Of a stretch of 64,000 bases of DNA, positions 1 to 64,000 are shown one piece after another. Source of the DNA: Pengzhenrongella frigida (GTDB lineage Bacteria > Actinomycetota > Actinomycetes > Actinomycetales > Cellulomonadaceae); contig NZ_SDWW01000006.1 of the NCBI RefSeq assembly GCF_004168625.1, forward strand, positions 1 through 64,000. Direction: 5' to 3'. Numbering within the stretch: the stretch's first letter is position 1; every line of letters starts with the position of its first letter. Made by a program: the position numbers and the translations under genes. Below the pieces are notes generated by a model that made no database searches, was not told where the DNA came from, and saw only the letters and a list, made by a program, of their open reading frames with translations.

Positions 1-2
1 TA

Positions 3-65
3 CGCTGGGCCTGCACCCGCAAACACCGCCGGGAGGCAGCCAAGAACACCGATCTGCCCGGTTAA
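3..65 (+). CDS. C-terminal end of an unidentified protein (partial)
   Basis: Frame 3 is open from the left edge to a TAA at 63-65 and gives 20 residues rich in Lys, Arg and Cys. The gene would start upstream of the window. The tail has a transposase-like composition, but nothing in it identifies a family. It ends just before the alcohol dehydrogenase remnant, so it may also be a non-coding accident. Low confidence. Confidence 0.2.
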   Translation, partial: RWACTRKHRREAAKNTDLPG

Positions 66-92
66 GAACGAAGAGCCGTCAAGCCGGGGGAC

Positions 93-320
93 CTGATCCC
101 GAGTCTGCTCGCCCTCTCGGACGTGATGGCCACCGAAGGTCGTGACCGGGTTCGGCGCCACCCACATCGTGGCGGAGCGCGGCGAGGAGGGCCTTGCCCG
201 CGTGCGCGAGCTGACCGGCGGGATCGGCGCTGACGCAGCGCGGGAGTGCGTGGGGACCGTGGAGGCCCGCCCCCAGGTCGCCGAGGCCGACGGCGCATCC
301 GGGCGTGGGCGCGGTCGGTC
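93..320 (+). pseudogene. Remnant of a zinc-dependent alcohol dehydrogenase
   Basis: Two pieces of a medium-chain zinc alcohol dehydrogenase lie next to each other in different frames. The first (93-134) reads LIPSLLALSDVMAT, the stretch that normally leads into the central catalytic His/Gly region. The second (from about 145, one frame over) reads FGATHIVAERGEEGLARV and continues ELTGGIGADAARECVGT, from the end of the nucleotide-binding domain. The roughly 45 residues that should lie between them, including the GxGxxG dinucleotide loop, are missing, and the junction shifts the frame. No start codon or C-terminal part is present. The gene is therefore non-functional. The right boundary is approximate, because similarity fades near the stop of the minus-strand small ORF. 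Confidence 0.65.
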
Positions 321-423
321 ATTCGTTGATCGCCTCGATGCCGAGCTGCTTGAGCTTCCCAAGATGGTCGCGCATGTCCTTGACGTCGTCGTGGACCTCG
401 AGCGGTATCGGCTCGTTCGCCAT
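319..423 (-). CDS. Small hypothetical protein downstream of a TetR gene
   Basis: This 34-residue ORF starts with ATG (421-423), two bases after the TGA of the upstream TetR gene (TGA-GC-ATG), so it could be translated by re-initiation. The product is acidic and helical-looking, MANEPIPLEVHDDVKDM at the N-terminus and ending LGIEAINE. I do not recognise a family. There is no strong ribosome binding site of its own. It may be a genuine small protein, or the tail of a gene truncated when the neighbouring alcohol dehydrogenase decayed. Its stop abuts that remnant. Confidence 0.35.
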   Translation of the reverse strand: MANEPIPLEVHDDVKDMRDHLGKLKQLGIEAINE

Positions 424-425
424 GC

Positions 426-1127
426 TCACCCTGAGGGTCCTCGTGCGTCCCGCACCGGCGGCGCTGCCACGTCCGACACCCAGACCGCGGGGGCGATCAG
501 GGTGCGGGTCCACAGCTCGGCGAGGTGGCCACCGATCCGCTCCGGGCTCCAGCCCCGGCGGGACAGGAGCGAGTAGTACTCGGAGCTGTTCGTCGACCAC
601 ACGATGTCGGCCACCTGCTGGTCGGCGAGGTCGCCGCGGACCTCGCCGGTCGCGCGCAGGTCCTGCGCGAACAGCAGCATGTTGCCGGCTCGGCGCTCCT
701 CGAGCCGCGCCCAGGTCTGCGCACACCCCGGATCCGTGCGGCTGGCGTCGCGCAAGGCCTCCTGGAGCGGGGCCACGACGGGAAGGAGCCGGGCGAGAGC
801 GCTGGAGTAGATCGCGATCTTCTCCAGCGCTCCGTCGGCCGCCCGGATGCGCTGCACGTAGTCCCGCTGCTCGGCCGGGAGCGGCCGGTCGGCATCGCCC
901 AGCACCATGTCGATCACGGCGAGGACGAGCGCCGGCTTGCGTCCGACGCTCGTGTAGATGGTGTCGACGGCCACGCCGGCGCGCTCGGCGATCCGGGCGA
1001 TCGGGCAGCCGTAGCCCTCGGAGGTGAACAGCTCCCGCGCGGCGAGAAGGACTGCGTCGCGGGTCGCGTCCGCCTGGGCGGAACGGACCTCGGACCGGTA
1101 GCTGCGCCTCTTGACTGTCGACGTCAC
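426..1127 (-). CDS. TetR/AcrR family transcriptional regulator
   Basis: A 233-residue TetR-type repressor. The N-terminal helix-turn-helix spans about residues 20-65 and contains IARIAERAGVAVDTIYTSVG, the tri-helical DNA-binding unit of the family; the rest is the all-helical ligand and dimer domain. The GTG start lies 6 nt after a TACGAT hexamer on the minus strand, so the mRNA is probably leaderless. It is divergent from the flavin monooxygenase gene, and the 71-bp gap holds a perfect palindrome, so autoregulation and control of the monooxygenase is the natural inference. The ligand is unknown. Confidence 0.85.
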   Translation of the reverse strand: MTSTVKRRSYRSEVRSAQADATRDAVLLAARELFTSEGYGCPIARIAERAGVAVDTIYTSVGRKPALVLAVIDMVLGDADRPLPAEQRDYVQRIRAADGALEKIAIYSSALARLLPVVAPLQEALRDASRTDPGCAQTWARLEERRAGNMLLFAQDLRATGEVRGDLADQQVADIVWSTNSSEYYSLLSRRGWSPERIGGHLAELWTRTLIAPAVWVSDVAAPPVRDARGPSG

Positions 1128-1133
1128 GGGTCT

Positions 1134-1139
1134 ATCGTA
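1134..1139 (-). promoter_or_regulatory. Leaderless -10 element of the TetR gene
   Basis: The minus strand reads TACGAT, followed by 6 nt and then the GTG start at 1127. This spacing is that of an actinobacterial leaderless promoter. Confidence 0.45.
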
Positions 1140-1145
1140 GTTTCA

Positions 1146-1162
1146 TCCGAAGTCACTTCGGA
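1146..1162. promoter_or_regulatory. Palindromic operator between the TetR and monooxygenase genes
   Basis: TCCGAAGT-C-ACTTCGGA is a perfect 8-1-8 inverted repeat. It lies in the shared divergent promoter region, about where the -35 element of the TetR promoter would fall. It is the best candidate binding site for the adjacent TetR protein. Confidence 0.65.
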
Positions 1163-1198
1163 CGAATCGCGTCCAACGAGTCTTCCGGAGGAGGATCG

Positions 1199-2368
1199 AT
1201 GGTCATCGAGCGGATCGACACCGTCGTCGTCGGAGCCGGACAGGCAGGTCTGGCCGTCGGCTTCCACCTTGCGCAGCAGGGTCGCTCGTTCGTGCTCCTC
1301 GATGCGCACGAGCGCGTCGGGGACTCCTGGCGCCAGCGGTGGGACTCCCTGCGCCTGTTCACCCCCGCGCGTTACGACGCGCTGCCCGGCAGCACGTTCC
1401 CCGGGTCCCCGTGGTCGTTCCCGTCGCGTGAGGAGTTCGCCGACTACCTCGAGCGCTATGCCGTGCAGCACGGCCTCCCGGTCCGTCCGAGCACACCGGT
1501 TCGGCGCCTTGCCCGGGACGGAACGGGGTACGTCGTCGAGGTCGACGGCGGCAGCCTGCGGGCGGACCACGTCATCGTGGCGGCCGGCTTCGACCGTCTG
1601 CCCCAGACGCCGACCTTCAGCGCCGAGCTCGAGCCGACCATCACCCAGCTGCACTCGGCGGAGTACCGCAATGCTGAGCAGTTCCCCGACGGCGACGTCC
1701 TGGTGGTGGGAGCAGGCAACTCGGGTGCGGACATCGCCCTGGAGCTGTCTCGCACCCACCCCGTGCATCTCGCCGGCAGGCACCCGGGGCAGGTGCCCTT
1801 CCGGATCGAGCGCCCGACCTCTCGGCTCCTCAGCATGCTGGTGTTCACCGCCTTCGCCCACGTCCTCACCACGGGCACGCCCATGGGGCGGCGCGCCCGG
1901 CCCCAGGTGCTCGCCCACAGCGGGCCGCTGATCCGGGTCAAGACCGGCGACCTCGCGGCCGCCGGCGTGCACCGGGTACCGCGGGTCGTCGGGGTCCGCG
2001 ACGGGCTGCCCGTGACCGAAGGCGGCCAGGTGCTGCGGGTCGCGAGCGTGGTCTGGTGCACGGGGTATCGGCCGGACTACTCCTGGATCGACGTTCCGGT
2101 GTTCGGGGCCGACGGCCTGCCCGTCCACGACCGCGGAGTGTGCCCGTCGCAGCCGGGCCTGTACCTTCTCGGCCAGCTGTTCCAGTACTCGCTGGCCTCC
2201 TCGATGATCCACGGCGTCGCTCGCGACGCGAAGCACGTCGCGGACCATCTCGCCCGCGCCACGAAAGCGGCGACGGCGCCAGGCGGACGACTCGACCAGC
2301 CCGCCGCCGATCGTCCGGGGCGGCATGAGGACTCGGGGGCCGAGCCGACCGGGGTGCCGAAGGCCTGA
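1199..2368 (+). CDS. Flavin-containing monooxygenase / NAD(P)-FAD oxidoreductase
   Basis: A 389-residue flavoprotein of the CzcO/FMO type (COG2072). An N-terminal FAD-binding Rossmann loop, VVVGAGQAGLAV, sits at residues 9-20, and a second dinucleotide loop, VVGAGNSGADIA (NADPH), lies around residues 167-178. The stretch WDSLRLFTPARYDALPG after the first domain is typical of this group. The enzyme probably uses NADPH and O2 to oxygenate a small cytosolic substrate, which cannot be read from the sequence. The start is supported by GGAGGAGG at 1187-1194. Divergence from the TetR gene across a palindrome suggests substrate-inducible expression. Confidence 0.85.
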   Translation: MVIERIDTVVVGAGQAGLAVGFHLAQQGRSFVLLDAHERVGDSWRQRWDSLRLFTPARYDALPGSTFPGSPWSFPSREEFADYLERYAVQHGLPVRPSTPVRRLARDGTGYVVEVDGGSLRADHVIVAAGFDRLPQTPTFSAELEPTITQLHSAEYRNAEQFPDGDVLVVGAGNSGADIALELSRTHPVHLAGRHPGQVPFRIERPTSRLLSMLVFTAFAHVLTTGTPMGRRARPQVLAHSGPLIRVKTGDLAAAGVHRVPRVVGVRDGLPVTEGGQVLRVASVVWCTGYRPDYSWIDVPVFGADGLPVHDRGVCPSQPGLYLLGQLFQYSLASSMIHGVARDAKHVADHLARATKAATAPGGRLDQPAADRPGRHEDSGAEPTGVPKA

Positions 2369-2381
2369 GGCGCGCCGCCCC

Positions 2382-2412
2382 AGGCCCCGGGCATCGAGGT
2401 GTCCGGGGACCT
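2382..2412 (+). terminator. Possible terminator after the monooxygenase gene
   Basis: A GC-rich stem pairs AGGCCCCGG (2382-2390) with CCGGGGACCT (2403-2412) with one bulged base and a 12-nt loop, followed by TTT. It lies between the monooxygenase stop and the acyltransferase start. Confidence 0.35.
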
Positions 2413-2467
2413 TTGCCCCTTCGGTGCGGCTCCCCGCGGTGCGCACACTGGGCATGGAGGGGCTGCC

Positions 2468-3628
2468 ATGGCACCTGTCTTCGCCGATCCCCAGGCACAC
2501 CGCGCCCGCCAGGCCGGGCGGTCGCGTGCGGCCTGGGCGGACAACCTCAAGGTCGTGCTCGTGATCGGCGTGATCGTGGCGCACGTGACCATCGCCTGGA
2601 CCGGGGTGGGCAACTGGGTCTTCACCGAGGGACCGGTGCGGGAGCCGCTGTTCAGCCTGCTCGTCCTGGCCTCCGCCGGATCCCTGTTCGGCCTCGCGGT
2701 GTTCTTCATGCTCGCGGGCATGTTCACGCCGCAGTCGCTCGAGCGCAAGGGTCTGCGCAGGTTCCTCATCGACCGCACCCTCCGGCTCGCCGTGCCGATG
2801 CTGTTCTTCATCGTCGTCCTGGCGCCGTTCGTCGAGTGGGCCGACCCGGAGCGCGCCGGCTGGGACCGCGGGTTCGCGGCGTACACGGTCGAGGTGGTCT
2901 GGTGGTCCTGGCCGGTGCCGCCTTCGTGGGGACCCACGTGGTTCCTCGCCGTGCTGCTGCTGTTCTCGGTGGTGTACGCCCTCGTGCGGCAGCTCGTCCC
3001 CCGTCGCCCGGCGGCCACACCGCTGCGCCGCCGGTATCTCGTCGCCGCTGCGGCGACCGTCGCCCTCGTGAGCTGGTTCGTGCGGTTCGAGATCCCGGTC
3101 GGTGACGAGGTCGGCCGTCTGGCCCTGGGGCAGGCGCCCGCGTGGGTCACCGGCTTCGCGCTCGGGGTGGTCGGGGCGGAGCGTGGCTGGTTCGATCCGA
3201 TCGAGCCGGCGATCGCGGGCTGGGCGCGACGGGTCGGGATGACCGCCATCGTGGGTGCAGCGCTGGTCATCGGCGTGGCCGGGGTGCTCGACGCCGATCT
3301 GGACGCCTTCGCCGGGAACGACACCTGGCAGTCGCTCGTGCTCGCCGTGATCGAGGGCGTGCTCGTGGTCTCCATGCCGCTGTGGCTGGTGGACGTGTTC
3401 CGTTGGCGGTTCGACCACCAGGGCCGCCTGGCGCGGGAGGCCAGCCGCGCAGCGTTCGCGGCCTTCGTCGTGCACCAGATCGTGCTGGTCGGGCTGGTGC
3501 TCGCGAGCCATGCCGTGCGGCTGCCCCCGGAGGCCGAGTGGCTGGCGGTCAGCGTCCTCGGGGTGCTGGTCTCCTTCGGTGCGGGTGCGCTGCTGACGCG
3601 CATCCCCGCGGTCGGCCGATTCGTCTAG
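2468..3628 (+). CDS. Membrane O-acyltransferase (acyltransferase-3 family)
   Basis: A 386-residue polytopic membrane protein with about ten hydrophobic segments. The N-terminal segment NLKVVLVIGVIVAHVTIAW carries the family's conserved His in the first membrane helix, and a later GPTWFL motif also fits acyltransferase-3/OpgC-like enzymes. These transfer acyl groups to extracellular sugars, polysaccharides or lipids. The substrate is not predictable. The ATG at 2468 is chosen because GGAGGGG precedes it; an upstream in-frame start at 2399 lacks a ribosome binding site and would add a non-hydrophobic tail. It appears to be a single gene. Confidence 0.8.
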   Translation: MAPVFADPQAHRARQAGRSRAAWADNLKVVLVIGVIVAHVTIAWTGVGNWVFTEGPVREPLFSLLVLASAGSLFGLAVFFMLAGMFTPQSLERKGLRRFLIDRTLRLAVPMLFFIVVLAPFVEWADPERAGWDRGFAAYTVEVVWWSWPVPPSWGPTWFLAVLLLFSVVYALVRQLVPRRPAATPLRRRYLVAAAATVALVSWFVRFEIPVGDEVGRLALGQAPAWVTGFALGVVGAERGWFDPIEPAIAGWARRVGMTAIVGAALVIGVAGVLDADLDAFAGNDTWQSLVLAVIEGVLVVSMPLWLVDVFRWRFDHQGRLAREASRAAFAAFVVHQIVLVGLVLASHAVRLPPEAEWLAVSVLGVLVSFGAGALLTRIPAVGRFV

Positions 3629-3749
3629 CGCGCCACCATCGCGAGCACCGTCCGCACCGGTTGTGGAGGACGAAGCCCTGTGGATGACCGGAGCGGCCGG
3701 GGGGACCGGCATCTACGGTCGGGTCTCGCACGGAACCGAGGAGGCCTCA

Positions 3750-4241
3750 GTGGTGCACATCGACGATCCCCGGGACACCGCTTGGCTCGACCAGCACGCG
3801 CAGCTCGTCGCGGAGCAGATCCGCGTCTACGGCGTCCATATCTCCTACGTGATCGGGGACCCGCGAGCGCGACGGACCTCGATCGCGTACACCGTGGGCC
3901 TGTTCGGCATCGGCCACCCCGAGGTGCTGGCGGTCGGGCTCGACCCGGATACCGCGATGTCGCTCCTCAACGAGGTCGCGGCCCGGGTCCGCCGGGGCGG
4001 TCAGCTCGTCGTCGGTGAGCTGCTGGCGTTCGACCGCTGGCCCCATCGCGTCGTGGTCGAACCGTCGCCGAACCCCGGCCAGATCGTGTTCACCGCGAAC
4101 CGGCACTACCAGCGGCCGGACGAAGCCTCGGTTCCGGTGCTGCAGCTGACGTACGACGACACGGCCGGGCGATTCCCCTGGGACGACGGGTATGCGGTTC
4201 CGCCCTGGGTCCAGCCGCGGCCGGGCCGCTTCACGGCGTGA
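3750..4241 (+). CDS. DUF4262 domain-containing protein
   Basis: A 163-residue soluble protein matching DUF4262 by its layout: an N-terminal segment ending in ISYVIGD, a central YTVGLFGIGHPEVLAVGL block, and a C-terminal PVLQLTYDD. The function of DUF4262 is not established; related proteins are often stand-alone genes in actinobacteria. The GTG at 3750 is preferred because GAGGAGG lies at 3738-3744. A second GTG follows directly at 3753. No operon partner is evident, since the gaps on both sides are about 90-120 bp. Confidence 0.75.
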   Translation: MVHIDDPRDTAWLDQHAQLVAEQIRVYGVHISYVIGDPRARRTSIAYTVGLFGIGHPEVLAVGLDPDTAMSLLNEVAARVRRGGQLVVGELLAFDRWPHRVVVEPSPNPGQIVFTANRHYQRPDEASVPVLQLTYDDTAGRFPWDDGYAVPPWVQPRPGRFTA

Positions 4242-4293
4242 CGAGCGCCCACTCAACCGGAGGAGGTGGCAAGAGTCGGCCTCGTCGACTAAG

Positions 4294-4315
4294 GTAGACG
4301 AACTAGTACGTCTAC
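4294..4315. promoter_or_regulatory. Inverted repeat operator upstream of the doxX-like gene
   Basis: GTAGACG at 4294-4300 and CGTCTAC at 4309-4315 are perfectly complementary arms around an 8-nt AT-rich spacer. The repeat sits 14 bp before the ATG of the DoxX-like gene and next to its AAGGAG site. It is a probable operator for the TetR encoded just downstream. Confidence 0.6.
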
Positions 4316-4328
4316 TAAGGAGTCCGCC

Positions 4329-4811
4329 ATGGGCACGCTCGAGTCAACGACCGCGCAGCCCCCCGCGCGCTCGACCGTCCCCGGTGTCGACACCCGTCGT
4401 CGCACGGTCGGGCGCATCGCGCTGGGGAGTGTCCTCGTCTTCGCGGGGATCACCCACCTCACCGTGAGCCGCCAGGAGTTCCAGGCGCAGGTGCCGACCT
4501 GGGTGCCGCTCGACGCCGACGCGGTGGTTCTCGCCTCGGGCATCGTCGAGATCACGCTCGGCACCGCCCTCGTCGTCGTGCGCCGCCGACGTCGTGCGAT
4601 CGTCGGCGGGCTGGCCGCCGCGTTCTTCGTCGCGATCTTCCCCGGCAACATCTCGCAGCTCGTCACGCACACGGATGCGTTCGGCCTGGACACCGATGCG
4701 GCTCGCGCGACCCGGTTGATCTTCCAGCCGCTGCTCGTGGTGTGGGCGCTGTGGTCGACGGGTGCCTGGCGGACCTGGCGGCACCACCGTGGCGGCGGCC
4801 GGTCCGCATGA
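4329..4811 (+). CDS. DoxX-like integral membrane protein
   Basis: A 160-residue membrane protein with four predicted helices: about residues 29-47, 65-84, 91-110 and 130-147. Layout and size fit the DoxX/DoxD-like family of small membrane proteins, often found beside stress or quinone-related enzymes. No catalytic residues are apparent. AAGGAG at 4317-4322 supports the ATG start. It is followed after 34 bp by a TetR gene on the same strand and preceded by a TetR-like operator, so the two probably form an autoregulated unit. Confidence 0.7.
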   Translation: MGTLESTTAQPPARSTVPGVDTRRRTVGRIALGSVLVFAGITHLTVSRQEFQAQVPTWVPLDADAVVLASGIVEITLGTALVVVRRRRRAIVGGLAAAFFVAIFPGNISQLVTHTDAFGLDTDAARATRLIFQPLLVVWALWSTGAWRTWRHHRGGGRSA

Positions 4812-4845
4812 CGGCCGAGATGATGATCCGCTCGGCACCGTGCGC

Positions 4846-5514
4846 ATGGTCGCACTCCGACCCGGTGAGCGACCCGTGGTGACCGTCGAGGGCCTGTCGG
4901 CGCGGACCTCGTCCCCGGTCGTCGGGCGACCGACGCGCCAGGGTGGGCAGGCCGAGGCGGCCCGACGCATCCTCGACGCGGCCGGGCCCCTGTTCTACGG
5001 GCAGGGGATCCGGGCGGTCAGCGCCGACGCCGTGATCGACGCCGCGGGCGTGACCAAGACGACGTTCTACCGGCACTTCCCGACCAAGGACGACCTCGTC
5101 GTTGCCTACCTCTCGGCGGTCTCCGCGGCCGAGCAGCGCGCCGTCGCGGATTGGCGCGCCGCCTACGCCGGTCGGCCCGTCGAGGTGCTCAGGATCTATG
5201 CCCGGACGTTGGGGGAGGAAGCGTGCGGCGCCGGATTTCGCGGGTGTCCGTTCCTCAACGCGGTCGCCGAGTACCCCGACGATGCTCATCCGGTGCATGT
5301 GGCCGTCGAGAGGCACCGGACCTGGCTGCGAGGGGCCGCGCGCGAGGTGCTCGAGCAGATGGGCGTCGAGGATCCTGACCTGACCGCCGTCGAGCTCGTG
5401 ATGGTGCGCGACGGGGCGATGGCCGCCGGGCGTGGGGTGCCCGCGACGCGGGTGACGGCGGCGCTGCTCCGTGCGGGGACGGCGATCGTGCGCGCGGCGT
5501 CGCCGGGAGCCTGA
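4846..5514 (+). CDS. TetR family transcriptional regulator
   Basis: A 222-residue TetR repressor. The helix-turn-helix is around residues 48-82 and includes IDAAGVTKTTFYRHFPTKDD. The C-terminal domain carries the subfamily signature FRGCPFLNAVAEYPD. The start is uncertain: the ATG at 4846 has no clear ribosome binding site, and a GTG near 4876 is also possible. It lies downstream of a DoxX-like gene whose promoter contains an inverted repeat, so it probably represses that small operon. The inducer is unknown. Confidence 0.8.
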   Translation: MVALRPGERPVVTVEGLSARTSSPVVGRPTRQGGQAEAARRILDAAGPLFYGQGIRAVSADAVIDAAGVTKTTFYRHFPTKDDLVVAYLSAVSAAEQRAVADWRAAYAGRPVEVLRIYARTLGEEACGAGFRGCPFLNAVAEYPDDAHPVHVAVERHRTWLRGAAREVLEQMGVEDPDLTAVELVMVRDGAMAAGRGVPATRVTAALLRAGTAIVRAASPGA

Positions 5515-5655
5515 GCCGGGGTGGCTTCGGCGCCGTTCGGGATCGACCTGCGGGCTCGCACGCCGCCCAGGCGGCCGACGCGCCGCGGATGGATGATGGA
5601 GACGAGGACGGTTCTTCGGTGGACGGAGCACCGATCCCCACAAGGGACGTGCATC

Positions 5656-6489
5656 GTGCGCCGGCAGCATCTGGGTGGGATCTCCCTCGTGATCGTCGCT
5701 TCGTTGGGTCTCGGGGGGTGCAGCCCCGGTCCACGAGATCCAGCGGAGGCGCCGCCGACGTCGGCCATCGAGACCCCGGCCATGCCCTCGCCCTCGAGAA
5801 CGGCCCCGACGCCCGCACCGACCGTGCCCGCACCGACCGTGCCCACCGCGGCGGGTGATCTCGCCCCCTTCGTCGACGCGGCCCGCTCCGCTGACTCGCG
5901 GCTGCGGGAGGCGGCAGCCCTGATCAACGGCGCGGTGCGTTCGACGGCGGTGGTGGTGGACGCTCGCACGGTCGCCGCGGTGCAGGCCGCCGAGCCGGAG
6001 CAGGTCGCGGCGACCATTCCCCCCGGGATGCCGGAACCGTTGCTGCGCGCCGTGCTCCTGACCTACAGCGACCTCGTCTCGCGATACGCCGCGATCAGCT
6101 CCTTCCGAATCGCGGCGGGCACCTACCCGCGCGAGGAGCCCTCGGCCGACGAGATGATCGGGTGTCTGGCGAACGGGTCACCGGCGGCGGCACGCTTCGA
6201 CGCGGACCTTGGCGCCGTGGCGACGTCGGCGGGCGAGACGCCACCCGTCGGTGGGGTCGATCCCGCCTCGTTGGCGGCCGCCGAGCTCGCGGTGCGGCTG
6301 GCGGACATCGAGCTTCGCAACGTCGGGTGTGGCTCGTGCGGCGGGTACGTGTCGACCACGTTCGTCCCGATCCGCTGGGACGATGCGGCGCCCGGCCTCA
6401 CCGCGCGGTCCGGCCTGCTCGGCGACGTACGGTTCGAGGCCGTCCAGGTCTCCGGAGGTGGCTGGACGGCGGAGCTCAACGCCTGCTGA
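5656..6489 (+). CDS. Secreted lipoprotein of unknown function
   Basis: A 277-residue protein with a classical lipoprotein signal: short basic N-terminus, hydrophobic core, and lipobox LGGC with Cys22 as the predicted lipidation site. A Pro/Thr-rich linker with PAPTVP repeats follows (about residues 28-58), then a mostly helical domain and a C-terminal part containing the cysteine pair GCGSCGG and a last-residue Cys. The GTG start is supported by AAGGGA at 5642-5647. It should be anchored on the outer face of the membrane. No family is recognised. It is convergent with the GGDEF gene, with only 6 bp between them. Confidence 0.65.
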   Translation: MRRQHLGGISLVIVASLGLGGCSPGPRDPAEAPPTSAIETPAMPSPSRTAPTPAPTVPAPTVPTAAGDLAPFVDAARSADSRLREAAALINGAVRSTAVVVDARTVAAVQAAEPEQVAATIPPGMPEPLLRAVLLTYSDLVSRYAAISSFRIAAGTYPREEPSADEMIGCLANGSPAAARFDADLGAVATSAGETPPVGGVDPASLAAAELAVRLADIELRNVGCGSCGGYVSTTFVPIRWDDAAPGLTARSGLLGDVRFEAVQVSGGGWTAELNAC

Positions 6490-6495
6490 CCGCGG

Positions 6496-7620
6496 TCACC
6501 AGGGTCCCGCCGGGCCCGCGGACTGCACCCGGTCGCGCCCGTCGGCCTTGGCGCGATACATGAGCTCGTCGACCCGGCGCAGCACCGACGTGGCGGACTC
6601 GTCGTGCTGCAGCTCGGTGACCCCGAAGCTGGCGGTGACGCGCACCCCGACCGCCACCGTCAGCTCCTGGGGCAGGGCCTGCCGCAACCGCTCGGCCAGC
6701 TGGACCGCCTGGTGGTGGTCGGTGGCCGGCGTGACCAGGACGAACTCCTCGCCGCCCAGGCGGGCGAGCACGTCGCCGTCGCGCACCGTGCGGGCCGCGA
6801 CCTCGGCGACCACCCGCAGCACCTGGTCACCCAGGTCGTGCCCGAAGGTGTCGTTGACCTGTTTAAAGTGATCGAGGTCGAAGTACACGACACAGACGGG
6901 GTGGGAGGGGCTGACGAGCCCCGCCTGGTGCCCGAGCTCCTCGAGGAGGCGGCGCCGGTTGGCGATGCCGGTGAGCTCGTCCAGGTAGGCCATGTCGCGC
7001 ATCCGGGACGCGGTCGCATCGGCGCGCGCGGCGTCGGCCACCGCCGAGGTGACGTGCTCTTTCGCCCTCGACAGCACGAGAAGCAGGACGAGGAACACGC
7101 CGAGGTAGACGCCGTAACGCAGCGACTGCCAGACGTAGAAGGCTCCGCCGGGTCGCTGCCCCAGCGCCGTCGCGATCACCGCGGTGATGAGGGCGGCATA
7201 GACCGTGCCGTGCACGAGTGCGGTGCGGGTGCTCTGGAACAGGAAGCCGACGATGAGGCACACCACCACGCCGAGGAGCGGGGTCGGCAGCAACAAGGCC
7301 CAGGCGGTCGCGGCGTCGGGTGCCTGCGCGATCCGGCCCAATGCGATGACGACCCACAACGCCTCGAGCAGCACGAGGATCGCCAGTGCCGCGCGAATGG
7401 CCCACTCCTGCCGACGGAGCAGGATCCACGCGAAGACCAGGAGCACCGCGCCCAGCGGCGGGTAGCCCCAGTGCACCCAGGGGTCCTGGGGCCCCTCCCG
7501 GTACCAGGTGCCGGCGATGATCGGGGCGCCCACCGCGATGCCGAGGGCCACGACGCGTCGGGCGAGCCCGGCGAGGTCGACACCTGGCTGGGACGCGGGC
7601 CATCCGGTACGACGCTGCAC
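6496..7620 (-). CDS. Membrane diguanylate cyclase (GGDEF)
   Basis: A 374-residue protein with about six membrane helices in the first 190 residues and a C-terminal GGDEF domain. The active-site motif is LARLGGEEF (about residue 290), a functional variant of GGDEF. The stretch VRDGDVLARLGGEEF contains an RxxD product-inhibition site five residues upstream. It should synthesise c-di-GMP from two GTP, with the membrane region as sensor. GTG start with a GGGAGG-type site upstream. It is one of three c-di-GMP genes in the first 28 kb. Confidence 0.88.
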   Translation of the reverse strand: MQRRTGWPASQPGVDLAGLARRVVALGIAVGAPIIAGTWYREGPQDPWVHWGYPPLGAVLLVFAWILLRRQEWAIRAALAILVLLEALWVVIALGRIAQAPDAATAWALLLPTPLLGVVVCLIVGFLFQSTRTALVHGTVYAALITAVIATALGQRPGGAFYVWQSLRYGVYLGVFLVLLLVLSRAKEHVTSAVADAARADATASRMRDMAYLDELTGIANRRRLLEELGHQAGLVSPSHPVCVVYFDLDHFKQVNDTFGHDLGDQVLRVVAEVAARTVRDGDVLARLGGEEFVLVTPATDHHQAVQLAERLRQALPQELTVAVGVRVTASFGVTELQHDESATSVLRRVDELMYRAKADGRDRVQSAGPAGPW

Positions 7621-7815
7621 GAGCCCTCGCCTCCCGCCACCTGGTCACCGGTCGGGTAGACCAGGTGTGCTCCGGGCGGGGTGGCGTCGGCCGGCCGGGG
7701 CGCACATTCTTGCACCGTCCGGGCCCAACGCCCCTGGTCGGCGATGTCGGCGCGCTGCGAACGTGAGGCAGGTGCAGATGTCCGGAAAGCAGATGTCGAC
7801 GATGGGGGTACGGCA

Positions 7816-8544
7816 ATGCGTCGGTGGATTCAGCTGACAGGGGTGGCCGTGGTCCTGGCGGGCACCCTCGTGGTCGTGACCCGGTCGAAGGGCACAGCGG
7901 GCAACGGTGCGCGCCGGGTCTTCTGGTCCGCGTTCGCCGGGGTCCCGAGCGGGCGGCTCGGCACTGTCGGCGCCCGGGTGTTGGCGAAGCGGTCGTCGTA
8001 CTTCGCTGCCATGGCCGAGGAGCTGGCCCTCCAGCCCGAGGATGACCTGCTCGACGTCGGCTGCGGAGCCGCGGGCCTGCTGGCGCAGCACGCCTCGCAG
8101 GTGCGCTTCGTCGCCGGCCTGGACCTCTCGGAGATCCAGCTGCGGATGGCTCGACAGAACCTCGCTGATCGGATCGCCGCCGGGACGGGCGAGATCGTCC
8201 AGGGCGATGCCACGGTGCTGCCGTGGGACGACGGGCGGTTCAGCGTCGTGGCCTCGCTGGACTGCGTGAAGTTCCTCCGGGATCCTGCGCAGGCGTTGCG
8301 GGAGATGTATCGGGTGCTTCGGCCCGGTGGGCGCGTCGTGCTCGGGTTGGGCAAGCGGGTCAAGAACGAGGCCGAGTCGAGCACGGTCGATGTGTGGGGC
8401 GAGTGGCAGTGGAGCGATGCCGACGCGCGGCGGTTGATGGACGAGGCCGGCTTCGTCGACGTCGTCGTCTCCTTCCTCCATGCGGGGCCGAAGGAACAGC
8501 TCGTGCGGGGGACCAGACCGGGCGCGGGTCAGGGCTTGGCGTAG
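7816..8544 (+). CDS. Membrane-anchored class I SAM methyltransferase
   Basis: A 242-residue protein. An N-terminal hydrophobic helix (about residues 6-23) is followed by a Methyltransf_11-type domain with motif I DLLDVGCGAAGLL and post-motif PWDDGRFSVVASLD. It should transfer methyl groups from S-adenosylmethionine; the substrate is unknown. The ATG at 7816 is preceded by GGGGG. The 3' end overlaps the convergent cupin gene by 16 bp, so the two mRNAs are antisense there. The single anchor is unusual for this family and suggests a membrane-associated substrate. Confidence 0.7.
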   Translation: MRRWIQLTGVAVVLAGTLVVVTRSKGTAGNGARRVFWSAFAGVPSGRLGTVGARVLAKRSSYFAAMAEELALQPEDDLLDVGCGAAGLLAQHASQVRFVAGLDLSEIQLRMARQNLADRIAAGTGEIVQGDATVLPWDDGRFSVVASLDCVKFLRDPAQALREMYRVLRPGGRVVLGLGKRVKNEAESSTVDVWGEWQWSDADARRLMDEAGFVDVVVSFLHAGPKEQLVRGTRPGAGQGLA

Positions 8545-8891
8545 TCGGCGTACCCCTGCCAGTCGACCAGCACGCACGGTTCGTCACCGAGCGTCCACGC
8601 GTCGTGCCCGGGCGCCATCTGGGCGAGGTCGCCGGGCCCGAACTCCATCTCCTCGCCGTCGTCCATCACGACCTTGATCCGCCCGGACACGACGTACGCC
8701 AGGTGCGCCGCCTGGCAGCTGTCCGTCTTGGCGATCGGCTTGACGTGCTCCGACCATCGCCAGCCGGGCTGGAACGTGGCCCGTCCGACCGGCGCCCCGT
8801 CGAGGTTGACCATCTGGAGCTGCCCCGTGCCGCCCACGAACGGTCGCGTCTCCTCCGGTGCGTCGAAGCTCTTGCGGATGAGTCCTGACAT
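8529..8891 (-). CDS. Cupin domain protein
   Basis: A 120-residue single-domain cupin. The two cupin motifs are visible: GWRWSEHVKP with the metal-binding His near residue 50, and YVVSGRIKV continuing into FGPGDLAQMAPGHDAW near residues 67-97. Such small cupins bind a metal and act as sensors, isomerases or dioxygenases; this one cannot be assigned. The ATG at 8891 is backed by AGGAGGACACC just upstream. It is convergent with and overlaps the methyltransferase gene. Confidence 0.7.
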   Translation of the reverse strand: MSGLIRKSFDAPEETRPFVGGTGQLQMVNLDGAPVGRATFQPGWRWSEHVKPIAKTDSCQAAHLAYVVSGRIKVVMDDGEEMEFGPGDLAQMAPGHDAWTLGDEPCVLVDWQGYADYAKP

Positions 8892-8986
8892 GGTGTCCTC
8901 CTGGTCGACGTGCTGGATCGCGGACCTCACCTCAACTCACCTCACCTTGCCGACATCGAGCTCGAGGCGCGAGTCGACGGCCGTGA

Positions 8987-11215
8987 TCAGCGCGCTACCG
9001 CGCAGGGAGTGGCGCCGAGGTACTCCGCGGCCGCATCGGGCGACAGGGGGCGGCTCAGGTAGTAGCCCTGCGCCTGGTCGCACCCGACCCGGGTGACGAC
9101 GTCCAGCTGTTCGCGCGTCTCGACCCCTTCCACCACCGTGGTCGCGCCGATCGCGCGGGCGAGCTGGACGATGAACGCGAGCATCTCCTGGTCGCCGGGC
9201 AGTCGGCGCGTGAACGACTGGTCGATCTTGAGGATGTCGACCGGCAGGTCGCGCAGGTACGCGAGCGAGCTGTAGCCGGTCCCGAAGTCGTCGACGGCGA
9301 CGCGCACCCCGCGCGCGCGCAGCGCACCGAGCTGGCGCAGGCTGTGCTCGAGGTCGACCATCAGCACGCTCTCGGTGATCTCCAGCTGCAGGGCGGTCGG
9401 CGGCAGCCCGACGTCGCTCAACACAGCCGCGACGTCGTCCACACAACCGGCCTCGGCCAGCTGGCGGGCCGAGAGGTTCACCGCCACGGTCAGGGGGCGG
9501 CCGGTCTCGTCCCGCCACCGCCGGACGGCGGTGCACGCTGCCCGCAGCACCTGCTCGCCGAGGGCGTGGATGAGGCCGAGGTCCTCCGCCATCGGGATGA
9601 ACACCGCGGGTGACACGTCACCGTGCCCCGGCCGGTGCCACCGGGCGAGGGCCTCCACCCCGACCACCTCGGGGCGAGACGGCTCTCCGTCGGGCCCGGG
9701 CTCGCCCAGTGCCAGCACGGGCTGGTAGGCAACGGTGATCTCGCCCTGGTCGACGGCCCGGCGCAGGGCGCCATGGAACTCGAACCGCTCGCTCACGCTG
9801 GTGCGGAGCCGAGCGTCGAAGACCGCGACCCGGTCGCGACCGGCGTCCTTCGCCTGGTACATCGCGACGTCGGCATCCCGCAGCACGTCCGCGGCATCCT
9901 GCTCGCCGGCGACGCAGATCGTGACCCCGACCGACATGGTCGAGGTGATGATCCGGTCCCCGACCTCGATCGGATCGCGCAGGACCCCGCAGAGACGCTC
10001 CCCGACCGCCTTCGCCTCCTCGAGGTCGGTGACCTCCTGGCACAGGACGGCGAACTCGTCGCCTCCGAGCCGGGCCACGGTGTCGCCCGCGCGGACCACG
10101 CCGGTGAGCCGCGCGGCCGCCGCGCGCAGCAGGTCGTCGCCGGCGGCATGGCCGAGGGAGTCGTTGATCACCTTGAACCGGTCGACGTCACAGAACAGGA
10201 CGGCCACCACACCCCCGCCCCGCGTGGCCTGCTGCAGGGCGACCTCGAGCCGGTCGCTGAAGAGCGCCCGGTTGGGCAGGCCCGTCAGGGCGTCATGGGT
10301 CGCCGAGTGGGCCAGGGCCCGTGCGGCCTGACGCTGGTCGGTGACGTCGATGACGACGGCCCCGACGCCGAGAACCGTGCCACCCAACCGCACCGGGAAG
10401 TAGCTCGAGGTCCACGCTCGCTCACCGTCGGTCAGCTCGACGTCCCCGACCGGCTGACCGGACATCAGCACGCGGTGGAGGTTGAGTGCCAGCGGCGGCG
10501 TCGAGGTGGCGATGTCGGTCACGGCCCGCCCGAGGTGCTGCTTGACCGGCAACCCGGCGAGCGCGGCCATGGCGTCGTTCAGGCGGCGGAACCTGAGGTC
10601 GAGGTCCCAGAACCCCAGCCCGACGGGTGTGGCATCGACGTAGGTGTCGAGCAGGGCCAGAGCCCGGTCTCGGTCCGCCACCGCCGCGCGATAGGCCGAG
10701 GCCGCGGTGTGCACGAAGGCCGCGACGAGCGCGAGAGAGAACGCGCGCACGAGGGCGACCGGGGCGGGCCCGTCGGCCGCCTCGAGCGGCAGCAGCGCGA
10801 GATAGGTGATCGGGACGACGACGGCGACCAGCCGGCCGATCTCGCGCGGCAGCACCAGCGGGTACACCGCAGCCAGCACGAAGTACCAGAGGAGAAAGTA
10901 GCCGCTGACGTGGTCGTTCAGGGCCATGAGCAGGTAGCCGAGCACGAGGATGGCCGCCGCCCGCACGGTCACGCTGGCCGGCCCCTGCCAGCCGACCAGG
11001 CCCACCACGCCGAGCACGACGAGGATCGCGACCGCACCGTTGATGGCTGACGCCCATCCCTCGTCGGCGACGACCTGGATCGCGAGCGCATGGACGGCCA
11101 GCGCGAGGCAGGTCAACGGTTCGAGGAAGCGGAGGCGCTGAGGAACGCTGGTGCGGCGCGGGTCGGGATCGTCCGCGGGCCGCCATGCGCCCTCCGTGAG
11201 GGACTCCGCTGACAT
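8987..11215 (-). CDS. PAS-GGDEF-EAL c-di-GMP signalling protein
   Basis: A 742-residue protein: membrane segments in about residues 30-185, a PAS domain at about 190-295, GGDEF at about 300-465 and EAL at about 475-730. The cyclase motif VARLGGDEF is intact, with an RxxD I-site in VRAGDTVARLG. The phosphodiesterase keeps GVEALARWHRP, DDFGTGYSSLAYL and VEGVET, so both activities may be present. It controls c-di-GMP in response to a membrane or PAS-sensed cue. The minus-strand TAGCCT lies 6 nt before the ATG, indicating a leaderless mRNA divergent from the oxidoreductase gene. Confidence 0.9.
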   Translation of the reverse strand: MSAESLTEGAWRPADDPDPRRTSVPQRLRFLEPLTCLALAVHALAIQVVADEGWASAINGAVAILVVLGVVGLVGWQGPASVTVRAAAILVLGYLLMALNDHVSGYFLLWYFVLAAVYPLVLPREIGRLVAVVVPITYLALLPLEAADGPAPVALVRAFSLALVAAFVHTAASAYRAAVADRDRALALLDTYVDATPVGLGFWDLDLRFRRLNDAMAALAGLPVKQHLGRAVTDIATSTPPLALNLHRVLMSGQPVGDVELTDGERAWTSSYFPVRLGGTVLGVGAVVIDVTDQRQAARALAHSATHDALTGLPNRALFSDRLEVALQQATRGGGVVAVLFCDVDRFKVINDSLGHAAGDDLLRAAAARLTGVVRAGDTVARLGGDEFAVLCQEVTDLEEAKAVGERLCGVLRDPIEVGDRIITSTMSVGVTICVAGEQDAADVLRDADVAMYQAKDAGRDRVAVFDARLRTSVSERFEFHGALRRAVDQGEITVAYQPVLALGEPGPDGEPSRPEVVGVEALARWHRPGHGDVSPAVFIPMAEDLGLIHALGEQVLRAACTAVRRWRDETGRPLTVAVNLSARQLAEAGCVDDVAAVLSDVGLPPTALQLEITESVLMVDLEHSLRQLGALRARGVRVAVDDFGTGYSSLAYLRDLPVDILKIDQSFTRRLPGDQEMLAFIVQLARAIGATTVVEGVETREQLDVVTRVGCDQAQGYYLSRPLSPDAAAEYLGATPCAVAR

Positions 11216-11221
11216 GTGCGA

Positions 11222-11227
11222 AGGCTA
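11222..11227 (-). promoter_or_regulatory. Leaderless -10 element of the GGDEF-EAL gene
   Basis: Minus-strand TAGCCT, then 6 nt, then ATG at 11215. It is back-to-back with the divergent promoter of the oxidoreductase gene. Confidence 0.45.
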
Positions 11228-11313
11228 CCGGGATCACGGCAATTCGGTCATACAGGCTTATCGAACAGCCCAACGCCGAGTAAGCAGCGTCGAGCACGTG
11301 GCGGGGCCCCGGC

Positions 11314-11319
11314 TAGGGT
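11314..11319 (+). promoter_or_regulatory. Leaderless -10 element of the Gfo/Idh/MocA gene
   Basis: TAGGGT ends 6 nt before the GTG start at 11326, leaving no room for a ribosome binding site. Confidence 0.5.
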
Positions 11320-11325
11320 CGTCGC

Positions 11326-12336
11326 GTGAACACGCAGCCGCTCGGGCCGCCGATCCGGTGGGGCATCATCGGCGTCGGCGACGTCACCGAGTCGAAGAGC
11401 GGTCCAGGCTTCCAGGAGGCGCGCGGCTCCGAGCTCGTCGCGGTGATGCGCCGCGACGGCGCCAAGGCCGCCGACTACGCGCGCCGGCACGGCGTGCCGC
11501 GGTGGTACGACGACGCGGACGCCCTGCTGGCCGATCCCGACGTCGACGCCGTCTACGTCGCCACCCCGCCGAGCTCGCACCACGACTACACGGTCCGGGC
11601 CGCGGCCGCCGGCAAGCCGGTCTACGTCGAGAAGCCGATGGCGCGCACGGCGGCCGAGTGCGAGTCGATGATCAGCGCGTGCGAGGCGGCGGCGGTCCCG
11701 CTCTTCGTGGCCTACTACCGGCGCGCGATGCCGAGGTTCGTCACCGTCAACGACCTGCTGCACGGCGGCGCGCTCGGCGACGTGCGCGCGGTGACTGTGC
11801 GCCTGCAGAGCCCGGCGCCCACCTGGGGACCGGGCCCGATGCCGTGGCGGCTGCAGCCCGAGATCTCCGGCGGGGGCCTGTTCGTCGACCTGGGGTCGCA
11901 CACGCTGGACCTGCTGGACCTGCTCCTCGGGCCGATCAGCCACGCGAGCGGCGTCGCGACCAGCCGGGACGGGCGCTACCCGGCGGAGGACACGGTGGCC
12001 GCCACGTTCACCTTCGGCTCGGACGTCGTGGGCGCCGGCCTGTGGGACTTCAACGCCCAGGATCGCCTGGACGAGATCGAGATCATCGGCTCGGCCGGCA
12101 CCCTGCACTTCTCCTCGTTCGGGCAGGAACCGCTGCGGCTGACGACGTCGACCGGGCTGCGCGAGATCGCCGCGCCCTACCCGCAGACGGTCCAGCTGCC
12201 CCTGATCCAGACCGTCGTCGACGCCCTCACCGGGCGGGGCGAGTGCCCGAGCACGGGAGCCAGCGCGCTGCGCACCGCACACGCCGTCGACTCGATCCTC
12301 GCCGCCTACCGGGACGCGAGCGCCCCCAGGGCCTGA
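11326..12336 (+). CDS. Gfo/Idh/MocA family oxidoreductase
   Basis: A 336-residue NAD(P)-dependent dehydrogenase. The N-terminal Rossmann domain carries WGIIGVGDVTESK at about residues 8-20, and the family signature YVEKPMARTAAE, with the catalytic-site Lys, lies near residues 103-114. The C-terminal alpha/beta domain includes GGGLFVDLGSHTLDLLD, with the conserved His. Such enzymes oxidise or reduce sugars, inositols or cyclic polyols. The substrate cannot be inferred, because no transporter or sugar-pathway gene adjoins it. Transcription appears leaderless from TAGGGT. Confidence 0.85.
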   Translation: MNTQPLGPPIRWGIIGVGDVTESKSGPGFQEARGSELVAVMRRDGAKAADYARRHGVPRWYDDADALLADPDVDAVYVATPPSSHHDYTVRAAAAGKPVYVEKPMARTAAECESMISACEAAAVPLFVAYYRRAMPRFVTVNDLLHGGALGDVRAVTVRLQSPAPTWGPGPMPWRLQPEISGGGLFVDLGSHTLDLLDLLLGPISHASGVATSRDGRYPAEDTVAATFTFGSDVVGAGLWDFNAQDRLDEIEIIGSAGTLHFSSFGQEPLRLTTSTGLREIAAPYPQTVQLPLIQTVVDALTGRGECPSTGASALRTAHAVDSILAAYRDASAPRA

Positions 12337-12348
12337 CTACTACGGGGG

Positions 12349-12801
12349 TCAGCGGGGTCGGCAGGGCACGTAGACGAGGGTTCGGGGCTCGGCCACCTCG
12401 GGGCCGTCGAGGTAGGTCTCCCACGGCGGAGCCGTGGCCTCCCCGTCGTGGTCGACCAGCCACGCTTGCGCTGCCTCGTACGCCGCGGCGACCGCGCTGT
12501 ACGGGCCCGTGTGCAGCACCACGATGGCAGGACCGGCGGGGAGCGTGGCGGGCAGGACGCGGCCGCTCGGTTCCACCGGCCCGGTGGCCGGGAAGCCGGG
12601 CTCGACCTGGAAGCCGTCGGGGGTCGGCACGTAGCACCCGAACGGCGGGCCGGCCGGGTGCAGACCCTGGGCGCCGATGACCTCGATCACCTCCCCGAAC
12701 ACCCCGCCGAGGAACTCGGCGATCCCCGCCTCCGGCACGACGGCGCGCACGACTGCCGTCGGCTGCTCTTCCAACGCGACCCGTTCGACCCGGTAGTCCA
12801 T
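12349..12801 (-). CDS. GyrI-like small-molecule-binding protein
   Basis: A 150-residue stand-alone GyrI-like/AraC effector-binding domain (SRPBCC-type duplicated fold). Characteristic stretches are QPTAVVRAVVP near the start, GPPFGCYVP in the middle, and the closing PWETYLDGP followed by TLVYVPC. Such domains bind drugs or inhibit gyrase, or sense hydrophobic compounds. No DNA-binding part is fused here. ATG start at 12801, with only a weak upstream GGGTGGG. It is convergent with the oxidoreductase gene (12 bp gap) and divergent from the VOC gene. Confidence 0.7.
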   Translation of the reverse strand: MDYRVERVALEEQPTAVVRAVVPEAGIAEFLGGVFGEVIEVIGAQGLHPAGPPFGCYVPTPDGFQVEPGFPATGPVEPSGRVLPATLPAGPAIVVLHTGPYSAVAAAYEAAQAWLVDHDGEATAPPWETYLDGPEVAEPRTLVYVPCRPR

Positions 12802-12878
12802 GGATCCCACCCTGCCAACCGCACGCCTCGGCGGCGAGTCGAGGGCGAGCTCGTCGGGCGGCGCCGAGTCGACCGTTG

Positions 12879-12884
12879 TAGCGT
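12879..12884 (+). promoter_or_regulatory. Leaderless -10 element of the VOC gene
   Basis: TAGCGT lies 7 nt before the ATG at 12892. Confidence 0.35.
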
Positions 12885-12891
12885 CGATCTC

Positions 12892-13302
12892 ATGCCCAGA
12901 CCTGTGCATTTTGAGATCCACGCCACGGACCCTGACGCCGTGCGAACCTTCTACGAGTCGGTCTTCGGCTGGCGTTTCGAGCAGTGGGGCGACATCCCCT
13001 ACTGGCTGGTGAGCACCGGCGACGGCGACCCCATGTCTGGTGTGCCGTCCTCCGAGCCGGGGATCGACGGGGGGCTGGTGCAGCGCGCCGCCGACCGCCC
13101 GGCCGAGGGGCAGCCGGTCAACGCCTTCGTCATCACCGTCGACGTGCCCGACTGCGCCGCCTACGTCGACAAGGCGGTGGCTGCCGGGGCCACGGTCGCG
13201 CTCCCGCTCGCGGCGACGCCGGGGGTGGGCTGGCTCGCCTACGTCAAGGACCCGGACGGCAACCTCCTCGGGCTGATGCAGGCGGACCCGACCGCGGCCT
13301 GA
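12892..13302 (+). CDS. VOC family (glyoxalase/bleomycin resistance-like) protein
   Basis: A 136-residue protein with the paired beta-alpha-beta-beta-beta arrangement of the vicinal oxygen chelate fold. HFEIHATDPDAVRTFYESVFGW opens the first half, with a metal-type His near residue 10, and VGWLAYVKDPDGNLLGLMQ closes the second. The group includes dioxygenases, glyoxalases and antibiotic-binding proteins; this one resembles the short uncharacterised actinobacterial type. ATG at 12892, probably leaderless. It is followed by the BBE-type oxidoreductase after about 97 bp; co-expression is possible but not demonstrated. Confidence 0.75.
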   Translation: MPRPVHFEIHATDPDAVRTFYESVFGWRFEQWGDIPYWLVSTGDGDPMSGVPSSEPGIDGGLVQRAADRPAEGQPVNAFVITVDVPDCAAYVDKAVAAGATVALPLAATPGVGWLAYVKDPDGNLLGLMQADPTAA

Positions 13303-13399
13303 CCCCGCGATCGCCGCTCCCGTTGTGCGCGGTCGGCCGCTGTGCCAACGTGGTCGTTTCGCCGTTCGACGCCAGCCGAGACCGCATCGGGAGCAACGC

Positions 13400-14761
13400 A
13401 TGTCGACCGAACAGAGCACCAGACAGTTCCGTGGGCCCGCGCTCGGGCCCCACGACCCGGGGTACGACGAGGCGCGCACCGTCGTGATGGGTGGGATCGA
13501 TCCTCGGCCCGACCTCATCGTCCGGGTGGCCGACGCCGACGACGTCGCCGGAGTGATCGAGCTCGCCCGCCAGGCCGGGAGCGAGCTCGCCGTCCGCTCG
13601 GGCGGGCACAGCGGCGCGGGCCACAGCACCACCGACGGCGGGATCGTGCTGGACGTGCGCGATCTGGACTCGTTCGAGATCGATGTGCCGAGCCGGACGG
13701 CGTGGGCGGGGGCGGGCCTCACCGCGGGCCGGTACACGACGGCGGCCGCCGAGCACGGGCTCGCCACCGGATTCGGCGACACGGGGTCGGTCGGGCTCGG
13801 CGGTCTGACGCTCGGAGGAGGGGTGGGGCTGCTGTCCCGCAAGTACGGGCTGACCATCGACAGCCTGCTCGCCGCCGAGGTGGTGACCGCCGACGGCGAG
13901 CTGCTGCGGGTCGACGACCGTTCCCACCCTGATCTGTTCTGGGCGATCCGGGGCGGCGGGGGGAGCTTCGGCGTCGCCACGCGGTTCCAGTTCCGGCTGC
14001 ACCCGGTCGACGACGTCGTCGGCGGAATCCTGGTGCTGCCGGCCACCGCGGAGGTCGTCGCCGGCTTCGTCGCCGCGGCCGAGGCGGCACCGGACGAGCT
14101 CACGACGATCGCCAACGTGATGACCCTCCCGCCGGTGCCGTTCGTGCCGGCAGAGCACCATGGCAGCCTCGTCGTGATGGCGCTGATCTGCTTCGCGGGC
14201 GACCCGGGTGCGGCGGACCGGGCACTGGCACCGTTCGTCGACCTGGCGCCGCCGCTGGCCAACCTGGTCGCGCCGATGAAGTACGCGAACATCTTCCTGC
14301 CGGAGGATCCCGACTACCACCCCACCGCCGTCTCGCAGACGATGTTCATGAAGTCCGTCGACCTCGACACCGCGACCACGATCCTCGATCGCCTCGCCGC
14401 CTCCGACGCGACGATGCGGGTGACCCAGCTGCGGGTGCTGGGGGGAGCCATCGCCCGGGTGGCGCCCGCAGCCACCGCGTACGCCCACCGGACCAGTCGC
14501 ATCATGGTCAACGTGGCCGCGTTCTACGACGGTCAGGACGACCGGCCCGCGAAGGCCGACTGGGTGGCGGACCTGGCCCGGGCGATTTACCAGGGCGACG
14601 ACGGCGCGTACGTCAACTTCCTCGCCCAAGACGGTCAGGCCGGCGTCCGCGCCGCGTACCCCGGCCAGACCGGGGACCGGCTCGAACGGATCAAGGCCAC
14701 CTACGACCCGGGCAACGTGTTCCGCCGGAACCAGAACATCAGGCCGGCCACCGGCCCCTGA
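13400..14761 (+). CDS. BBE-type FAD-linked oxidoreductase
   Basis: A 453-residue flavoprotein. The N-terminal FAD_binding_4 domain carries RSGGHSGAGHST, in which His70 is the expected covalent FAD attachment residue. A glycine-rich GLGGLTLGGGVGLLSRKYGL follows. The C-terminal berberine-bridge segment YDPGNVFRRNQNI is intact. Members oxidise sugars, alkaloids or polyketide intermediates with O2 as acceptor. No cysteine is evident at the second covalent attachment point, so single-linked FAD is likely. GGGAG lies 6 nt upstream of the ATG. No signal peptide is seen. Confidence 0.85.
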   Translation: MSTEQSTRQFRGPALGPHDPGYDEARTVVMGGIDPRPDLIVRVADADDVAGVIELARQAGSELAVRSGGHSGAGHSTTDGGIVLDVRDLDSFEIDVPSRTAWAGAGLTAGRYTTAAAEHGLATGFGDTGSVGLGGLTLGGGVGLLSRKYGLTIDSLLAAEVVTADGELLRVDDRSHPDLFWAIRGGGGSFGVATRFQFRLHPVDDVVGGILVLPATAEVVAGFVAAAEAAPDELTTIANVMTLPPVPFVPAEHHGSLVVMALICFAGDPGAADRALAPFVDLAPPLANLVAPMKYANIFLPEDPDYHPTAVSQTMFMKSVDLDTATTILDRLAASDATMRVTQLRVLGGAIARVAPAATAYAHRTSRIMVNVAAFYDGQDDRPAKADWVADLARAIYQGDDGAYVNFLAQDGQAGVRAAYPGQTGDRLERIKATYDPGNVFRRNQNIRPATGP

Positions 14762-14800
14762 CTGACGTGATTCTGCCGCCGGAACTGCGGCCCGACTCGC

Positions 14801-16228
14801 TCACAGACTGAGCACGTTGCCGTGGCGGTCGGTGAACTCCCAGCCTCCGCCGGGCTTCCAGGTGATCTCGATGCCGTCGTCGTGCACGGTTTCGTGGTGG
14901 TGCCAGCACAGCAGGACGCCGGTGGTCGCGTCGGTATCCCCGTGATCACGTGCCCAATGAATGCGGTGATGCCCCTCGCACAGGCGCGGCGGAGCCTGAC
15001 AGCTCGGGTACTGGCAATGCTTGTCTCGTGCCACGATCGCTCGCCGGAGCTGCCCGGCGAATGTTCTTCTCGACCGTCCGACATTCAGTAGCTGTGAATC
15101 CGGTCCGAACACGACTCGGCTGACCTCGCCGTCACACATCAGCCGGTCCAGCACCGCGCGCGGCACCGCCTCGCCGTCCTCGAACACCGCCGGACTGACC
15201 AGCGCCGGATCCACCAACCCCTGATCCGTCACCCCTGGGCCTATCAGTGCCGGATCCACCAACCCCGGCGTCGGCAGCCCGTGGCAGGAGGGGTCGCTCA
15301 CACCAGCCGCGGATGCCAGTGCCATCAAGGTCGGGTACTCGACCAGCACGCTCAGGTGCGGGCGCACCGTGGCGCTGGACCCCGCCAGGCCGTGGTCCAG
15401 GCTCAGCCGTGCCAGGTCCGACAGGGCCCCGGCCCGGCGCTGGGAGGAGGTCCGTTCGTCGTCGGCCGCGGGCACCCCGGCGACCGCCTGCAGCGCCACC
15501 AGCAGCGCCTGACCGTGCTCGGTGGTGAGGAAGCCCGACAGGTGGGTGCCACCGGTGGTGGGTGACACGTCGAAGAACTCGCGCTCGGTCGCGTCCTTGT
15601 ATCCGCGCTCGTCGGCCTCGGGGTCCGCGGCCGCTGCCCACCGCCGTGCCACCAGCCGCAACGTGTCCGCGCTCATCATCGAGGCCTGGTCCAGCAGGAA
15701 TCTCTCCCCGACGGGCTGGTCCGGATCTGCGAGCACCTCGCGGCGCCGCGCGCTGGTTGCGGCGGCCGACACGAGGATCTCCGCCTGCTCCGTGCTCACC
15801 CGGTCAGGTCCGCCCGAGGCGACCGCCACCGCGGTCAGCCGCAGCTCGTCGCGCAGCGCCTGACCCAGCCGCACCAGCCGCTTGGAGCGGGCGCTGGTCA
15901 GGTGTGCGCGCCGCGCGAGCCAGGACGGGAACGTCCGCGCCCCGCCCGTGGCCCACCACCCTTGCGCCTCCACGACCGGCAGCGCCTTGACCGCCACGGC
16001 CTGCAACCGGTCCGCGAGCTCGTGGGCGGCGTCGAACAGTGCCAGGGCCTGCGATCCGGCCAGGCTGTCTGATCCGGGCAGGTCTGCGGCGGCTATCTGC
16101 GCCAACGAGTCGACCTGTTCCCGGATCAGCGCCAACCGCTGCGCGACCGACACGTCGTCAGCCGGGCGTGGCCGCTCGCGGTCGGGCGGTGGCGTCGACG
16201 GGGTGGCAGCGCCCTCCTGAGCGGCCAT
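14801..16228 (-). CDS. DUF222/HNH endonuclease family protein
   Basis: A 475-residue protein with an N-terminal helical DUF222 region (about residues 30-330) and a C-terminal HNH nuclease. The HNH core keeps the zinc knuckle DKHCQYPSCQAPPRLCEGHH and the metal-binding LCWHHHETVH. These multicopy actinobacterial proteins are often linked to mobile elements, but no flanking repeats or integrase are seen here. ATG at 16228 with GGAGGTGGTGAC upstream; a TTG at 16276 is less likely. The hinge contains a 15-codon tandem duplication repeating GLVDPAL. Confidence 0.8.
   Translation of the reverse strand: MAAQEGAATPSTPPPDRERPRPADDVSVAQRLALIREQVDSLAQIAAADLPGSDSLAGSQALALFDAAHELADRLQAVAVKALPVVEAQGWWATGGARTFPSWLARRAHLTSARSKRLVRLGQALRDELRLTAVAVASGGPDRVSTEQAEILVSAAATSARRREVLADPDQPVGERFLLDQASMMSADTLRLVARRWAAAADPEADERGYKDATEREFFDVSPTTGGTHLSGFLTTEHGQALLVALQAVAGVPAADDERTSSQRRAGALSDLARLSLDHGLAGSSATVRPHLSVLVEYPTLMALASAAGVSDPSCHGLPTPGLVDPALIGPGVTDQGLVDPALVSPAVFEDGEAVPRAVLDRLMCDGEVSRVVFGPDSQLLNVGRSRRTFAGQLRRAIVARDKHCQYPSCQAPPRLCEGHHRIHWARDHGDTDATTGVLLCWHHHETVHDDGIEITWKPGGGWEFTDRHGNVLSL
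15200..15266. repeat. 45-bp tandem duplication inside the HNH gene
   Basis: A 22-nt segment at 15200-15221 recurs at 15245-15266 with one mismatch, a 45-bp period. The repeat keeps the frame and duplicates 15 codons in the linker between DUF222 and HNH. Confidence 0.6.
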
Positions 16229-16521
16229 GTCACCACCTCCGTCGTCGGCCCGAAGAATCGATTTCCCGTGGCTCAAACTGTAGGGGCAGCCACTGACATT
16301 CCCGGCCCGTCGTCGGGCATTCGTTGTGAATCCCGAGAAATGCGTCCAAATCTGTGGACGGGGGCCATTGTTTAATGACCTGTGGTCGGCCCGATTTACC
16401 GGCCGACCGGCAATTCTCGGTGCCCCGGCCCGCGGTCAGGGCCCGGCCCGCGCGCCCTGGCGCAGCCGCGCCCCGCTAGGGTCCCTCCCGAGCGTGGTGA
16501 CCGTCGTGCGAGGGAGCGTCA
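16229..16521. other. Intergenic region with hairpin, repeat copy and promoter
   Basis: This 293-bp gap separates the divergent HNH and PLP-enzyme genes and is less GC-rich than its surroundings. It holds an 8-bp-stem inverted repeat (GGTCGGCC at 16384-16391, GGCCGACC at 16401-16408, 9-nt loop), one copy of a 24-nt repeat (16310-16333) and a TAGGGT hexamer at 16477-16482 that could promote the PLP-enzyme gene. No ORF with coding character is seen. Confidence 0.4.
16310..16333 (+). repeat. Intergenic 24-nt dispersed repeat, copy 1
   Basis: This stretch matches 40763-40786 at 21 of 24 positions, in the same orientation. Both copies are intergenic, about 150-190 bp upstream of a plus-strand gene. 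Confidence 0.4.
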
Positions 16522-17646
16522 GTGAACAGCAACGCAGCGCAGTTCGCGCTCGACCCGCGGCTGACCTACCTGAATCACGCGTCGTACGGTGCGCCGAGCC
16601 TCGCCGGACTTGACCACGCAGACCTCGAGCGGCGGTACCTCGAGCGCGACACGGCGCCACGCCTCGGCGGCGAGCTCCTCGATCGCCTGCGGACAGGCGC
16701 GCAGGCGGTCGCCGCGAGGCTGGGCGCCGAGCCCGGCTCGGTGGCGCTCGTGGCCAACACGACCGAGGGCGCCGCTGCCCTGGCGAGCTCGGTGCCGCTG
16801 GGCGCGGGGGACCGCGTCCTCATGCTCGACGTGGAGTACTCGTCCGTGATCCGCGCGTGGCAGGTGCGCTGCGCCGCGGTGGGAGCGCACCTGGACCTGG
16901 TCCACCTTCCGCTCCCGGCCACGGAGGAGTCCGTGCTGCGGCTGCTCCGCGGCGCCGACCCGCGCGTGAGGGTGGCGGTGATCAGCGCGATCACGTCGTC
17001 CACGGCCCTGAGGCTTCCGCTCGCCCGGGTCGCCGACTGGGCCCGCACCGCGGGGGTGGAGCTGCTCGTCGATGGTGCACACGCGATGGGCCATCTCGAG
17101 CTCGACGTCTCCGCAGTGCCGTGCGGGGCGGTGTTCGGGTCGCTCCACAAGTGGCTGCCGGTGCCTCGGTCGGTGGGGTTCCTCTGGCTCGCCCCGCACC
17201 TGCGGGACCTCGTACGGCCGGCCGCCATCTCGCTGTACTGGGATGCGGACGACCTCGTCGAACGGTTCGGGTGGCGCGGGACGTGGGACCCGGCGCCTGC
17301 CCTGGGGCTGGGTCGCGCCTGGGCCGAGCACCAGCAGTGGTCCGAGTCGGGGCACCTGCTCCGGGCGGCGGCCCTCGCGAGCGAGGCCGGCGACGTGCTG
17401 GGCGAGCTGGGGCTCGTCCCGACCTGCGACGGCGCGCTCCTGGCGCCGCGGCTGCGCGCGTTCGCTTGCCCGGACCTCGCTCTGGCGGACCTGGACGCGG
17501 CCCTCCTGCGGGACGGCGTCCGGGCGTGGACCGGGCTGAGCGCCGCCGGGCAGACCCTGCTGCGCGTGTCGACGCACGTGTACAACGACGGCGACGACCT
17601 GCGCGCCCTTGCCCACGCGGTCTCGATCGCCCGACCCGCCCGATAG
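16522..17646 (+). CDS. Class V aminotransferase-fold PLP enzyme
   Basis: A 374-residue fold-type I PLP enzyme of the class V/isopenicillin N epimerase-like group. It opens with LTYLNHASYGAPS, the substrate-side start typical of the group. VDGAHAMGHLELDV provides the Asp and His that contact the cofactor, and GSLHKWL carries the Schiff-base Lys at residue 210. It could be an epimerase, desulfurase-like lyase or aminotransferase; no partner gene narrows this. GTG at 16522 with AGGGAG upstream. Promoter candidate TAGGGT at 16477. Confidence 0.8.
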   Translation: MNSNAAQFALDPRLTYLNHASYGAPSLAGLDHADLERRYLERDTAPRLGGELLDRLRTGAQAVAARLGAEPGSVALVANTTEGAAALASSVPLGAGDRVLMLDVEYSSVIRAWQVRCAAVGAHLDLVHLPLPATEESVLRLLRGADPRVRVAVISAITSSTALRLPLARVADWARTAGVELLVDGAHAMGHLELDVSAVPCGAVFGSLHKWLPVPRSVGFLWLAPHLRDLVRPAAISLYWDADDLVERFGWRGTWDPAPALGLGRAWAEHQQWSESGHLLRAAALASEAGDVLGELGLVPTCDGALLAPRLRAFACPDLALADLDAALLRDGVRAWTGLSAAGQTLLRVSTHVYNDGDDLRALAHAVSIARPAR

Positions 17647-17670
17647 CCGGGTGAGCCGCTTTCCCCCGCC

Positions 17671-17676
17671 TAGGGT
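17671..17676 (+). promoter_or_regulatory. Leaderless -10 element of the small membrane protein gene
   Basis: TAGGGT ends 6 nt before the ATG at 17683. Confidence 0.5.
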
Positions 17677-17682
17677 GGGCCG

Positions 17683-18012
17683 ATGACCAAGCGGAGGAGC
17701 AAGAGCACACGCGACCGGAATCGACGGCGAGCCCTCGGACGAGGACACGCTCCCGCGCGGAGCTGGGCGTTCGACGGCGAGGTCCCGAGCGAGAGATGGT
17801 CCCGGACCCGGAAGATGTGGTTCGGGATCTACGTGGGGAGCTGCCTGCTCGTCACCGCCGCCGCCGTGGTCGTCGCCGTGCTCGTGGGGTCGGACGTGGC
17901 CGTCATCGCGGTCTCGGTCGCTGCCCCGGTCCTGTTCGGCCTCGTCGGCCTGGCGATCTTCGGCATCCAGCCCGAGGACGACGACCTCGTGCGGATCATG
18001 GCGGCGGGATGA
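17683..18012 (+). CDS. Small two-helix membrane protein, unknown function
   Basis: A 109-residue protein with a very basic N-terminal tail (Arg/Lys-rich for about 20 residues), two membrane helices (about 48-67 and 71-92) and a short acidic C-terminal end. The basic tail should stay cytoplasmic. No family is recognised. Its promoter appears leaderless. It precedes the nucleotidyltransferase gene by 131 bp, so it could be co-transcribed with that cluster, but the gap argues for separate expression. Confidence 0.6.
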   Translation: MTKRRSKSTRDRNRRRALGRGHAPARSWAFDGEVPSERWSRTRKMWFGIYVGSCLLVTAAAVVVAVLVGSDVAVIAVSVAAPVLFGLVGLAIFGIQPEDDDLVRIMAAG

Positions 18013-18143
18013 CCTCGGGTTCACCCGGCGGACGGTCGCGGTCGCGAGCGGCGTAGGCGAACGCGGGAATCCGGGCCCGGGCGACAGTACGCTCGCAGCC
18101 TCGGCAACGGCGCCGGGGCAGCGCGGCCCGGATGGAGTGACGC

Positions 18144-19184
18144 ATGGGGACCTCCCCGGACGACCAGCCATCGATGGAAGCCGTGGATGCGGTCACCGAC
18201 CTCCGCCACCTGGAGCCCCTGGACCGCTACCGCGGCCAGCTGCTGGACGCCGTCGGGCGCCGGCTCGCGGACGGGGACGACGCGCTCGTGGTCACCGCAG
18301 CGATCGCCGAGGCGAACACCGCGCTGACGCGGCGACTGCTGACCCTGGGCGAGGTGCATCTCGGCCCGCCGCCCTGCCGGTACGCGTGGCTCCTGCTGGG
18401 ATCGCAGGGGCGCGGCGAGCAGCTGCTCTCCAGCGACCAGGACAACGCCATCGCGTACGAGAGTCCCGGGCCGTCCGACGAGGCGGCTGCGGGCGAGTAC
18501 CTCGGCGCGCTCGCGGACCTGGTGGTGGGCGGGCTGTATCGCGCCGGGTTGCCGCGGTGCGCCGGCGGTTACATGGCCACGAACTGGCGGCGTCCGTTGG
18601 CGGAGTTCCGGCGGTTGTTCCACGGCTGGATCGAGGAGCCGGAGCCAGGTGCCCTGATGCAGGCCGAGGTGTTCCTCGACGTCCGGGCCTGCCACGGCGA
18701 CCTGCCGATCGACGATCTGGAGCATCTGCTGCACCTCGGGGGGACCCGAGGATCGTTCCAGGTCCAGATGGCCCGCGCCGCGCTCGCCTTCCGGATCCCA
18801 CCGAACACGCTCGGGCGGTTGCGGTCGCCGGGCGCGAGCCTCGACCTCAAGCGGGGCGGCACCGCCGCGATCGTGCTCCTGGCGCGGCTGCATGGCCTCG
18901 CGGCCGGTTCGTCGGCGCGCAGCACGGTCCTTCGGCTGCGGGCGGTGGACGGCACGTTGAGCCCGCCGGACGCCCGGGACCTCACCGACGCGTACCGGTT
19001 CCTCACCGGGCTCCAGCTCCGCCACCAGGTGGAGCAGGTGGCCGGCGGGCTGACGGCGGACAACCTCCTTCGCCCGGACCGGTTGACCAGCGCGGAGCGC
19101 AAGCAGCTGCGGACCGCCCTGCACGTGGTGCGGGACGTCCAGGAGGTCACCGCTCGGCGCTTCGCCCTCCAGACCGTGACCTGA
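18144..19184 (+). CDS. DUF294-type putative nucleotidyltransferase
   Basis: A 346-residue protein with a DUF294 nucleotidyltransferase domain and its helical C-terminal companion. The GlnD-like active-site motif is visible: LLLGSQGRGEQLLSSDQDNA (about residues 87-106), with Gly-Ser followed by the metal-binding Asp-x-Asp. Proteobacterial relatives usually carry N-terminal CBS or cyclic-nucleotide domains; here those are absent and only about 60 residues precede the domain. GGAGTG precedes the ATG. The next gene starts 10 bp downstream. By family it should transfer a nucleotide to a protein or nucleic acid; the target is unknown. Confidence 0.8.
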   Translation: MGTSPDDQPSMEAVDAVTDLRHLEPLDRYRGQLLDAVGRRLADGDDALVVTAAIAEANTALTRRLLTLGEVHLGPPPCRYAWLLLGSQGRGEQLLSSDQDNAIAYESPGPSDEAAAGEYLGALADLVVGGLYRAGLPRCAGGYMATNWRRPLAEFRRLFHGWIEEPEPGALMQAEVFLDVRACHGDLPIDDLEHLLHLGGTRGSFQVQMARAALAFRIPPNTLGRLRSPGASLDLKRGGTAAIVLLARLHGLAAGSSARSTVLRLRAVDGTLSPPDARDLTDAYRFLTGLQLRHQVEQVAGGLTADNLLRPDRLTSAERKQLRTALHVVRDVQEVTARRFALQTVT

Positions 19185-19194
19185 GGTGGGCGCC

Positions 19195-20685
19195 ATGGAC
19201 CACGGGCGGGGAACCGCGCGAGCGCTCGTCGCGGGGATCGCGCTGTACTGCGCACTGGTCGCCGCCGTCCTGGGCCTGCTCCTGTGGGGCGGGCTCACCG
19301 TCCCCGCGCGCGACGCGGTGCTGGGTTCCGCGCGCGGGCAGGTCGCGCTCCTTGGCGTCGTGGCCGCCGTGGCGCTCGTCGGGTTCATCGCGCTGGTGTC
19401 CGCCCTCGTGGGGCGGTACGCCCGGACCGCCGCGCGCCTCACCGCCGAGACCCGGCTGCTGCTGCACGCGAACCCCGACCTGCACCTCGATCGGTCCGGA
19501 CCGCCCGAGCTCGCCGAGCTCGCCGAGGCCATCGAGCAGCTGGCGGAGCGGCGTCGCGTCGCCGAACGGGAGGTGGACGCCGAGGTCGGCGCCGCGCGGG
19601 CCGGTCTCGAGCAGGAGCGCAACCGACTGGCGACCCTCATGGCCGAGCTGGCAGTCGCCGTCGTCGTATGCACCCTCGACGGGCGGATCCTGCTCTACAA
19701 CACCGCTGCGCGGTCCCTCGTGGACGACGACGACGCCGTCGGGCTGGGCCGGTCCGTGTTCGACCTCATCGACCGCGATCTGATCACCCGCGCCGTCGAC
19801 CGCTTCGCGGCCGGCTCGACCGAGGCCCTGGTCGTCACGACCCAGCGCGACCGGCAGACGCTGCGGGTCCACCTGGGAGCCGTCCGCGGGTCGGCCGACG
19901 AGGTCGACGGCTTCGTCCTGCTGTTCGAGGACCTGACCGGCCCCGCGCCCGCCCGCAGCCCGCGGACGCCCCGTCACAGCACACCGCTCAACGCCGCCAG
20001 CCGGCCCGAGTTCTACGACTTCCAGCTCTTCGACTGGGCGCACGGGCCGTCCGCGCACCTCGGTCGGTCGCTCGGCGAGGTCAGCTACACCGTCTTCGAC
20101 ACCGAGACCACCGGTCTCGACCCGGTGCGTGGCGACGAGATCATCTCCGTGGGCGCCGTCCGGATGGTGAACGGGCGCCTGCTGCGGCGGGAGACGTTCG
20201 AACGTCTCGTCGACCCGCGGCGCTCGGTCCCGGCGAGCTCCACCGCCATCCACGGGCTCACCGCCGACATGCTGGCGGGTCAGCCGACGATCGATGCGGT
20301 GCTGCCGGCGTTCGCCCGCTACGCCCAGGACACCGTGCTGGTGGGGCACAACGTGGGCTTCGACCTGCAGTTCCTTCGGCTGAAAGAGGCCCGGACCGGC
20401 GTGCGGCTGCGCCAGCCGGTGCTCGACACGCTGCTGCTCGACGCGGCCCTGCACCCCGACCACGACGACCACTCCCTCGAAGCGATCGCGGCGCGGCTCG
20501 GCGTCGAGGTGGTGGATCGCCACACCGCGCTGGGGGACGCGCTGGTCACCGGGGAGGTCTTCGTGCGGCTGCTCACGGTGCTGCGGGCGCGCGGCGTGGC
20601 CACCGTGGGTGAGGCCGCCGAGCTGTCCCGCGCCACCCTGCAGGCACGGGTGGGCCGGTCACAGTACGGCACGCCGGACGGGTGA
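19195..20685 (+). CDS. Membrane PAS-DEDDh exonuclease (DnaQ-like)
   Basis: A 496-residue fusion: two membrane helices (about 8-35 and 49-73), a HAMP-like and coiled-coil linker (75-145), a PAS domain (about 140-245) and a DEDDh 3'-5' exonuclease domain (about 295-470). All catalytic residues are present: FDTETTG (Asp302, Glu304), GHNVGFDL (Asp390) and HTALGDAL (His443, Asp448). The ATG at 19195 has GAGGTG upstream and follows the nucleotidyltransferase stop by 10 bp. The architecture suggests an exonuclease or phosphodiesterase controlled by a sensed signal rather than a replication proofreader. Confidence 0.85.
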   Translation: MDHGRGTARALVAGIALYCALVAAVLGLLLWGGLTVPARDAVLGSARGQVALLGVVAAVALVGFIALVSALVGRYARTAARLTAETRLLLHANPDLHLDRSGPPELAELAEAIEQLAERRRVAEREVDAEVGAARAGLEQERNRLATLMAELAVAVVVCTLDGRILLYNTAARSLVDDDDAVGLGRSVFDLIDRDLITRAVDRFAAGSTEALVVTTQRDRQTLRVHLGAVRGSADEVDGFVLLFEDLTGPAPARSPRTPRHSTPLNAASRPEFYDFQLFDWAHGPSAHLGRSLGEVSYTVFDTETTGLDPVRGDEIISVGAVRMVNGRLLRRETFERLVDPRRSVPASSTAIHGLTADMLAGQPTIDAVLPAFARYAQDTVLVGHNVGFDLQFLRLKEARTGVRLRQPVLDTLLLDAALHPDHDDHSLEAIAARLGVEVVDRHTALGDALVTGEVFVRLLTVLRARGVATVGEAAELSRATLQARVGRSQYGTPDG

Positions 20686-20743
20686 AGGACCGCGGCGCGT
20701 TCGTGCACGATCTTGGCAGATGACGCCTACAGTCCCACCAGGT

Positions 20744-20760
20744 CCTGTGCAAAACACAGG
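20744..20760 (+). other. Leader hairpin upstream of DUF485-actP
   Basis: CCTGTG and CACAGG pair perfectly around a 5-nt loop, 47 bp before the DUF485 ATG. It could stabilise the leader or mark a processing site. No terminator-like T tract follows. Confidence 0.35.
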
Positions 20761-20806
20761 GCTCTCCGACCAAGCAATGACGCTACGGCCAGAGGAGCTT
20801 TTTACG

Positions 20807-21163
20807 ATGGAACATGATCGTCAGGCGGCAATCACGCCCCCCACCCCGATCGAGGCCAAGTACCTCGCGGTGCAGCGGTCCGAGGAGTTTCAGGATCTTC
20901 GCCGGCGCTATCGGGGGTGGGTCATTCCCGTGACCGTCGGTTCCCTGCTCTGGTATCTGGCCTATGTGCTGCTCGCGGCCTATGCCGCCGACTTCATGGG
21001 GACACCCCTGTTCGGCAACATCAACGTGGGGCTCGTGCTCGGTCTGCTCCAGTTCGTCTCCACCTTCGCAGTCACCGCCCTGTACCTCCGCTACGCGAGC
21101 CGGGTCCTGGACCCCGCGTCGTTGAAGATCCGCGAAAAGATGGAAGAGGAGGGTCTGCTGTGA
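20807..21163 (+). CDS. DUF485 membrane protein (YjcH-like)
   Basis: A 118-residue protein with two membrane helices (about 48-66 and 81-102), the typical DUF485 partner of acetate/solute symporters. The signature FQDLRRRYRGWVIPVT precedes the first helix. AGAGGAG lies 9 nt before the ATG. The stop overlaps the start of the symporter gene (GTGA), showing translational coupling. The family is thought to act as an accessory subunit of ActP; its exact function is not known. Confidence 0.85.
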   Translation: MEHDRQAAITPPTPIEAKYLAVQRSEEFQDLRRRYRGWVIPVTVGSLLWYLAYVLLAAYAADFMGTPLFGNINVGLVLGLLQFVSTFAVTALYLRYASRVLDPASLKIREKMEEEGLL

Positions 21164-22755
21164 GAGTCCTCGCCGAGTCCACCCAGGTAGGCAACTCCGG
21201 GCTGAACCTCGCCATCTTCGGTGCGTTCGTCCTGGTCACGATGGCCTTCGTGATCCGCGCCGGCCGCACGAACAAGACCACCGCCGACATGTACACCGCC
21301 GGCGGCGCCTTCACCGGGCGGCAGAACGGGATCGCGATCTCCGGCGACTACCTGTCGGCCGCCTCGTTCCTCGGCATCGCCGGCGCGATCGCGCTCTCGG
21401 GCTACGACGGCTTCCTGTACAGCGTCGGCTTCCTGGTCGCCTGGCTGGTCGCCCTCCTGCTGGTCGCCGAGCTGCTGCGCAACACCGGCCGGTTCACCAT
21501 GGCCGACGTGCTGGCCTTCCGCATGCGCGAACGCCCGGTGCGCACGGCCGCCGCGACGTCGACCCTGGTGGTGTCGTTCTTCTACCTGCTCGCGCAGATG
21601 GCCGGCGCCGGTGGGCTGGTGGCGCTCCTGCTGAACATCACCGACCGCACCGGTCAGAGCATCGTGATCGCCGTCGTCGGCGTGCTCATGATCACCTACG
21701 TGCTGATCGGTGGCATGAAGGGCACCACCTACGTGCAGATCATCAAGGCGGTCCTGCTCATCGCGGGCGCCGCACTCATGAGCGTGTGGGTGCTTGCCAA
21801 CTACGGCATGAACTTCTCCGACCTGCTCGGTGCGGGGGCCGAGGCGGGCGCCTCGCTCGAGCCCGGGGCCAAGTACGGCCTGACGGACATGTCGAAGCTG
21901 GACTTCGTCTCGCTCGCGCTCGCCCTGGTCCTCGGGACCGCCGGGCTGCCGCACATCCTCATGCGGTTCTACACCGTGCCGACGGCCAAGGAGGCCCGGA
22001 AGTCGGTGGTCTGGGCGATCGGTCTGATCGGGGTCTTCTACCTGTTCACGCTCACGCTGGGCTACGGCGCTGCCGCCCTGGTCGGACCGGAGCGGATCGC
22101 GGCGTCACCCGGTGGGGCGAACTCGGCGGCCCCCCTGCTGGCGTACGAGCTCGGCGGGACCTTGCTGCTCGGGATCATCTCGGCCGTCGCGTTCGCCACG
22201 ATCCTCGCCGTCGTCGCGGGGCTCACCATCACGGCGTCGGCCTCGTTCGCGCACGACATCTACGCGAGCGTCATCCACAAGGGCAATGCGCCGGCCGGCG
22301 CGGAGGTCCGGGTTGCGCGGATCTCCGCCGTGGTCGTCGGGGTGGTCGCCATCGGCGGCGGGATCGCGGCCAACGGGCAGAACATCGCCTTCCTGGTGGC
22401 GCTGGCCTTCGCCGTCGCGGCCTCGGCGAACCTGCCGACGATCCTGTACTCGCTGTTCTGGAAGCGGTTCAACACCCGGGGCTGCCTGTGGAGCATCTAC
22501 GGCGGCCTCATCATCACGCTGACCCTCATCGCCTTCTCGCCGGCGGTGTCGGGCAGCCCGACCTCGATGTTCCCGAACGCGGACTGGCAGCTCTTCCCAC
22601 TGTCCAACCCGGGTCTCATCTCGATCCCGGCGTCGTTCCTGCTGGGCTATCTCGGGACCATCACGAGCAAGGAGCACCTGGAGAACAAGGCCGCCGAGAT
22701 GGAGGTCCGCTCCCTGACGGGTGCGGGTGCCGAGAAGGTGGCGCTGAAGCACTGA
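21160..22755 (+). CDS. actP: Cation/acetate symporter
   Basis: A 531-residue sodium/solute symporter (SSS family) with about 13 membrane segments, matching ActP/YjcG. TADMYTAGGAFTGRQNGIAI and GDYLSAASFLGIAGAIAL in the first helices are hallmark stretches; AGLPHILMRFYTVP and ASANLPTILYSLFWKRFNTRG are also typical. It should import acetate and similar short carboxylates with a cation. GTG start inside the DUF485 stop, with GAGGAGGG upstream. The next gene overlaps by one base (TGATG). Located behind the nucleotidyltransferase/exonuclease pair. Confidence 0.9.
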   Translation: MRVLAESTQVGNSGLNLAIFGAFVLVTMAFVIRAGRTNKTTADMYTAGGAFTGRQNGIAISGDYLSAASFLGIAGAIALSGYDGFLYSVGFLVAWLVALLLVAELLRNTGRFTMADVLAFRMRERPVRTAAATSTLVVSFFYLLAQMAGAGGLVALLLNITDRTGQSIVIAVVGVLMITYVLIGGMKGTTYVQIIKAVLLIAGAALMSVWVLANYGMNFSDLLGAGAEAGASLEPGAKYGLTDMSKLDFVSLALALVLGTAGLPHILMRFYTVPTAKEARKSVVWAIGLIGVFYLFTLTLGYGAAALVGPERIAASPGGANSAAPLLAYELGGTLLLGIISAVAFATILAVVAGLTITASASFAHDIYASVIHKGNAPAGAEVRVARISAVVVGVVAIGGGIAANGQNIAFLVALAFAVAASANLPTILYSLFWKRFNTRGCLWSIYGGLIITLTLIAFSPAVSGSPTSMFPNADWQLFPLSNPGLISIPASFLLGYLGTITSKEHLENKAAEMEVRSLTGAGAEKVALKH

Positions 22756-23267
22756 TGCACCTGCGTCGACGGGCGGCGGCCGCCCCGGCCCTGGCTCTGC
22801 GGCTCCCTCGGCTGGACGGGAGCTCGTGGCCGGACCACCGGGCGGTCGGTCGCGCGTCGTTCGAGGTGAACACGCTGTACGAGCTGGGGTATCGGGAGGC
22901 GTTCGAGCCCGAGGCGCACGCCATCGCCGAGGCGATCGTCGACGAGGTGCTGCCGTCGATCGCCGTCGATGCCCCGGCCGCGGACGAGCCGTTCCTGCGC
23001 CGCACCTTCCTGGTTGCGGCGCAGGTCGGCGCGGGGATCGGGATCGTCGAGGCGCGGACCACGGGCCTGGGCGAGCTGGAGACGGACCGCCGGATCTGGG
23101 GCGCGCTGTGGCACGCGCTGCAGGACCTGCCGGCCCTGGCGCCGCCGCACCGGTTCATCGCCGCGTACCTGATGCAGTCCGGCCACTACCTCGCGCGCAC
23201 CGGGGTCGCGGCGATCCCGCTGCTGCTGGCCGGGCTCGACGGCGAGCCGCCGGGCTCGTCGGCCTAG
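22755..23267 (+). CDS. Unknown protein coupled to actP
   Basis: A 170-residue soluble protein whose ATG overlaps the actP stop (TGATG), so it is translationally coupled. After a basic N-terminus it is mostly helical. Two segments stand out: SFEVNTLYELGYREAFEPEA, and FIAAYLMQSGHYLARTGVAAIP near the C-terminus. No family is recognised. The overlap with actP and the absence of its own promoter point to a role connected with acetate uptake or its control. Confidence 0.6.
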   Translation: MHLRRRAAAAPALALRLPRLDGSSWPDHRAVGRASFEVNTLYELGYREAFEPEAHAIAEAIVDEVLPSIAVDAPAADEPFLRRTFLVAAQVGAGIGIVEARTTGLGELETDRRIWGALWHALQDLPALAPPHRFIAAYLMQSGHYLARTGVAAIPLLLAGLDGEPPGSSA

Positions 23268-23361
23268 CCCGTCGGCATGGCCCGTCGGCCTCGTCCGGCG
23301 GCACGGACGCGTGGGATCCCGGCGCGAGCTCGCACCGGGGGCCACACTGGACCTCGTGCCG

Positions 23362-23907
23362 ATGCCCGAGGTCCTCCCGCGTCTCGAAGACGCTCCGCTC
23401 GTGCTGCGGGAGTTTCACGCCGGCGACGTCCCGCTGATCCAGGACGTCGCCACCGATCCGTTCATCCCGCTGGTCACGTCCGTGCCCGCGACACCAGAGC
23501 TACGGGCCGCGCAGGACTTCATCAGCCGCCAGCGGGCCCGGCTGCGCGACGGCGAGGGCTACTCGTTCGCCATCGCCGACTCGACCACGGACGAGGCGTT
23601 CGGGCAGGTCGGGCTCTGGCTCTCGAACCTCGGGCAGGGCAGGGCCAGCGTCGGCTACTGGGTGGCGGCCCGCCATCGTGGCCACGGCGTGGCCACCCAC
23701 GCGCTGCGTATGATCTCGGCCTGGGGCCTGGACCTGCCGGGCGTGCACCGCCTCGAGCTGTACGTCGAACCGTGGAACGACGCGTCGTGGCAGGTGGCGG
23801 AGCAGGCCGGGTTCGAGCGCGAGGGCCTGCTCCGCAGCTGGCAGACAGTTGGCGCGGAACGCCGTGACATGTACATGTACTCCCGGCTCAGGCGCGACCG
23901 GAGCTAG
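23362..23907 (+). CDS. GNAT acetyltransferase (RimJ/RimL-like)
   Basis: A 181-residue N-acetyltransferase. The acetyl-CoA loop is visible in VGYWVAARHRGHGVATHALR (R/Q-x-x-G-x-G/A), and the C-terminal part HRLELYVEPWNDASWQVAEQAGFEREGLL is typical of RimJ/RimL-type enzymes that acetylate protein N-termini or small amines. The start is uncertain: ATG at 23362 or GTG at 23356, neither with a clear ribosome binding site. It is convergent with ohr. Confidence 0.75.
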   Translation: MPEVLPRLEDAPLVLREFHAGDVPLIQDVATDPFIPLVTSVPATPELRAAQDFISRQRARLRDGEGYSFAIADSTTDEAFGQVGLWLSNLGQGRASVGYWVAARHRGHGVATHALRMISAWGLDLPGVHRLELYVEPWNDASWQVAEQAGFEREGLLRSWQTVGAERRDMYMYSRLRRDRS

Positions 23908-23922
23908 GGGCCTGCCGGGAGG

Positions 23923-24351
23923 TCAGTCGTCCTCGTCCGTGACGCTCAGCGTGACCTCGACGTTGCCTCGGGTCGCGTTCGAATACGGGCAGACCTGGTG
24001 CGCCTGCTCGGTCAGGGCCAGCGCCTCCGCCCGGGGCAGGTGAGGCAGGGAGACCTCCAGGGTGATCGCCAGGGCGAACCCACCGCTCGCGGACGGGCCG
24101 ATCCCGACCTGGGCGCCGACCGCGGAGTCGGCGACATTCGCGCCCGCCGCGCGGGCGACCAGCTGCAAGGCCGAGTGGAAGCACGCGGCGTAGCCCGCCG
24201 CGAACAGCTGTTCCGGGTTCGTGCCCTCCCCACTGCCGCCCATCTCCTTGGGGAGGGCGAGCTCGAGGTCGAGCCGACCGTCGGACGTGCGGGTCCGGCC
24301 GTTGCGGCCCTCGCCGGTCGCCAGGGCCTCAGCGGTGTACAGGATGTTCAT
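23923..24351 (-). CDS. ohr: Organic hydroperoxide resistance protein Ohr
   Basis: A 142-residue Ohr peroxidase of the OsmC/Ohr fold. Both redox cysteines are in place: Cys57 in AACFHSAL and Cys121 in VCPYSNATRGN, plus the N-terminal Arg region GRTRTSDGRL. It reduces organic hydroperoxides to alcohols using lipoyl or thiol reductants in the cytoplasm. Its ATG overlaps the stop of the upstream ohrR (TGATG), so the two are translated from one operon, with ohrR first. Confidence 0.95.
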   Translation of the reverse strand: MNILYTAEALATGEGRNGRTRTSDGRLDLELALPKEMGGSGEGTNPEQLFAAGYAACFHSALQLVARAAGANVADSAVGAQVGIGPSASGGFALAITLEVSLPHLPRAEALALTEQAHQVCPYSNATRGNVEVTLSVTDEDD

Positions 24352-24800
24352 CAGATCTCTTCACTGTGGTGGGGGGAGTGCAGGGTGTCGCGTACGCGCG
24401 TCAGGGTGACGCGCAGCTGGTCGAGCTCGGGGACGGACAACCCGGTCGCGAGCGCCAGCCGACCGGGAATGTCGGAGGAACGCTCCCGCAGGGCGGATCC
24501 AGCGGGGGTGAGGTGGATGTGCACGCGGCGCTCGTCGGTCGCCAGCCGTCGGCGTTCGATCAGTCCGAGCGACTCGAGGCGCTTGAGGAGCGGCGACAAC
24601 GTGCCGGAGTCGAGCTCGAGCAGGTCGCCCAGCTCACGGACACCGCGGTCGTCGCGCTCCCAGAGCACCATCAGGACCAGGTACTGGGGGTAGGTGACGC
24701 CGAGGTCGGCCAGAAGCGTGCGGTATGCCGCCGTGATCGCCCGGGACGCCGAGTACAGGGCGAAGCAGACCTGTCGGTCGAGCGTGCTGTCGTCGGGCAT
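24351..24800 (-). CDS. ohrR: Peroxide-sensing MarR repressor OhrR
   Basis: A 149-residue MarR-family repressor. The reactive cysteine is Cys12 in DRQVCFALYSASR, and the conserved stretch YPQYLVLMVLWE follows, as in one-Cys OhrR proteins. The winged helix-turn-helix spans about residues 45-105 (LLELDSGTLSPLLKRLESLGL). Oxidation of the cysteine by organic peroxides should release DNA and induce ohr. ATG at 24800 with CGGAG close upstream; a TTG at 24842 would place the operator inside the gene and is less likely. A palindrome lies 16 bp upstream. Confidence 0.92.
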   Translation of the reverse strand: MPDDSTLDRQVCFALYSASRAITAAYRTLLADLGVTYPQYLVLMVLWERDDRGVRELGDLLELDSGTLSPLLKRLESLGLIERRRLATDERRVHIHLTPAGSALRERSSDIPGRLALATGLSVPELDQLRVTLTRVRDTLHSPHHSEEI

Positions 24801-24815
24801 CTCCGAACCATAGCC

Positions 24816-24830
24816 CACAACTAGGTTGTG
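24816..24830. promoter_or_regulatory. OhrR operator palindrome
   Basis: CACAAC-TAG-GTTGTG is a perfect 6-3-6 inverted repeat, 15 bp upstream of the ohrR start. Its position and ACAAC/GTTGT arms match the type of site OhrR proteins bind, so the operon is probably autoregulated. Confidence 0.7.
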
Positions 24831-24839
24831 CACCACTGA

Positions 24840-25005
24840 CAAGACCCGGTTGGGGCTTCACCATGAAAGGCCGTATTTTCCGAAGGTATTTGTCGGCAAA
24901 TGATCAGGGCCACCAACGGTGCCATTTTGCGAGGTGGCGGGGGTTCGCATCTTCGTTCAGTAGTGTTTCGGTGCAACCCGCCCATTCATTTCACCTGGAG
25001 CAACC
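24840..25005 (+). other. AT-richer structured leader upstream of the lipoprotein gene
   Basis: This stretch is notably richer in A and T than its surroundings. It contains TTTG-tcgg-CAAA (24889-24900 area) and an inverted repeat GCCACC (24909-24914)/GGTGGC (24933-24938) with a nested CACC-aac-GGTG. It could be a folded 5' leader or promoter region. No known riboswitch consensus could be fitted, and no ORF is convincing. Confidence 0.3.
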
Positions 25006-25656
25006 GTGCGTCGCACCATCGCGTCGATGTCGATTCTCGCGATCGTCACCCTCGTCCTGGCCGGCTGCACCGGCGAGACGGACCCGGACGCGACCGATGC
25101 GGCGGGCTCCGCCGAGCAGGCGCAGGCCGCGAAGGAGACGTCCGAGTCGCTCCAGGCGGATGCCGGTGCCGACGCAGCGGACCAGGCTGTGGCGCAGGAC
25201 CTGCAGGTCCTCGGCACCCGCCAGACAGCGGACGCGGGCATCGCACTCGAAGTCGATCTCAACAGCGTCTCGGTGTCGGGCGAGGTGATGACCGTGCTCT
25301 TCACCGCCCGGAACATGGGCACGGAGCGGTGGCAGATCGCCGGATTCTTCGACGACGGGCTCCTCACGGCCCCGTTGGACGCGGACGGCACCCGCGCCAC
25401 CGTGAGCGACCTGACCGCGGGGTCGTCCACCGACGGCGTCGCGGTGATCGACACCACCAACGCCCTGATGCACCGCGCCGCATACGACACCGCGGGCACC
25501 TGCGCCTGCAACGTCGACCTCAGCAACCACTTCGTCGGCGCCGGCCAGTCCATCGTGCTGACCACGGCGTTCGCAGCTCCGCCGAAGGACGTGGAGACCG
25601 TCACCGTGCAGATCCCGGGGGCGGGGTCCTTCGACGCCGTCCCGGTCACCCGGTGA
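25006..25656 (+). CDS. Secreted lipoprotein of unknown function
   Basis: A 216-residue lipoprotein. The signal runs from MRRTIASMSILAIVTLVLAG to the lipobox Cys at residue 21. An Asp/Ala/Glu-rich linker of about 45 residues is followed by a beta-rich domain with the short cysteine pair CACN. GGAG lies just before the GTG start. The stop overlaps the start of the OmpA-like gene (GTGA), so the two are one operon. It resembles DUF4352-like extracellular beta domains only loosely. It should sit on the outer face of the membrane. Confidence 0.65.
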   Translation: MRRTIASMSILAIVTLVLAGCTGETDPDATDAAGSAEQAQAAKETSESLQADAGADAADQAVAQDLQVLGTRQTADAGIALEVDLNSVSVSGEVMTVLFTARNMGTERWQIAGFFDDGLLTAPLDADGTRATVSDLTAGSSTDGVAVIDTTNALMHRAAYDTAGTCACNVDLSNHFVGAGQSIVLTTAFAAPPKDVETVTVQIPGAGSFDAVPVTR

Positions 25657-26288
25657 GGGGCGGGCGGACGGCGAGCCTCGCCGTCGTCGCCACCGCACTG
25701 CTGGGTGCGGGCCTGCTCGTCCCCGGACCGGCGGTGGCGGTCGACGACCCGACCGCTGAACCGACCACGGTCGCCGTGCCGCCGGCTACCTCGTCCGTCG
25801 ACATCGCGCCGGTGGTTGCCGTGATCGCGCTCGTGACGCCGCTGGTCGCCCCGATCGCAGGGCTCATCGTGCGCACGAGCACCGTCGACGGCGCGGTGGG
25901 CCACGACGAGGCGCCCGCGCAGGAGCAGTTCACGCTGTCGGGCGACGTGTTCTTCGAGACGAACTCGGCCGTGCTGACCCCCCGTGCGCTCGCCGAGCTG
26001 GCCACGGTCGCCCAGGCGTTGCTCGACACCGCGCCGGCCGCGGTGCAGGTGGTCGGGCACACCGACTCCGTCGCCGACGATGCCCACAACCAGCAGCTCT
26101 CCGTGGAGCGCGCGACCGCGGTGCAGCAGTTCTTGCAGGGCCAGGTGCCAAGCGTGCAGATCAGCGTCGAGGGGCGCGGGGAGTCCCAGCCCGTCGCCGC
26201 CGAGGAGGGGTCCCCGGAGCAGATAGCCCAGGCCCAGGCGCTCAACCGTCGGGTCGAGGTCACCGCGACGCACAGCGCCACCAGCTGA
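25653..26288 (+). CDS. Secreted OmpA-like domain protein
   Basis: A 211-residue exported protein. The N-terminal signal peptide is about 29 residues (cleavage near PAVAV). A second hydrophobic stretch at about 48-73 may be a membrane segment. The C-terminal OmpA domain (about 90-208) keeps the peptidoglycan-binding pattern: FFETNSAVLTPRALAELA, VVGHTDSVADDAHNQQLS-type core with SVERA, and QALNRRVEV with the conserved Arg. It should bind diaminopimelate-containing peptidoglycan. Translation is coupled to the upstream lipoprotein (GTGA). Confidence 0.75.
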   Translation: MRGGRTASLAVVATALLGAGLLVPGPAVAVDDPTAEPTTVAVPPATSSVDIAPVVAVIALVTPLVAPIAGLIVRTSTVDGAVGHDEAPAQEQFTLSGDVFFETNSAVLTPRALAELATVAQALLDTAPAAVQVVGHTDSVADDAHNQQLSVERATAVQQFLQGQVPSVQISVEGRGESQPVAAEEGSPEQIAQAQALNRRVEVTATHSATS

Positions 26289-26316
26289 CGCGCGCTGCGG
26301 GCGCCTCGGCCGGTGG

Positions 26317-27786
26317 TCAGGGCCAGGCTGCGCGCCGTTCGCGCTTGTGCTGGTACATCCTGTCGTCGGCGAGCGAGAGCAGGGTGTCGAGAGTCGCGCC
26401 CCCGCCGGGACGGGCGCTCGCGATCCCGATGCTGACTCGAACCTGCAGCGCGTGCTCACCCACCTGCACGGGCTCCGCGAAGGCTGCTTCGATTCGGGAG
26501 GCTGCGTCGATCGCGAGCCGTTCGTCGTCGCCCTCGAGCACGACGACGAACTCATCGCCTCCGAACCGGGCGACGATGTCGCCGTGAGCGTTCCGAACGC
26601 AGCGGCGTAGGCGGTCCGCGACCACGACGAGCAGGTCGTCGCCGACGCGGTGGCCCAGGGTGTCGTTGACGACCTTGAAGCCGTCGAGGTCGAGGTAGAG
26701 CACCGCGGCGCCGGGGGACCGTGCGTTGTTGACCCGGTCCAGGAGGGCGGTCAGGTGCCGGTCAGCGGCGCGGCGGTTCGGCAGACCGGTCAGCTGGTCG
26801 TGGTCCGCGAGGCGTTCGAGCCGCTTCTCGGCGCGAGCCTGCGACCGTGCCAGCTGCGCGACCCGGGCCAGGACGAGCGGGACCAGGACGAGCAGGGCGA
26901 GGCTGAGCATCAACCAGTCCGCGTCGTGGCCCATGAGCTCCTGCCCGGCGGCGAACACCGGTCCCACGACGAGGGCGACGCCGAGGAGGCTGAGTCGTCC
27001 TGCGCTGAGCTGGCCGCCCGTGCCCTCGCCGCCGCGGGCATCGAGCTGTGCGCTCGACGGGTGGGAGGCCGCGGCGGAGGCAGCGAAGTAGCCCAGTCCC
27101 CACAGGGCGCCGACCCACCTCGGAGCGGCGCCGGTGACCGGGTCGGCGGCGACCGCGCTCAGGATGGTCCCCGCGAGCGTCACGACCATGCTGATCAGGA
27201 AGTAGCCGAGGGAGGGCCGGGCCACCACCGCGGTGGTGATCGCCTGCACCAGCGCCCCCGCCACTCCGCTGAGGATCAGCAGCACCATCAGGTCGTACGA
27301 ACGCTCGAGCGGGGTGGCGCCCGCTGCGTCGAGCGCAGGGAACATCAGGACCGTCCACAGCACGACGGCCGCGCCGACGGCGATCGTGGCGGCATCGAGC
27401 ACGCCGCCGGCATCTCGCCGCACGGCCGGCAGGACCAGCAGGACGCTCGCGCAGAGGAAGCCCAGGTAGCCCAGGGGCAAGGTCACCAGCGGCACCCAGG
27501 CGGTCTGTGCGGTGGCTCCCGCGATTCCCACCTCGATGAGCCAGGAGAGGTTGTTCGCGGTAAGGAACGAGACGCCGATGACCATGAACCACCAGGGCGT
27601 GACCCAGGTGAGCTGGCCGCGGATCAGTCTGAGCCCGATGTTCACTGCCACGGTGGCGCTGGCCATCACGACCACGGAGCTGCGCACGATCGGGTCGCCC
27701 ACCGCGAACGCCAGGAGCACGACGACGACGAGCCCGGCGAAGCGGGCATGGACGAGCATCCGCCCATCCCCCCTGCGCGTGGCCAT
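26317..27786 (-). CDS. Membrane diguanylate cyclase (GGDEF)
   Basis: A 489-residue protein with an N-terminal half of about ten membrane helices (residues 10-305) and a C-terminal GGDEF domain. VARFGGDEFVVV near residue 410 is an intact active site, and LYLDLDGFKVVNDTLGH supplies the metal ligands. Unlike the other two c-di-GMP proteins here, the usual RxxD inhibitory site is absent (the stretch reads RNAHGD), so product inhibition may be lacking. The ATG is preceded by a weak AGCAGG. It is convergent with the OmpA-like gene, 28 bp apart. Confidence 0.87.
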   Translation of the reverse strand: MATRRGDGRMLVHARFAGLVVVVLLAFAVGDPIVRSSVVVMASATVAVNIGLRLIRGQLTWVTPWWFMVIGVSFLTANNLSWLIEVGIAGATAQTAWVPLVTLPLGYLGFLCASVLLVLPAVRRDAGGVLDAATIAVGAAVVLWTVLMFPALDAAGATPLERSYDLMVLLILSGVAGALVQAITTAVVARPSLGYFLISMVVTLAGTILSAVAADPVTGAAPRWVGALWGLGYFAASAAASHPSSAQLDARGGEGTGGQLSAGRLSLLGVALVVGPVFAAGQELMGHDADWLMLSLALLVLVPLVLARVAQLARSQARAEKRLERLADHDQLTGLPNRRAADRHLTALLDRVNNARSPGAAVLYLDLDGFKVVNDTLGHRVGDDLLVVVADRLRRCVRNAHGDIVARFGGDEFVVVLEGDDERLAIDAASRIEAAFAEPVQVGEHALQVRVSIGIASARPGGGATLDTLLSLADDRMYQHKRERRAAWP

Positions 27787-27854
27787 ACCTGCTCATCGGC
27801 AGAGCGGTCGCCGTGCTGAGCAGCTCCGGGTCGCCAGCCGAGCTGGTGCGGGGC

Positions 27855-28214
27855 TCAGGCCTTCTTCACCACGGACGACTTGAGCTGCATCGCCCCGAAG
27901 CCGTCGATCTTGCAGTCGATGTCGTGCCCGTCCACGCCGTCGATCAGGCGGATGCTACGGACCTTGGTGCCGGCCTTGATGGGGGTGGGATTGCCCTTGA
28001 CCTTGAGGGTCTTGATCACGATCACGGTGTCACCGTCGGCCAGGACCTTGCCGACGGAGTCCTTGACCACGGTGCCTTCCTCGCCGGACTCCACGGCGGC
28101 GTCGCCAGCCCCCGCCTCCCACTCGTGCGCGCACTCGGGGCAGACCAGCAGTGCGCCCATCTCGTAGGTGTACTCGCTCGAGCACTGGGGGCACGGGGGC
28201 AGGGAATCGGTCAT
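27855..28214 (-). CDS. YjdM/PhnA family zinc-ribbon protein
   Basis: A 119-residue protein with an N-terminal zinc ribbon (Cys8, Cys11, Cys25, Cys28 in CPQC and CPECAHEW) and a C-terminal beta-barrel starting at [16 protein letters not shown] and ending [15 protein letters not shown]. This is the usual full-length arrangement of the family. Despite the old PhnA name it is not a phosphonate hydrolase; its function is unclear. Transcription is probably leaderless, with minus-strand TATCCT 7 nt before the ATG. Confidence 0.9.
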
Positions 28215-28221
28215 GTTGTCG

Positions 28222-28227
28222 AGGATA
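28222..28227 (-). promoter_or_regulatory. Leaderless -10 element of the yjdM-like gene
   Basis: Minus-strand TATCCT, then 7 nt, then ATG at 28214. Confidence 0.45.
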
Positions 28228-28245
28228 CCGACGGTCAGCCGCCGG

Positions 28246-29025
28246 TCAGTCGAGCCGGCCGCCGGAGAACACGTCGCGCAGCCGCTCCCGCCGGGCCTCG
28301 TAGGCAGCCCCGAAGCGCGCCTGCGACCGGGCGGTCCGGGCTGGACCGTAGAACCGCTTGGCCCAGAACGACTCGGGTTTGGCCAGTCGGATCGAGCCGG
28401 TGAGTGCGAGGACGGGGAGGAAGAACCCGACCAGCCCGAACACGAGCTTCCCCTTGAGCAGGCACACCACCGTGTAGCCGACGTGCGTCAGAACCACGAC
28501 CGTCGCGACCGCGAAGCCATAGGCCTGCACCGTGCCGCTGGCGAGGCCTGCCGGGGTCGCGCCGATCAGCAGGGCCGCGCCCAGGACGACGGCGACCATC
28601 ACCGCGTCGATGGATTTGCGGCCCTCCTCGGTCCAGTACACATCCTCGAGGTGCAGCCACAGGGCGAACTCGTCGAGAGCCAAGGCGGCGCCCGCGCCGA
28701 ACAGTGCGGCGAGGACCTCCAGCCCGGGCGACGGCGGACGGAACCGGAACTCGAGCAGGCCCACCACAAGGACGAGCAGGATCCCCCAGACCTGGTGGTG
28801 GATGTGGACGCCGCCGATGTGGATGTCCTTGACCGCGCCGCGGTGCTCGCCGGTGCTGCCGTGCTGCCCGGTGCTGCCGTGCTGCCCCGGCCCGCTCGCC
28901 GCACGCGCGCGGATGGTCCGCGTGATGTGCCGGGTGAGGGCGTAGGTGATCAGAAATCCGATCATCAACCACAGCGCACCCGAGCGGCCCGTGACGACGA
29001 ACGTGGTCTGGTACCAGTCGGCCAT
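28246..29025 (-). CDS. Integral membrane protein of unknown function
   Basis: A 259-residue protein with about six membrane helices. A His/Gly-rich loop (about residues 46-75) contains [17 protein letters not shown] and [13 protein letters not shown], six or more histidines that could bind metal. The stretch [17 protein letters not shown] is strongly conserved-looking and acidic. Similar proteins occur as uncharacterised membrane proteins in actinobacteria. The C-terminal tail is basic and cytoplasmic. Minus-strand TATCGT lies 6 nt before the ATG, so the mRNA is probably leaderless. Confidence 0.65.
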
Positions 29026-29031
29026 GCGCCG

Positions 29032-29037
29032 ACGATA
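29032..29037 (-). promoter_or_regulatory. Leaderless -10 element of the His-loop membrane protein gene
   Basis: Minus-strand TATCGT, then 6 nt, then ATG at 29025. It is divergent from the AIM24 promoter. Confidence 0.45.
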
Positions 29038-29128
29038 GTGAGCGGGCTGCGATCCCGCGCGTGCTGGCCGGTCGTGATCGGCGGGCCCGACCCGGGTCGT
29101 TGGGGGTGCAGGGTCCCGCGGTGTCCCC

Positions 29129-29134
29129 TACATT
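29129..29134 (+). promoter_or_regulatory. Leaderless -10 element of the AIM24 gene
   Basis: TACATT ends 7 nt before the ATG at 29142. Confidence 0.45.
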
Positions 29135-29141
29135 TTCGCCC

Positions 29142-29822
29142 ATGCAGGTGGAGATCAGTGCAGGTCCGGCCTTTGCGTTCGGTGAGATCACGTTGCCCCC
29201 GGGGGGTGCGGTGCGGGTCGAGGCGGGTGCGATGGCGATGACCCGCGGCGACATCGAGATCGTGACGTCGACGCGCGGGGGATTCATGAAGGGACTGCGC
29301 CGGACCCTCGGTGGCGAGAGCTTCTTCGTCAACGACTTCAGCACCCGGTCCGGTGGCCTCGTCGGGGTGGCCGCGGCACTTCCCGGTGACCTGAGCCTGG
29401 TCCCCTTGGACGGTGCTGTGACGTTGCTGGTGCAGTCCGGTTCCTGGATCGCCTCGGACCCCGCGATCGAGGTCGACTCCTCCTGGGGCGGGGGCAAGTC
29501 GTTCTTCAGCGGTGAGGGCCTGATCCTGCTGCGCTGCTCCGGTCAGGGCGACCTGCTGCTGTCCTCGTACGGCGCGATCCGCTCCGCGGTGCTCGCTGCC
29601 GGCGAAGTCCTCACCCTGGACACCGGCCACGTGGTGGCGTTCGACGACACCGTGGTCTATCGGGTCCGCAAGGCGGGCAGCTGGAAGTCGACCCTGCTCG
29701 GCGGCGAGGGCTTCGTGACGGACTTCACCGGGCCGGGCCGGGTCTGGTTGCAGACCCGCAGCAGCAGCGATCTCGTCTCGTGGATCGCCAGTCACCTGCC
29801 GTCCCAGCACACGCACACCTAG
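29142..29822 (+). CDS. AIM24/TIGR00266 family protein
   Basis: A 226-residue all-beta protein of the AIM24 family (TIGR00266-like). Family features are the start MQVEISAGPAFAFGEITLPPG, GAMAMTRGDIEIVTSTRGGF, and the repeated glycine-rich turns ending GGEGFVTDFTGPGRVWLQTR. It is soluble and probably oligomeric. In fungi AIM24 is mitochondrial; the bacterial role is unknown. Its last 4 bp overlap the convergent DUF389 gene. Confidence 0.85.
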   Translation: MQVEISAGPAFAFGEITLPPGGAVRVEAGAMAMTRGDIEIVTSTRGGFMKGLRRTLGGESFFVNDFSTRSGGLVGVAAALPGDLSLVPLDGAVTLLVQSGSWIASDPAIEVDSSWGGGKSFFSGEGLILLRCSGQGDLLLSSYGAIRSAVLAAGEVLTLDTGHVVAFDDTVVYRVRKAGSWKSTLLGGEGFVTDFTGPGRVWLQTRSSSDLVSWIASHLPSQHTHT

Positions 29823-30841
29823 TCGCCCACCGCCGCGCCGACGACGGCGGCGTCCAGGTCCTCTCCACGCAGCGTCGTGACCACCACGGTGAGCCCGTCG
29901 GGAACCTGCCCGCGCAGATCGCTCATCAGATCGTCCAGGTCCGGCAGGTCGCCCGGGGACCGCACCTGGACGTAGAACGTGCCGGACACGAGGTCGACGC
30001 CGTCGACGCGGCTGCCGGGGGCCGCCGAGATCCACTCCTCGGCGGTCACCTGCACCCGGTCGGACCAGATCGCCACGAAGTAGGCGAGGACTGTGTTGGC
30101 CACGAGGGGCACGAGAACCAGAACCAGCAGGGTGCCGATGGCGAGATAGGCGCGTCGCTGCGACAGCGCCTTGGTGACCGATCCTTCGGCCGCGTAGCCC
30201 GCCGCCGTGAACACCAGCATGCCCACCAGCACCAGGGCCACGAAGTTCGACAGGAACAGGACCAGGGCTCCGGTCGCCAGGATGATCGACCCCTGGCCGA
30301 GGCACACCCCGACGACGACGAGCGGCGGAACCAGGGAGATGGCGATGGCGACCCCGGGCAGCACCGCCGCAACATCTCGCCGCGTCAGTGCCACGGCACC
30401 AGCGACGCCGGTGGCGACCGCCGCGACGAGGTCGAGCAGCCCGGGGGATGTGCGCCCGGTGATCTGGGGGTTCGTGAACAGGTTCACCTCGCCGGGCGCG
30501 ATGAACGTGAAGAGCACCCCGAGGAGGACCACGAGGCCCGCGCCGAGCACGACGAAGCGCACCGCCCGGCCGGTCAGGCGGGAGTCGCGGAGCACCACCC
30601 CGAGCGCGATGCCCATGATCGGCGTCGATAGCGGCGCGATGATCATGGCGCCGATGACGGTCGCGGTGGAGTCCGACATCACCCCGGCCGCCGCGATCAC
30701 CGCCGAGACCACGAGCATCGTCCAGAAGGCGGACCGTTTCGAGTCGGCGTCCCCGGCGGTCAGGTCGAGATCCGCGGTGAGCTCGTCGAGCGTGCGTCGC
30801 TGGACCTCGGGCAGGAGCTGCTGGCTCAATCGAGAACGCAT
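29819..30841 (-). CDS. DUF389 membrane protein
   Basis: A 340-residue membrane protein of the DUF389 (TIGR00341) family, with about seven helices between residues 40 and 260. The signature GVMSDSTATVIGAMIIAPLSTPIMGIALG occurs in the first helices, as does ISLVPPLVVVGVCLGQG. The C-terminal 80 residues form a soluble domain. Function is unproven. AAAGG lies before the ATG at 30841; an upstream GTG at 30895 is possible. Divergent from rlmC. Confidence 0.85.
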   Translation of the reverse strand: MRSRLSQQLLPEVQRRTLDELTADLDLTAGDADSKRSAFWTMLVVSAVIAAAGVMSDSTATVIGAMIIAPLSTPIMGIALGVVLRDSRLTGRAVRFVVLGAGLVVLLGVLFTFIAPGEVNLFTNPQITGRTSPGLLDLVAAVATGVAGAVALTRRDVAAVLPGVAIAISLVPPLVVVGVCLGQGSIILATGALVLFLSNFVALVLVGMLVFTAAGYAAEGSVTKALSQRRAYLAIGTLLVLVLVPLVANTVLAYFVAIWSDRVQVTAEEWISAAPGSRVDGVDLVSGTFYVQVRSPGDLPDLDDLMSDLRGQVPDGLTVVVTTLRGEDLDAAVVGAAVGD

Positions 30842-30989
30842 GTCGGCGGCCTTTCGTGTTTCCGCACGCCGGGCGCTGGCATTGTCCGGACCCACTACTG
30901 GGCGGCGATTCCCATCTCACCATCTTCGAGATGATCGGCAACCGGAACCCGCGCTGCTTTCGCACCGAGGGTGCGCCCGGCCGGGCACG

Positions 30990-30995
30990 TAGGCT
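30990..30995 (+). promoter_or_regulatory. Leaderless -10 element of rlmC
   Basis: TAGGCT ends 7 nt before the ATG at 31003. Confidence 0.5.
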
Positions 30996-31002
30996 CGCGC
31001 CC

Positions 31003-32130
31003 ATGCACTGCTCCTACTTCGCCGCGGAGCGCTGCCGGTCCTGCACGCTGATCGAGCAGCCCTACGCCGACCAGCTCGTCGGCAAGCAGCGGCAGGTCGA
31101 GGCCGTCCTCGGGAGGCGACCGGAGCTGGACTGGCTGGCCCCCGTGGCGAGCCTGGAGGCGGGTTTCCGGAACAAGGCGAAGATGGTCGTGGGCGGGACC
31201 GCCCAGCAACCCACGCTCGGGATCCTCGACGCCGAGGGCCGTGGCATCGACCTGCAGCGGTGCGGGCTGTACCCGCCCGGCCTGACGGCCGCCTTCCCGG
31301 TGCTCGCCGAGTTCATCGTGCAGGCAGCGCTGGCGCCCTACGACGTCCCCCGGCGGTCGGGCGAGCTCAAGTTCCTGATCGTCACCGAGTCGCCCGACGG
31401 CGAGCTCATGCTGCGGTTCGTCCTGCGGTCACAGGAGTCGGTCACCCGGATCCGCAAGCACCTGCCGGACCTGATGCGCGCCCTGCCGAACCTGCAGGTC
31501 GTCTCCGTGAACCTGCACCCCGAGCACAAGGCGACCGTGGAAGGTCAGCGCGAGATCGTGCTGACCGAGCAGGAGACCCTGCGGATGCGGGTCAACGATT
31601 TCGACATGTACCTGCGCCCGCAGAGCTTCTTCCAGACCAACACGCCCGTCGCCGCCGCCCTGTACCGCCAGGCGCGGGAGTGGGTGGCCGAGCGCGCCCC
31701 GGAGTCGGTCTGGGACCTGTACTGCGGGGTGGGGGGCTTCGCACTGCACTGCGCGGCTCCCGGGCGCGACGTGATCGGCATCGAGACCAGCGCGGAAGCG
31801 ATCGCCAGCGCCGAGCTGAGCGCTCGGCAGGCGGGCCTGGACCGGGTCGCCTTCCAGGTCGGCGACGCGACCGCGTTCGCGCTCGGGGCCGACGTCGTCC
31901 CTGAGCTGGTGATCGTCAACCCGCCCCGGCGCGGCCTGGGCGAGGACCTGTGCCGCTGGCTGGAGTCGTCGTCGGCCGTGCGGCAGGTGGTCTACTCGAG
32001 CTGCCATGCCGGGTCCCTGGCCCGCGACCTCGCCTTGATGCCCTCGCTCCGGCCCCGCCGTGCCCGGCTGCTCGACATGTTCCCGCAGACCACGCACTAC
32101 GAGGTGCTGACCCTGCTGGAGCGCGGCTGA
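31003..32130 (+). CDS. rlmC: 23S rRNA (uracil-C5)-methyltransferase RlmC
   Basis: A 375-residue RumB/RlmC-type RNA methyltransferase. The four Fe-S ligands are present: Cys3, Cys11, Cys14 and Cys87. The SAM-binding motif is WDLYCGVGGFALHCA, with the downstream VNPPRRGLG motif and the catalytic nucleophile in YSSCHAGSLARDL. It should methylate C5 of a uridine in 23S rRNA (U747 by analogy with E. coli); actinobacterial target position not verified. No TRAM domain, as expected for RlmC. Leaderless promoter. Convergent with the next gene (10 bp). Confidence 0.9.
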   Translation: MHCSYFAAERCRSCTLIEQPYADQLVGKQRQVEAVLGRRPELDWLAPVASLEAGFRNKAKMVVGGTAQQPTLGILDAEGRGIDLQRCGLYPPGLTAAFPVLAEFIVQAALAPYDVPRRSGELKFLIVTESPDGELMLRFVLRSQESVTRIRKHLPDLMRALPNLQVVSVNLHPEHKATVEGQREIVLTEQETLRMRVNDFDMYLRPQSFFQTNTPVAAALYRQAREWVAERAPESVWDLYCGVGGFALHCAAPGRDVIGIETSAEAIASAELSARQAGLDRVAFQVGDATAFALGADVVPELVIVNPPRRGLGEDLCRWLESSSAVRQVVYSSCHAGSLARDLALMPSLRPRRARLLDMFPQTTHYEVLTLLERG

Positions 32131-32140
32131 GGGGTGTTGC

Positions 32141-32860
32141 TCAGGCCGGGCGGCGACCGCCGTAGATCACGTCGTCCAGGTGCTTCCAGTACACGTCGAT
32201 CCCCTGGAAGCCCGCGGCGCGCAGGTAGTCCAGCTGCTGCGGGAGCGGGATCAGGTACTGACGGTGGTTCTCGCGGCGAGCGCGTTCCTCGGCCGTCCCG
32301 TGCAGGCGCTTGCGGGCGGCCTCGGGGTCGAGATCGATCACCCGGTTCCAGGTCGCCGTCACCAGCGGGTCGGCCGAGCTCACCGAGTCGTAGTTGAGGT
32401 ACCAGCCGCCCGGGGCGAGGTGGTCGAAGATCTCGGTGAACAGGCCCGCCTTGCGGTGATCTGGCATGTGGTGGATGCACATCGAGGTCACGACGGCGTC
32501 GAACGCGGCCGGGATGGCGCCGGGCCAGTCGCCGGTCGACATGTCGAACTCGAGGTACCGGAACCGGCCGGCGAACGGCGCCATCTCGGCCTCGCCGACC
32601 GCCATCATCGGCGCTGAGAAGTCGGTGAGAACGGCCGTGCTCCGCGGGTACAGGTCGAGGATCGCGCGCGCCGCCGATCCGGTCCCGGCACCGAGGTCCA
32701 AGAACGTGAAGGCGTCCTGCGCCTCGAACGGGAGCAGCTCGCCCATCAGTCGCCACTGGGCTGCGTTCTTGCGCACCCGCTCGTCGGCTTTGAGCTCGCG
32801 ATTGTGGACGATCTGGGTCGATTTCCAGATGGCTTCGTTGGTGTCCATTCCGAGGTCCAT
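32141..32860 (-). CDS. Class I SAM-dependent methyltransferase
   Basis: A 239-residue methyltransferase with motif I FTFLDLGAGTGSAARAIL (about residues 50-68) and a post-I DAVVTSMCIHHMPDH resembling small-molecule methyltransferases of the Methyltransf_12/25 type. The substrate is not evident. The ATG follows minus-strand TAGCCT by 6 nt, so the mRNA looks leaderless. The promoter contains a perfect inverted repeat (32865-32883), so a dedicated repressor is likely, though no regulator gene is adjacent. Confidence 0.8.
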   Translation of the reverse strand: MDLGMDTNEAIWKSTQIVHNRELKADERVRKNAAQWRLMGELLPFEAQDAFTFLDLGAGTGSAARAILDLYPRSTAVLTDFSAPMMAVGEAEMAPFAGRFRYLEFDMSTGDWPGAIPAAFDAVVTSMCIHHMPDHRKAGLFTEIFDHLAPGGWYLNYDSVSSADPLVTATWNRVIDLDPEAARKRLHGTAEERARRENHRQYLIPLPQQLDYLRAAGFQGIDVYWKHLDDVIYGGRRPA

Positions 32861-32864
32861 GACA

Positions 32865-32883
32865 AAAGGCTAGACCAGCCTTT
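32865..32883. promoter_or_regulatory. Inverted repeat over the methyltransferase promoter
   Basis: AAAGGCT-agacc-AGCCTTT is a perfect 7-5-7 inverted repeat. The minus-strand -10 hexamer TAGCCT (32867-32872) lies inside it, so a bound protein would block transcription of the methyltransferase gene. Confidence 0.6.
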
Positions 32884-33045
32884 CGTAGCGGAGCAGGACC
32901 ATCCCGTCGCCGAAGGCTCTGGCCTCGCGGAGGCGGAGACTGGCCGAGGTGTCCGAGGAGCGCCTGCACCTGCAGGTCGACGGTGTGGTGAGAATGATCG
33001 TGGTCGGTACCGGAGCGGACATCAAGAACCGGCCGCGAGGAGGAA

Positions 33046-33633
33046 ATGATGAGCGACCCGGCAGGAACCATCCAGGTGGTGCCGTCCTCGCGGGTGCCGT
33101 GGAAGGACGTGCGCGTCGTGTTCGGCACGCGGGGCGACCCGGCAAGTTGCTGGTGCCAGTACTTCAAGGTGACGAACCGCGAGTGGAACCAGGCGCCGGC
33201 GGCCGACCGCGAACGCGCACTGTGCGCGCAGGTGGAGCGGGAGCCCGCACCCGGTGTGGTCGGCTACCTGGACGGCGAGCCGGTCGGCTGGTGCGGGGTC
33301 GAGAGCCGGACCCACTACCCGCGGCTCCTGACCGCCACGGTGGTCCGGGGGAGCGCGGAGCCAGCCGACGACGGCTCGGTCTGGGCGGTGACGTGCTTCG
33401 TGGTGCGGGTCGGGTTCCGGCGTCGGGGGATCGCGACGGCGCTCCTCGACGGCGCCGTCGACCACGCCCGCCGGTCCGGCGCCCGGATCATCGAGGCGTA
33501 TCCCGTGGACACCAGCGAACGGAAGGCGTCCGCGGCCGACCTCTACCACGGGAGCCTGGCCCTGTACGAGCGGGCCGGCTTCCGCGTCGTGTCGCGGCCG
33601 GTGCCGGGTCGCGCGGTGGTCGCGCTCGACTGA
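33046..33633 (+). CDS. GNAT family acetyltransferase
   Basis: A 195-residue N-acetyltransferase. The acetyl-CoA-binding core is VWAVTCFVVRVGFRRRGIATALL (about residues 118-140), with R-R-R-G-I-A as the pyrophosphate loop. The N-terminal part has an SCWCQYF cysteine pair typical of a small GNAT subgroup. The substrate is unknown. GGAGGAA precedes an ATGATG, so either ATG may be used. It is convergent with the DUF6493 gene. Confidence 0.8.
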   Translation: MMSDPAGTIQVVPSSRVPWKDVRVVFGTRGDPASCWCQYFKVTNREWNQAPAADRERALCAQVEREPAPGVVGYLDGEPVGWCGVESRTHYPRLLTATVVRGSAEPADDGSVWAVTCFVVRVGFRRRGIATALLDGAVDHARRSGARIIEAYPVDTSERKASAADLYHGSLALYERAGFRVVSRPVPGRAVVALD

Positions 33634-33645
33634 TCGGTCAGCCGG

Positions 33646-36411
33646 TCAGGTGAGGGCCGCCAACCGGCGCGCGGCCATCGCGCTCTTCGTGCCGGCACGT
33701 CCCGCCGCCAGGGCCGCCACGGCCGCCGGAAGCGGGACACGGACGCGATGTGACTCGGCAAGGACGGCCGCCAGCTCGATGATCGCGCCCCCGCCGGGCG
33801 TCGTCGGCGCGATCGTCAGCAGCCGGGCGGACGCGGCGAGCACGGTGTGCGCGGCGTGGTCCGAGATCCCGCTGGCGTCCCGCAGGGTCGACACCAGCCG
33901 GTTCACCTTGACCCGCTTCTCCACCACGAGCACCTCGGCCTGCGCGCCCAGCGCCGTCCCGTCGAGCAGGCCGTGGGACGCGCATCGGGCGATCGCTTCG
34001 GCCGCCCGGGATCGCACGGTGGCGTCCCGGAAGCCCGCGGCCAGGCCGAGCGCCGACAGCGACGGCGCGCCCAGCGGGGCCGAGGCGGCGCCGATCGCGT
34101 CGAGCAGCGGCCCGACGCCGGCCGTCGGCTTCTCGTCCCACGAGAGGAGCAACGGGTGAGCATGGGCGGCCAGGACGTCGGTGTCGAACGGGGTCAGACC
34201 GGCCCACAGCCCGAGGGTGGCCTCGTGCTGCGGCTCCCACGTCGCCTCGTCGACGTAGCTGCCGTGCTGCCGCACCGTGGAGGACAGGTCCAGGACGCCC
34301 CGGACCGGGTCGGTCACGGTGCCGGGCGTCGAGGAGTCGTCGAGCCACGCAAGCGTCTCGTGACCCGCGAACGAGCGGAACCGGCCGCCGAGCCCTGGTG
34401 TCACCGTCCGGCGCCAGCGCGGCGAGCGCTGCGCCAGCAGGTCGAGCCGGGCGTCGTCGTCGTCGGCCAGGACCCCGGCGGACAGCACCGCCGCCCGGTC
34501 GCCCGGGGCGATCCGGAGCAGGGCGGTGCCGCGGTCGTGCGGACGGCCGCCCGCTGCGCCAGCGACGGTGCGCAGCCGCGCGAGCACCTCGTCGGGGTCG
34601 ATCGTCCAGTCGCCGCGGGTCGGGGTCGACAGCAGCAGGGCGGGTCCTTCGCGCAGGGTCACGGTGACCTCGTGCAGGCGCGCGACGGCCAGGATCGACG
34701 GGGTCCACGCGGGCTCCTGCGCCGTCCACCACCAGGCGCTGGGCAGGGCCGCCAGCCGACCTTCGCCGAGGTTCTGGTGCATGGGCACCTCGCGCACGGC
34801 GGTTCCCGGCGGGGCCGAGGCCCGGTCCGGGGCGCTGCCGTGCAGCTGATAGCCGCGGCACTGGGTGGACGGCGGGCCGTCATCCAGCCAGCGGACGACG
34901 AGGTCGGCGATGCGGCGGCGCACGTTCAGGTCCATCTCGTCGACGACGGACTCACCCACCTTGCGGGCCCGCTTCGACAACGCGCGTGCGCTCGAGGGGA
35001 GCTCGGCCCGCAGCCGGACCACGGCCTCGAGGGCGCGCTCGATCTCGAGAGCCGGCGCCGGTTCCTCGAGCAGGTGCGCGAACACCTCGGCGAGCTCGCG
35101 GACGTCGGCGATCGCGGTCACCGCCTCCGGCGCCGGGAGGTCGATCGGGACGGGGCAGACCGCGGGCCTGGCCGGTGCCGTCGGCAGCGCCGCAGGGGCG
35201 AGGGTCCCGAGGGTCGCCCGGAGCTCGGGCCACGGCGCCGGCAGCGCCTGCGTGATCGCGGCGCGGACGCCTTCCCGAGCGTCATCGTCGAGGTGCCGGG
35301 CACAGTCGTGCAGGAGCCGTGCCGTGCGCAGGGCCAGGTCGGCGCGCTCGGGATCGAGGGTGGGTGCCACGACGACGGCGATGGCGGGGGCCAGGGCCGG
35401 GTCGGACGCCAGGATGCGGGCGAGCAGGGCGAGGTGAGCCACCACCGACTTCCGGTCGGCGCGGACCAGCACGTCGGCCGAGGCATCCACGAGCGCTCGC
35501 GCATCGAGCCGCCCGTCAGCCAGCAGCTCGCCGAGCACCTGCTGGGCGAAGGTCACCGTGACGAGCGGATGGGCGGCGAGCAGCCGGAGGTAGGCGTACT
35601 GGCGGTCACGGCGCTCGGAGGCGGTCACGCCCAGTCTCCCGTGCAGCGCGAGGAAGCCGGCCGCATCGCGATCGGGCAGGCCCGCGCCCAGCGCCCGCAG
35701 GCTGGCGTCGATCGCCCGCACGCGCGTGCCCGGGTCGCCCGTGCCCAGAGCGGTCAGCAGCCCGGCCCAGTGCTCGTCGCGGCGAGGTCCGCCACCGCCA
35801 GGTCCGCCACCGCCGGTCAGCGCTGCGCCCGCCTCTTCGGTGCTGAACGCCCGCCAGAGCAGCGGGACCAGTCCGGGGTCGGCCTGGGCCGCCTGGTCGA
35901 GCGGGCCGCGCACCGCCTCGAACAGCCAGGAGACGTAGCGGGGATCGGTCGGCTCCGCGACCATGCCCGCGCGCACCATCGCCCGCAGCAGCCGCCACCG
36001 GGGGCGCTTGTCGAGCCAGTCATCGGCGGCGAAGAGCGCCACGGCGAACCGCTCGAGCCAGCCGTCCGGTCGCTGGCCGAGCACGGGCAGGAGCCAGTCC
36101 TCGTGCTCCCAGGAGCCCCGACCCATCCCTACCGCGAGCGCGGCGGCCCGGGGCGAGGGCACGGTGCCGAGCTGCGCCGCGAGCCGCGCCGCGGAGTCGC
36201 TGGTGCCGCGGAGGAGCTCGGTGGTCGCCCAGGACGACGTGCCCGAGTCGATCGCGGCGGCGAGGCGGGCACGCTCGGCCTCCGTCGCGCCGTCGAGCAC
36301 CGCCACCACGTCGGGGACCCGGTCATCGACGATCGCCCGCACGACCAGGTCCATACGGTTCGGGGGTTCGCCCGACGATGCGTCGGCCCGGCCGGGACGC
36401 CACCAGCTCAC
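33646..36411 (-). CDS. DUF6493 family large helical protein
   Basis: A 921-residue soluble, Ala/Leu-rich, mainly helical protein with HEAT-like repeated helices over its first 480 residues. It fits the DUF6493 family in size and in its adjacency to a SWIM-domain gene. A middle region (about 570-700) is less helical. The chosen GTG at 36411 overlaps the stop of the SWIM gene (GTGA), implying coupled translation; an ATG at 36354 is an alternative. No catalytic motif is recognisable. A scaffold role with the SWIM protein is inferred. Confidence 0.65.
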   Translation of the reverse strand: MSWWRPGRADASSGEPPNRMDLVVRAIVDDRVPDVVAVLDGATEAERARLAAAIDSGTSSWATTELLRGTSDSAARLAAQLGTVPSPRAAALAVGMGRGSWEHEDWLLPVLGQRPDGWLERFAVALFAADDWLDKRPRWRLLRAMVRAGMVAEPTDPRYVSWLFEAVRGPLDQAAQADPGLVPLLWRAFSTEEAGAALTGGGGPGGGGPRRDEHWAGLLTALGTGDPGTRVRAIDASLRALGAGLPDRDAAGFLALHGRLGVTASERRDRQYAYLRLLAAHPLVTVTFAQQVLGELLADGRLDARALVDASADVLVRADRKSVVAHLALLARILASDPALAPAIAVVVAPTLDPERADLALRTARLLHDCARHLDDDAREGVRAAITQALPAPWPELRATLGTLAPAALPTAPARPAVCPVPIDLPAPEAVTAIADVRELAEVFAHLLEEPAPALEIERALEAVVRLRAELPSSARALSKRARKVGESVVDEMDLNVRRRIADLVVRWLDDGPPSTQCRGYQLHGSAPDRASAPPGTAVREVPMHQNLGEGRLAALPSAWWWTAQEPAWTPSILAVARLHEVTVTLREGPALLLSTPTRGDWTIDPDEVLARLRTVAGAAGGRPHDRGTALLRIAPGDRAAVLSAGVLADDDDARLDLLAQRSPRWRRTVTPGLGGRFRSFAGHETLAWLDDSSTPGTVTDPVRGVLDLSSTVRQHGSYVDEATWEPQHEATLGLWAGLTPFDTDVLAAHAHPLLLSWDEKPTAGVGPLLDAIGAASAPLGAPSLSALGLAAGFRDATVRSRAAEAIARCASHGLLDGTALGAQAEVLVVEKRVKVNRLVSTLRDASGISDHAAHTVLAASARLLTIAPTTPGGGAIIELAAVLAESHRVRVPLPAAVAALAAGRAGTKSAMAARRLAALT

Positions 36412-37751
36412 GTGGGATTGCCGCCCGTCGGTCCGCTCGGACTGCTCAACCGCACCGCGAGGACGTGCTTGCAGGGGCCACGCGCGCCGCGATGCTTCCC
36501 GTACCAGGCGCAGGTGCACCGATCCGTGTCATCGACGCCGAGGCGCACCGCGTAGTCCACGCCTGCGCTCCGGACCAGCACGTCCTCGCCGACCGCGTGC
36601 ACCGCGCCGTCCGCCGCCAGGGTGCGGGCGGCCTCGAGCCGGGGGTTTGCCCGCGGCACGGCCCGCAGGTCGAACGGGAGCAGTCGGGGGAAGAACCGCT
36701 GCTCGGCCGGGTCGTACCCGAGCTGACCGTTCGCGGCCCGGACGGCGTCGCTGTCGGTGTCGGTGCCGGCATGGGCCTGCGCCAGATCGTCGAGCAGAGC
36801 GCCCTCACCCGAGAACCCGCGGGACGCCTGGGGGCTCAGCCCCAGGACGAACCGCGCATGGGGGAGGAGAAGCTCCCAGCAGCTCGCCACCGGCTCGGAC
36901 CGCGGGTCGACCGCCTCGCCGTACACGCGCAGACCGGTGGCCAGTCGGAGGAGGGGCTCCAGGACCCGCAGCCGTTCCGGTCCGCCGAGGCACACCGATC
37001 CCGCCGCCGGGCGGCTCGCCAGCCGCAGGCCGCCGCCCGCCACCGCGCTCGCCCACACCGCCCGGGTGCTCGCGCTCGAACGCGGCAAGCCACGAACGAA
37101 GCGGCGGGCCGCGCCGGCATCGAGCTCGTGCCGCAAGGTCATCCGGCTCGCCGCGGCCTGCTGCGCCCCCAACGACGAGATCCAGCGCACCGGCAGGTCG
37201 ACCCTGCGCTCGACGGCGCTGCCGTCGAGGGTGCGTACCGCGACGTCGTCGCGCCCAACCTGGAGCTGCATCGGGTCGGTCCGGACCACCTGGCCGAGCA
37301 GGGCCCGCAGCTCGCCGTTCACGTCGATGTTGGTCGTGCCGTGCCGAGCGCGCGTGGTGTCCAGTCCGCCGGGCAGCACGTCCAGCCGCGCGTAGACGCC
37401 GCAGCACGCCGAGAGGCTCTCGAACCGGAGGTGACCGGACTCGGCGGTGATGATCGGGTCCGCGAACGCGAGCCGCCGCGCGAGCCCCGGCGGCAGGTAG
37501 TACCGGGTCCGGGCGACCTCCGCGACGCGCAGCAGACCGGCCGCGACGACGTCGGCGCGCTCGGCGCTGCCGGTGAAGAACGGGTCCGCGCCGTACTCGT
37601 CGTGGGCCGGTGCACCGGATGCCGTCGCAGCCGGGGCCGGGTCGCCCGTGCCGGTGAGCGCGGTCTCCAGCCGCACCGTCGGCTGCCCGTCGACGAGCTC
37701 ACCGCGGGATCGAGCCACGTACCGGTAGTGCTGCACCACGGTGTCGGCCAT
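36408..37751 (-). CDS. SWIM zinc-finger protein
   Basis: A 447-residue protein with a C-terminal SWIM zinc finger, CTCAWYGKHRGARGPCKHVLAV (CxC...CxH, about residues 412-433). The preceding 400 residues form a variable domain without a known catalytic motif. SWIM fingers bind DNA or protein. In many actinobacteria this gene sits with DUF6493, MoxR-type AAA and VWA genes; here only DUF6493 accompanies it. ATG at 37751, ribosome binding site weak. Divergent from the BTAD regulator. Confidence 0.75.
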   Translation of the reverse strand: MADTVVQHYRYVARSRGELVDGQPTVRLETALTGTGDPAPAATASGAPAHDEYGADPFFTGSAERADVVAAGLLRVAEVARTRYYLPPGLARRLAFADPIITAESGHLRFESLSACCGVYARLDVLPGGLDTTRARHGTTNIDVNGELRALLGQVVRTDPMQLQVGRDDVAVRTLDGSAVERRVDLPVRWISSLGAQQAAASRMTLRHELDAGAARRFVRGLPRSSASTRAVWASAVAGGGLRLASRPAAGSVCLGGPERLRVLEPLLRLATGLRVYGEAVDPRSEPVASCWELLLPHARFVLGLSPQASRGFSGEGALLDDLAQAHAGTDTDSDAVRAANGQLGYDPAEQRFFPRLLPFDLRAVPRANPRLEAARTLAADGAVHAVGEDVLVRSAGVDYAVRLGVDDTDRCTCAWYGKHRGARGPCKHVLAVRLSSPSGPTGGNPT

Positions 37752-37903
37752 GCGGGTCCATCGGCACCCCGGCGCGCGGACGTGAGGGGCGCCGACGTGA
37801 GCGGTCGACCTTCTCCCGAAGCAGGGCACTGGTGCACGATGGTGGCGACATCCCTGCGCCGGCGTGGCCGGACCGCACCAGACGGTGAGCCCTGGAGGTG
37901 CTC

Positions 37904-39703
37904 ATGGTCGCCCGGATCAACCTGCTCGGCCCGCCGTCTATCGAACGTGCCGGTGCGCCCGTCGCGCCGCCGCGGGGAAGCAAGGCGTGGGCGCTGCTCG
38001 CCTACCTGGCGTTGACCGACGGGCCGGTCCCGCGCTCGCGGCTGATGGACCTGCTGTTCGACGAGGCCGACGACCCGGCCGCGGCCCTGCGGTGGAGCCT
38101 GTCGCAGCTGCGCCGGGCGCTCGCGGGCGTGGCCGACGTCGGCGGCGACCCGCTCCGGTACGAGCCGCACGCCGGCACGGTGGTCGACGTCGACGTGCTC
38201 GCGCACGGTTCGTGGGTCGAGGCGCTCATGCTGCCCGGGTTCGGGGGCGGGCTGCTCGAGGGGGTGACCCCGCGGGTGGGGGCGGCGTTCGACCTGTGGC
38301 TGTCGACCGAGCGGCGTCGCACCGCCGGGCAGCGAGCCGCGATCTTGCAGGAGGCCGCACACAGCCGGCTGGCCCGCGGTGACGTCGCCTCGGCCGTCGA
38401 TCTGGCCGGTCGGCTCGTCGCCGCCGAACCGCTCACCGAGCGCAGCCTCGAGCTGCTGGTGCGGGCCCTCGTGGCGGGCGGGGACCACGCCGCCGCTGTC
38501 GAACGGGTGCGGGACTGCCGCGCGCTGTTCCTGCGCGAGCTGGGCACGGCGCCGTCGTCGGCCCTCGACGAGGCGCTGCGGCGCCGGCCCGCGTCGGGGA
38601 CGACCCGGACGGCGGCAGCGGTGGATGCGGCGATCGAGGGCGGGGTGGGGGCCGCCCACGTCGGGGCCTACGAGCGCGCGGTGGAGCTGCTGCGGTCCGC
38701 GGTCGACGGTTCGCGCGCGCTCGAGGACGGGCCCCTGCTGGCTCGCTCGCTCGGTGAGCTCGGCGGAACGCTGGTGCGCGGGGTGCGGGGGAGCGACGAG
38801 GAGGCCGTCGGGGTGCTGCACGAGGCCTCCGCGATGGCCCGGGACCTCGGCGCGCGGGGGGTCGCGGCGAAGGCTGCCCTGGAGCTCGGCCACGTCGAGC
38901 TGCTGCGCGCGCACTACCCGCGGATGGAGGTCTGGTTCGACCGCGCCACGGCATTGGCCGACGACGACGCGCACCTGCTCGCCTGGGTGGGTGTCTACGC
39001 GGGGCTCGGTCGGACCGACCAGGCGGACTACCCCCGCGCCGCCCGCACGCTGGATCGGGCCGTCGAGCGGGCCCGGTCGGTCGGCGACCAGCGCGCCCTG
39101 GCCTACGCCCTGACCGGGCTCGGCCGGCTGCGGCTGCTCCGGGCCGAGCTCGACGCCGCCCGCTCGGCGCTCGACCTGGCCTGCGCGACCGCCGACGAGC
39201 TCGGGTGGACCGCCTTCCTCCCCTTCCCGCGGGCGCTGCGCGCGGAGGTGGCGATGGCGCGCGGCGACCTGGACGGGGCCGCGGAGGCGTTCGACAGGTC
39301 GTATGCGTTGGCCTGCCAGGTGGGCGACCCGTGCTGGGAGAGCTACTCGCTGCGGGGCCGGGGACTGCTGGCGGCGACCGTGCACGACGACGCGCTGGCG
39401 CTCGACCTGCTCCTCGAGGCGCCGGCGGCGTGTCGGCGGCAGCGGGTCACCCACAACTGGGTCGAGGGCCACTGCCTGGACGCGCTGTGCCGGTTCGCCG
39501 TGAGCCGGGGTCTGGCGGGTGCGCCGGGCTGGGTCGACGAGCTCGACGAGTTCGCCTCGCGGCGGGGGATGCGCGAGCTGGTCGCGCGGGCGGCGGTGCA
39601 TCGCTGCGACCAGGGGCAGGACGGCGCGCGCGAGCTCGCTGCGGTGCTGGTCGCCGGGATCGACAACCCGGCGCTCGCCGGCGAGGTGACGTCTCGGGCC
39701 TAG
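37904..39703 (+). CDS. BTAD/TPR transcriptional regulator (AfsR/SARP-like)
   Basis: A 599-residue regulator. An N-terminal winged-helix DNA-binding domain (about 1-90, with SKAWALLAYLALTDGPVPRSRL) is followed by the bacterial transcriptional activator domain (about 95-240, ending RELGTAPSSALDEALRR) and a long TPR-type helical repeat region to the C-terminus. No NB-ARC ATPase is present. The ATG at 37904 is preceded by GGAGGTG. It stands 134 bp upstream of a methyltransferase gene, a common pairing in actinobacteria, so it may activate that gene. Confidence 0.8.
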   Translation: MVARINLLGPPSIERAGAPVAPPRGSKAWALLAYLALTDGPVPRSRLMDLLFDEADDPAAALRWSLSQLRRALAGVADVGGDPLRYEPHAGTVVDVDVLAHGSWVEALMLPGFGGGLLEGVTPRVGAAFDLWLSTERRRTAGQRAAILQEAAHSRLARGDVASAVDLAGRLVAAEPLTERSLELLVRALVAGGDHAAAVERVRDCRALFLRELGTAPSSALDEALRRRPASGTTRTAAAVDAAIEGGVGAAHVGAYERAVELLRSAVDGSRALEDGPLLARSLGELGGTLVRGVRGSDEEAVGVLHEASAMARDLGARGVAAKAALELGHVELLRAHYPRMEVWFDRATALADDDAHLLAWVGVYAGLGRTDQADYPRAARTLDRAVERARSVGDQRALAYALTGLGRLRLLRAELDAARSALDLACATADELGWTAFLPFPRALRAEVAMARGDLDGAAEAFDRSYALACQVGDPCWESYSLRGRGLLAATVHDDALALDLLLEAPAACRRQRVTHNWVEGHCLDALCRFAVSRGLAGAPGWVDELDEFASRRGMRELVARAAVHRCDQGQDGARELAAVLVAGIDNPALAGEVTSRA

Positions 39704-39837
39704 TCCTGGCCGTACCTCTCGGGCCGCGTCCGGCGTCACACGGTTCGGCACACGATCGCGCCCGAGGATCGGCGGTGTCCCGAACACGAGCGGCCCGCCC
39801 CCGCAGGGCACGGCCGTCGCCACGAGAGGAAGCCGAC

Positions 39838-40719
39838 ATGACCGAGATGACCGACACCCGAGCGCTCGACACCCGCGCGCTCGCCACCGGAGCGATCGAC
39901 ACCGAGGCCGACCGCGCCCTGAAGGCCAAGCACCGCGCGATGTGGGCGCTGGGTGACTACCCGACGCTGGCCGCGGAGATCATCGCCGACCTCGGGCTCG
40001 CCCTGGTCAGGGCGAGCGCGATGCGACCCGGGGACCGGGTCCTGGACGTCGCTGCCGGTGCGGGTAACGCCGCGATCCCCGCGGCGCTGGCCGGTTCGCG
40101 GGTGGTGGCCAGCGACCTGACCCCCGAGCTGCTCGAGCACGGCCAGCGACAGGCTGCGGCGCGGGGCGCCGAGCTGGAGTGGCACGTGGCCGACGCCGAG
40201 GCGCTGCCGTACGCGGACGGCGAGTTCGACACCGTGGTGTCCTGCGTCGGGGTGATGTTCGCTCCGCACCACCAGGTGGCGGCCGACGAGCTCGTGCGGG
40301 TCTGCCGTCCCGGGGGCACGATCGCCCTGCTCAGCTGGACGCCGTCGGGGTTCATCGGCCAGATGTTCGCCACGATGAAGCCGTTCGCGCCGGCGCCCCC
40401 GCCCGGCGCGCAGCCACCGCCGCTGTGGGGCACGGAGGACCACGTGCGCACGCTGCTCGGCGACCGGGTCACCGACACCACCGCGACCCGCGAGCACCTC
40501 ACGGTCGACCACTTCGGGCAGCCCGAGGAGTTCCGGGACTACTTCAAGGCCCGGTACGGCCCGACGATCGCGGTGTACCGCGCCATCGCCGACGACCCCG
40601 AGAAGGTCGCCGCCCTGGACCGGGACCTCGCCGACCTCGCCCGGCGGCACGACCGCGGCACCACCACGACCTCGATGCAGTGGGAGTACCTGCTGTTCAC
40701 GGCCCGCAAGAATCCCTGA
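39838..40719 (+). CDS. Class I SAM-dependent methyltransferase
   Basis: A 293-residue methyltransferase with a UbiE-like layout: MRPGDRVLDVAAGAGNAAIPAALAG as motif I (about residues 60-85), then VVASDLTPELLEHGQ, then ALPYADGEFDTVVSCVGVMF, then VRVCRPGGTIALLSWTPSGF. GAGAGGAAG precedes the ATG. The C-terminal half has a Pro-rich loop APAPPPGAQPPP that likely covers the active site. The substrate is unknown. It lies downstream of the BTAD regulator and probably depends on it. Confidence 0.8.
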   Translation: MTEMTDTRALDTRALATGAIDTEADRALKAKHRAMWALGDYPTLAAEIIADLGLALVRASAMRPGDRVLDVAAGAGNAAIPAALAGSRVVASDLTPELLEHGQRQAAARGAELEWHVADAEALPYADGEFDTVVSCVGVMFAPHHQVAADELVRVCRPGGTIALLSWTPSGFIGQMFATMKPFAPAPPPGAQPPPLWGTEDHVRTLLGDRVTDTTATREHLTVDHFGQPEEFRDYFKARYGPTIAVYRAIADDPEKVAALDRDLADLARRHDRGTTTTSMQWEYLLFTARKNP

Positions 40720-40762
40720 GAACCGAGCAGCCGGTGGTCGGCCGCTGAGCGCTTCACGTGAT

Positions 40763-40786
40763 TCGTCGGGTATTCGTGATGAATCC
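40763..40786 (+). repeat. Intergenic 24-nt dispersed repeat, copy 2
   Basis: It matches 16310-16333 at 21 of 24 positions, same orientation. This copy has GATTC...GAATC arms at its ends. Confidence 0.4.
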
Positions 40787-40876
40787 TGCACACGTGCCGG
40801 AGTTCAGCGGTTGAGCGGTTTGAGCGGTTCGGCTGATCGGTGGGCACTGTCAGGTCGGGTGGTTCATTCCCCGATA

Positions 40877-40894
40877 GGTTTGCGTTCGCAAACC
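40877..40894. promoter_or_regulatory. Perfect 18-bp palindrome upstream of the AAC(3)-like gene
   Basis: GGTTTGCG-TT-CGCAAACC is a perfect inverted repeat 45 bp before the GTG start. Its location in the promoter/leader suggests an operator for an unlinked repressor, or a leader hairpin. Confidence 0.6.
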
Positions 40895-40939
40895 CCGCAG
40901 GTGTGAGGGGAAAGCTCCCGACCCTCTCAGGGGAGAACA

Positions 40940-41773
40940 GTGGAACCACGACCGGTGACCCGGGCGCGCCTGGTCGACGATCTGCGGGCGCTCGGCGTCC
41001 GAGACGGCATGGTGCTGCTCGTTCATGCATCCCTGTCGTCCATCGGATGGGTGCCCGGTGGGGAGCAGGCGCTGCACGAGGCGCTGGTCGCGGCCGTCGG
41101 CGAGCGCGGGACCCTGGTGATGCCCACCCAGTCCTGGCAGCTGTGCGACCCCGCGTACCTCAACGAGGCGCACGTGCCCGCGGCCTGGTGGCCCGAGATC
41201 CGGGACACGCTGCCGGCGTTCGACCCGGCCCGAACCCCCACGCGCACCATGGGCGCCCTCGCTGAGCTGTTCCGCACCCACCCGGGCACGCTGCGCAGCG
41301 CGCACCCGCACCGCTCGTTCGCCGCCGCCGGACCGCACACCCGCGAGGTCGTGGCGACCCATGACCTCGACTCGCCGGTCGGCGAGCGATCGCCCCTGCG
41401 CGCCCTGGTGGACCTGGGCGGCTGGGTGCTCCTGCTCGGCGTCGGGCACAAGAAGAGCACGACCCTGCACCTCGCGGAGCACCGCTGCGACTACCCGGGC
41501 AAGCACACGGTCCGCAACACCGCCCCGATCCTGGTCGACGGGACCCGGACCCGCGTGGGGTGGGAGGAGCTGTGGGTGGCCGACGACGACTTCGACCAGG
41601 TCGGTGCGGAGTTCGCCGCGAGCAGCGGTCTGGTCCGCAGCGCCCAGGTCGGGCACGCCGATGCCCTGCTGATGCCGCAACGTGACCTCGTGGAGTTCGC
41701 CGCGTCGTGGTTCCCGCGGCACCGTGACGCCGCAGCCTTCTCGCAGGACTCCACCGCCTGGAACGCCCGCTGA
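40940..41773 (+). CDS. AAC(3)-family N-acetyltransferase
   Basis: A 277-residue member of the aminoglycoside 3-N-acetyltransferase family. Family stretches are VLLVHASLSSIGWVPGG near the N-terminus, PTRTMGALAELFRTHPGTLRS, SAHPHRSFAAAGP with the conserved His, and LLLGVGHKKSTTLHLAEHR. It uses acetyl-CoA and could modify aminoglycosides; many chromosomal members have other substrates, so resistance is not established. GTG start with GGGGAG upstream. The promoter region contains a perfect palindrome. Confidence 0.8.
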   Translation: MEPRPVTRARLVDDLRALGVRDGMVLLVHASLSSIGWVPGGEQALHEALVAAVGERGTLVMPTQSWQLCDPAYLNEAHVPAAWWPEIRDTLPAFDPARTPTRTMGALAELFRTHPGTLRSAHPHRSFAAAGPHTREVVATHDLDSPVGERSPLRALVDLGGWVLLLGVGHKKSTTLHLAEHRCDYPGKHTVRNTAPILVDGTRTRVGWEELWVADDDFDQVGAEFAASSGLVRSAQVGHADALLMPQRDLVEFAASWFPRHRDAAAFSQDSTAWNAR

Positions 41774-41808
41774 CGTCTGGCTGAGCTGATACTCAACGAA
41801 GGAACTTC

Positions 41809-44800
41809 ATGCCCGAAACGGGTCCGACCAGCACCGCCGCGGGCGTTCCCGCGGCGGCTTCCGACGCCTCGGGGACCACGCCGGCCGGGTGGTTCGCCGA
41901 CCCGCTCCGGCGCGCCCCGCTGCGGTACTGGTCCGGCACGGCGTGGACGACGTGGCTGGCCGCCGGGACGACCGTCTGGGCGGACCCGGCGTCGGGCCAC
42001 CGTCCGCTGGTCCCGGGTGACCTCGCCGCGCTGACCTTCGTCGAGGAGGTCTTCCTGCCCGCTGCGCAGCCCCGCGCCCAGCTCACCGTCGCGCAGGAGG
42101 GTGCCCTGCGTGAGCTCGTCGCCGAGCTGAGCGCCCGAGCGCGCACCCCTCTCGCTGCCGCCGCACCGCCCGCGGCCACCCTGCCCACCGCCGTGCCCCC
42201 GACCGCCGTGCCCCCGACCGCTGTGCCCCCGACCGCCGTGCCCCCGACCGCGATGGCGCACGGCGTACCGCTACCGCGGACCGCGCCCGCCCCCGCGTTC
42301 CGTGCGCCGGTCTCGCCGCAGGCCCCGTTCGCCCAGCCGGCGCAGCTCCGGTCACCCGGTCGGCCGGAGCATGCGCCGCAGCCGCTGGTCTCCCCGCGCC
42401 CGCAGGACCGGCAGCGGCCGCCGTCCGAGCTGTCGCGGTGGTGGGCGCGCACCCGTGGCGCAGCCCTGTCCGACCTGGCGGTGCACGGCCTGGCGTACCT
42501 CGGGGTGCTGCTGCTGTTCGTCGGGATGTTCGGCCTGGTCGCGTTCGCGTTCGGCGAGGTCACCCCGGGACTGCGCCCGGTCGCCGAGCTGGCCTGTGCG
42601 GCCGTGCCGTTCATCGCCGCCCGGCTGCTGCGCCGCCACGGCGCGGAGGTCGCGGGCCGGGCGCTCGAGGTGGCCGCCGGGCTCCTCGTGCCGCTCATGG
42701 TCATCGCCTCCGTCGTGGACGGCTTCCCGGTTCCCCCGGACCTGCGCGGGGGCGCGCTCGTGGCGGTGCTCACGGTGGTGTGCGTCGCGCTCGCCGCCAC
42801 GTACGCGGCCTGGTCGCGGGCCCACCCGGCCAGCGGGCTGCGGTTCCTCCTCGGCCCGCTGCTGATGCTCGCCGCAGCGATGTCCACCCTCGGGATCGGG
42901 CGAGCGGTCCCGACCGGCGAGGACGTCGCCGTCCCGACCCTGGCCCAGGTCGCGGCCATGTCCGTCGTCCTGGTCGCGGTCCTGGTCGGCGCGCGCCTGC
43001 GCCCGGCGGGGCACCTCTACCGGCCCACCCTCACCGCCGCGATCCCGGCCACGTTCGTGCTGGCGCTGCTCGCGGTGCTGACGGCGCTCGCGCAGGGCTG
43101 GCCCACGGTCACGTTCGGCCTGGCCGGGATCGCGCTCCTGATCGCCCTCGAGCTGCTGCGACCCCGGCTGCCCGCGCGGGTGCTCGACGCCGCCCTGCCG
43201 CTGTGGTGGGCGACGATCGCCCTCGCCGTCGTCTCCGCCGAGGGGGCGCCCGGTGCCACGGTGGTGGCGGTGGGCTTCGTCGGGCTGCTCGAGCTGTTCG
43301 CCCACCGGCACCGGCCGGGTGCCGTGCTCCTGCTGCCGGCGGCCGGGCTGGCCGTGAGCCTGTTGGCGGTCGCCGGGGATCCGTGGTGGGCCACCGCGAC
43401 GTTCGGGGTCGTGGCCGCGTGGGTGATCGTGCGCCGGACCGTCCCGTTCGCGGGTGCAGCGCTCGCGCTGGATGCGGCCGCCGCGGTGCTGCCGGTGGCC
43501 GCCGTCGGCGCCCTCGCTGCCGCGACGGACGTCGCGACCGCGCTCGTGGGCGCCACCGCGCTGGTGGCGCTCGCCACCGTCCCGGCGACCCGGCGGGTGC
43601 TGCGTCGCGGCGACGGGGACGCGTTCTGGCGGTACTGGTGGTCGGCGGCGGCCGTGATCACCGCCGTGCTCGCCCAGGGCTCCTGGGTGCCCGGAAGTGC
43701 GCCGTCGGCAACCGGCTGGGTCACCGTCGGGGTCTTCGCGACCCTGGGGGCGCTGGGCGTCGTCGGTCCGGTCGCGCCGGTGTGGCGGCCGTGGCTGACC
43801 ACCGCGGCGGTGGCCTGGTCGTGGGTCCTCACGTGTGCGGTCGGCAGCATCCCGGACGGGACCCGCGGGGGCGTGCTGGCCGCGACCGCGCTGGCGCTGG
43901 TCGTCGCCGGTCACCTGGCACGACCGACCACCGCGACCGGGGTCCCGGCGGCGCTTGCGCTGTGCGGCCACGTGGTCGCGTTCCTCGCCCTGCTCCTGTC
44001 AGGGACCGGCTGGGCCCTGGTGGCGGCGTGCGCCGCGGCCACCGCCGGACTCGTCGTCACGGCCGTCCGCGACGACCGCGATCGGTCCCCGGTCGGGTTC
44101 GCGCTCCACGCCGCACCGGCGCTGCGCTACCTGCCCTGGACCCTGGCCGCGATCGGCGCACCGGTGACCGCCGCCCTGGCCCTGGATCGCAGCGGTGCGC
44201 TGCCCTGGACCGCCCCGTGGGCACCCGCCGTCGTGGTCGCCACGGCGCTCGCGTACGCGGCCGTGGCGCGGGGAGCCGCGGGGGAGCGGCTCGCCGGCAC
44301 GGCGACCTGGTCCGGCTTCGCGGCAGCACTGCTCGCCGTCGGCCTGGTCCGCGAGCCGTGGCCCGCGGTGATGGGCCTGCTGGGCGTCGTCGCCGTCGTG
44401 GTCGTCGTGCCCCGCGTGCGCCGCGCGCGGGTCATGCGGTGGACCGCTTGGCTGGTCCCGGCCCCGCTGGTCGCCGTCGTGGCCGACCTGGGGCTCGGGT
44501 GGTTCGCCGCGCTGAACCCGGCCGCCGCGGTCGCGGTCACCCTCACCGGGGTCGGCACGGCCCTGCTCGTCGGCGCGGCCGCGGCCGACCTGCGCGGCCG
44601 CCGGTGGGCGCCGCGCCGGGCCGCGAGCCACGGCGCGCTGGTCCCGCCGCTGGTGCTCGGCGGGCTCGAGGTCACGATCGGTCTGCTCCTGACCGGTGGA
44701 CCGGTCCCGGGCTTCTTGGCCGGCGTGCTGGTCGCGGTGGCCGCGGGGGCTGCGCTCGCGACCGGCATCCTGGCGCAGGCGGGCAGCCTCGCTGGCACGG

Positions 44801-46521
44801 CCGCCCTCCTGGGCTGGGTCGCCACCCTGCGCCTGGCCGGATCGGCCCTCGACTCCCGGGCCTGGGTCGCGGTGCTGGCGACCGCGGGCCTGCTGGTCGT
44901 GGCCGAGGGGCTGCACCGCCTCGTCGCGGACCGGGTCTGGTGGAGCCGGTGGGACGTCCCACCGCTGGTGGTCGCCGCACCGGTGGCCCTCACCGGGCTC
45001 GTGCTCGCGGCCGACGGCGACTGGTTCGTCACGACCTACGTCCTGACCGGGCTGCTGAGCGTCGTGGCCGCGGTCCGGCTGCACCGCGTGCCCGCGGCCC
45101 GGGAGACGACCGGATGGGCGGGTACCGCCGCCATCCTGCTGGGGGCGACCGCCGCGGGTCCCGGGTGGGCCGCGCTGGCGCTGCTCGCGCTCGGCGCGGC
45201 GCACACGGCGCTCTCCGTGCACGCGACCGGGCTGATGCGGGTGGTTCGCCTGATGATCGGTGCGGCCGCGACGGTCGCGGCGTGGCTCGCGGCCCTGGCC
45301 TGGTTCGGCTGGTCGACCCAGCTGGCGACCGATGTCACCGCCCTCGGGGCGGGCGCCGTGGCGGTCGGGGTCGCGGTCGCGGCCCGCAGCGACCGGCTGA
45401 ACCGCACGGGCTGGCTGAACCGCACGGGCTGGCTGAACCGCACGGCCACGGCCGTGTGGGGCACGACGGCGGCCGTCGTCGTCGGCGCCGCGACCCTGGT
45501 GGCCGTGTCGTGGGGCACCCTGGTGGCCATGTCGTTGGGCACCCTGGTGGCCGAGTCGCCGGGCACGGTGACGACCGTCGCGCCGAGCCTGCCCGTGGCG
45601 GTCGGGGTGGCGCTCGTCGCGGTGGCGGTCGCGCTCGCCGCGGCGCCGTTGCGGGCGACGTGGCTGGCGGACGTGGCGGTGGCCCCCGCGCTGGTGAGCC
45701 TGCTGCTGGCGTTCGAGGTCGCGGAGCTCGCCCCGGCCGTGCGCGTCACGGCGCTGTCCGTCCTGGGCGCAGCCGTCGCGGTGGTCCTGCTGGCCGCCCC
45801 ACGCCTCGTGGGCCGCTCGGCCTGGGTGCGGGTCGGGGTCGAGGCGGCCGCGGCCGCCGTCGGCGTGGCCGGCCTGCTCGGGCTGGACGCGCTGCCGGAC
45901 GCGATGCTGCTGGTCCCGGTGCTGGCCGCCGCGGCGGCGTTGGCGGCCGCGACCGGGGTGGCCTGGCGCAGCGTCGAGCTGCAGATGCTCTCCCCGGCGG
46001 TGGCGTGCGTGGCGTGGCTGGTGTTCGTCGCGAACGCGGTCGGCGGTGGTCCCCAGTGGTACACCACCGGGGTGGCGGTCACGCTGCTGACGATCGTGGC
46101 GCTGTGGCGCCGGGACCGGCGCCGGCTCGGGCTGCCCCTGGCCGGACCGCAGGTCGTCGCGCTGGAGCTGACGGCCGTCGCGTTCGGAGTCGGGGCGTCC
46201 TTCGTCCAGGCGCTGACGGTGTCGGTCGCCCACGCGCTGGTCGCGATCGTGCTCGGGGCGATCGTGGCCGGGTGGGGCGCCGCCACGCGCGTGCGGCGTC
46301 GGGTGGTGGCCGGGGTCGTCGTCGTGCTGGCCGCCGTGGTGATCCTCGTGGTGGTCCCGCTCGTGGCGCTGCTGCCAGAGTGGGGCGGGGCGAGCCTGTG
46401 GATCTTGGTCGCCGTCATCGGCCTGGTGGCGGTGCTCGCCGGGACGCTCGCCGAGAAGGCCCGCGATGCCGCGCGCGCCACTCGCGTGCGGGTCGGTGGC
46501 CTCACCGCCGGGTGGGAGTGA
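41809..46521 (+). CDS. Giant DUF2510-containing polytopic membrane protein
   Basis: A 1570-residue protein. A DUF2510 domain (about residues 25-50, PAGWFADP...YWSGTAWT) and an Ala/Pro-rich linker (about 105-215) precede more than 35 predicted hydrophobic helices running to the C-terminus. The size and composition fit the uncharacterised SCO7613-like large membrane proteins of actinobacteria. No transport or catalytic motif is recognised. The coding sequence carries three in-frame DNA repeats (AVPPT x4, LNRTGW x3, an 8-codon unit x3). The ATG follows AAGGAAC. The upstream gene ends 35 bp away, so an operon with it is possible. Confidence 0.75.
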   Translation: MPETGPTSTAAGVPAAASDASGTTPAGWFADPLRRAPLRYWSGTAWTTWLAAGTTVWADPASGHRPLVPGDLAALTFVEEVFLPAAQPRAQLTVAQEGALRELVAELSARARTPLAAAAPPAATLPTAVPPTAVPPTAVPPTAVPPTAMAHGVPLPRTAPAPAFRAPVSPQAPFAQPAQLRSPGRPEHAPQPLVSPRPQDRQRPPSELSRWWARTRGAALSDLAVHGLAYLGVLLLFVGMFGLVAFAFGEVTPGLRPVAELACAAVPFIAARLLRRHGAEVAGRALEVAAGLLVPLMVIASVVDGFPVPPDLRGGALVAVLTVVCVALAATYAAWSRAHPASGLRFLLGPLLMLAAAMSTLGIGRAVPTGEDVAVPTLAQVAAMSVVLVAVLVGARLRPAGHLYRPTLTAAIPATFVLALLAVLTALAQGWPTVTFGLAGIALLIALELLRPRLPARVLDAALPLWWATIALAVVSAEGAPGATVVAVGFVGLLELFAHRHRPGAVLLLPAAGLAVSLLAVAGDPWWATATFGVVAAWVIVRRTVPFAGAALALDAAAAVLPVAAVGALAAATDVATALVGATALVALATVPATRRVLRRGDGDAFWRYWWSAAAVITAVLAQGSWVPGSAPSATGWVTVGVFATLGALGVVGPVAPVWRPWLTTAAVAWSWVLTCAVGSIPDGTRGGVLAATALALVVAGHLARPTTATGVPAALALCGHVVAFLALLLSGTGWALVAACAAATAGLVVTAVRDDRDRSPVGFALHAAPALRYLPWTLAAIGAPVTAALALDRSGALPWTAPWAPAVVVATALAYAAVARGAAGERLAGTATWSGFAAALLAVGLVREPWPAVMGLLGVVAVVVVVPRVRRARVMRWTAWLVPAPLVAVVADLGLGWFAALNPAAAVAVTLTGVGTALLVGAAAADLRGRRWAPRRAASHGALVPPLVLGGLEVTIGLLLTGGPVPGFLAGVLVAVAAGAALATGILAQAGSLAGTAALLGWVATLRLAGSALDSRAWVAVLATAGLLVVAEGLHRLVADRVWWSRWDVPPLVVAAPVALTGLVLAADGDWFVTTYVLTGLLSVVAAVRLHRVPAARETTGWAGTAAILLGATAAGPGWAALALLALGAAHTALSVHATGLMRVVRLMIGAAATVAAWLAALAWFGWSTQLATDVTALGAGAVAVGVAVAARSDRLNRTGWLNRTGWLNRTATAVWGTTAAVVVGAATLVAVSWGTLVAMSLGTLVAESPGTVTTVAPSLPVAVGVALVAVAVALAAAPLRATWLADVAVAPALVSLLLAFEVAELAPAVRVTALSVLGAAVAVVLLAAPRLVGRSAWVRVGVEAAAAAVGVAGLLGLDALPDAMLLVPVLAAAAALAAATGVAWRSVELQMLSPAVACVAWLVFVANAVGGGPQWYTTGVAVTLLTIVALWRRDRRRLGLPLAGPQVVALELTAVAFGVGASFVQALTVSVAHALVAIVLGAIVAGWGAATRVRRRVVAGVVVVLAAVVILVVVPLVALLPEWGGASLWILVAVIGLVAVLAGTLAEKARDAARATRVRVGGLTAGWE
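42190..42249. repeat. 15-bp tandem repeat, four copies
   Basis: Four near-identical 15-bp units encode AVPPT repeats in the linker after DUF2510. The period is a multiple of three, so length changes would keep the frame. Confidence 0.85.
45397..45445. repeat. 18-bp tandem repeat in the giant membrane protein gene
   Basis: Two identical 18-bp units (45397-45414 and 45415-45432) plus a 13-bp partial third encode LNRTGW repeats between membrane helices. Confidence 0.85.
45493..45564. repeat. 24-bp tandem repeat, three copies
   Basis: Three adjacent 24-bp units (45493, 45517, 45541) differ by a few bases and encode TLVAVSWG, TLVAMSLG and TLVAESPG, extending a hydrophobic segment. Confidence 0.8.
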
Positions 46522-46526
46522 GGCCG

Positions 46527-46542
46527 GCCCGCTCCGCCGGGC
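46527..46542. terminator. Small GC hairpin between convergent genes
   Basis: GCCCG and CGGGC pair around a 6-nt loop in the 22-bp gap between the giant membrane protein and NYN genes. It could end both transcripts, but it lacks a T tract and is short. Confidence 0.3.
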
Positions 46543-46543
46543 G

Positions 46544-47872
46544 TTACCGCTTGAGCAGCCCGCCGCCGACCCAGGCGCGGATCGCCGACACGTCCTGCGG
46601 ACCGAGCGCCATCCTGGCCCCACGGCACAGGCCCACGACGTTGTCCGCCCAGGTCTCGGCGACCTTCTTGGCCGTGGGCTTGGCATCGAGGTCGAGCCCG
46701 GAGTAGAGCACCCCGGCGATGACTGTGTTGACCGAGACCCGACCGATCTGGGTGCCGGCCGCCTGGCACGCGTTGCGCACCCGCCGGGCGGTCTCGGGGC
46801 GCGAGAACGGGACCGAGGAGACGTCGTCGGCCAGGGCGGTGAGCAGGATGCGGTAGCTCTCGGTGGGCAGGTTCGGGATGTCCGTGACGTCCACGACCTG
46901 ACGTTGCAGCGGCGGCAGGTCGACCACGCCGACGCCCGGGATGTCCGACTCGCTGAACCGTTTCGGGTCCCAGACGAAGCCCGCACCGGGGCGCGGGGCC
47001 GTTCCCAGCTCCGGCAGGGTCCGGGCGAGCCACGGGAAGAAGCTGCCCGCGCCGTCCCAGCCGGTGACGAGCAGGGACGGATCGGCATTCTGGGCGGCCT
47101 GCGCCACCACCCCGCCGGCCAACGGGCGGTCGGCCGCGCGGACCAGTCGGAGGATGGCGCGGCGAGCCGAGAACGTTGCTGACGTCGTCCCCGTCGTGGC
47201 GGCCGCGGCCGGCTCCGCGGCCCGCGGCGCGGACGTCGGGGTGGTGATGGCTGCGGGTGCGGGTGCAGCAGCGGTGGCTGCGGCGGCAGGCAGGACGATC
47301 GGAGCCACGGGCACGTCCAGGATGGCCAGGGCGGGATCCTTGACCAGATCAGCGAGCTCGTCGGCGGTGATGACCGTGTCCGCGACGGCCCGGTACGCGC
47401 TCGCGGCGGGGCCGGCGGTGATGATCGTGACCCGGCGGTCGGCTGCGCGGCACCGGAGCGCGAGCGGGGTGAAGTCGGCGTCCGCCGACAGGATCACGAA
47501 CTCGTCGTACCGGGTCTGGGCGCTGAGCGCGTCCACGGCGTCGAGCACCAGGTTGATGTCCGCGCTGCTCTTGCCCTGCTGGGTGAGCGACGGGCAGTCC
47601 ACGACGCTGAACCCGGCGCGGGTGAAGTTCGGTCGGAACTGCGAGAAGGCCGAGGGGTTGAGGTAGCACGCCCGGATGAGGAAGCGCCGCGAGAAGTCGC
47701 CGTCGGCGTCGCTGCCGTTCTCGAGCGCGCTCAACCAGTGGGCCGGGGAGGTCGCGAACGCCTCGGCGGCCGCGGGGTCGAGGCGCCGCAGGCCGATGTA
47801 GACGTTGTCGAAGTCAACGAACAGGGCGCACCGCAAGCGGCGAACGCCCTCGGAGTTGTCGATTGTGGTCAC
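46544..47872 (-). CDS. NYN-domain ribonuclease with LOTUS/OST-HTH domain
   Basis: A 442-residue protein. The N-terminal NYN (PIN-like) nuclease domain (about residues 10-170) keeps the acidic residues: ALFVDFDNVYIGL, SADINLVLDAVDAL and FVILSADADFTPLA. After an Ala/Pro-rich linker comes a LOTUS/OST-HTH-like domain (about 230-300, RRAILRLVRAADRPLAGGVV), then a C-terminal helical domain. Such LabA-like proteins are predicted to cut RNA. The GTG at 47872 has GAGGAAG upstream. It is convergent with the giant membrane protein gene. Confidence 0.8.
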   Translation of the reverse strand: MTTIDNSEGVRRLRCALFVDFDNVYIGLRRLDPAAAEAFATSPAHWLSALENGSDADGDFSRRFLIRACYLNPSAFSQFRPNFTRAGFSVVDCPSLTQQGKSSADINLVLDAVDALSAQTRYDEFVILSADADFTPLALRCRAADRRVTIITAGPAASAYRAVADTVITADELADLVKDPALAILDVPVAPIVLPAAAATAAAPAPAAITTPTSAPRAAEPAAAATTGTTSATFSARRAILRLVRAADRPLAGGVVAQAAQNADPSLLVTGWDGAGSFFPWLARTLPELGTAPRPGAGFVWDPKRFSESDIPGVGVVDLPPLQRQVVDVTDIPNLPTESYRILLTALADDVSSVPFSRPETARRVRNACQAAGTQIGRVSVNTVIAGVLYSGLDLDAKPTAKKVAETWADNVVGLCRGARMALGPQDVSAIRAWVGGGLLKR

Positions 47873-47998
47873 AAGGGCATCTTCCTCGCCCTGGGGCCGG
47901 GGTCGAAACACCGGCGGCGGTCGACCGGTTTCACACCCGCTGACGGACCGCGGTGGGGGCCGGTGGGGGCGGCGGCTGACCGCCACCCCCACCCACGC

Positions 47999-49044
47999 TC
48001 AGGCCCCGAACCACTCCGCGACGCGGTGCGCGATCGCCTTCTCGAACTCGTCGTCGTCGTGCCGGGCGCGCAGCCACTGCGCGAAGTCCCCGCCGGCGAC
48101 CTTGTCGATCTCGGTCCGGCACAGGTCCGTGGCGGTGACCGCCCGGTAGAGCATCTCCTCGGCCTCGGCCGGCGTGCGGTAGATGAACGGGTACCCGGCC
48201 GGCAGGATCGCCCGCACCCAGGCACGGTCCGGGAACACCCCGACTGCGCCGGCGACGAGCGCCTCGATGTACTCCAGGCCGTAGGACTCCTCGGTCGCGG
48301 TCGCGAGGAATGCCGTGGTCCGCGCGAGCGCTTCCCAGTAGTCCTCCCGGGTCGCGGTGAGCGGGCCCACCCACGCCCAGCGATGCCGACCCAGGCGCAT
48401 GGCCGCCTCCGAGATGAGGTGCGACTCCTGCAGCCGCGCCTCGACCTGGATGGGGGTGCGCTTGGCCAGCTTCTCGACGACGTCGAGGAACAGTTGCGGC
48501 TGCTTGCGCTCGGACAGGTAGATCGCCGGGTAGAGCACCACGGGAACGGGCTGCTCATGGCGGGGCCGGACGTGCTCGAGGCGGATGCCGAGGTTGACCC
48601 ACGCGATCTGGGCGTTGTCGGCCAGGGTCGGGATCGTCCCGCTCGAGACGATCTCGCGGACCTCGCTGGCGGTGCGTTCGGAGTTCGCGAACGTCGGGAA
48701 CAGCGCACAGGACAGGGCCAGCGCAGCCCGCTGCACCGGATGGTTGTACTGCGAGGTGTTCCACCACACGAAGTTCATGAGCTTCGGCTCGTCGCAGTTG
48801 GCCTTGAGCGTCTGCCAGATGCTCAGCGAGTCGATGACGTCCATGGTGATGATCACCGTGTCCGCACCGTCGATGAACTCGAGCGGGATCATGTCGAATC
48901 CCGCGCAGTGCCGGGTGGCCGGGCCGATGAGGACTGCACCCGGGAACACCCGCAGCAGGCGGCGCACCAGCGTGGCGCCGGCGTCATGGCCCGCGACGTG
49001 GCCCTCCGGGTCGACGTACGCGGCCGCATACCGGATCGCGATCT

Positions 49045-49048
<4 letters not shown>
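47999..49048 (-). CDS. GT-B glycosyltransferase-like protein
   Basis: A 349-residue protein with the two-domain layout of GT-B glycosyltransferases. The C-terminal half carries the E-x7-E donor-site motif, ATEESYGLEYIEALVAG. The N-terminal half, with GHDAGATLVRRLLRVFPGAVLIGP, looks like the acceptor domain. The ATG overlaps the hppA stop (ATGA), so translation is coupled. No signal or membrane segment is seen, so it should work in the cytoplasm. Donor and acceptor are unknown. The coupling to a pyrophosphatase is unusual. Confidence 0.7.
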
Positions 49049-51684
<2,636 letters not shown>

Positions 51685-51823
51685 GATTGCCTCGGACCTG
51701 GCTTCTGAGCGGCGTTGCTTGGACATCGCCACGCTATGCCGGGGCCAGGGCCCCGATGTGTGACCTTCGACTCAGGCGGCCCGGGATCGGGTCTCGCCGG
51801 TCACGAGCACGCGGGGGCGGCGA

Positions 51824-51829
51824 GATAAT
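51824..51829 (+). promoter_or_regulatory. Leaderless -10 element of the WS/DGAT gene
   Basis: GATAAT ends 6 nt before the GTG at 51836. Confidence 0.5.
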
Positions 51830-51835
51830 CACCGC

Positions 51836-53140
51836 GTGCCCGCACAGCTGAGCGTCTTCGACCTCGCCGAGCTCGCCGCCGACGTCGGGCCGAACCCGCG
51901 CAACATCGGCGTGCTGCTCGAGCTCGACGGACCCGCGCCCGAGCTCGTGGCCGTGCGCGAGGCCGTGCGCGCCCGGCTGGGGCTCGTCCCGCGCCTGGCC
52001 CAGCGCATGCGGCGGGTGCCCCGCGGTGCGGGTCGCCCGGTGTGGGAGGACGTCGACGTCGACCTCGCCCACCACGTCCGCGCCCGGTCCGCCGGGCCGG
52101 CCGACCTGCTCGGGGTCACCGCGGCGATCCTGTCCGAGCCGCTCGACCTCGGGTACCCGTGGTGGACGCTCACCGTGGTCGATGTGCCCGCTGCGGGAAG
52201 CTCCGCCCTGGTGTGGTCGAGCCACCACGCGATGGCTGACGGTCCCAGCCTGCTGCGCGCGGTGCTCGCCGTCGTGCAGGACGGCCCGCCGTGCGCGCTC
52301 CCGCGGCGCGAGCCGATGCCCGGCCGGGTCGGGCTCGCCCGGGCCGCATGGGCTGCCCGGGTGCGGTCGGTCGGCGGGGTCGTGCGGTGGCCACAGCGCC
52401 TGATCGGGTTCCGCGAGATCGGGGCGTCGACCGGCCCGGCCGTGCCCCGGTCGCCGCTCAACCGGCCTGTCACCGCCGGCTATGCGGTGCGCGTGGTCGA
52501 CGTCGAGCTGGCCGGGTTGCGGGCGGGGGCGCGCGCGTGCGGCGCGACGGTCAACGACGCGCTGCTCTGGGCGTGGGGGGCCGCGCTGCACCGGTGGCTG
52601 GCTGCGGCCGGAGATGTCGGGGTGCCCCTGGTCGTCTCGTGCACGGTGACTGTGCCGTCGCGCGCGATCGAGAACCGCGTCGGTGCGGTGCGGATCCCGG
52701 TGCCGGCCCCGGGGGAGTCCGTGGCCGCGGACCTGGCCGCGCTCGCGGTCGACACCCGACGGCGCAAGCGCCTCGTGTCCGGCTCCACCTGGTGGCTGAC
52801 GGCGCAGGGGTTCCGTGCGATCGGGGCGCTCGGGCTGTACCGCCGGTTCGTCGACCACCAGCGGTCCATCAGCACGTTGCTCACCAACATGCGGGGGCCG
52901 GACGAGCCGCTGCGGGTGCTCGGTCGGCAGGTCACGCGCGCGGTGCCGGTCTCGACCCTGGTCGGCAACGTGGCCGCGGCCACCGCCGCCCTGTCCTGCG
53001 GCGGGCGGGTGGTCGTGACCGTGATGTGTTCGCCGGAGCTGGCGGACGCTGTCGACGTGCTCGCCGCCGACCTCGGGACCGGGCTGGACGCCGTGGCGCG
53101 GTTGGCGAGCGCGGCGCCACCGTCGGGCGAACCGACCTGA
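51836..53140 (+). CDS. Wax ester synthase/diacylglycerol acyltransferase (WS/DGAT)
   Basis: A 434-residue acyltransferase of the WS/DGAT family. The catalytic HHxxxDG motif is intact as SSHHAMADGPSLL (His at about residues 129-130, Asp134). The C-terminal domain has ISTLLTNMRGPDEPLRV, close to the family's NVPGP-type block. It should esterify acyl-CoA with diacylglycerol or a fatty alcohol at the membrane, making storage lipid. It is probably leaderless. Convergent with the histidine kinase gene. Confidence 0.85.
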   Translation: MPAQLSVFDLAELAADVGPNPRNIGVLLELDGPAPELVAVREAVRARLGLVPRLAQRMRRVPRGAGRPVWEDVDVDLAHHVRARSAGPADLLGVTAAILSEPLDLGYPWWTLTVVDVPAAGSSALVWSSHHAMADGPSLLRAVLAVVQDGPPCALPRREPMPGRVGLARAAWAARVRSVGGVVRWPQRLIGFREIGASTGPAVPRSPLNRPVTAGYAVRVVDVELAGLRAGARACGATVNDALLWAWGAALHRWLAAAGDVGVPLVVSCTVTVPSRAIENRVGAVRIPVPAPGESVAADLAALAVDTRRRKRLVSGSTWWLTAQGFRAIGALGLYRRFVDHQRSISTLLTNMRGPDEPLRVLGRQVTRAVPVSTLVGNVAAATAALSCGGRVVVTVMCSPELADAVDVLAADLGTGLDAVARLASAAPPSGEPT

Positions 53141-53167
53141 GGTCACGAGCCGCAGGCGACCGCGGGC

Positions 53168-54883
53168 TCAGCCGAGCGGCGCCTGCCAGCTGAGCAGGGT
53201 GCCGGGCCCCGACGGCACGGGGCCGAGGGTGAAGGTGCCGCGCTCCCGCTGGGCCCGGTCCGCCAGGTTCTTCGTGCCCGAGTGCCGGTCCCGCGTGAGG
53301 TCGAGTCCGGCGCCGTTGTCCTCGACCTCGATCAGCACCGCCCCGTTCGGACCGGACCCGGTGAGCGTGACCCGCACCGTCACCGCGGTGGATCGCGCGT
53401 GCCGCGCGGCGTTCGCGAGCCCCTCGCGGACGACGGCGATGATGTCCTCGGCGCGGTCGGGGCCGACGACGTCGTCGATGCGGCCCGCCAGGTCACCGTC
53501 CGCCGCGCTCACCGCCCGACCGTCGACCTCGATCCGCAGCAGGGCAGCGAAACCCAGTCCGGGACGGGCCAAGGTGATCTCCCGGTGCAGGCGCTCGACG
53601 AGCGTGCTCGGGCGCCCCTGGTCGTGCAGGGTGCGCACGATCACGCGGATCTGCCGCACGGACGACTCGAGCCCGGCCAGGGCCTCCTCGAGGATGGCGC
53701 CGATCGCGGTCGAGGCGTCGCCGAGCGCGACCTGACCGCGCGCGGTCTCGAGCTGCATGCCGGTCGCGAACAGCTGTTGGATCGCGAGGTCGTGCAGGTC
53801 GCGGGCGATCCGCTCGCGCTCGTCGAGGAGCGCACCCACATCCTGGGTGTGCCGCGCCTGCGCGAGGATCAGAGCCAGCGCGGCCTGGGCCGCGAACGAC
53901 TGGGCCATCGTCAGGTCGCTCGGCGCGAACGGCGGTGAGCCGGCCCGGCGCAGCAGCACGAGCACACCGACGCTCTGCTCCCCGGCCCGCAGCGGGGTGT
54001 ACAGGGCCGGCCCGAACCGGCTCAACGGCTCCAGCTGGGGGGTGTCGGCGGTCGACAGCGACGCGACGAGCGTGCCGGCCCCGCGCAGGAACGCCTCCCA
54101 CGAGCGGCCGTCGCGATCCATGGTGAGGCCGAGCAGCTTGTCCTCGCGGTGACCGTCGACGATCTCCATCACGAGCTCCCCGCCCACCCCGGGCAGCACG
54201 AGGGCCGCGGTGTCCGCGCGGGCGATCTCCCGGGCGGAGGCGGCGATCTGGAGCAGCACCTCCTCCTCCTCGACCCCCTCGAGCAGCATCGTGGTGATCC
54301 TCTGGCCCGCGCGGAGCCAGTTCTCCCGGTGGCGGGCGGCGGTGTACAGCTCGGCGTTCTGGATGGCCACGGCCGCCGCGGCCGCGAGGGCGGTGACCAG
54401 CGACTCGTCGACGTCGACGAAGCCACCGTCCTTCTCCGAGAGGTACAGGTAGCCGAAGACCTCCCGGCGCACGCGCACCGCCGTGCCGAGGAACGAGCCC
54501 ATCGGCGGGTGGCCTGCCGGCAGGCCGCGGAACGCCGGGTGCTGTCGCAGGTCCGTGAGGCGGAGCACGCCGAAGGCCGGGATCTGACCGAGGACCCCGA
54601 CGGCGTGCGGGGGATGCGCCAGCGCGGCCACGACGGCGTCTGGCATGCCGCTCTGCACGAACGTCGTGGAGGCGCCGTACTCGTCGAGGATGTTGATCGC
54701 GCCGTACCGCGCGCCGGTGAGCTCGGTGGCCGCCTGCACGAACCGCTCGAGCAGGCTCGTGGGGTCCAGGTCTGCGGCGAGCGCGAGCACGGCACGCAGC
54801 AGCGCCGTCGTGCTCTCGGGTGGGCCGGTCTGCTCGTCGATGGTTCCCGTGCCTCCTTCAGGACTGCCGTGCCGATACAGCAC
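53168..54883 (-). CDS. GAF-domain sensor histidine kinase (DevS-like)
   Basis: A 571-residue soluble kinase: GAF 1 (about 30-180), GAF 2 (about 195-350), a HisKA_3 dimerisation domain with the phospho-acceptor His364 in ERIARDLHDLAIQQLF, and a C-terminal HATPase (about 450-570) with VREGLANAARHA and VEDNGAGLD. The arrangement is that of DevS/DosS kinases; whether either GAF binds haem is not decidable by eye. No response regulator is adjacent, so it is an orphan kinase. GTG start; a later start is possible. Confidence 0.88.
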   Translation of the reverse strand: MLYRHGSPEGGTGTIDEQTGPPESTTALLRAVLALAADLDPTSLLERFVQAATELTGARYGAINILDEYGASTTFVQSGMPDAVVAALAHPPHAVGVLGQIPAFGVLRLTDLRQHPAFRGLPAGHPPMGSFLGTAVRVRREVFGYLYLSEKDGGFVDVDESLVTALAAAAAVAIQNAELYTAARHRENWLRAGQRITTMLLEGVEEEEVLLQIAASAREIARADTAALVLPGVGGELVMEIVDGHREDKLLGLTMDRDGRSWEAFLRGAGTLVASLSTADTPQLEPLSRFGPALYTPLRAGEQSVGVLVLLRRAGSPPFAPSDLTMAQSFAAQAALALILAQARHTQDVGALLDERERIARDLHDLAIQQLFATGMQLETARGQVALGDASTAIGAILEEALAGLESSVRQIRVIVRTLHDQGRPSTLVERLHREITLARPGLGFAALLRIEVDGRAVSAADGDLAGRIDDVVGPDRAEDIIAVVREGLANAARHARSTAVTVRVTLTGSGPNGAVLIEVEDNGAGLDLTRDRHSGTKNLADRAQRERGTFTLGPVPSGPGTLLSWQAPLG

Positions 54884-54933
54884 GGTACGTCCATGATGCC
54901 GGGACCAACGTCCTGACGGCGCGCGTCAGGGGT

Positions 54934-54967
54934 GCCGGTCCGGTCAGAGCGCCGGTCCGGTCAGAGC
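54934..54967. repeat. 17-bp direct repeat
   Basis: Two identical adjacent 17-bp units (54934-54950, 54951-54967) lie at the end of the histidine phosphatase gene; the second covers its stop codon. Confidence 0.75.
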
Positions 54968-55575
54968 GCCCAGGCGGGCGCGGGCGGGGAGCCGGCCAGG
55001 GAGACCACCTGGCGGTGTCCGTCGGACCGCACCCGCACGGTGGAGATGCTCGCGTTCGGCAGCGGGTCGATCGGGCGCGGGTCGATCAGGTGAAGGTAGG
55101 CACGCAGCGTGAGCCCGTGGCTCACGACCAGCACGTGACCGTTCGGGTGGCGGCGCTCGATCCGTTCGAACGCCGACCGGACCCGCGTGACGAACGTGTG
55201 ACCGGACTCCCCGCCGGGCAGGCCCGTGAACGTGCCGTCGAGCACCTCCGGGAACATCGTGTCCGGGTCGTAGCGGGCGAGCAGCTCCGCCTCCGGCCGA
55301 GCCTCGAAGTCACCGAAGCCGAACTCGCGCAGGTCCGGGTCGGTGACCGGCCGGGCCGCCGGGTGGTGCGTCAGGATCTCGCGGGCGGTGGCCTGGGCCC
55401 GGCCGGACGGGCTGACGTACGCGGCGGTGAACGGCTGGTCGGTCAGCTCGGTGGCCGTGCTGCGCACCACGGCCAGGCCACCGGAGGTCAGCGCCGAGTC
55501 GCACCAGCCCTGCAGGCGTTGCACCGCGTTGTACTCGGTCTGGCCGTGCCGGACGAGGGAGAGCGTGAGCACCAT
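54961..55575 (-). CDS. Histidine phosphatase superfamily protein
   Basis: A 204-residue member of the phosphoglycerate mutase-like phosphatases. The catalytic RHG is in SLVRHGQTEYN (His10), with a second His in VLVVSHGLTLRAYL (about residue 150) and the Arg in SPSGRAQATA. It hydrolyses a phosphoester; the substrate could be a sugar phosphate or nucleotide. GAGAGG precedes the ATG. The gene is flanked by short direct repeats at its 3' end. Confidence 0.88.
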   Translation of the reverse strand: MVLTLSLVRHGQTEYNAVQRLQGWCDSALTSGGLAVVRSTATELTDQPFTAAYVSPSGRAQATAREILTHHPAARPVTDPDLREFGFGDFEARPEAELLARYDPDTMFPEVLDGTFTGLPGGESGHTFVTRVRSAFERIERRHPNGHVLVVSHGLTLRAYLHLIDPRPIDPLPNASISTVRVRSDGHRQVVSLAGSPPAPAWAL

Positions 55576-55716
55576 TGAAGCCTCTCGGGGCAGTCGCCGG
55601 CGGCACTGTCCTCCGGTCGGCCCGAGCGTAGGAGGCGAGGGTGTCCGCAGGGTTACGCGCAGGTGCTCGCAGTCTGCACGTCACGCGTCGGGCGAGATGC
55701 AGGCGCAACCGGCACC

Positions 55717-55899
55717 TCAGCCGAGGCGGTCGAGCCACTCCTCGAGGTCGTCGACGAGCTCGCGGGCGGCTTCGCTCGTGGCCACGCGCACATACTCGCT
55801 GCGCGTGAACGGCGAGAGCTCGTCCCAGGCCGGTGCGTCCGGGACGCTCGCGCTGCGCTGCACGTGCAGCGCCTTGGCCAGGTCCAGGTGCTCAGACAT
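55717..55899 (-). CDS. Small (60-residue) unknown protein
   Basis: A 60-residue acidic helical protein, ATG at 55899. Its C-terminal half, DELSPFTRSEYVRVATSEAA, resembles only loosely the tail of YdeI-like proteins, and the family is not assigned. It has no ribosome binding site of its own. Instead, a 19-codon ORF with a strong GAGGAGG runs into it and terminates 8 bp inside, so it is probably translated by coupling. Confidence 0.5.
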   Translation of the reverse strand: MSEHLDLAKALHVQRSASVPDAPAWDELSPFTRSEYVRVATSEAARELVDDLEEWLDRLG

Positions 55900-55951
55900 G
55901 GGGTGCTCGCAGGTGTGGGCGGTGCTCGCGGGTGATCGACGTGTTGACCAT
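55892..55951 (-). CDS. 19-residue leader ORF overlapping the 60-residue gene
   Basis: ATG at 55949-55951 with GAGGAGG (55960-55966) 8 nt upstream starts a 19-codon ORF, Arg/His-rich (REHRPHLRAPH), whose TGA lies inside the next gene. The strong ribosome binding site belongs to this ORF, not to the downstream gene. It could be an attenuator-type leader or a real small protein. Confidence 0.4.
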   Translation of the reverse strand: MVNTSITREHRPHLRAPHV

Positions 55952-56148
55952 GGGCGGGGCCTCCTCGAAATCTCAGGGGTTCGATCTCCTGATCGGCACC
56001 GTCCGGCGAGATGTGAGGAGAACCGGAGGCGTTCGTTCACGGGGCGCGAACCCGGGCCCGACATCGGGACCCCGGAGGCCCACCGCGAGCCGGGAGTCGG
56101 CGTACGGTGAGCGACTGCCAGTCCCATCGACGAGATCGAGGCCGCCGC

Positions 56149-56910
56149 GTGCTGACCACCATCGCCCACGGCCCTGTCCTCGAGCTCCGGCTCAGCCGAC
56201 CACCGGTCAACGCGCTGGATCCGGCGCTGGTGGCGGCGATCCGCGAGGGTATCCGGGTCGCGGTCGACGGCGGCGCTCGGGCGGTGGTGCTCTCGGGCGT
56301 ACCCGGGATCTTCTCGGCCGGTCTCGACGTGCCGGTGCTGCTCGGCCTGGACCGCGCCGAGATGGTCGCGTTCTGGCGCGGGTATGTCGACCTGCTCGCC
56401 GCGCTCGGGCGGTGCCCCGTCCCGGTCGTCGCCGCGGTCACCGGCCACAGCCCCGCCGGCGGTGCGGTCCTGGCGCTGTTCTGCGACTACCGGGTCATGG
56501 CGCGCGGGGACTTCCGGATCGGCCTGAACGAGGTACAGGTGGGTCTGGCGGTGCCGGAGCTGGTCCAGTTCGCGCTGCGACGCCTGGTAGGGCCCCATCG
56601 CGCCGAGCGGCTGATGGTGGCCGGCGCGATGGTCGATCCCGACGAGGCGCTGCGGGTGGGCCTGGTCGACGAGCTCGCCGACGTCGAGCACGTGGTGGGT
56701 CGCGCGCTGGCGTGGTGCCGAGCGCACCTCGACCTGCCGCCCGCGGCGATGGCGCAGACGCGCCGGATCGCCCGCGCCGACCTGGCAACCGTGCTGGCCG
56801 CGGCGGTCGACGACGAGAGCACCGAGTTCTTGGACCGGTGGTTCTCCGACGAGACGCAGGCCACGCTCACCGCCCTCGTCGATGCGCTGCGGAGCAGGTC
56901 CTTGACCTGA
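56149..56910 (+). CDS. Enoyl-CoA hydratase/isomerase family protein
   Basis: A 253-residue crotonase. The oxyanion-hole region GIFSAGLDVPVLL and the glycine-rich HSPAGGAVLALFCDYRVMA are present, followed by FRIGLNEVQVGLAVPELVQ with one catalytic-type Glu. This pattern is closer to delta3-delta2 enoyl-CoA isomerases than to hydratases, which have a second Glu in this region. It acts on acyl-CoA in the cytoplasm. GTG at 56149 with GAGG upstream; an earlier GTG at 56107 is possible. Confidence 0.8.
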   Translation: MLTTIAHGPVLELRLSRPPVNALDPALVAAIREGIRVAVDGGARAVVLSGVPGIFSAGLDVPVLLGLDRAEMVAFWRGYVDLLAALGRCPVPVVAAVTGHSPAGGAVLALFCDYRVMARGDFRIGLNEVQVGLAVPELVQFALRRLVGPHRAERLMVAGAMVDPDEALRVGLVDELADVEHVVGRALAWCRAHLDLPPAAMAQTRRIARADLATVLAAAVDDESTEFLDRWFSDETQATLTALVDALRSRSLT

Positions 56911-56976
56911 GCCCGCCGGGCCGGGGCTCATAGCCCCGGCACAGCCCGTGCACGTCTGGGCAGTAGGCGGGCCACC

Positions 56977-56982
56977 TAGAAC
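56977..56982 (+). promoter_or_regulatory. Leaderless -10 element of the phosphodiester glycosidase gene
   Basis: TAGAAC ends 6 nt before the ATG at 56989. Confidence 0.4.
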
Positions 56983-56988
56983 TGCCGT

Positions 56989-57948
56989 ATGACCCCACGC
57001 CTCCTCCGCCCCCGCAGTCGGGCCCGCCGCGCGCTCCTGGTGGGTGCGCTCTCCCTGTCCCTCACCGGCGCCGTCGCGGCCGTCGCGCTCGACCGGTTCG
57101 TCATCGAGCACGTCGAGATCGCCGACGTCGCCGCCTACGAGGCCAGCCAGTCGGAGAGCACGAGCCAGTCGGAGAACGCCGCCTCGACCGAGGCGGTCGT
57201 GACCGGATCCACCGCGCAGTCCGACACCGCCGGCATCACGATCTCCACGGTCACGACCGGCACGGGCGACGACACGGTCACCTACTACGTCGCCGACGTC
57301 GTGCTGACCGACGCGACGGCCCTGCGGTCGGCGTTCGCCCAGAACAGCTTCGGGGAGAACATCACCGAGACCACCTCGGACATCGCCGCGGACAACGACG
57401 CCGTCTTCGCGATCAACGGCGACTACTACGGCTTCCGGGACACCGGCATCGTGATCCGCAACGGCGTGGTCTACCGCGACTCCGGCGCCCGCGACGGCCT
57501 GGCGTTCTACCGCGACGGGACGGTGGAGGTCTACGACGAGACGACGACGACGGCCGCGGACCTCGTCGCCGACGGCGTCTGGAACACGCTGTCGTTCGGC
57601 CCGGCCCTGCTCGCGGACGGCGAGATCATCGACGGGATCGAGAGCGTCGAGGTCGACACCAACATCGGCAACCACTCGATCCAGGGGGAGCAGCCGCGCA
57701 CGGCCGTCGGGGTGATCGACGCGAATCACCTCGTCTTCGTCGTCGTCGACGGACGGAGCCCCGGGTACAGCGCGGGCGTCACGATGACCGGGCTGGCCGA
57801 GATCATGCAGGGCCTGGGTGCCACCACCGCCTACAACCTCGACGGCGGCGGGTCGTCGACCATGTACTTCGACGGAGCGCTGGTGAACGACCCCCTGGGC
57901 AAGGGCGCCGAGCGCGCCACCTCCGACATCCTCTACATCGCGGGTTGA
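56989..57948 (+). CDS. Secreted phosphodiester glycosidase (NAGPA-like)
   Basis: A 319-residue exported protein. After a basic N-terminus and a hydrophobic segment (residues 16-35, signal or anchor) comes a Ser/Thr/Glu-rich stretch, then the phosphodiester glycosidase domain (about 95-318). Family features are FAINGDYYGFRDTGIVIRNG, QPRTAVGVIDANHLVFVVVDG and AYNLDGGGSSTMYFDG. Members cleave sugar-phosphodiester bonds, for instance in GlcNAc-phosphate-modified glycans or glycopolymers outside the cell. Leaderless promoter. It is followed 9 bp later by a glycosyltransferase. Confidence 0.85.
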   Translation: MTPRLLRPRSRARRALLVGALSLSLTGAVAAVALDRFVIEHVEIADVAAYEASQSESTSQSENAASTEAVVTGSTAQSDTAGITISTVTTGTGDDTVTYYVADVVLTDATALRSAFAQNSFGENITETTSDIAADNDAVFAINGDYYGFRDTGIVIRNGVVYRDSGARDGLAFYRDGTVEVYDETTTTAADLVADGVWNTLSFGPALLADGEIIDGIESVEVDTNIGNHSIQGEQPRTAVGVIDANHLVFVVVDGRSPGYSAGVTMTGLAEIMQGLGATTAYNLDGGGSSTMYFDGALVNDPLGKGAERATSDILYIAG

Positions 57949-57957
57949 GGACCGGCG

Positions 57958-59040
57958 ATGATCCTGCTCATCCCGGCCTACGAACCGGACGACCGCTTGA
58001 TCGCCCTGGTCACCTCGATCCGCACCGCGGCCCCCGACGTGCACATCCTGATCGTCGACGACGGCAGCGGCGGCGCCTACGGCGCGGTGTTCGACGGCGC
58101 CCGCGGGCTCGGTGCGACGGTCATCGGCCATCAGGCCAACCGGGGCAAGGGGGCCGCGCTCAAGTCCGGGTTCCGCCACGCGGGGCGCACCCACCCCGGC
58201 GAGGCGATCGTGTGCGCGGACTGCGACGGGCAGCACGACGTCGACGACATCCTGCGGGTGGCCGATCGGGTCCGGACCGCGCGCACCTCGATGGTGCTCG
58301 GGGCGCGGCAGTTCTCCGGCCGGGTGCCGGTGCGCAGCCGGTTCGGCAACGCCGTCACCCGCCTCCTGGTCCGCCTGGCCACCCGGCTGTCGCTGCAGGA
58401 CACCCAGACGGGCCTGCGCGGCTACCCGGCCTCGATGGTCGCCTGGCTGCAGACCGTCGACGGCGACCGGTTCGAGTACGAGCTCAATCTGCTGCTGCAC
58501 GCGACCGGGGCGGGGTATGCGGTGGAGGAGGTCGAGATCGCGACCATCTACCTCGAGGGCAACGCCTCGTCGCACTTTCGTCCCGTGGCGGACTCGGTGC
58601 GGATCTATGCGCCGCTGCTGAGGTTCCTGCTGTCCTCCCTCGGTGCGTTCGTCGTGGACACCGCGGCGCTGCTGGTGCTGGTCGCCCTGACCGGCGCGCT
58701 GCTCCCGGCCGTGGTCGGGGCGCGGGTGCTCAGCTCGACGGTGAACTTCCTGGTCAACCGCACCCTGGTGTTCGCCCGCGGCACCGACAAACCGGTCCGG
58801 ACGGCGGCCGCGCAGTACTGGCTGCTGGCGGGGGTGCTGCTCGCGGCGAACTACGGCCTGCTCCTGGTGCTGACCCAGCTCGGGCTCGGGCTGCTGCCTG
58901 CGAAGGTGCTCACGGAGGCGGCACTCTGGGTGACCGGGTACCAGGTGCAGCGGCGGTTCGTCTTCGCCCCGCCCCGGGCGTCCGCCGTCGAGCGGCCGGT
59001 CGCGGAGCCTAGCCGCGCCCTCGGCGCGGACGTGCGGTGA
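57958..59040 (+). CDS. GT2 glycosyltransferase fused to GtrA
   Basis: A 360-residue fusion. The N-terminal GT2 domain (about 1-205) carries ILIVDDGSGGAYGA, ANRGKGAALKSGFRHA and CADCDGQHDVDD with the metal-binding acidic residues. A C-terminal GtrA domain (about 220-345) has four membrane helices. It probably transfers a sugar from a nucleotide sugar to a polyprenyl phosphate and helps flip it. GAGGA precedes the ATG; it follows the phosphodiester glycosidase in an operon. The last 32 bp overlap the convergent LysR gene. Confidence 0.87.
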   Translation: MILLIPAYEPDDRLIALVTSIRTAAPDVHILIVDDGSGGAYGAVFDGARGLGATVIGHQANRGKGAALKSGFRHAGRTHPGEAIVCADCDGQHDVDDILRVADRVRTARTSMVLGARQFSGRVPVRSRFGNAVTRLLVRLATRLSLQDTQTGLRGYPASMVAWLQTVDGDRFEYELNLLLHATGAGYAVEEVEIATIYLEGNASSHFRPVADSVRIYAPLLRFLLSSLGAFVVDTAALLVLVALTGALLPAVVGARVLSSTVNFLVNRTLVFARGTDKPVRTAAAQYWLLAGVLLAANYGLLLVLTQLGLGLLPAKVLTEAALWVTGYQVQRRFVFAPPRASAVERPVAEPSRALGADVR

Positions 59041-59920
59041 GCAGGAACTGATCGGCGGCGGCTCCCAGCCGGGTGCCGCGGCGCCAGACGGCGTTCAACG
59101 ACCGGCTCAGCTCGACGTCGCGCAGGGGGACCTCGACGAGCCGGCCGTCCCGCAGCTCGTTCGCGACCGCGAGCTCGCTGATCACCGCCGGATAGCTGCC
59201 CGAGCTCACCAGGACCTTGACCGCGGCGTTGGAGTCGAGCTCGACGGCGGCCGGTGCCATGGCGTGCTCCATCGCGACGTGCAGGGTGTCCCGGGTGCCG
59301 GAGCCGTCCTCGCGGGAGGCGAGCGCCATCGTGGACAGCTCCGCACGCGAGACCGGGTTGCGGCGCCGGGCCAGCGGGTGGTCGGGGGCCACGACGAGCA
59401 CCAGGCGGTCGACGGCGACCCGACGGCTGCGCAGATCGGAGGGGATGGTGGGCGTCTCGACGAAGCCGAGCTCGATCTCGCGCGCGCGCAGGGCCGCGAT
59501 CACGCCCTGCGAGTTGGCCACGCGGAGCTGGACGGTCGGCTTGCCGCCCCGTCGGCGGAACTCCCCGAGCCAGGACGGGGCCAGGTACTCGGCGATGGTC
59601 TGGCTCGCGCCGATGCTCAGCTGTTCGGCGGCGCGGGCAGACAGGGCCTGGCTCCCGGTCACCAGGGCGTCCGTGGCTTCCACGACCGCCCGGCACCAGC
59701 CGGTGACCATGCTGCCGTGCGCCGTGAGGACGGCGCCGCGCGTGCGCCGGTCGAGGAGCTCGAGGCCGAGCTGGCGCTCCAGGACCTGGATCCGCTTGCT
59801 GGCCGACGGCTGGCTGATCTGCTCCGCGCGGGCCGCGGCCGAGATGCTGCCGAGGTCGGCGACGAGGGTGAGCACGCGCAGCGCCTCGAGGTCCAGGCCG
59901 GGCCGGTGGTCGGTCGCCAT
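59009..59920 (-). CDS. LysR family transcriptional regulator
   Basis: A 303-residue LysR regulator. The N-terminal winged HTH, LEALRVLTLVADLGSISAAARAEQISQPSASKRIQVLE, spans about residues 10-47, with a substrate-binding domain after residue 90. It is divergent from the yeiH-like gene, the arrangement seen in enterobacteria (yeiE-yeiH), so it probably controls that gene. AGGGAG precedes the ATG. The 3' end overlaps the GT2-GtrA gene by 32 bp. Confidence 0.87.
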   Translation of the reverse strand: MATDHRPGLDLEALRVLTLVADLGSISAAARAEQISQPSASKRIQVLERQLGLELLDRRTRGAVLTAHGSMVTGWCRAVVEATDALVTGSQALSARAAEQLSIGASQTIAEYLAPSWLGEFRRRGGKPTVQLRVANSQGVIAALRAREIELGFVETPTIPSDLRSRRVAVDRLVLVVAPDHPLARRRNPVSRAELSTMALASREDGSGTRDTLHVAMEHAMAPAAVELDSNAAVKVLVSSGSYPAVISELAVANELRDGRLVEVPLRDVELSRSLNAVWRRGTRLGAAADQFLLTARPRRGRG

Positions 59921-59945
59921 CCGCTGCTCCCTCCATCACTTTCTG

Positions 59946-59970
59946 GCATAGGTATAGCCATAGGCTATGC
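59946..59970. promoter_or_regulatory. LysR-type operator in the lysR-yeiH gap
   Basis: An inner palindrome ATAGCC-ATA-GGCTAT (59954-59968) sits between outer arms GCATAG (59946-59951) and CTATGC (59965-59970). Interrupted dyads of this kind in a divergent promoter are typical LysR binding sites. Confidence 0.6.
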
Positions 59971-60025
59971 CGCTATCGCGTTCTGACCGCTACCGGCCGG
60001 CGCCGATCAGGACGAGAGTCGCCGG

Positions 60026-61096
60026 GTGAGTCATGAGCGCGCGGTCCGGGAGCGGGCCTCGGGCGTCGCCTCGCAGGCGCGGCGGGCGCGGGCGGTGGCG
60101 CTCCTGCCGGGGCTCGCGCTGGCGGTCGCGGTGGCCGTGGCCGCGACGTTCGTGGGGCGTCTGGTCCCGGTCATCGGCGGGCCGGTCTCCGGGATCGTGC
60201 TCGGGGTCGCGCTGGCGGCGCGGATCGCGCCCCGCGTCCGGCTCCGTCCGGGGATCGCCGTCGCGAGCACCACGGTGCTGCAGGCGTCGGTCGTCGCGCT
60301 CGGGGCCCAGCTGTCCCTCGGGCAGGTCGCACGGGTGGGGCTCGCCTCGCTGCCGGTGATGGTCGGCACGCTGGCCGCCGTGCTGGCCTCCGCCTTCTGG
60401 GTCGGGCGATGGCTCGGCGTCTCGCGCAACCTGCGCACCCTGATCGGCGTGGGGACCGGGATCTGCGGCGCGTCGGCGATCGCCGCCGTGACGCCCGTCA
60501 TCGGTGCAGCCAGCGCGGAGGTCGCCTACGCCGTGTCGACGATCTTCGTGTTCAACGTCGGCGCCGTGCTGATCTTCCCGGCCCTGGGCCACCTGCTGGG
60601 GATGAGCGAGCAGGCATTCGGCCTGTTCGCGGGGACTGCCGTCAACGACATGTCGTCCGTCGTGGCGACGGCCACCACCTACGGCCCGGTCGCGGCCACC
60701 TACGCGGTGGTCATCAAGCTCACCCGGACCCTGTTCATCATCCCGATCAGCCTCGGCCTGGCGGCCCTGACCGCGCGACGCGAGCGCCGCAGCGAGGCGA
60801 CGGCGCTCGCGGACCTCCCGCGCGTGCGGATCGCCGGGCTCGTCCCCCGGTTCCTCATCGGCTTCCTGGTCGTGGCCGCGGCGAACACCGCCGGCCTGAT
60901 CCCCGACGGGTGGCACCCCGCGCTGAGCCAGGCGTCGGGGTTCGGCATCACCGTGGCACTGGCGGCGATCGGGCTCTCGACCGACCTCGGCGCGCTGCGC
61001 CGGGCCGGGCACCGCCCGCTCGTGCTCGGCGCGGTGCTGTGGATCGTGGTCTGCCTGACGAGCCTGGGGCTGCAGCACGTCACCGGCACGCTCTGA
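60026..61096 (+). CDS. YeiH family (UPF0324) membrane protein, putative sulfate exporter
   Basis: A 356-residue membrane protein of the YeiH/UPF0324 family with about ten helices. Family stretches are VVALGAQLSLGQV, IGVGTGICGASAIAAVTPVI and GLFAGTAVNDMSSVVATATTYG. Members are annotated as putative sulfate or sulfonate exporters, which is largely unproven. GTG start with GAGAG upstream. Divergent from a LysR gene with an intervening dyad. Confidence 0.87.
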   Translation: MSHERAVRERASGVASQARRARAVALLPGLALAVAVAVAATFVGRLVPVIGGPVSGIVLGVALAARIAPRVRLRPGIAVASTTVLQASVVALGAQLSLGQVARVGLASLPVMVGTLAAVLASAFWVGRWLGVSRNLRTLIGVGTGICGASAIAAVTPVIGAASAEVAYAVSTIFVFNVGAVLIFPALGHLLGMSEQAFGLFAGTAVNDMSSVVATATTYGPVAATYAVVIKLTRTLFIIPISLGLAALTARRERRSEATALADLPRVRIAGLVPRFLIGFLVVAAANTAGLIPDGWHPALSQASGFGITVALAAIGLSTDLGALRRAGHRPLVLGAVLWIVVCLTSLGLQHVTGTL

Positions 61097-61110
61097 CGCG
61101 GGTGGCGACC

Positions 61111-61151
61111 GCTACCAGGGCGCCGGGTCGTCGCTGCTACCAGTGCGCCGG
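61111..61151. repeat. 16-bp direct repeat at the 3' end of the pentapeptide gene
   Basis: 61111-61126 and 61136-61151 match at 15 of 16 positions. The second covers the last codons and stop of the pentapeptide gene; the first lies just beyond, as a duplicated stop-bearing end. Confidence 0.5.
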
Positions 61152-61970
61152 ATGGTGGAGCGACTGCGGCAGGGTCGTCGTGCGATCGCCCCGGGCGGCG
61201 TCGAGCTGGGACTGGATGAGGAACAGGCTCCCGGTGAGGTCGGCGCCGGTGAGATCCGCGCCGCGCAGGTCGGCGCCGGTGAGGTCGGCCAGGCGCAGGT
61301 CGGCGCCGCGCAGGTCGGCGCCGATGAGGTACGTCCCGCGCAGGCTGGCGCCGCGCAGGTCGGCGCCCCTGAGCTTCGCCCCGATGAGGTCGGCGCCCCG
61401 GCGGTCCTTCGCGGTGCGGATCCCGGCGCGCGCGCTCTCGCTCGCGCGCAGCAGCAGGGCGTTGACGTCCTGCCGGATGGCGGCGACGTCCAGCTCCAGG
61501 ATCGAGGCCGGATCCCCCTGGACGCAGCGCTCGGTCGTGACCAAGGCCTCGCTCAGCTCGGCGTGCAGCGGCTCGGACGACACCAGGGTGAGGGCCTCGG
61601 TGAGGTACCAGAGCAGCTCGTGCAGGTCCCGCACGATCGGGAAGACCGTGAACATCTGCCGAGCGGTCTGCGGTGCCCGCCGCCAGTCGGTCCCGCCGAA
61701 GGTGCCCTGGGCGACGCGTTGACCGGCTCCGAAGCAGTCGTACACGGTGCACCCACGGAAGCCCCGCTCGGGCAGGCGCGTGTGGATCGCGCAGCGGAAG
61801 TCGTCCTGCAGGTTCGGGCAGGCCTGCCCGGCGGGTTTGGTGATCGCGAAGTCCGCCGAGGCGGCGAACGCCGGCACGACGCAGCACAGGGCGAAGCAGC
61901 GGCTGCAGTCCGCGCGCAGCCGGCGATCGTCTGTCGCCGCGGCCGGCGCGGCGTCGTGCTCCTCGGTCAT
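61137..61970 (-). CDS. Pentapeptide-repeat protein with Cys-rich N-terminus
   Basis: A 277-residue protein. The N-terminal part is cysteine-rich, CSRCFALCC near residue 22 and then CPNLQDDFRCAIH and GFRGCTVYDCFG (at least eight Cys by residue 80), suggesting a bound metal or Fe-S cluster. The C-terminal third (about 190-255) consists of pentapeptide repeats (A(D/N)LxG), for example RGADLRGASLRGTYLIGADL, forming a right-handed beta-helix. Pentapeptide helices can mimic DNA and bind gyrase, but here the repeat stretch is short. GGAGA lies upstream of the ATG. Confidence 0.85.
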   Translation of the reverse strand: MTEEHDAAPAAATDDRRLRADCSRCFALCCVVPAFAASADFAITKPAGQACPNLQDDFRCAIHTRLPERGFRGCTVYDCFGAGQRVAQGTFGGTDWRRAPQTARQMFTVFPIVRDLHELLWYLTEALTLVSSEPLHAELSEALVTTERCVQGDPASILELDVAAIRQDVNALLLRASESARAGIRTAKDRRGADLIGAKLRGADLRGASLRGTYLIGADLRGADLRLADLTGADLRGADLTGADLTGSLFLIQSQLDAARGDRTTTLPQSLHHPAHW

Positions 61971-62064
61971 GGGTGCCCGGTCTCCTGCGCTGGGTGAGGT
62001 TGCCGGCCACCGAATCGGTGGGCGCAACGAGTGCAATCTTAATTGGTTGGCTGCCACGATCCTG

Positions 62065-62268
62065 AAGGACGAGAACGGCATCTCGGCTGTCGGCCTAGGC
62101 ATTCTGTCGAATGCCTTGCTCATCGCCTACGGGCCGAGCACGTTTCTCAGTGCGGTGGTCTCCGACCGGTCCAACGCCCGGTTTCTCCTCCCGCTCGGGC
62201 TGGCGCTGTCCGCGCTGGCCAACTTCGCCATCGCCTTCATTCCGGCGGCCGGCGTGCTGTCCTGACGA
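62065..62268 (+). pseudogene. Internal fragment of an MFS sugar-phosphate transporter
   Basis: Frame 1 from about 62065 to a stop at 62263-62265 encodes ISAVGLGILSNALLIAYG, then VVSDRSNARFLLPLGLALSALANFAIAF, the second and third membrane helices and the intervening GxxSDR-type loop of UhpT/GlpT-like MFS transporters. No start codon is close enough, and the other ten helices are missing. It is a both-ends-truncated remnant of a gene once present here. Boundaries are approximate. Confidence 0.65.
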
Positions 62269-62271
62269 GCA

Positions 62272-62319
62272 GCGGACCGGGTCGGCGCCGACACGAGGTC
62301 GAGCGCCGACCCGGTCCGC
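62272..62319 (-). terminator. Strong hairpin terminator of the beta-helix protein gene
   Basis: Two perfect 17-bp arms (62272-62288 and 62303-62319) enclose a 14-nt loop, 13 bp past the stop at 62332. The stem is very GC-rich and no T tract follows, which is common in actinobacteria. Confidence 0.7.
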
Positions 62320-62331
62320 CCGGGCGGGTCG

Positions 62332-64000
62332 TCAGCGGCGGCCGGGGCCTGCGCCCATGCCCATGCCGCCGGCGGCTGCCTCGCCGGCCGTGGCCGTCGC
62401 GACCTCGGTCGCACCGGTGCGGTCGCCGTCGGCCGTCATCCCTCCGACGCTCACGCCGGAGATGCTGCCGCCGGCGTACACCGTGTACGACTCGCCGCTG
62501 GTGATCTGCGCGGCGGAGAGCACGAGGGACTGGAAGTCCTTGGTGGACTCGAACGCGGCGATCTCCGTGCCGTCGGCCGAGACCACGTGGACCACCGTCC
62601 CGGCCACCTGGGTGGAGTCGAACGCCACGGACACCCAGCCCTGGGCGGACGTGTCGCCGGGGGACATGGCCATCCCGGCGCTGCCGGCCGCGAGCAGCAC
62701 GCCGCCGGACACGTCGAACGTGCCGTCGACGTCGAGCGCGCCGTTGCCGGAGGTCGTCGGCCCGGAGACCACTGTCGTCCCGCCGCTGATCGTCATCGAG
62801 CCATTCGAGTCGAGCCCGTCGCCGTCGGAGTCGACCACGATCGTGCCGCCGCTGATCGTCAGGGAGTAGTCACCGGTCGTGGCGAACTCGTCCTCGGTGC
62901 CACCCACGGGTGCTCCGCCCGGCCCCTGCTGGCCCGACCCGTCGGCCCCGCCCGCGACGTTGATGCCGTCGTCGCTCGCCGTGATGCTCACGTCGCCGCC
63001 GCTGATCGTGATGGTGGCGCTCTCGAGCCCTTCGTAGGACTCGGTCACGGCGACCGTCCCGCCGGACACGCTCAGGGCGCCGTCGGCGTGGACGCCGTCA
63101 TCCCCGCTGGCCAGCGTGAGCTCGCCGCCCACGATCGTCACGGCGCCGCCGGAGTGGACGGCGTCGTCCGCCGCGTCGACGGCGACCTGGCCGCCGCCGA
63201 CCACGACGCTCACGTCCCCCTTGAGCCCCTTCGCCGAGGCATCCGCGGCGACCGTCGCGCCGCTGCCCCCGCCGGCGTCGACGGTGACCTCCCCATCGGC
63301 GATGATCACGTCGGTCGTGGCCTGGAGGCCGTCACCGCCGGCCGTGACCGCGACCGTCCCGGCCAGGATCGCGATGTAGCCCGCCGCCGCGTCATCCACC
63401 ACGTCGGACTTCAGGCCGTCGCCGCCGGCGGTCGCGGTGACGGTCGCGCCGTCGATCACGAGGTAGTCCTTGCCGCGGATCGCGTCGTCGACCGCGTCGA
63501 CCGTGAGGGTGGCGGCGGTGATCACCAGCCCGTCGGTGCTGGCGATGCCGTCGTTCGCGTTCCCGTCGACGCTCAGTGCACCCGTCCCGGTGATCGTCAG
63601 GTCTGCCGTGGAGTAGAGGGCCGCGTTCGGTGCCTCGGTGTCGGCTGCCGCCCCGGCGGAGGTCGCCGCGTCGGCCAGCGTGTTCGTGGAACCGTCCGCG
63701 AGGACGACGACCACCTCGTCGGCGTTCGTCACGGCGACCGCCGCGGTGGTCGAGCTGGTCACGTCGACCCCGTCGAGGATCAGCCGCACGATCCCGTCGT
63801 CGGCGCTGTCGACGACGATCTGGCCGTCGTCGAGCGTGCCCGAGATCCGGTAGGTCCCCGCGGCGGTGATCGTCACGGTGGCGCCGTCGACGGTGACCGA
63901 GGCGGCGTCGGCCGTCGCCCCGTCCCCGGTGAGGGTGATCGGGATCTCGTCGGCCTCGGCCCATTCGTGGTCGGCAGCGTCGTCGTGGTCGGCCGTGTTC
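62332..64000 (-). CDS. Carbohydrate-binding beta-helix protein (DUF4353-like), partial
   Basis: The N-terminus is cut by the right edge; the frame is open from 63999 to a stop at 62332, giving at least 555 residues. The repeats are of the form SGGxVxVxAxDDGI..DG.LTISGG, the right-handed parallel beta-helix of Cthe_2159/DUF4353 carbohydrate-binding proteins; DDGIHAD-type Asp pairs may bind Ca2+. The C-terminal domain (about the last 120 residues) ends in GGMGMGAGPGRR. It should be extracellular and bind acidic polysaccharides. A strong hairpin follows the stop. Neighbours upstream lie beyond the window. Confidence 0.8.
   Translation of the reverse strand, partial: NTADHDDAADHEWAEADEIPITLTGDGATADAASVTVDGATVTITAAGTYRISGTLDDGQIVVDSADDGIVRLILDGVDVTSSTTAAVAVTNADEVVVVLADGSTNTLADAATSAGAAADTEAPNAALYSTADLTITGTGALSVDGNANDGIASTDGLVITAATLTVDAVDDAIRGKDYLVIDGATVTATAGGDGLKSDVVDDAAAGYIAILAGTVAVTAGGDGLQATTDVIIADGEVTVDAGGGSGATVAADASAKGLKGDVSVVVGGGQVAVDAADDAVHSGGAVTIVGGELTLASGDDGVHADGALSVSGGTVAVTESYEGLESATITISGGDVSITASDDGINVAGGADGSGQQGPGGAPVGGTEDEFATTGDYSLTISGGTIVVDSDGDGLDSNGSMTISGGTTVVSGPTTSGNGALDVDGTFDVSGGVLLAAGSAGMAMSPGDTSAQGWVSVAFDSTQVAGTVVHVVSADGTEIAAFESTKDFQSLVLSAAQITSGESYTVYAGGSISGVSVGGMTADGDRTGATEVATATAGEAAAGGMGMGAGPGRR

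What the first reader, a model, noticed from the sequence alone, without database searches (positions are those of the whole stretch)
33646..37751. SWIM-DUF6493 operon lacking its usual AAA and VWA partners
A SWIM zinc-finger protein and a 921-residue HEAT-like DUF6493 protein overlap by GTGA. From memory, such genes often accompany MoxR-type AAA ATPases and VWA proteins in predicted conflict or assembly systems, yet none is within 4 kb on either side. This may be a stand-alone or partial version of such a system.
Basis: partly seen in the sequence, partly recalled or inferred. Interest (0 to 1): 0.5.

Follow-up and report, generated by a model that had tools for sequence, protein, structure and literature searches.

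The report
Clamp-like SWIM protein with HEAT partner
Two overlapping bacterial genes encode a protein predicted to fold like the DNA clamp PCNA, with a zinc finger added, and a large helical-repeat partner; they look like a two-gene unit of their own rather than the leftover of an AAA/VWA system, and the clamp half has a relative in a retron.

Summary
The two genes are real and overlap by GTGA (36408-36411). The premise that they lost AAA and VWA partners is not supported. The E. coli set of that kind, yehLMPQ, uses a different SWIM family. In 86 related loci I found no MoxR, YehM, YehP or YehQ homologue, though the VWA query was weak. A DUF6493 homologue lies in 83 of the 86, and 65 of 80 have a start codon at the same 4-base overlap.

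Two results change the reading. (1) The SWIM protein model (pLDDT 82) matches the two-domain PCNA clamp fold over residues 58-310 (Z 17.5, rmsd 3.1, 213 residues), followed by the SWIM finger; sequence searches did not show this. (2) The SWIM protein is homologous to the SWIM protein of a type XIII retron (hhalign 99.7%), where it sits between a HEAT-WGR protein and a reverse transcriptase. The window's genome has no RVT_1 match, and its helical partner is a different family.

So this is a reverse-transcriptase-free relative of the retron SWIM module with another solenoid partner: patchy (SWIM family in 24 of 396 genomes of the order), in Actinomycetota and Pseudomonadota. A role in DNA surveillance or defence is my first guess, unproven.

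The parts
36408..37751 (-). SWIM protein gene, 447 aa (PCNA-like fold + SWIM zinc finger)
   Evidence: translation; PADLOC SWIM_XIII E 2.3e-31; model; folds
36822..37580 (-). codons 58-310: two-domain PCNA-type clamp fold
   Evidence: VIA Z 17.5, rmsd 3.1, 213 aligned; Foldseek; charge counts over 50 rows
36720..36776 (-). place (codons 326-344) where the window copy lacks about 30 residues of a winged-helix-like segment: 19 residues here, 49-55 in the other 49 aligned rows
   Evidence: same gap in G279/L179
36444..36602 (-). codons 384-436: SWIM zinc finger, CxCx12CxH, the four ligands invariant in 50 of 50 rows
33646..36411 (-). DUF6493/DUF7825-related ARM/HEAT alpha-solenoid, 921 aa
36408..36411 (-). 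GTGA stop/start overlap (translational coupling inferred); an NTGA start is available at the same place in 65 of 80 relatives
37752..37897 (.). intergenic stretch, divergent with a BTAD regulator gene (37898-39703, +); probable promoter region of the pair
   Evidence: inference

Best explanation
A two-gene, translationally coupled module. Protein 1 is a PCNA-like two-domain clamp carrying a SWIM zinc finger; protein 2 is a long ARM/HEAT solenoid that changes faster. Shown by calls: gene overlap, linkage across genomes, predicted folds, homology of protein 1 to the SWIM protein of a type XIII retron, no RVT_1 and no DUF5682 match in this genome. Inferred: the two proteins form a complex; the clamp half and the zinc finger engage DNA; the solenoid recognises a variable partner and holds or releases the clamp. 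Most likely purpose: surveillance of foreign or damaged DNA (defence), to which retrons add a reverse transcriptase and msDNA as a further trigger.
For: PCNA fold: Foldseek, 476 chains at E <= 0.001, the 50 rows shown are PCNA or PCNA complexes; VIA best Z 17.5, the 50 rows shown likewise. The four helices taken to line the channel hold 0.162 Arg/Lys against 0.055 Asp/Glu per residue, the rest of 58-310 0.091 and 0.102. Retron link: plasmid of Methylobacterium bullatum (L185) with WGR_XIII (E 1.5e-251), SWIM_XIII (1.4e-211) and RT_XIII (6.6e-176) in a row; hhalign of the window's family to that SWIM protein 99.7%, E 3.1e-25, 363 columns. Partnership: DUF6493 homologue in 83 of 86 SWIM loci (78 of the 80 not used for the profile); 65 of 80 with NTGA start; co-occurrence: 24 SWIM and 20 DUF6493 genomes of 396, 15 both, Fisher 3e-17 (13, 11 and 10 of 109 genera); mirror r 0.893, 0 of 2000 permutations. 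Defence-like behaviour: patchy (24 of 396); DUF6493 less alike than SWIM in 946 of 946 comparisons among 44 loci; two or three full-length DUF6493 genes in 7 of 80 loci; the tree joins seven Pseudomonadota rows with three Actinomycetota (97/99).
Against: No toxin, nuclease or other enzyme domain found. No defence-island signal seen: among 125 neighbours of 32 of 80 loci no PADLOC family matched more than 2, though 40 families matched at least one and no baseline was run. No match in 50,697 phage records, none confirmed in viral contigs, matches in 8-9 of 72,556 plasmid records. In Streptomyces and Actinomadura the same neighbour families recur in 9-12 loci, which fits vertical inheritance. G+C of the pair (0.759) is within that of its flanks (0.704 and 0.760), so composition does not mark it as foreign. 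Conserved basic positions are hardly denser in the channel helices (4 of 55) than elsewhere in 58-310 (13 of 198). The mirror signal includes species history. No detectable homology of DUF6493 to the retron's HEAT-WGR protein (hhalign 0.5%). PIP-like motifs in DUF6493: 1 of 60, 0.82 by shuffling. Ring formation, DNA binding and protection were not tested.
Confidence: 0.45

Rival explanations
1. A DNA repair or replication-associated clamp complex of the cell itself (an alternative clamp with a HEAT scaffold, working somewhat like the 9-1-1 clamp), not a defence system.
For: PCNA fold; recurring neighbours in Streptomyces and Actinomadura; no defence-island signal; absent from phage records; ordinary G+C.
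Against: Patchy: 24 of 396 genomes of the order, P0002 without match in the four congeners; homologous protein in a type XIII retron; fast-changing and sometimes multiplied solenoid.
Confidence: 0.3
2. One reading: a partial or stripped version of a MoxR-AAA/VWA/SWIM conflict or assembly system.
For: Shared SWIM motif with YehQ; the E. coli yeh cluster has AAA, DUF5682, VWA and SWIM genes in a row.
Against: Different SWIM family; no MoxR, YehM, YehP or YehQ homologue in 86 loci, with weaker power for VWA; no DUF5682 in the genome; MoxR genes of this genome lie elsewhere.
Confidence: 0.04
3. A retron remnant: a type XIII retron that lost its reverse transcriptase and msDNA in this lineage and is decaying.
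For: Homology to SWIM_XIII; window copy lacks the winged-helix segment; no RVT_1 match in the genome.
Against: Both frames are long and intact; the same gap occurs in another genus; no relative of the retron RT in the ORFs of 86 loci, while the same query finds 8 of 10 RT control loci; solenoid unrelated to the retron's.
Confidence: 0.1

Closest known systems
Type XIII retron (PADLOC RT_XIII, SWIM_XIII, WGR_XIII / HEAT-ARM_XIII)
   Same: Homologous SWIM protein next to a large helical-repeat protein
   Different: No RVT_1 match in the window's genome; the helical partner is another family; gene order SWIM then solenoid, against solenoid, SWIM, RT in L185
PCNA (eukaryotic/archaeal two-domain sliding clamp)
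   Same: Two-domain fold over residues 58-310; channel helices richer in Arg/Lys than in Asp/Glu
   Different: No sequence match; a predicted helix (188-201) where PCNA has the interdomain loop (recalled); residues 246-257 of domain 2 hold little strand in the model; SWIM finger added; ring formation untested
E. coli yehLMPQ (MoxR AAA - DUF5682 - VWA - SWIM)
   Same: Has a SWIM-motif protein
   Different: SWIM protein is another family; AAA, DUF5682 and VWA are not beside the pair here
SWIM zinc finger family + DUF6493 family pairs annotated on plasmids (Diaphorobacter, Asticcacaulis, Streptomyces)
   Same: Same two-gene unit with no MoxR or VWA gene annotated in four fetched regions
   Different: Diaphorobacter has two DUF6493 genes; Asticcacaulis has an 'ATP-binding protein' of unnamed kind 5.3 kb upstream; the window copy lacks the winged-helix segment

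Membership tests
Type XIII retron | SWIM_XIII protein | tested here: met
   PADLOC E 2.3e-31; hhalign 99.7% to retron SWIM in L185
Type XIII retron | retron reverse transcriptase | tested here: not met
   RVT_1 search of own genome: 0 matches at E <= 0.001; no relative of the L185 RT in the window
Type XIII retron | HEAT-ARM_XIII or WGR_XIII partner | tested here: not met
   No PADLOC match for P0002 at E <= 1; hhalign with L185 WGR_XIII protein 0.5%; helical-repeat architecture alike
Type XIII retron | msr-msd non-coding RNA | tested here: inconclusive
   Rfam at gathering score finds none in the window, nor in the true retron locus L185
PCNA sliding clamp | two-domain clamp fold | tested here: met
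   predicted model
PCNA sliding clamp | sequence match to PCNA models or chains | tested here: not met
   Pfam up to E 10 gives only SWIM; PDB profile search up to E 1 gives no PCNA
PCNA sliding clamp | ring-shaped oligomer around DNA | not testable with these tools
   no complex prediction on hand
MoxR/VWA/SWIM (yehLMPQ) system | YehQ-type SWIM protein | tested here: not met
MoxR/VWA/SWIM (yehLMPQ) system | linked AAA, DUF5682 and VWA genes | tested here: not met
   (VWA query weak)
DUF6493 (PF20103) | Pfam gathering score | tested here: not met
   no PF20103 match listed at E <= 10
DUF6493 (PF20103) | homology to annotated DUF6493 proteins beside a SWIM gene | tested here: met
anti-phage defence system | protects against phage | not testable with these tools
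   needs phage challenge

The most novel reading that the evidence does not exclude
Bacteria and retrons use a PCNA-like clamp, tipped with a zinc finger and held by an interchangeable helical-repeat protein, as the DNA-sensing or killing core of an immune module; the retron reverse transcriptase is only one way to trigger it, and the form without it is the commoner one.
Probability: 0.3. Interest if true: 0.82.

Novelty: new variant of a known kind. Interest (0 to 1): 0.56.

Why it matters
What the SWIM protein of type XIII retrons does is, as far as I recall, not known; my paper searches found nothing on it. A PCNA-type fold gives a concrete, testable idea (a clamp on DNA), and the form without reverse transcriptase (SWIM relatives at 580 or more places; pairing checked in 80) offers a simpler system in which to test it. 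It would also be, as far as I recall, unusual to find a PCNA-type clamp encoded by bacterial chromosomes. If the pair proves to be housekeeping, it would still be an undescribed accessory clamp complex.

Tried and rejected
Rejected: partial AAA/VWA system. Own-genome PF04434 search gave no match at E <= 0.001 although the motif is intact. NCBIfam: no match for either protein at E <= 1. PDB sequence searches: three weak rows for the SWIM profile (E 0.087 or more), none for the solenoid. PIP-box idea: 1 of 60 against 0.82 by shuffling. A third conserved gene: none seen; the most common Pfam family among 125 neighbours of 32 of the 80 loci matched 3, and families beyond the first 25 of 177 were not shown. 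A reverse-transcriptase motif scan of 86 loci is worthless, because the strict pattern also misses the true RT of L185; a phmmer search with that RT replaced it: 0 of 86 loci, 8 of 10 control loci. Reverse transcriptase elsewhere in relatives: RT_XIII rings in 13 of 50 genomes (50 of the 80 loci given), 8 strongly and 5 weakly; the ten RT loci fetched (flanks of at most about 1.5 kb) hold no SWIM or DUF6493 match. Empty site: in congener G004 the two flanking genes lie 2.4 kb apart with an AIM24 and a wax-ester-synthase gene between them, so the place is variable rather than cleanly empty. Foreign composition: not seen. No convincing flanking repeats, no Rfam match. Papers: ten searches listed three papers in all; passages of one, PMC10910872, were read, the other two were seen as listings only. 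The name 'WHSWIM' and the retron classification paper are recalled; that paper is not held. PCNA strand names, its interdomain loop and the channel-lining helices are recalled and assigned from the order of predicted elements; no coordinates were seen. Alignments A3 and A4 used 49 of 80 SWIM and 59 of 80 DUF6493 stretches besides the window's own.
Full report
Observation. Two genes on the minus strand, 37751..36408 (447 aa) and 36411..33646 (921 aa), overlap by GTGA. The first ends in an intact SWIM motif, CxCx12CxH, just under the Pfam cut-off, and matches PADLOC SWIM_XIII at E 2.3e-31. The second has only a sub-threshold DUF7825 match but is a BLAST relative of annotated DUF6493 proteins. 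Neighbours scanned within 4 kb are a GNAT enzyme, methyltransferases, a BTAD regulator and an aminoglycoside N-acetyltransferase-like gene; no AAA or VWA.

Are AAA and VWA the usual partners? Not in this family. Of eight plasmid records with a SWIM relative I fetched six. Four show the SWIM gene followed by a DUF6493-type gene with no MoxR or VWA gene annotated in the region (the Asticcacaulis region has an 'ATP-binding protein' of unnamed kind 5.3 kb upstream), one has the SWIM gene without an adjacent DUF6493 gene, one is unannotated but has a DUF6493-type ORF behind the SWIM gene, which went into the profile. Together that makes 86 loci and 1.63 Mb. A DUF6493 homologue is present in 83 of 86 (78 of the 80 not used to build the profile; the misses are L008, L080 and L026, whose contig is 4 kb). 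YehL, YehM, YehP, YehQ and MoxR queries found nothing at E 1e-5. The MoxR query is sensitive (it finds the other three MoxR genes of this genome), the VWA query is not. In 71 of 80 loci the DUF6493 gene follows on the same strand, in 65 with an in-frame start at the 4-base NTGA overlap. In 396 genomes of the order, 24 have the SWIM family (E 1e-10) and 20 DUF6493 (E 1e-5), 15 both (1.2 expected; Fisher 3e-17; by genus 13, 11 and 10 of 109). Of the nine SWIM-only genomes, three carry a diverged DUF6493-like frame upstream; five genomes have DUF6493 only. Other neighbour families recur in at most 22 of the 86 loci, and none is a constant partner. The E. coli yehLMPQ set has a different SWIM protein, and the window's genome has no DUF5682 match; its MoxR genes lie elsewhere, beside DUF58, transglutaminase, VWA or RDD genes.

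What the SWIM protein is. The AlphaFold2 model (50 rows, mean pLDDT 81.9, pTM 0.80) matches PCNA over residues 58-310: the 50 rows shown by Foldseek and the 50 shown by VIA are PCNA or PCNA complexes (best Z 17.5, rmsd 3.1, 213 aligned, target of 244). Element order fits two PCNA domains (recalled topology). The four helices taken to line the channel hold 0.162 Arg/Lys and 0.055 Asp/Glu per residue over 50 rows, against 0.091 and 0.102 in the rest of 58-310, with no acid conserved at 0.8 or more; but positions with a conserved base are hardly denser there (4 of 55) than elsewhere (13 of 198). The most conserved strands (about 0.95) surround the invariant E111...C116...D124 block; by element order this lies near where PCNA binds PIP peptides (inference from recalled topology). 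The other 49 aligned relatives then have a winged-helix-like segment, which the window copy lacks in frame (19 residues against 49-55), as does a relative in another genus of the same family (G279/L179), its sister in the tree (100/97, with a long branch). The SWIM ligands are invariant in the 50 rows.

What the second protein is. A nearly all-helical ARM/HEAT solenoid (pLDDT 80.4, pTM 0.67); best matches are generic solenoids (CAND1, beta-catenin, importins), so no specific relative is claimed. It is less alike than the SWIM protein in all 946 comparisons among 44 loci (mean identity 0.30 against 0.58), and the two identity matrices correlate (r 0.893, 0 of 2000 permutations), to which species history also contributes. 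Seven of 80 loci carry two or three full-length DUF6493 stretches, and Diaphorobacter has two; 14 of 80 show two or more matching ORFs, some of them split pieces.

Retron link. On a Methylobacterium bullatum plasmid (L185) three adjacent genes match PADLOC WGR_XIII, SWIM_XIII and RT_XIII with E-values of 1.5e-251, 1.4e-211 and 6.6e-176. The window's SWIM family aligns to that SWIM protein over 363 columns (99.7%, E 3.1e-25), from the clamp region to the SWIM finger; the solenoids do not align (0.5%). The window's genome holds no RVT_1 match. A search with the L185 reverse transcriptase finds nothing in the ORFs of the 86 loci or in the window, while it finds 8 of 10 control loci. RT_XIII rings in 13 of 50 relatives' genomes (8 strongly), with no SWIM or DUF6493 match in the ten RT loci fetched, whose flanks are short. 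So the SWIM clamp appears as a shared module with different solenoid partners and an optional reverse transcriptase; this rests on one retron locus read here plus the PADLOC models.

Spread. P0002 has no match in the four congeners nor in the other relatives searched (1 of 59 genomes, the own one). In congener G004 the same two flanking genes enclose 2.4 kb with other genes. The SWIM tree places seven Pseudomonadota rows in a supported set with three Actinomycetota (97/99); several rows have long branches, L185, L007 and L179 among them. In Streptomyces and Actinomadura the same neighbours recur. G+C of the pair does not stand out. No phage record and no confirmed viral contig carries it.

Mechanism. 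Most likely the pair forms a DNA-engaging complex: a clamp-like body with a zinc finger, controlled by the solenoid. I put defence or surveillance of foreign DNA first (about 0.45) because of the retron homology, patchiness and fast-changing solenoid; a cellular repair clamp is the main rival (about 0.3) because of stable neighbours in some genera and no defence-island signal (without a baseline). Ring formation, DNA binding and protection were not tested.

Noticed in passing
window 36720-36776: In-frame lack of about 30 residues of a winged-helix-like segment in the SWIM protein; seen also in genome G279 (L179), not in the other 49 rows of A3.
   Followed up: partly
L185 3351-10379: Type XIII retron gene set (WGR-HEAT, SWIM, RT) on a Methylobacterium bullatum plasmid whose record shows no gene annotation there in this collection.
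   Followed up: partly
L174-L178 (same family as the window's genome): A second, deep SWIM lineage (37-39% identical to the window's) whose weak DUF6493-like gene lies upstream rather than downstream in three of the five loci; none was found in the other two.
   Followed up: partly
L182 5258-9299: SWIM gene interrupted by a stop codon, and its DUF6493 neighbour in two frames: possibly a decayed copy or sequencing errors.
   Followed up: no
window 41809-46521: 1570-aa protein with only a sub-threshold DUF2510 match.
   Followed up: no
window 40940-41773: Aminoglycoside 3-N-acetyltransferase family gene (Antibiotic_NAT, E 2.5e-87).
   Followed up: no
window 8987-11215 and 26317-27786: GGDEF-EAL and GGDEF proteins (cyclic-di-GMP turnover).
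   Followed up: no
L052 11338-19087 and L035 11269-21219: Three DUF6493 stretches behind one SWIM gene: head to tail in L052; in L035 the third is apart, with another gene between.
   Followed up: no
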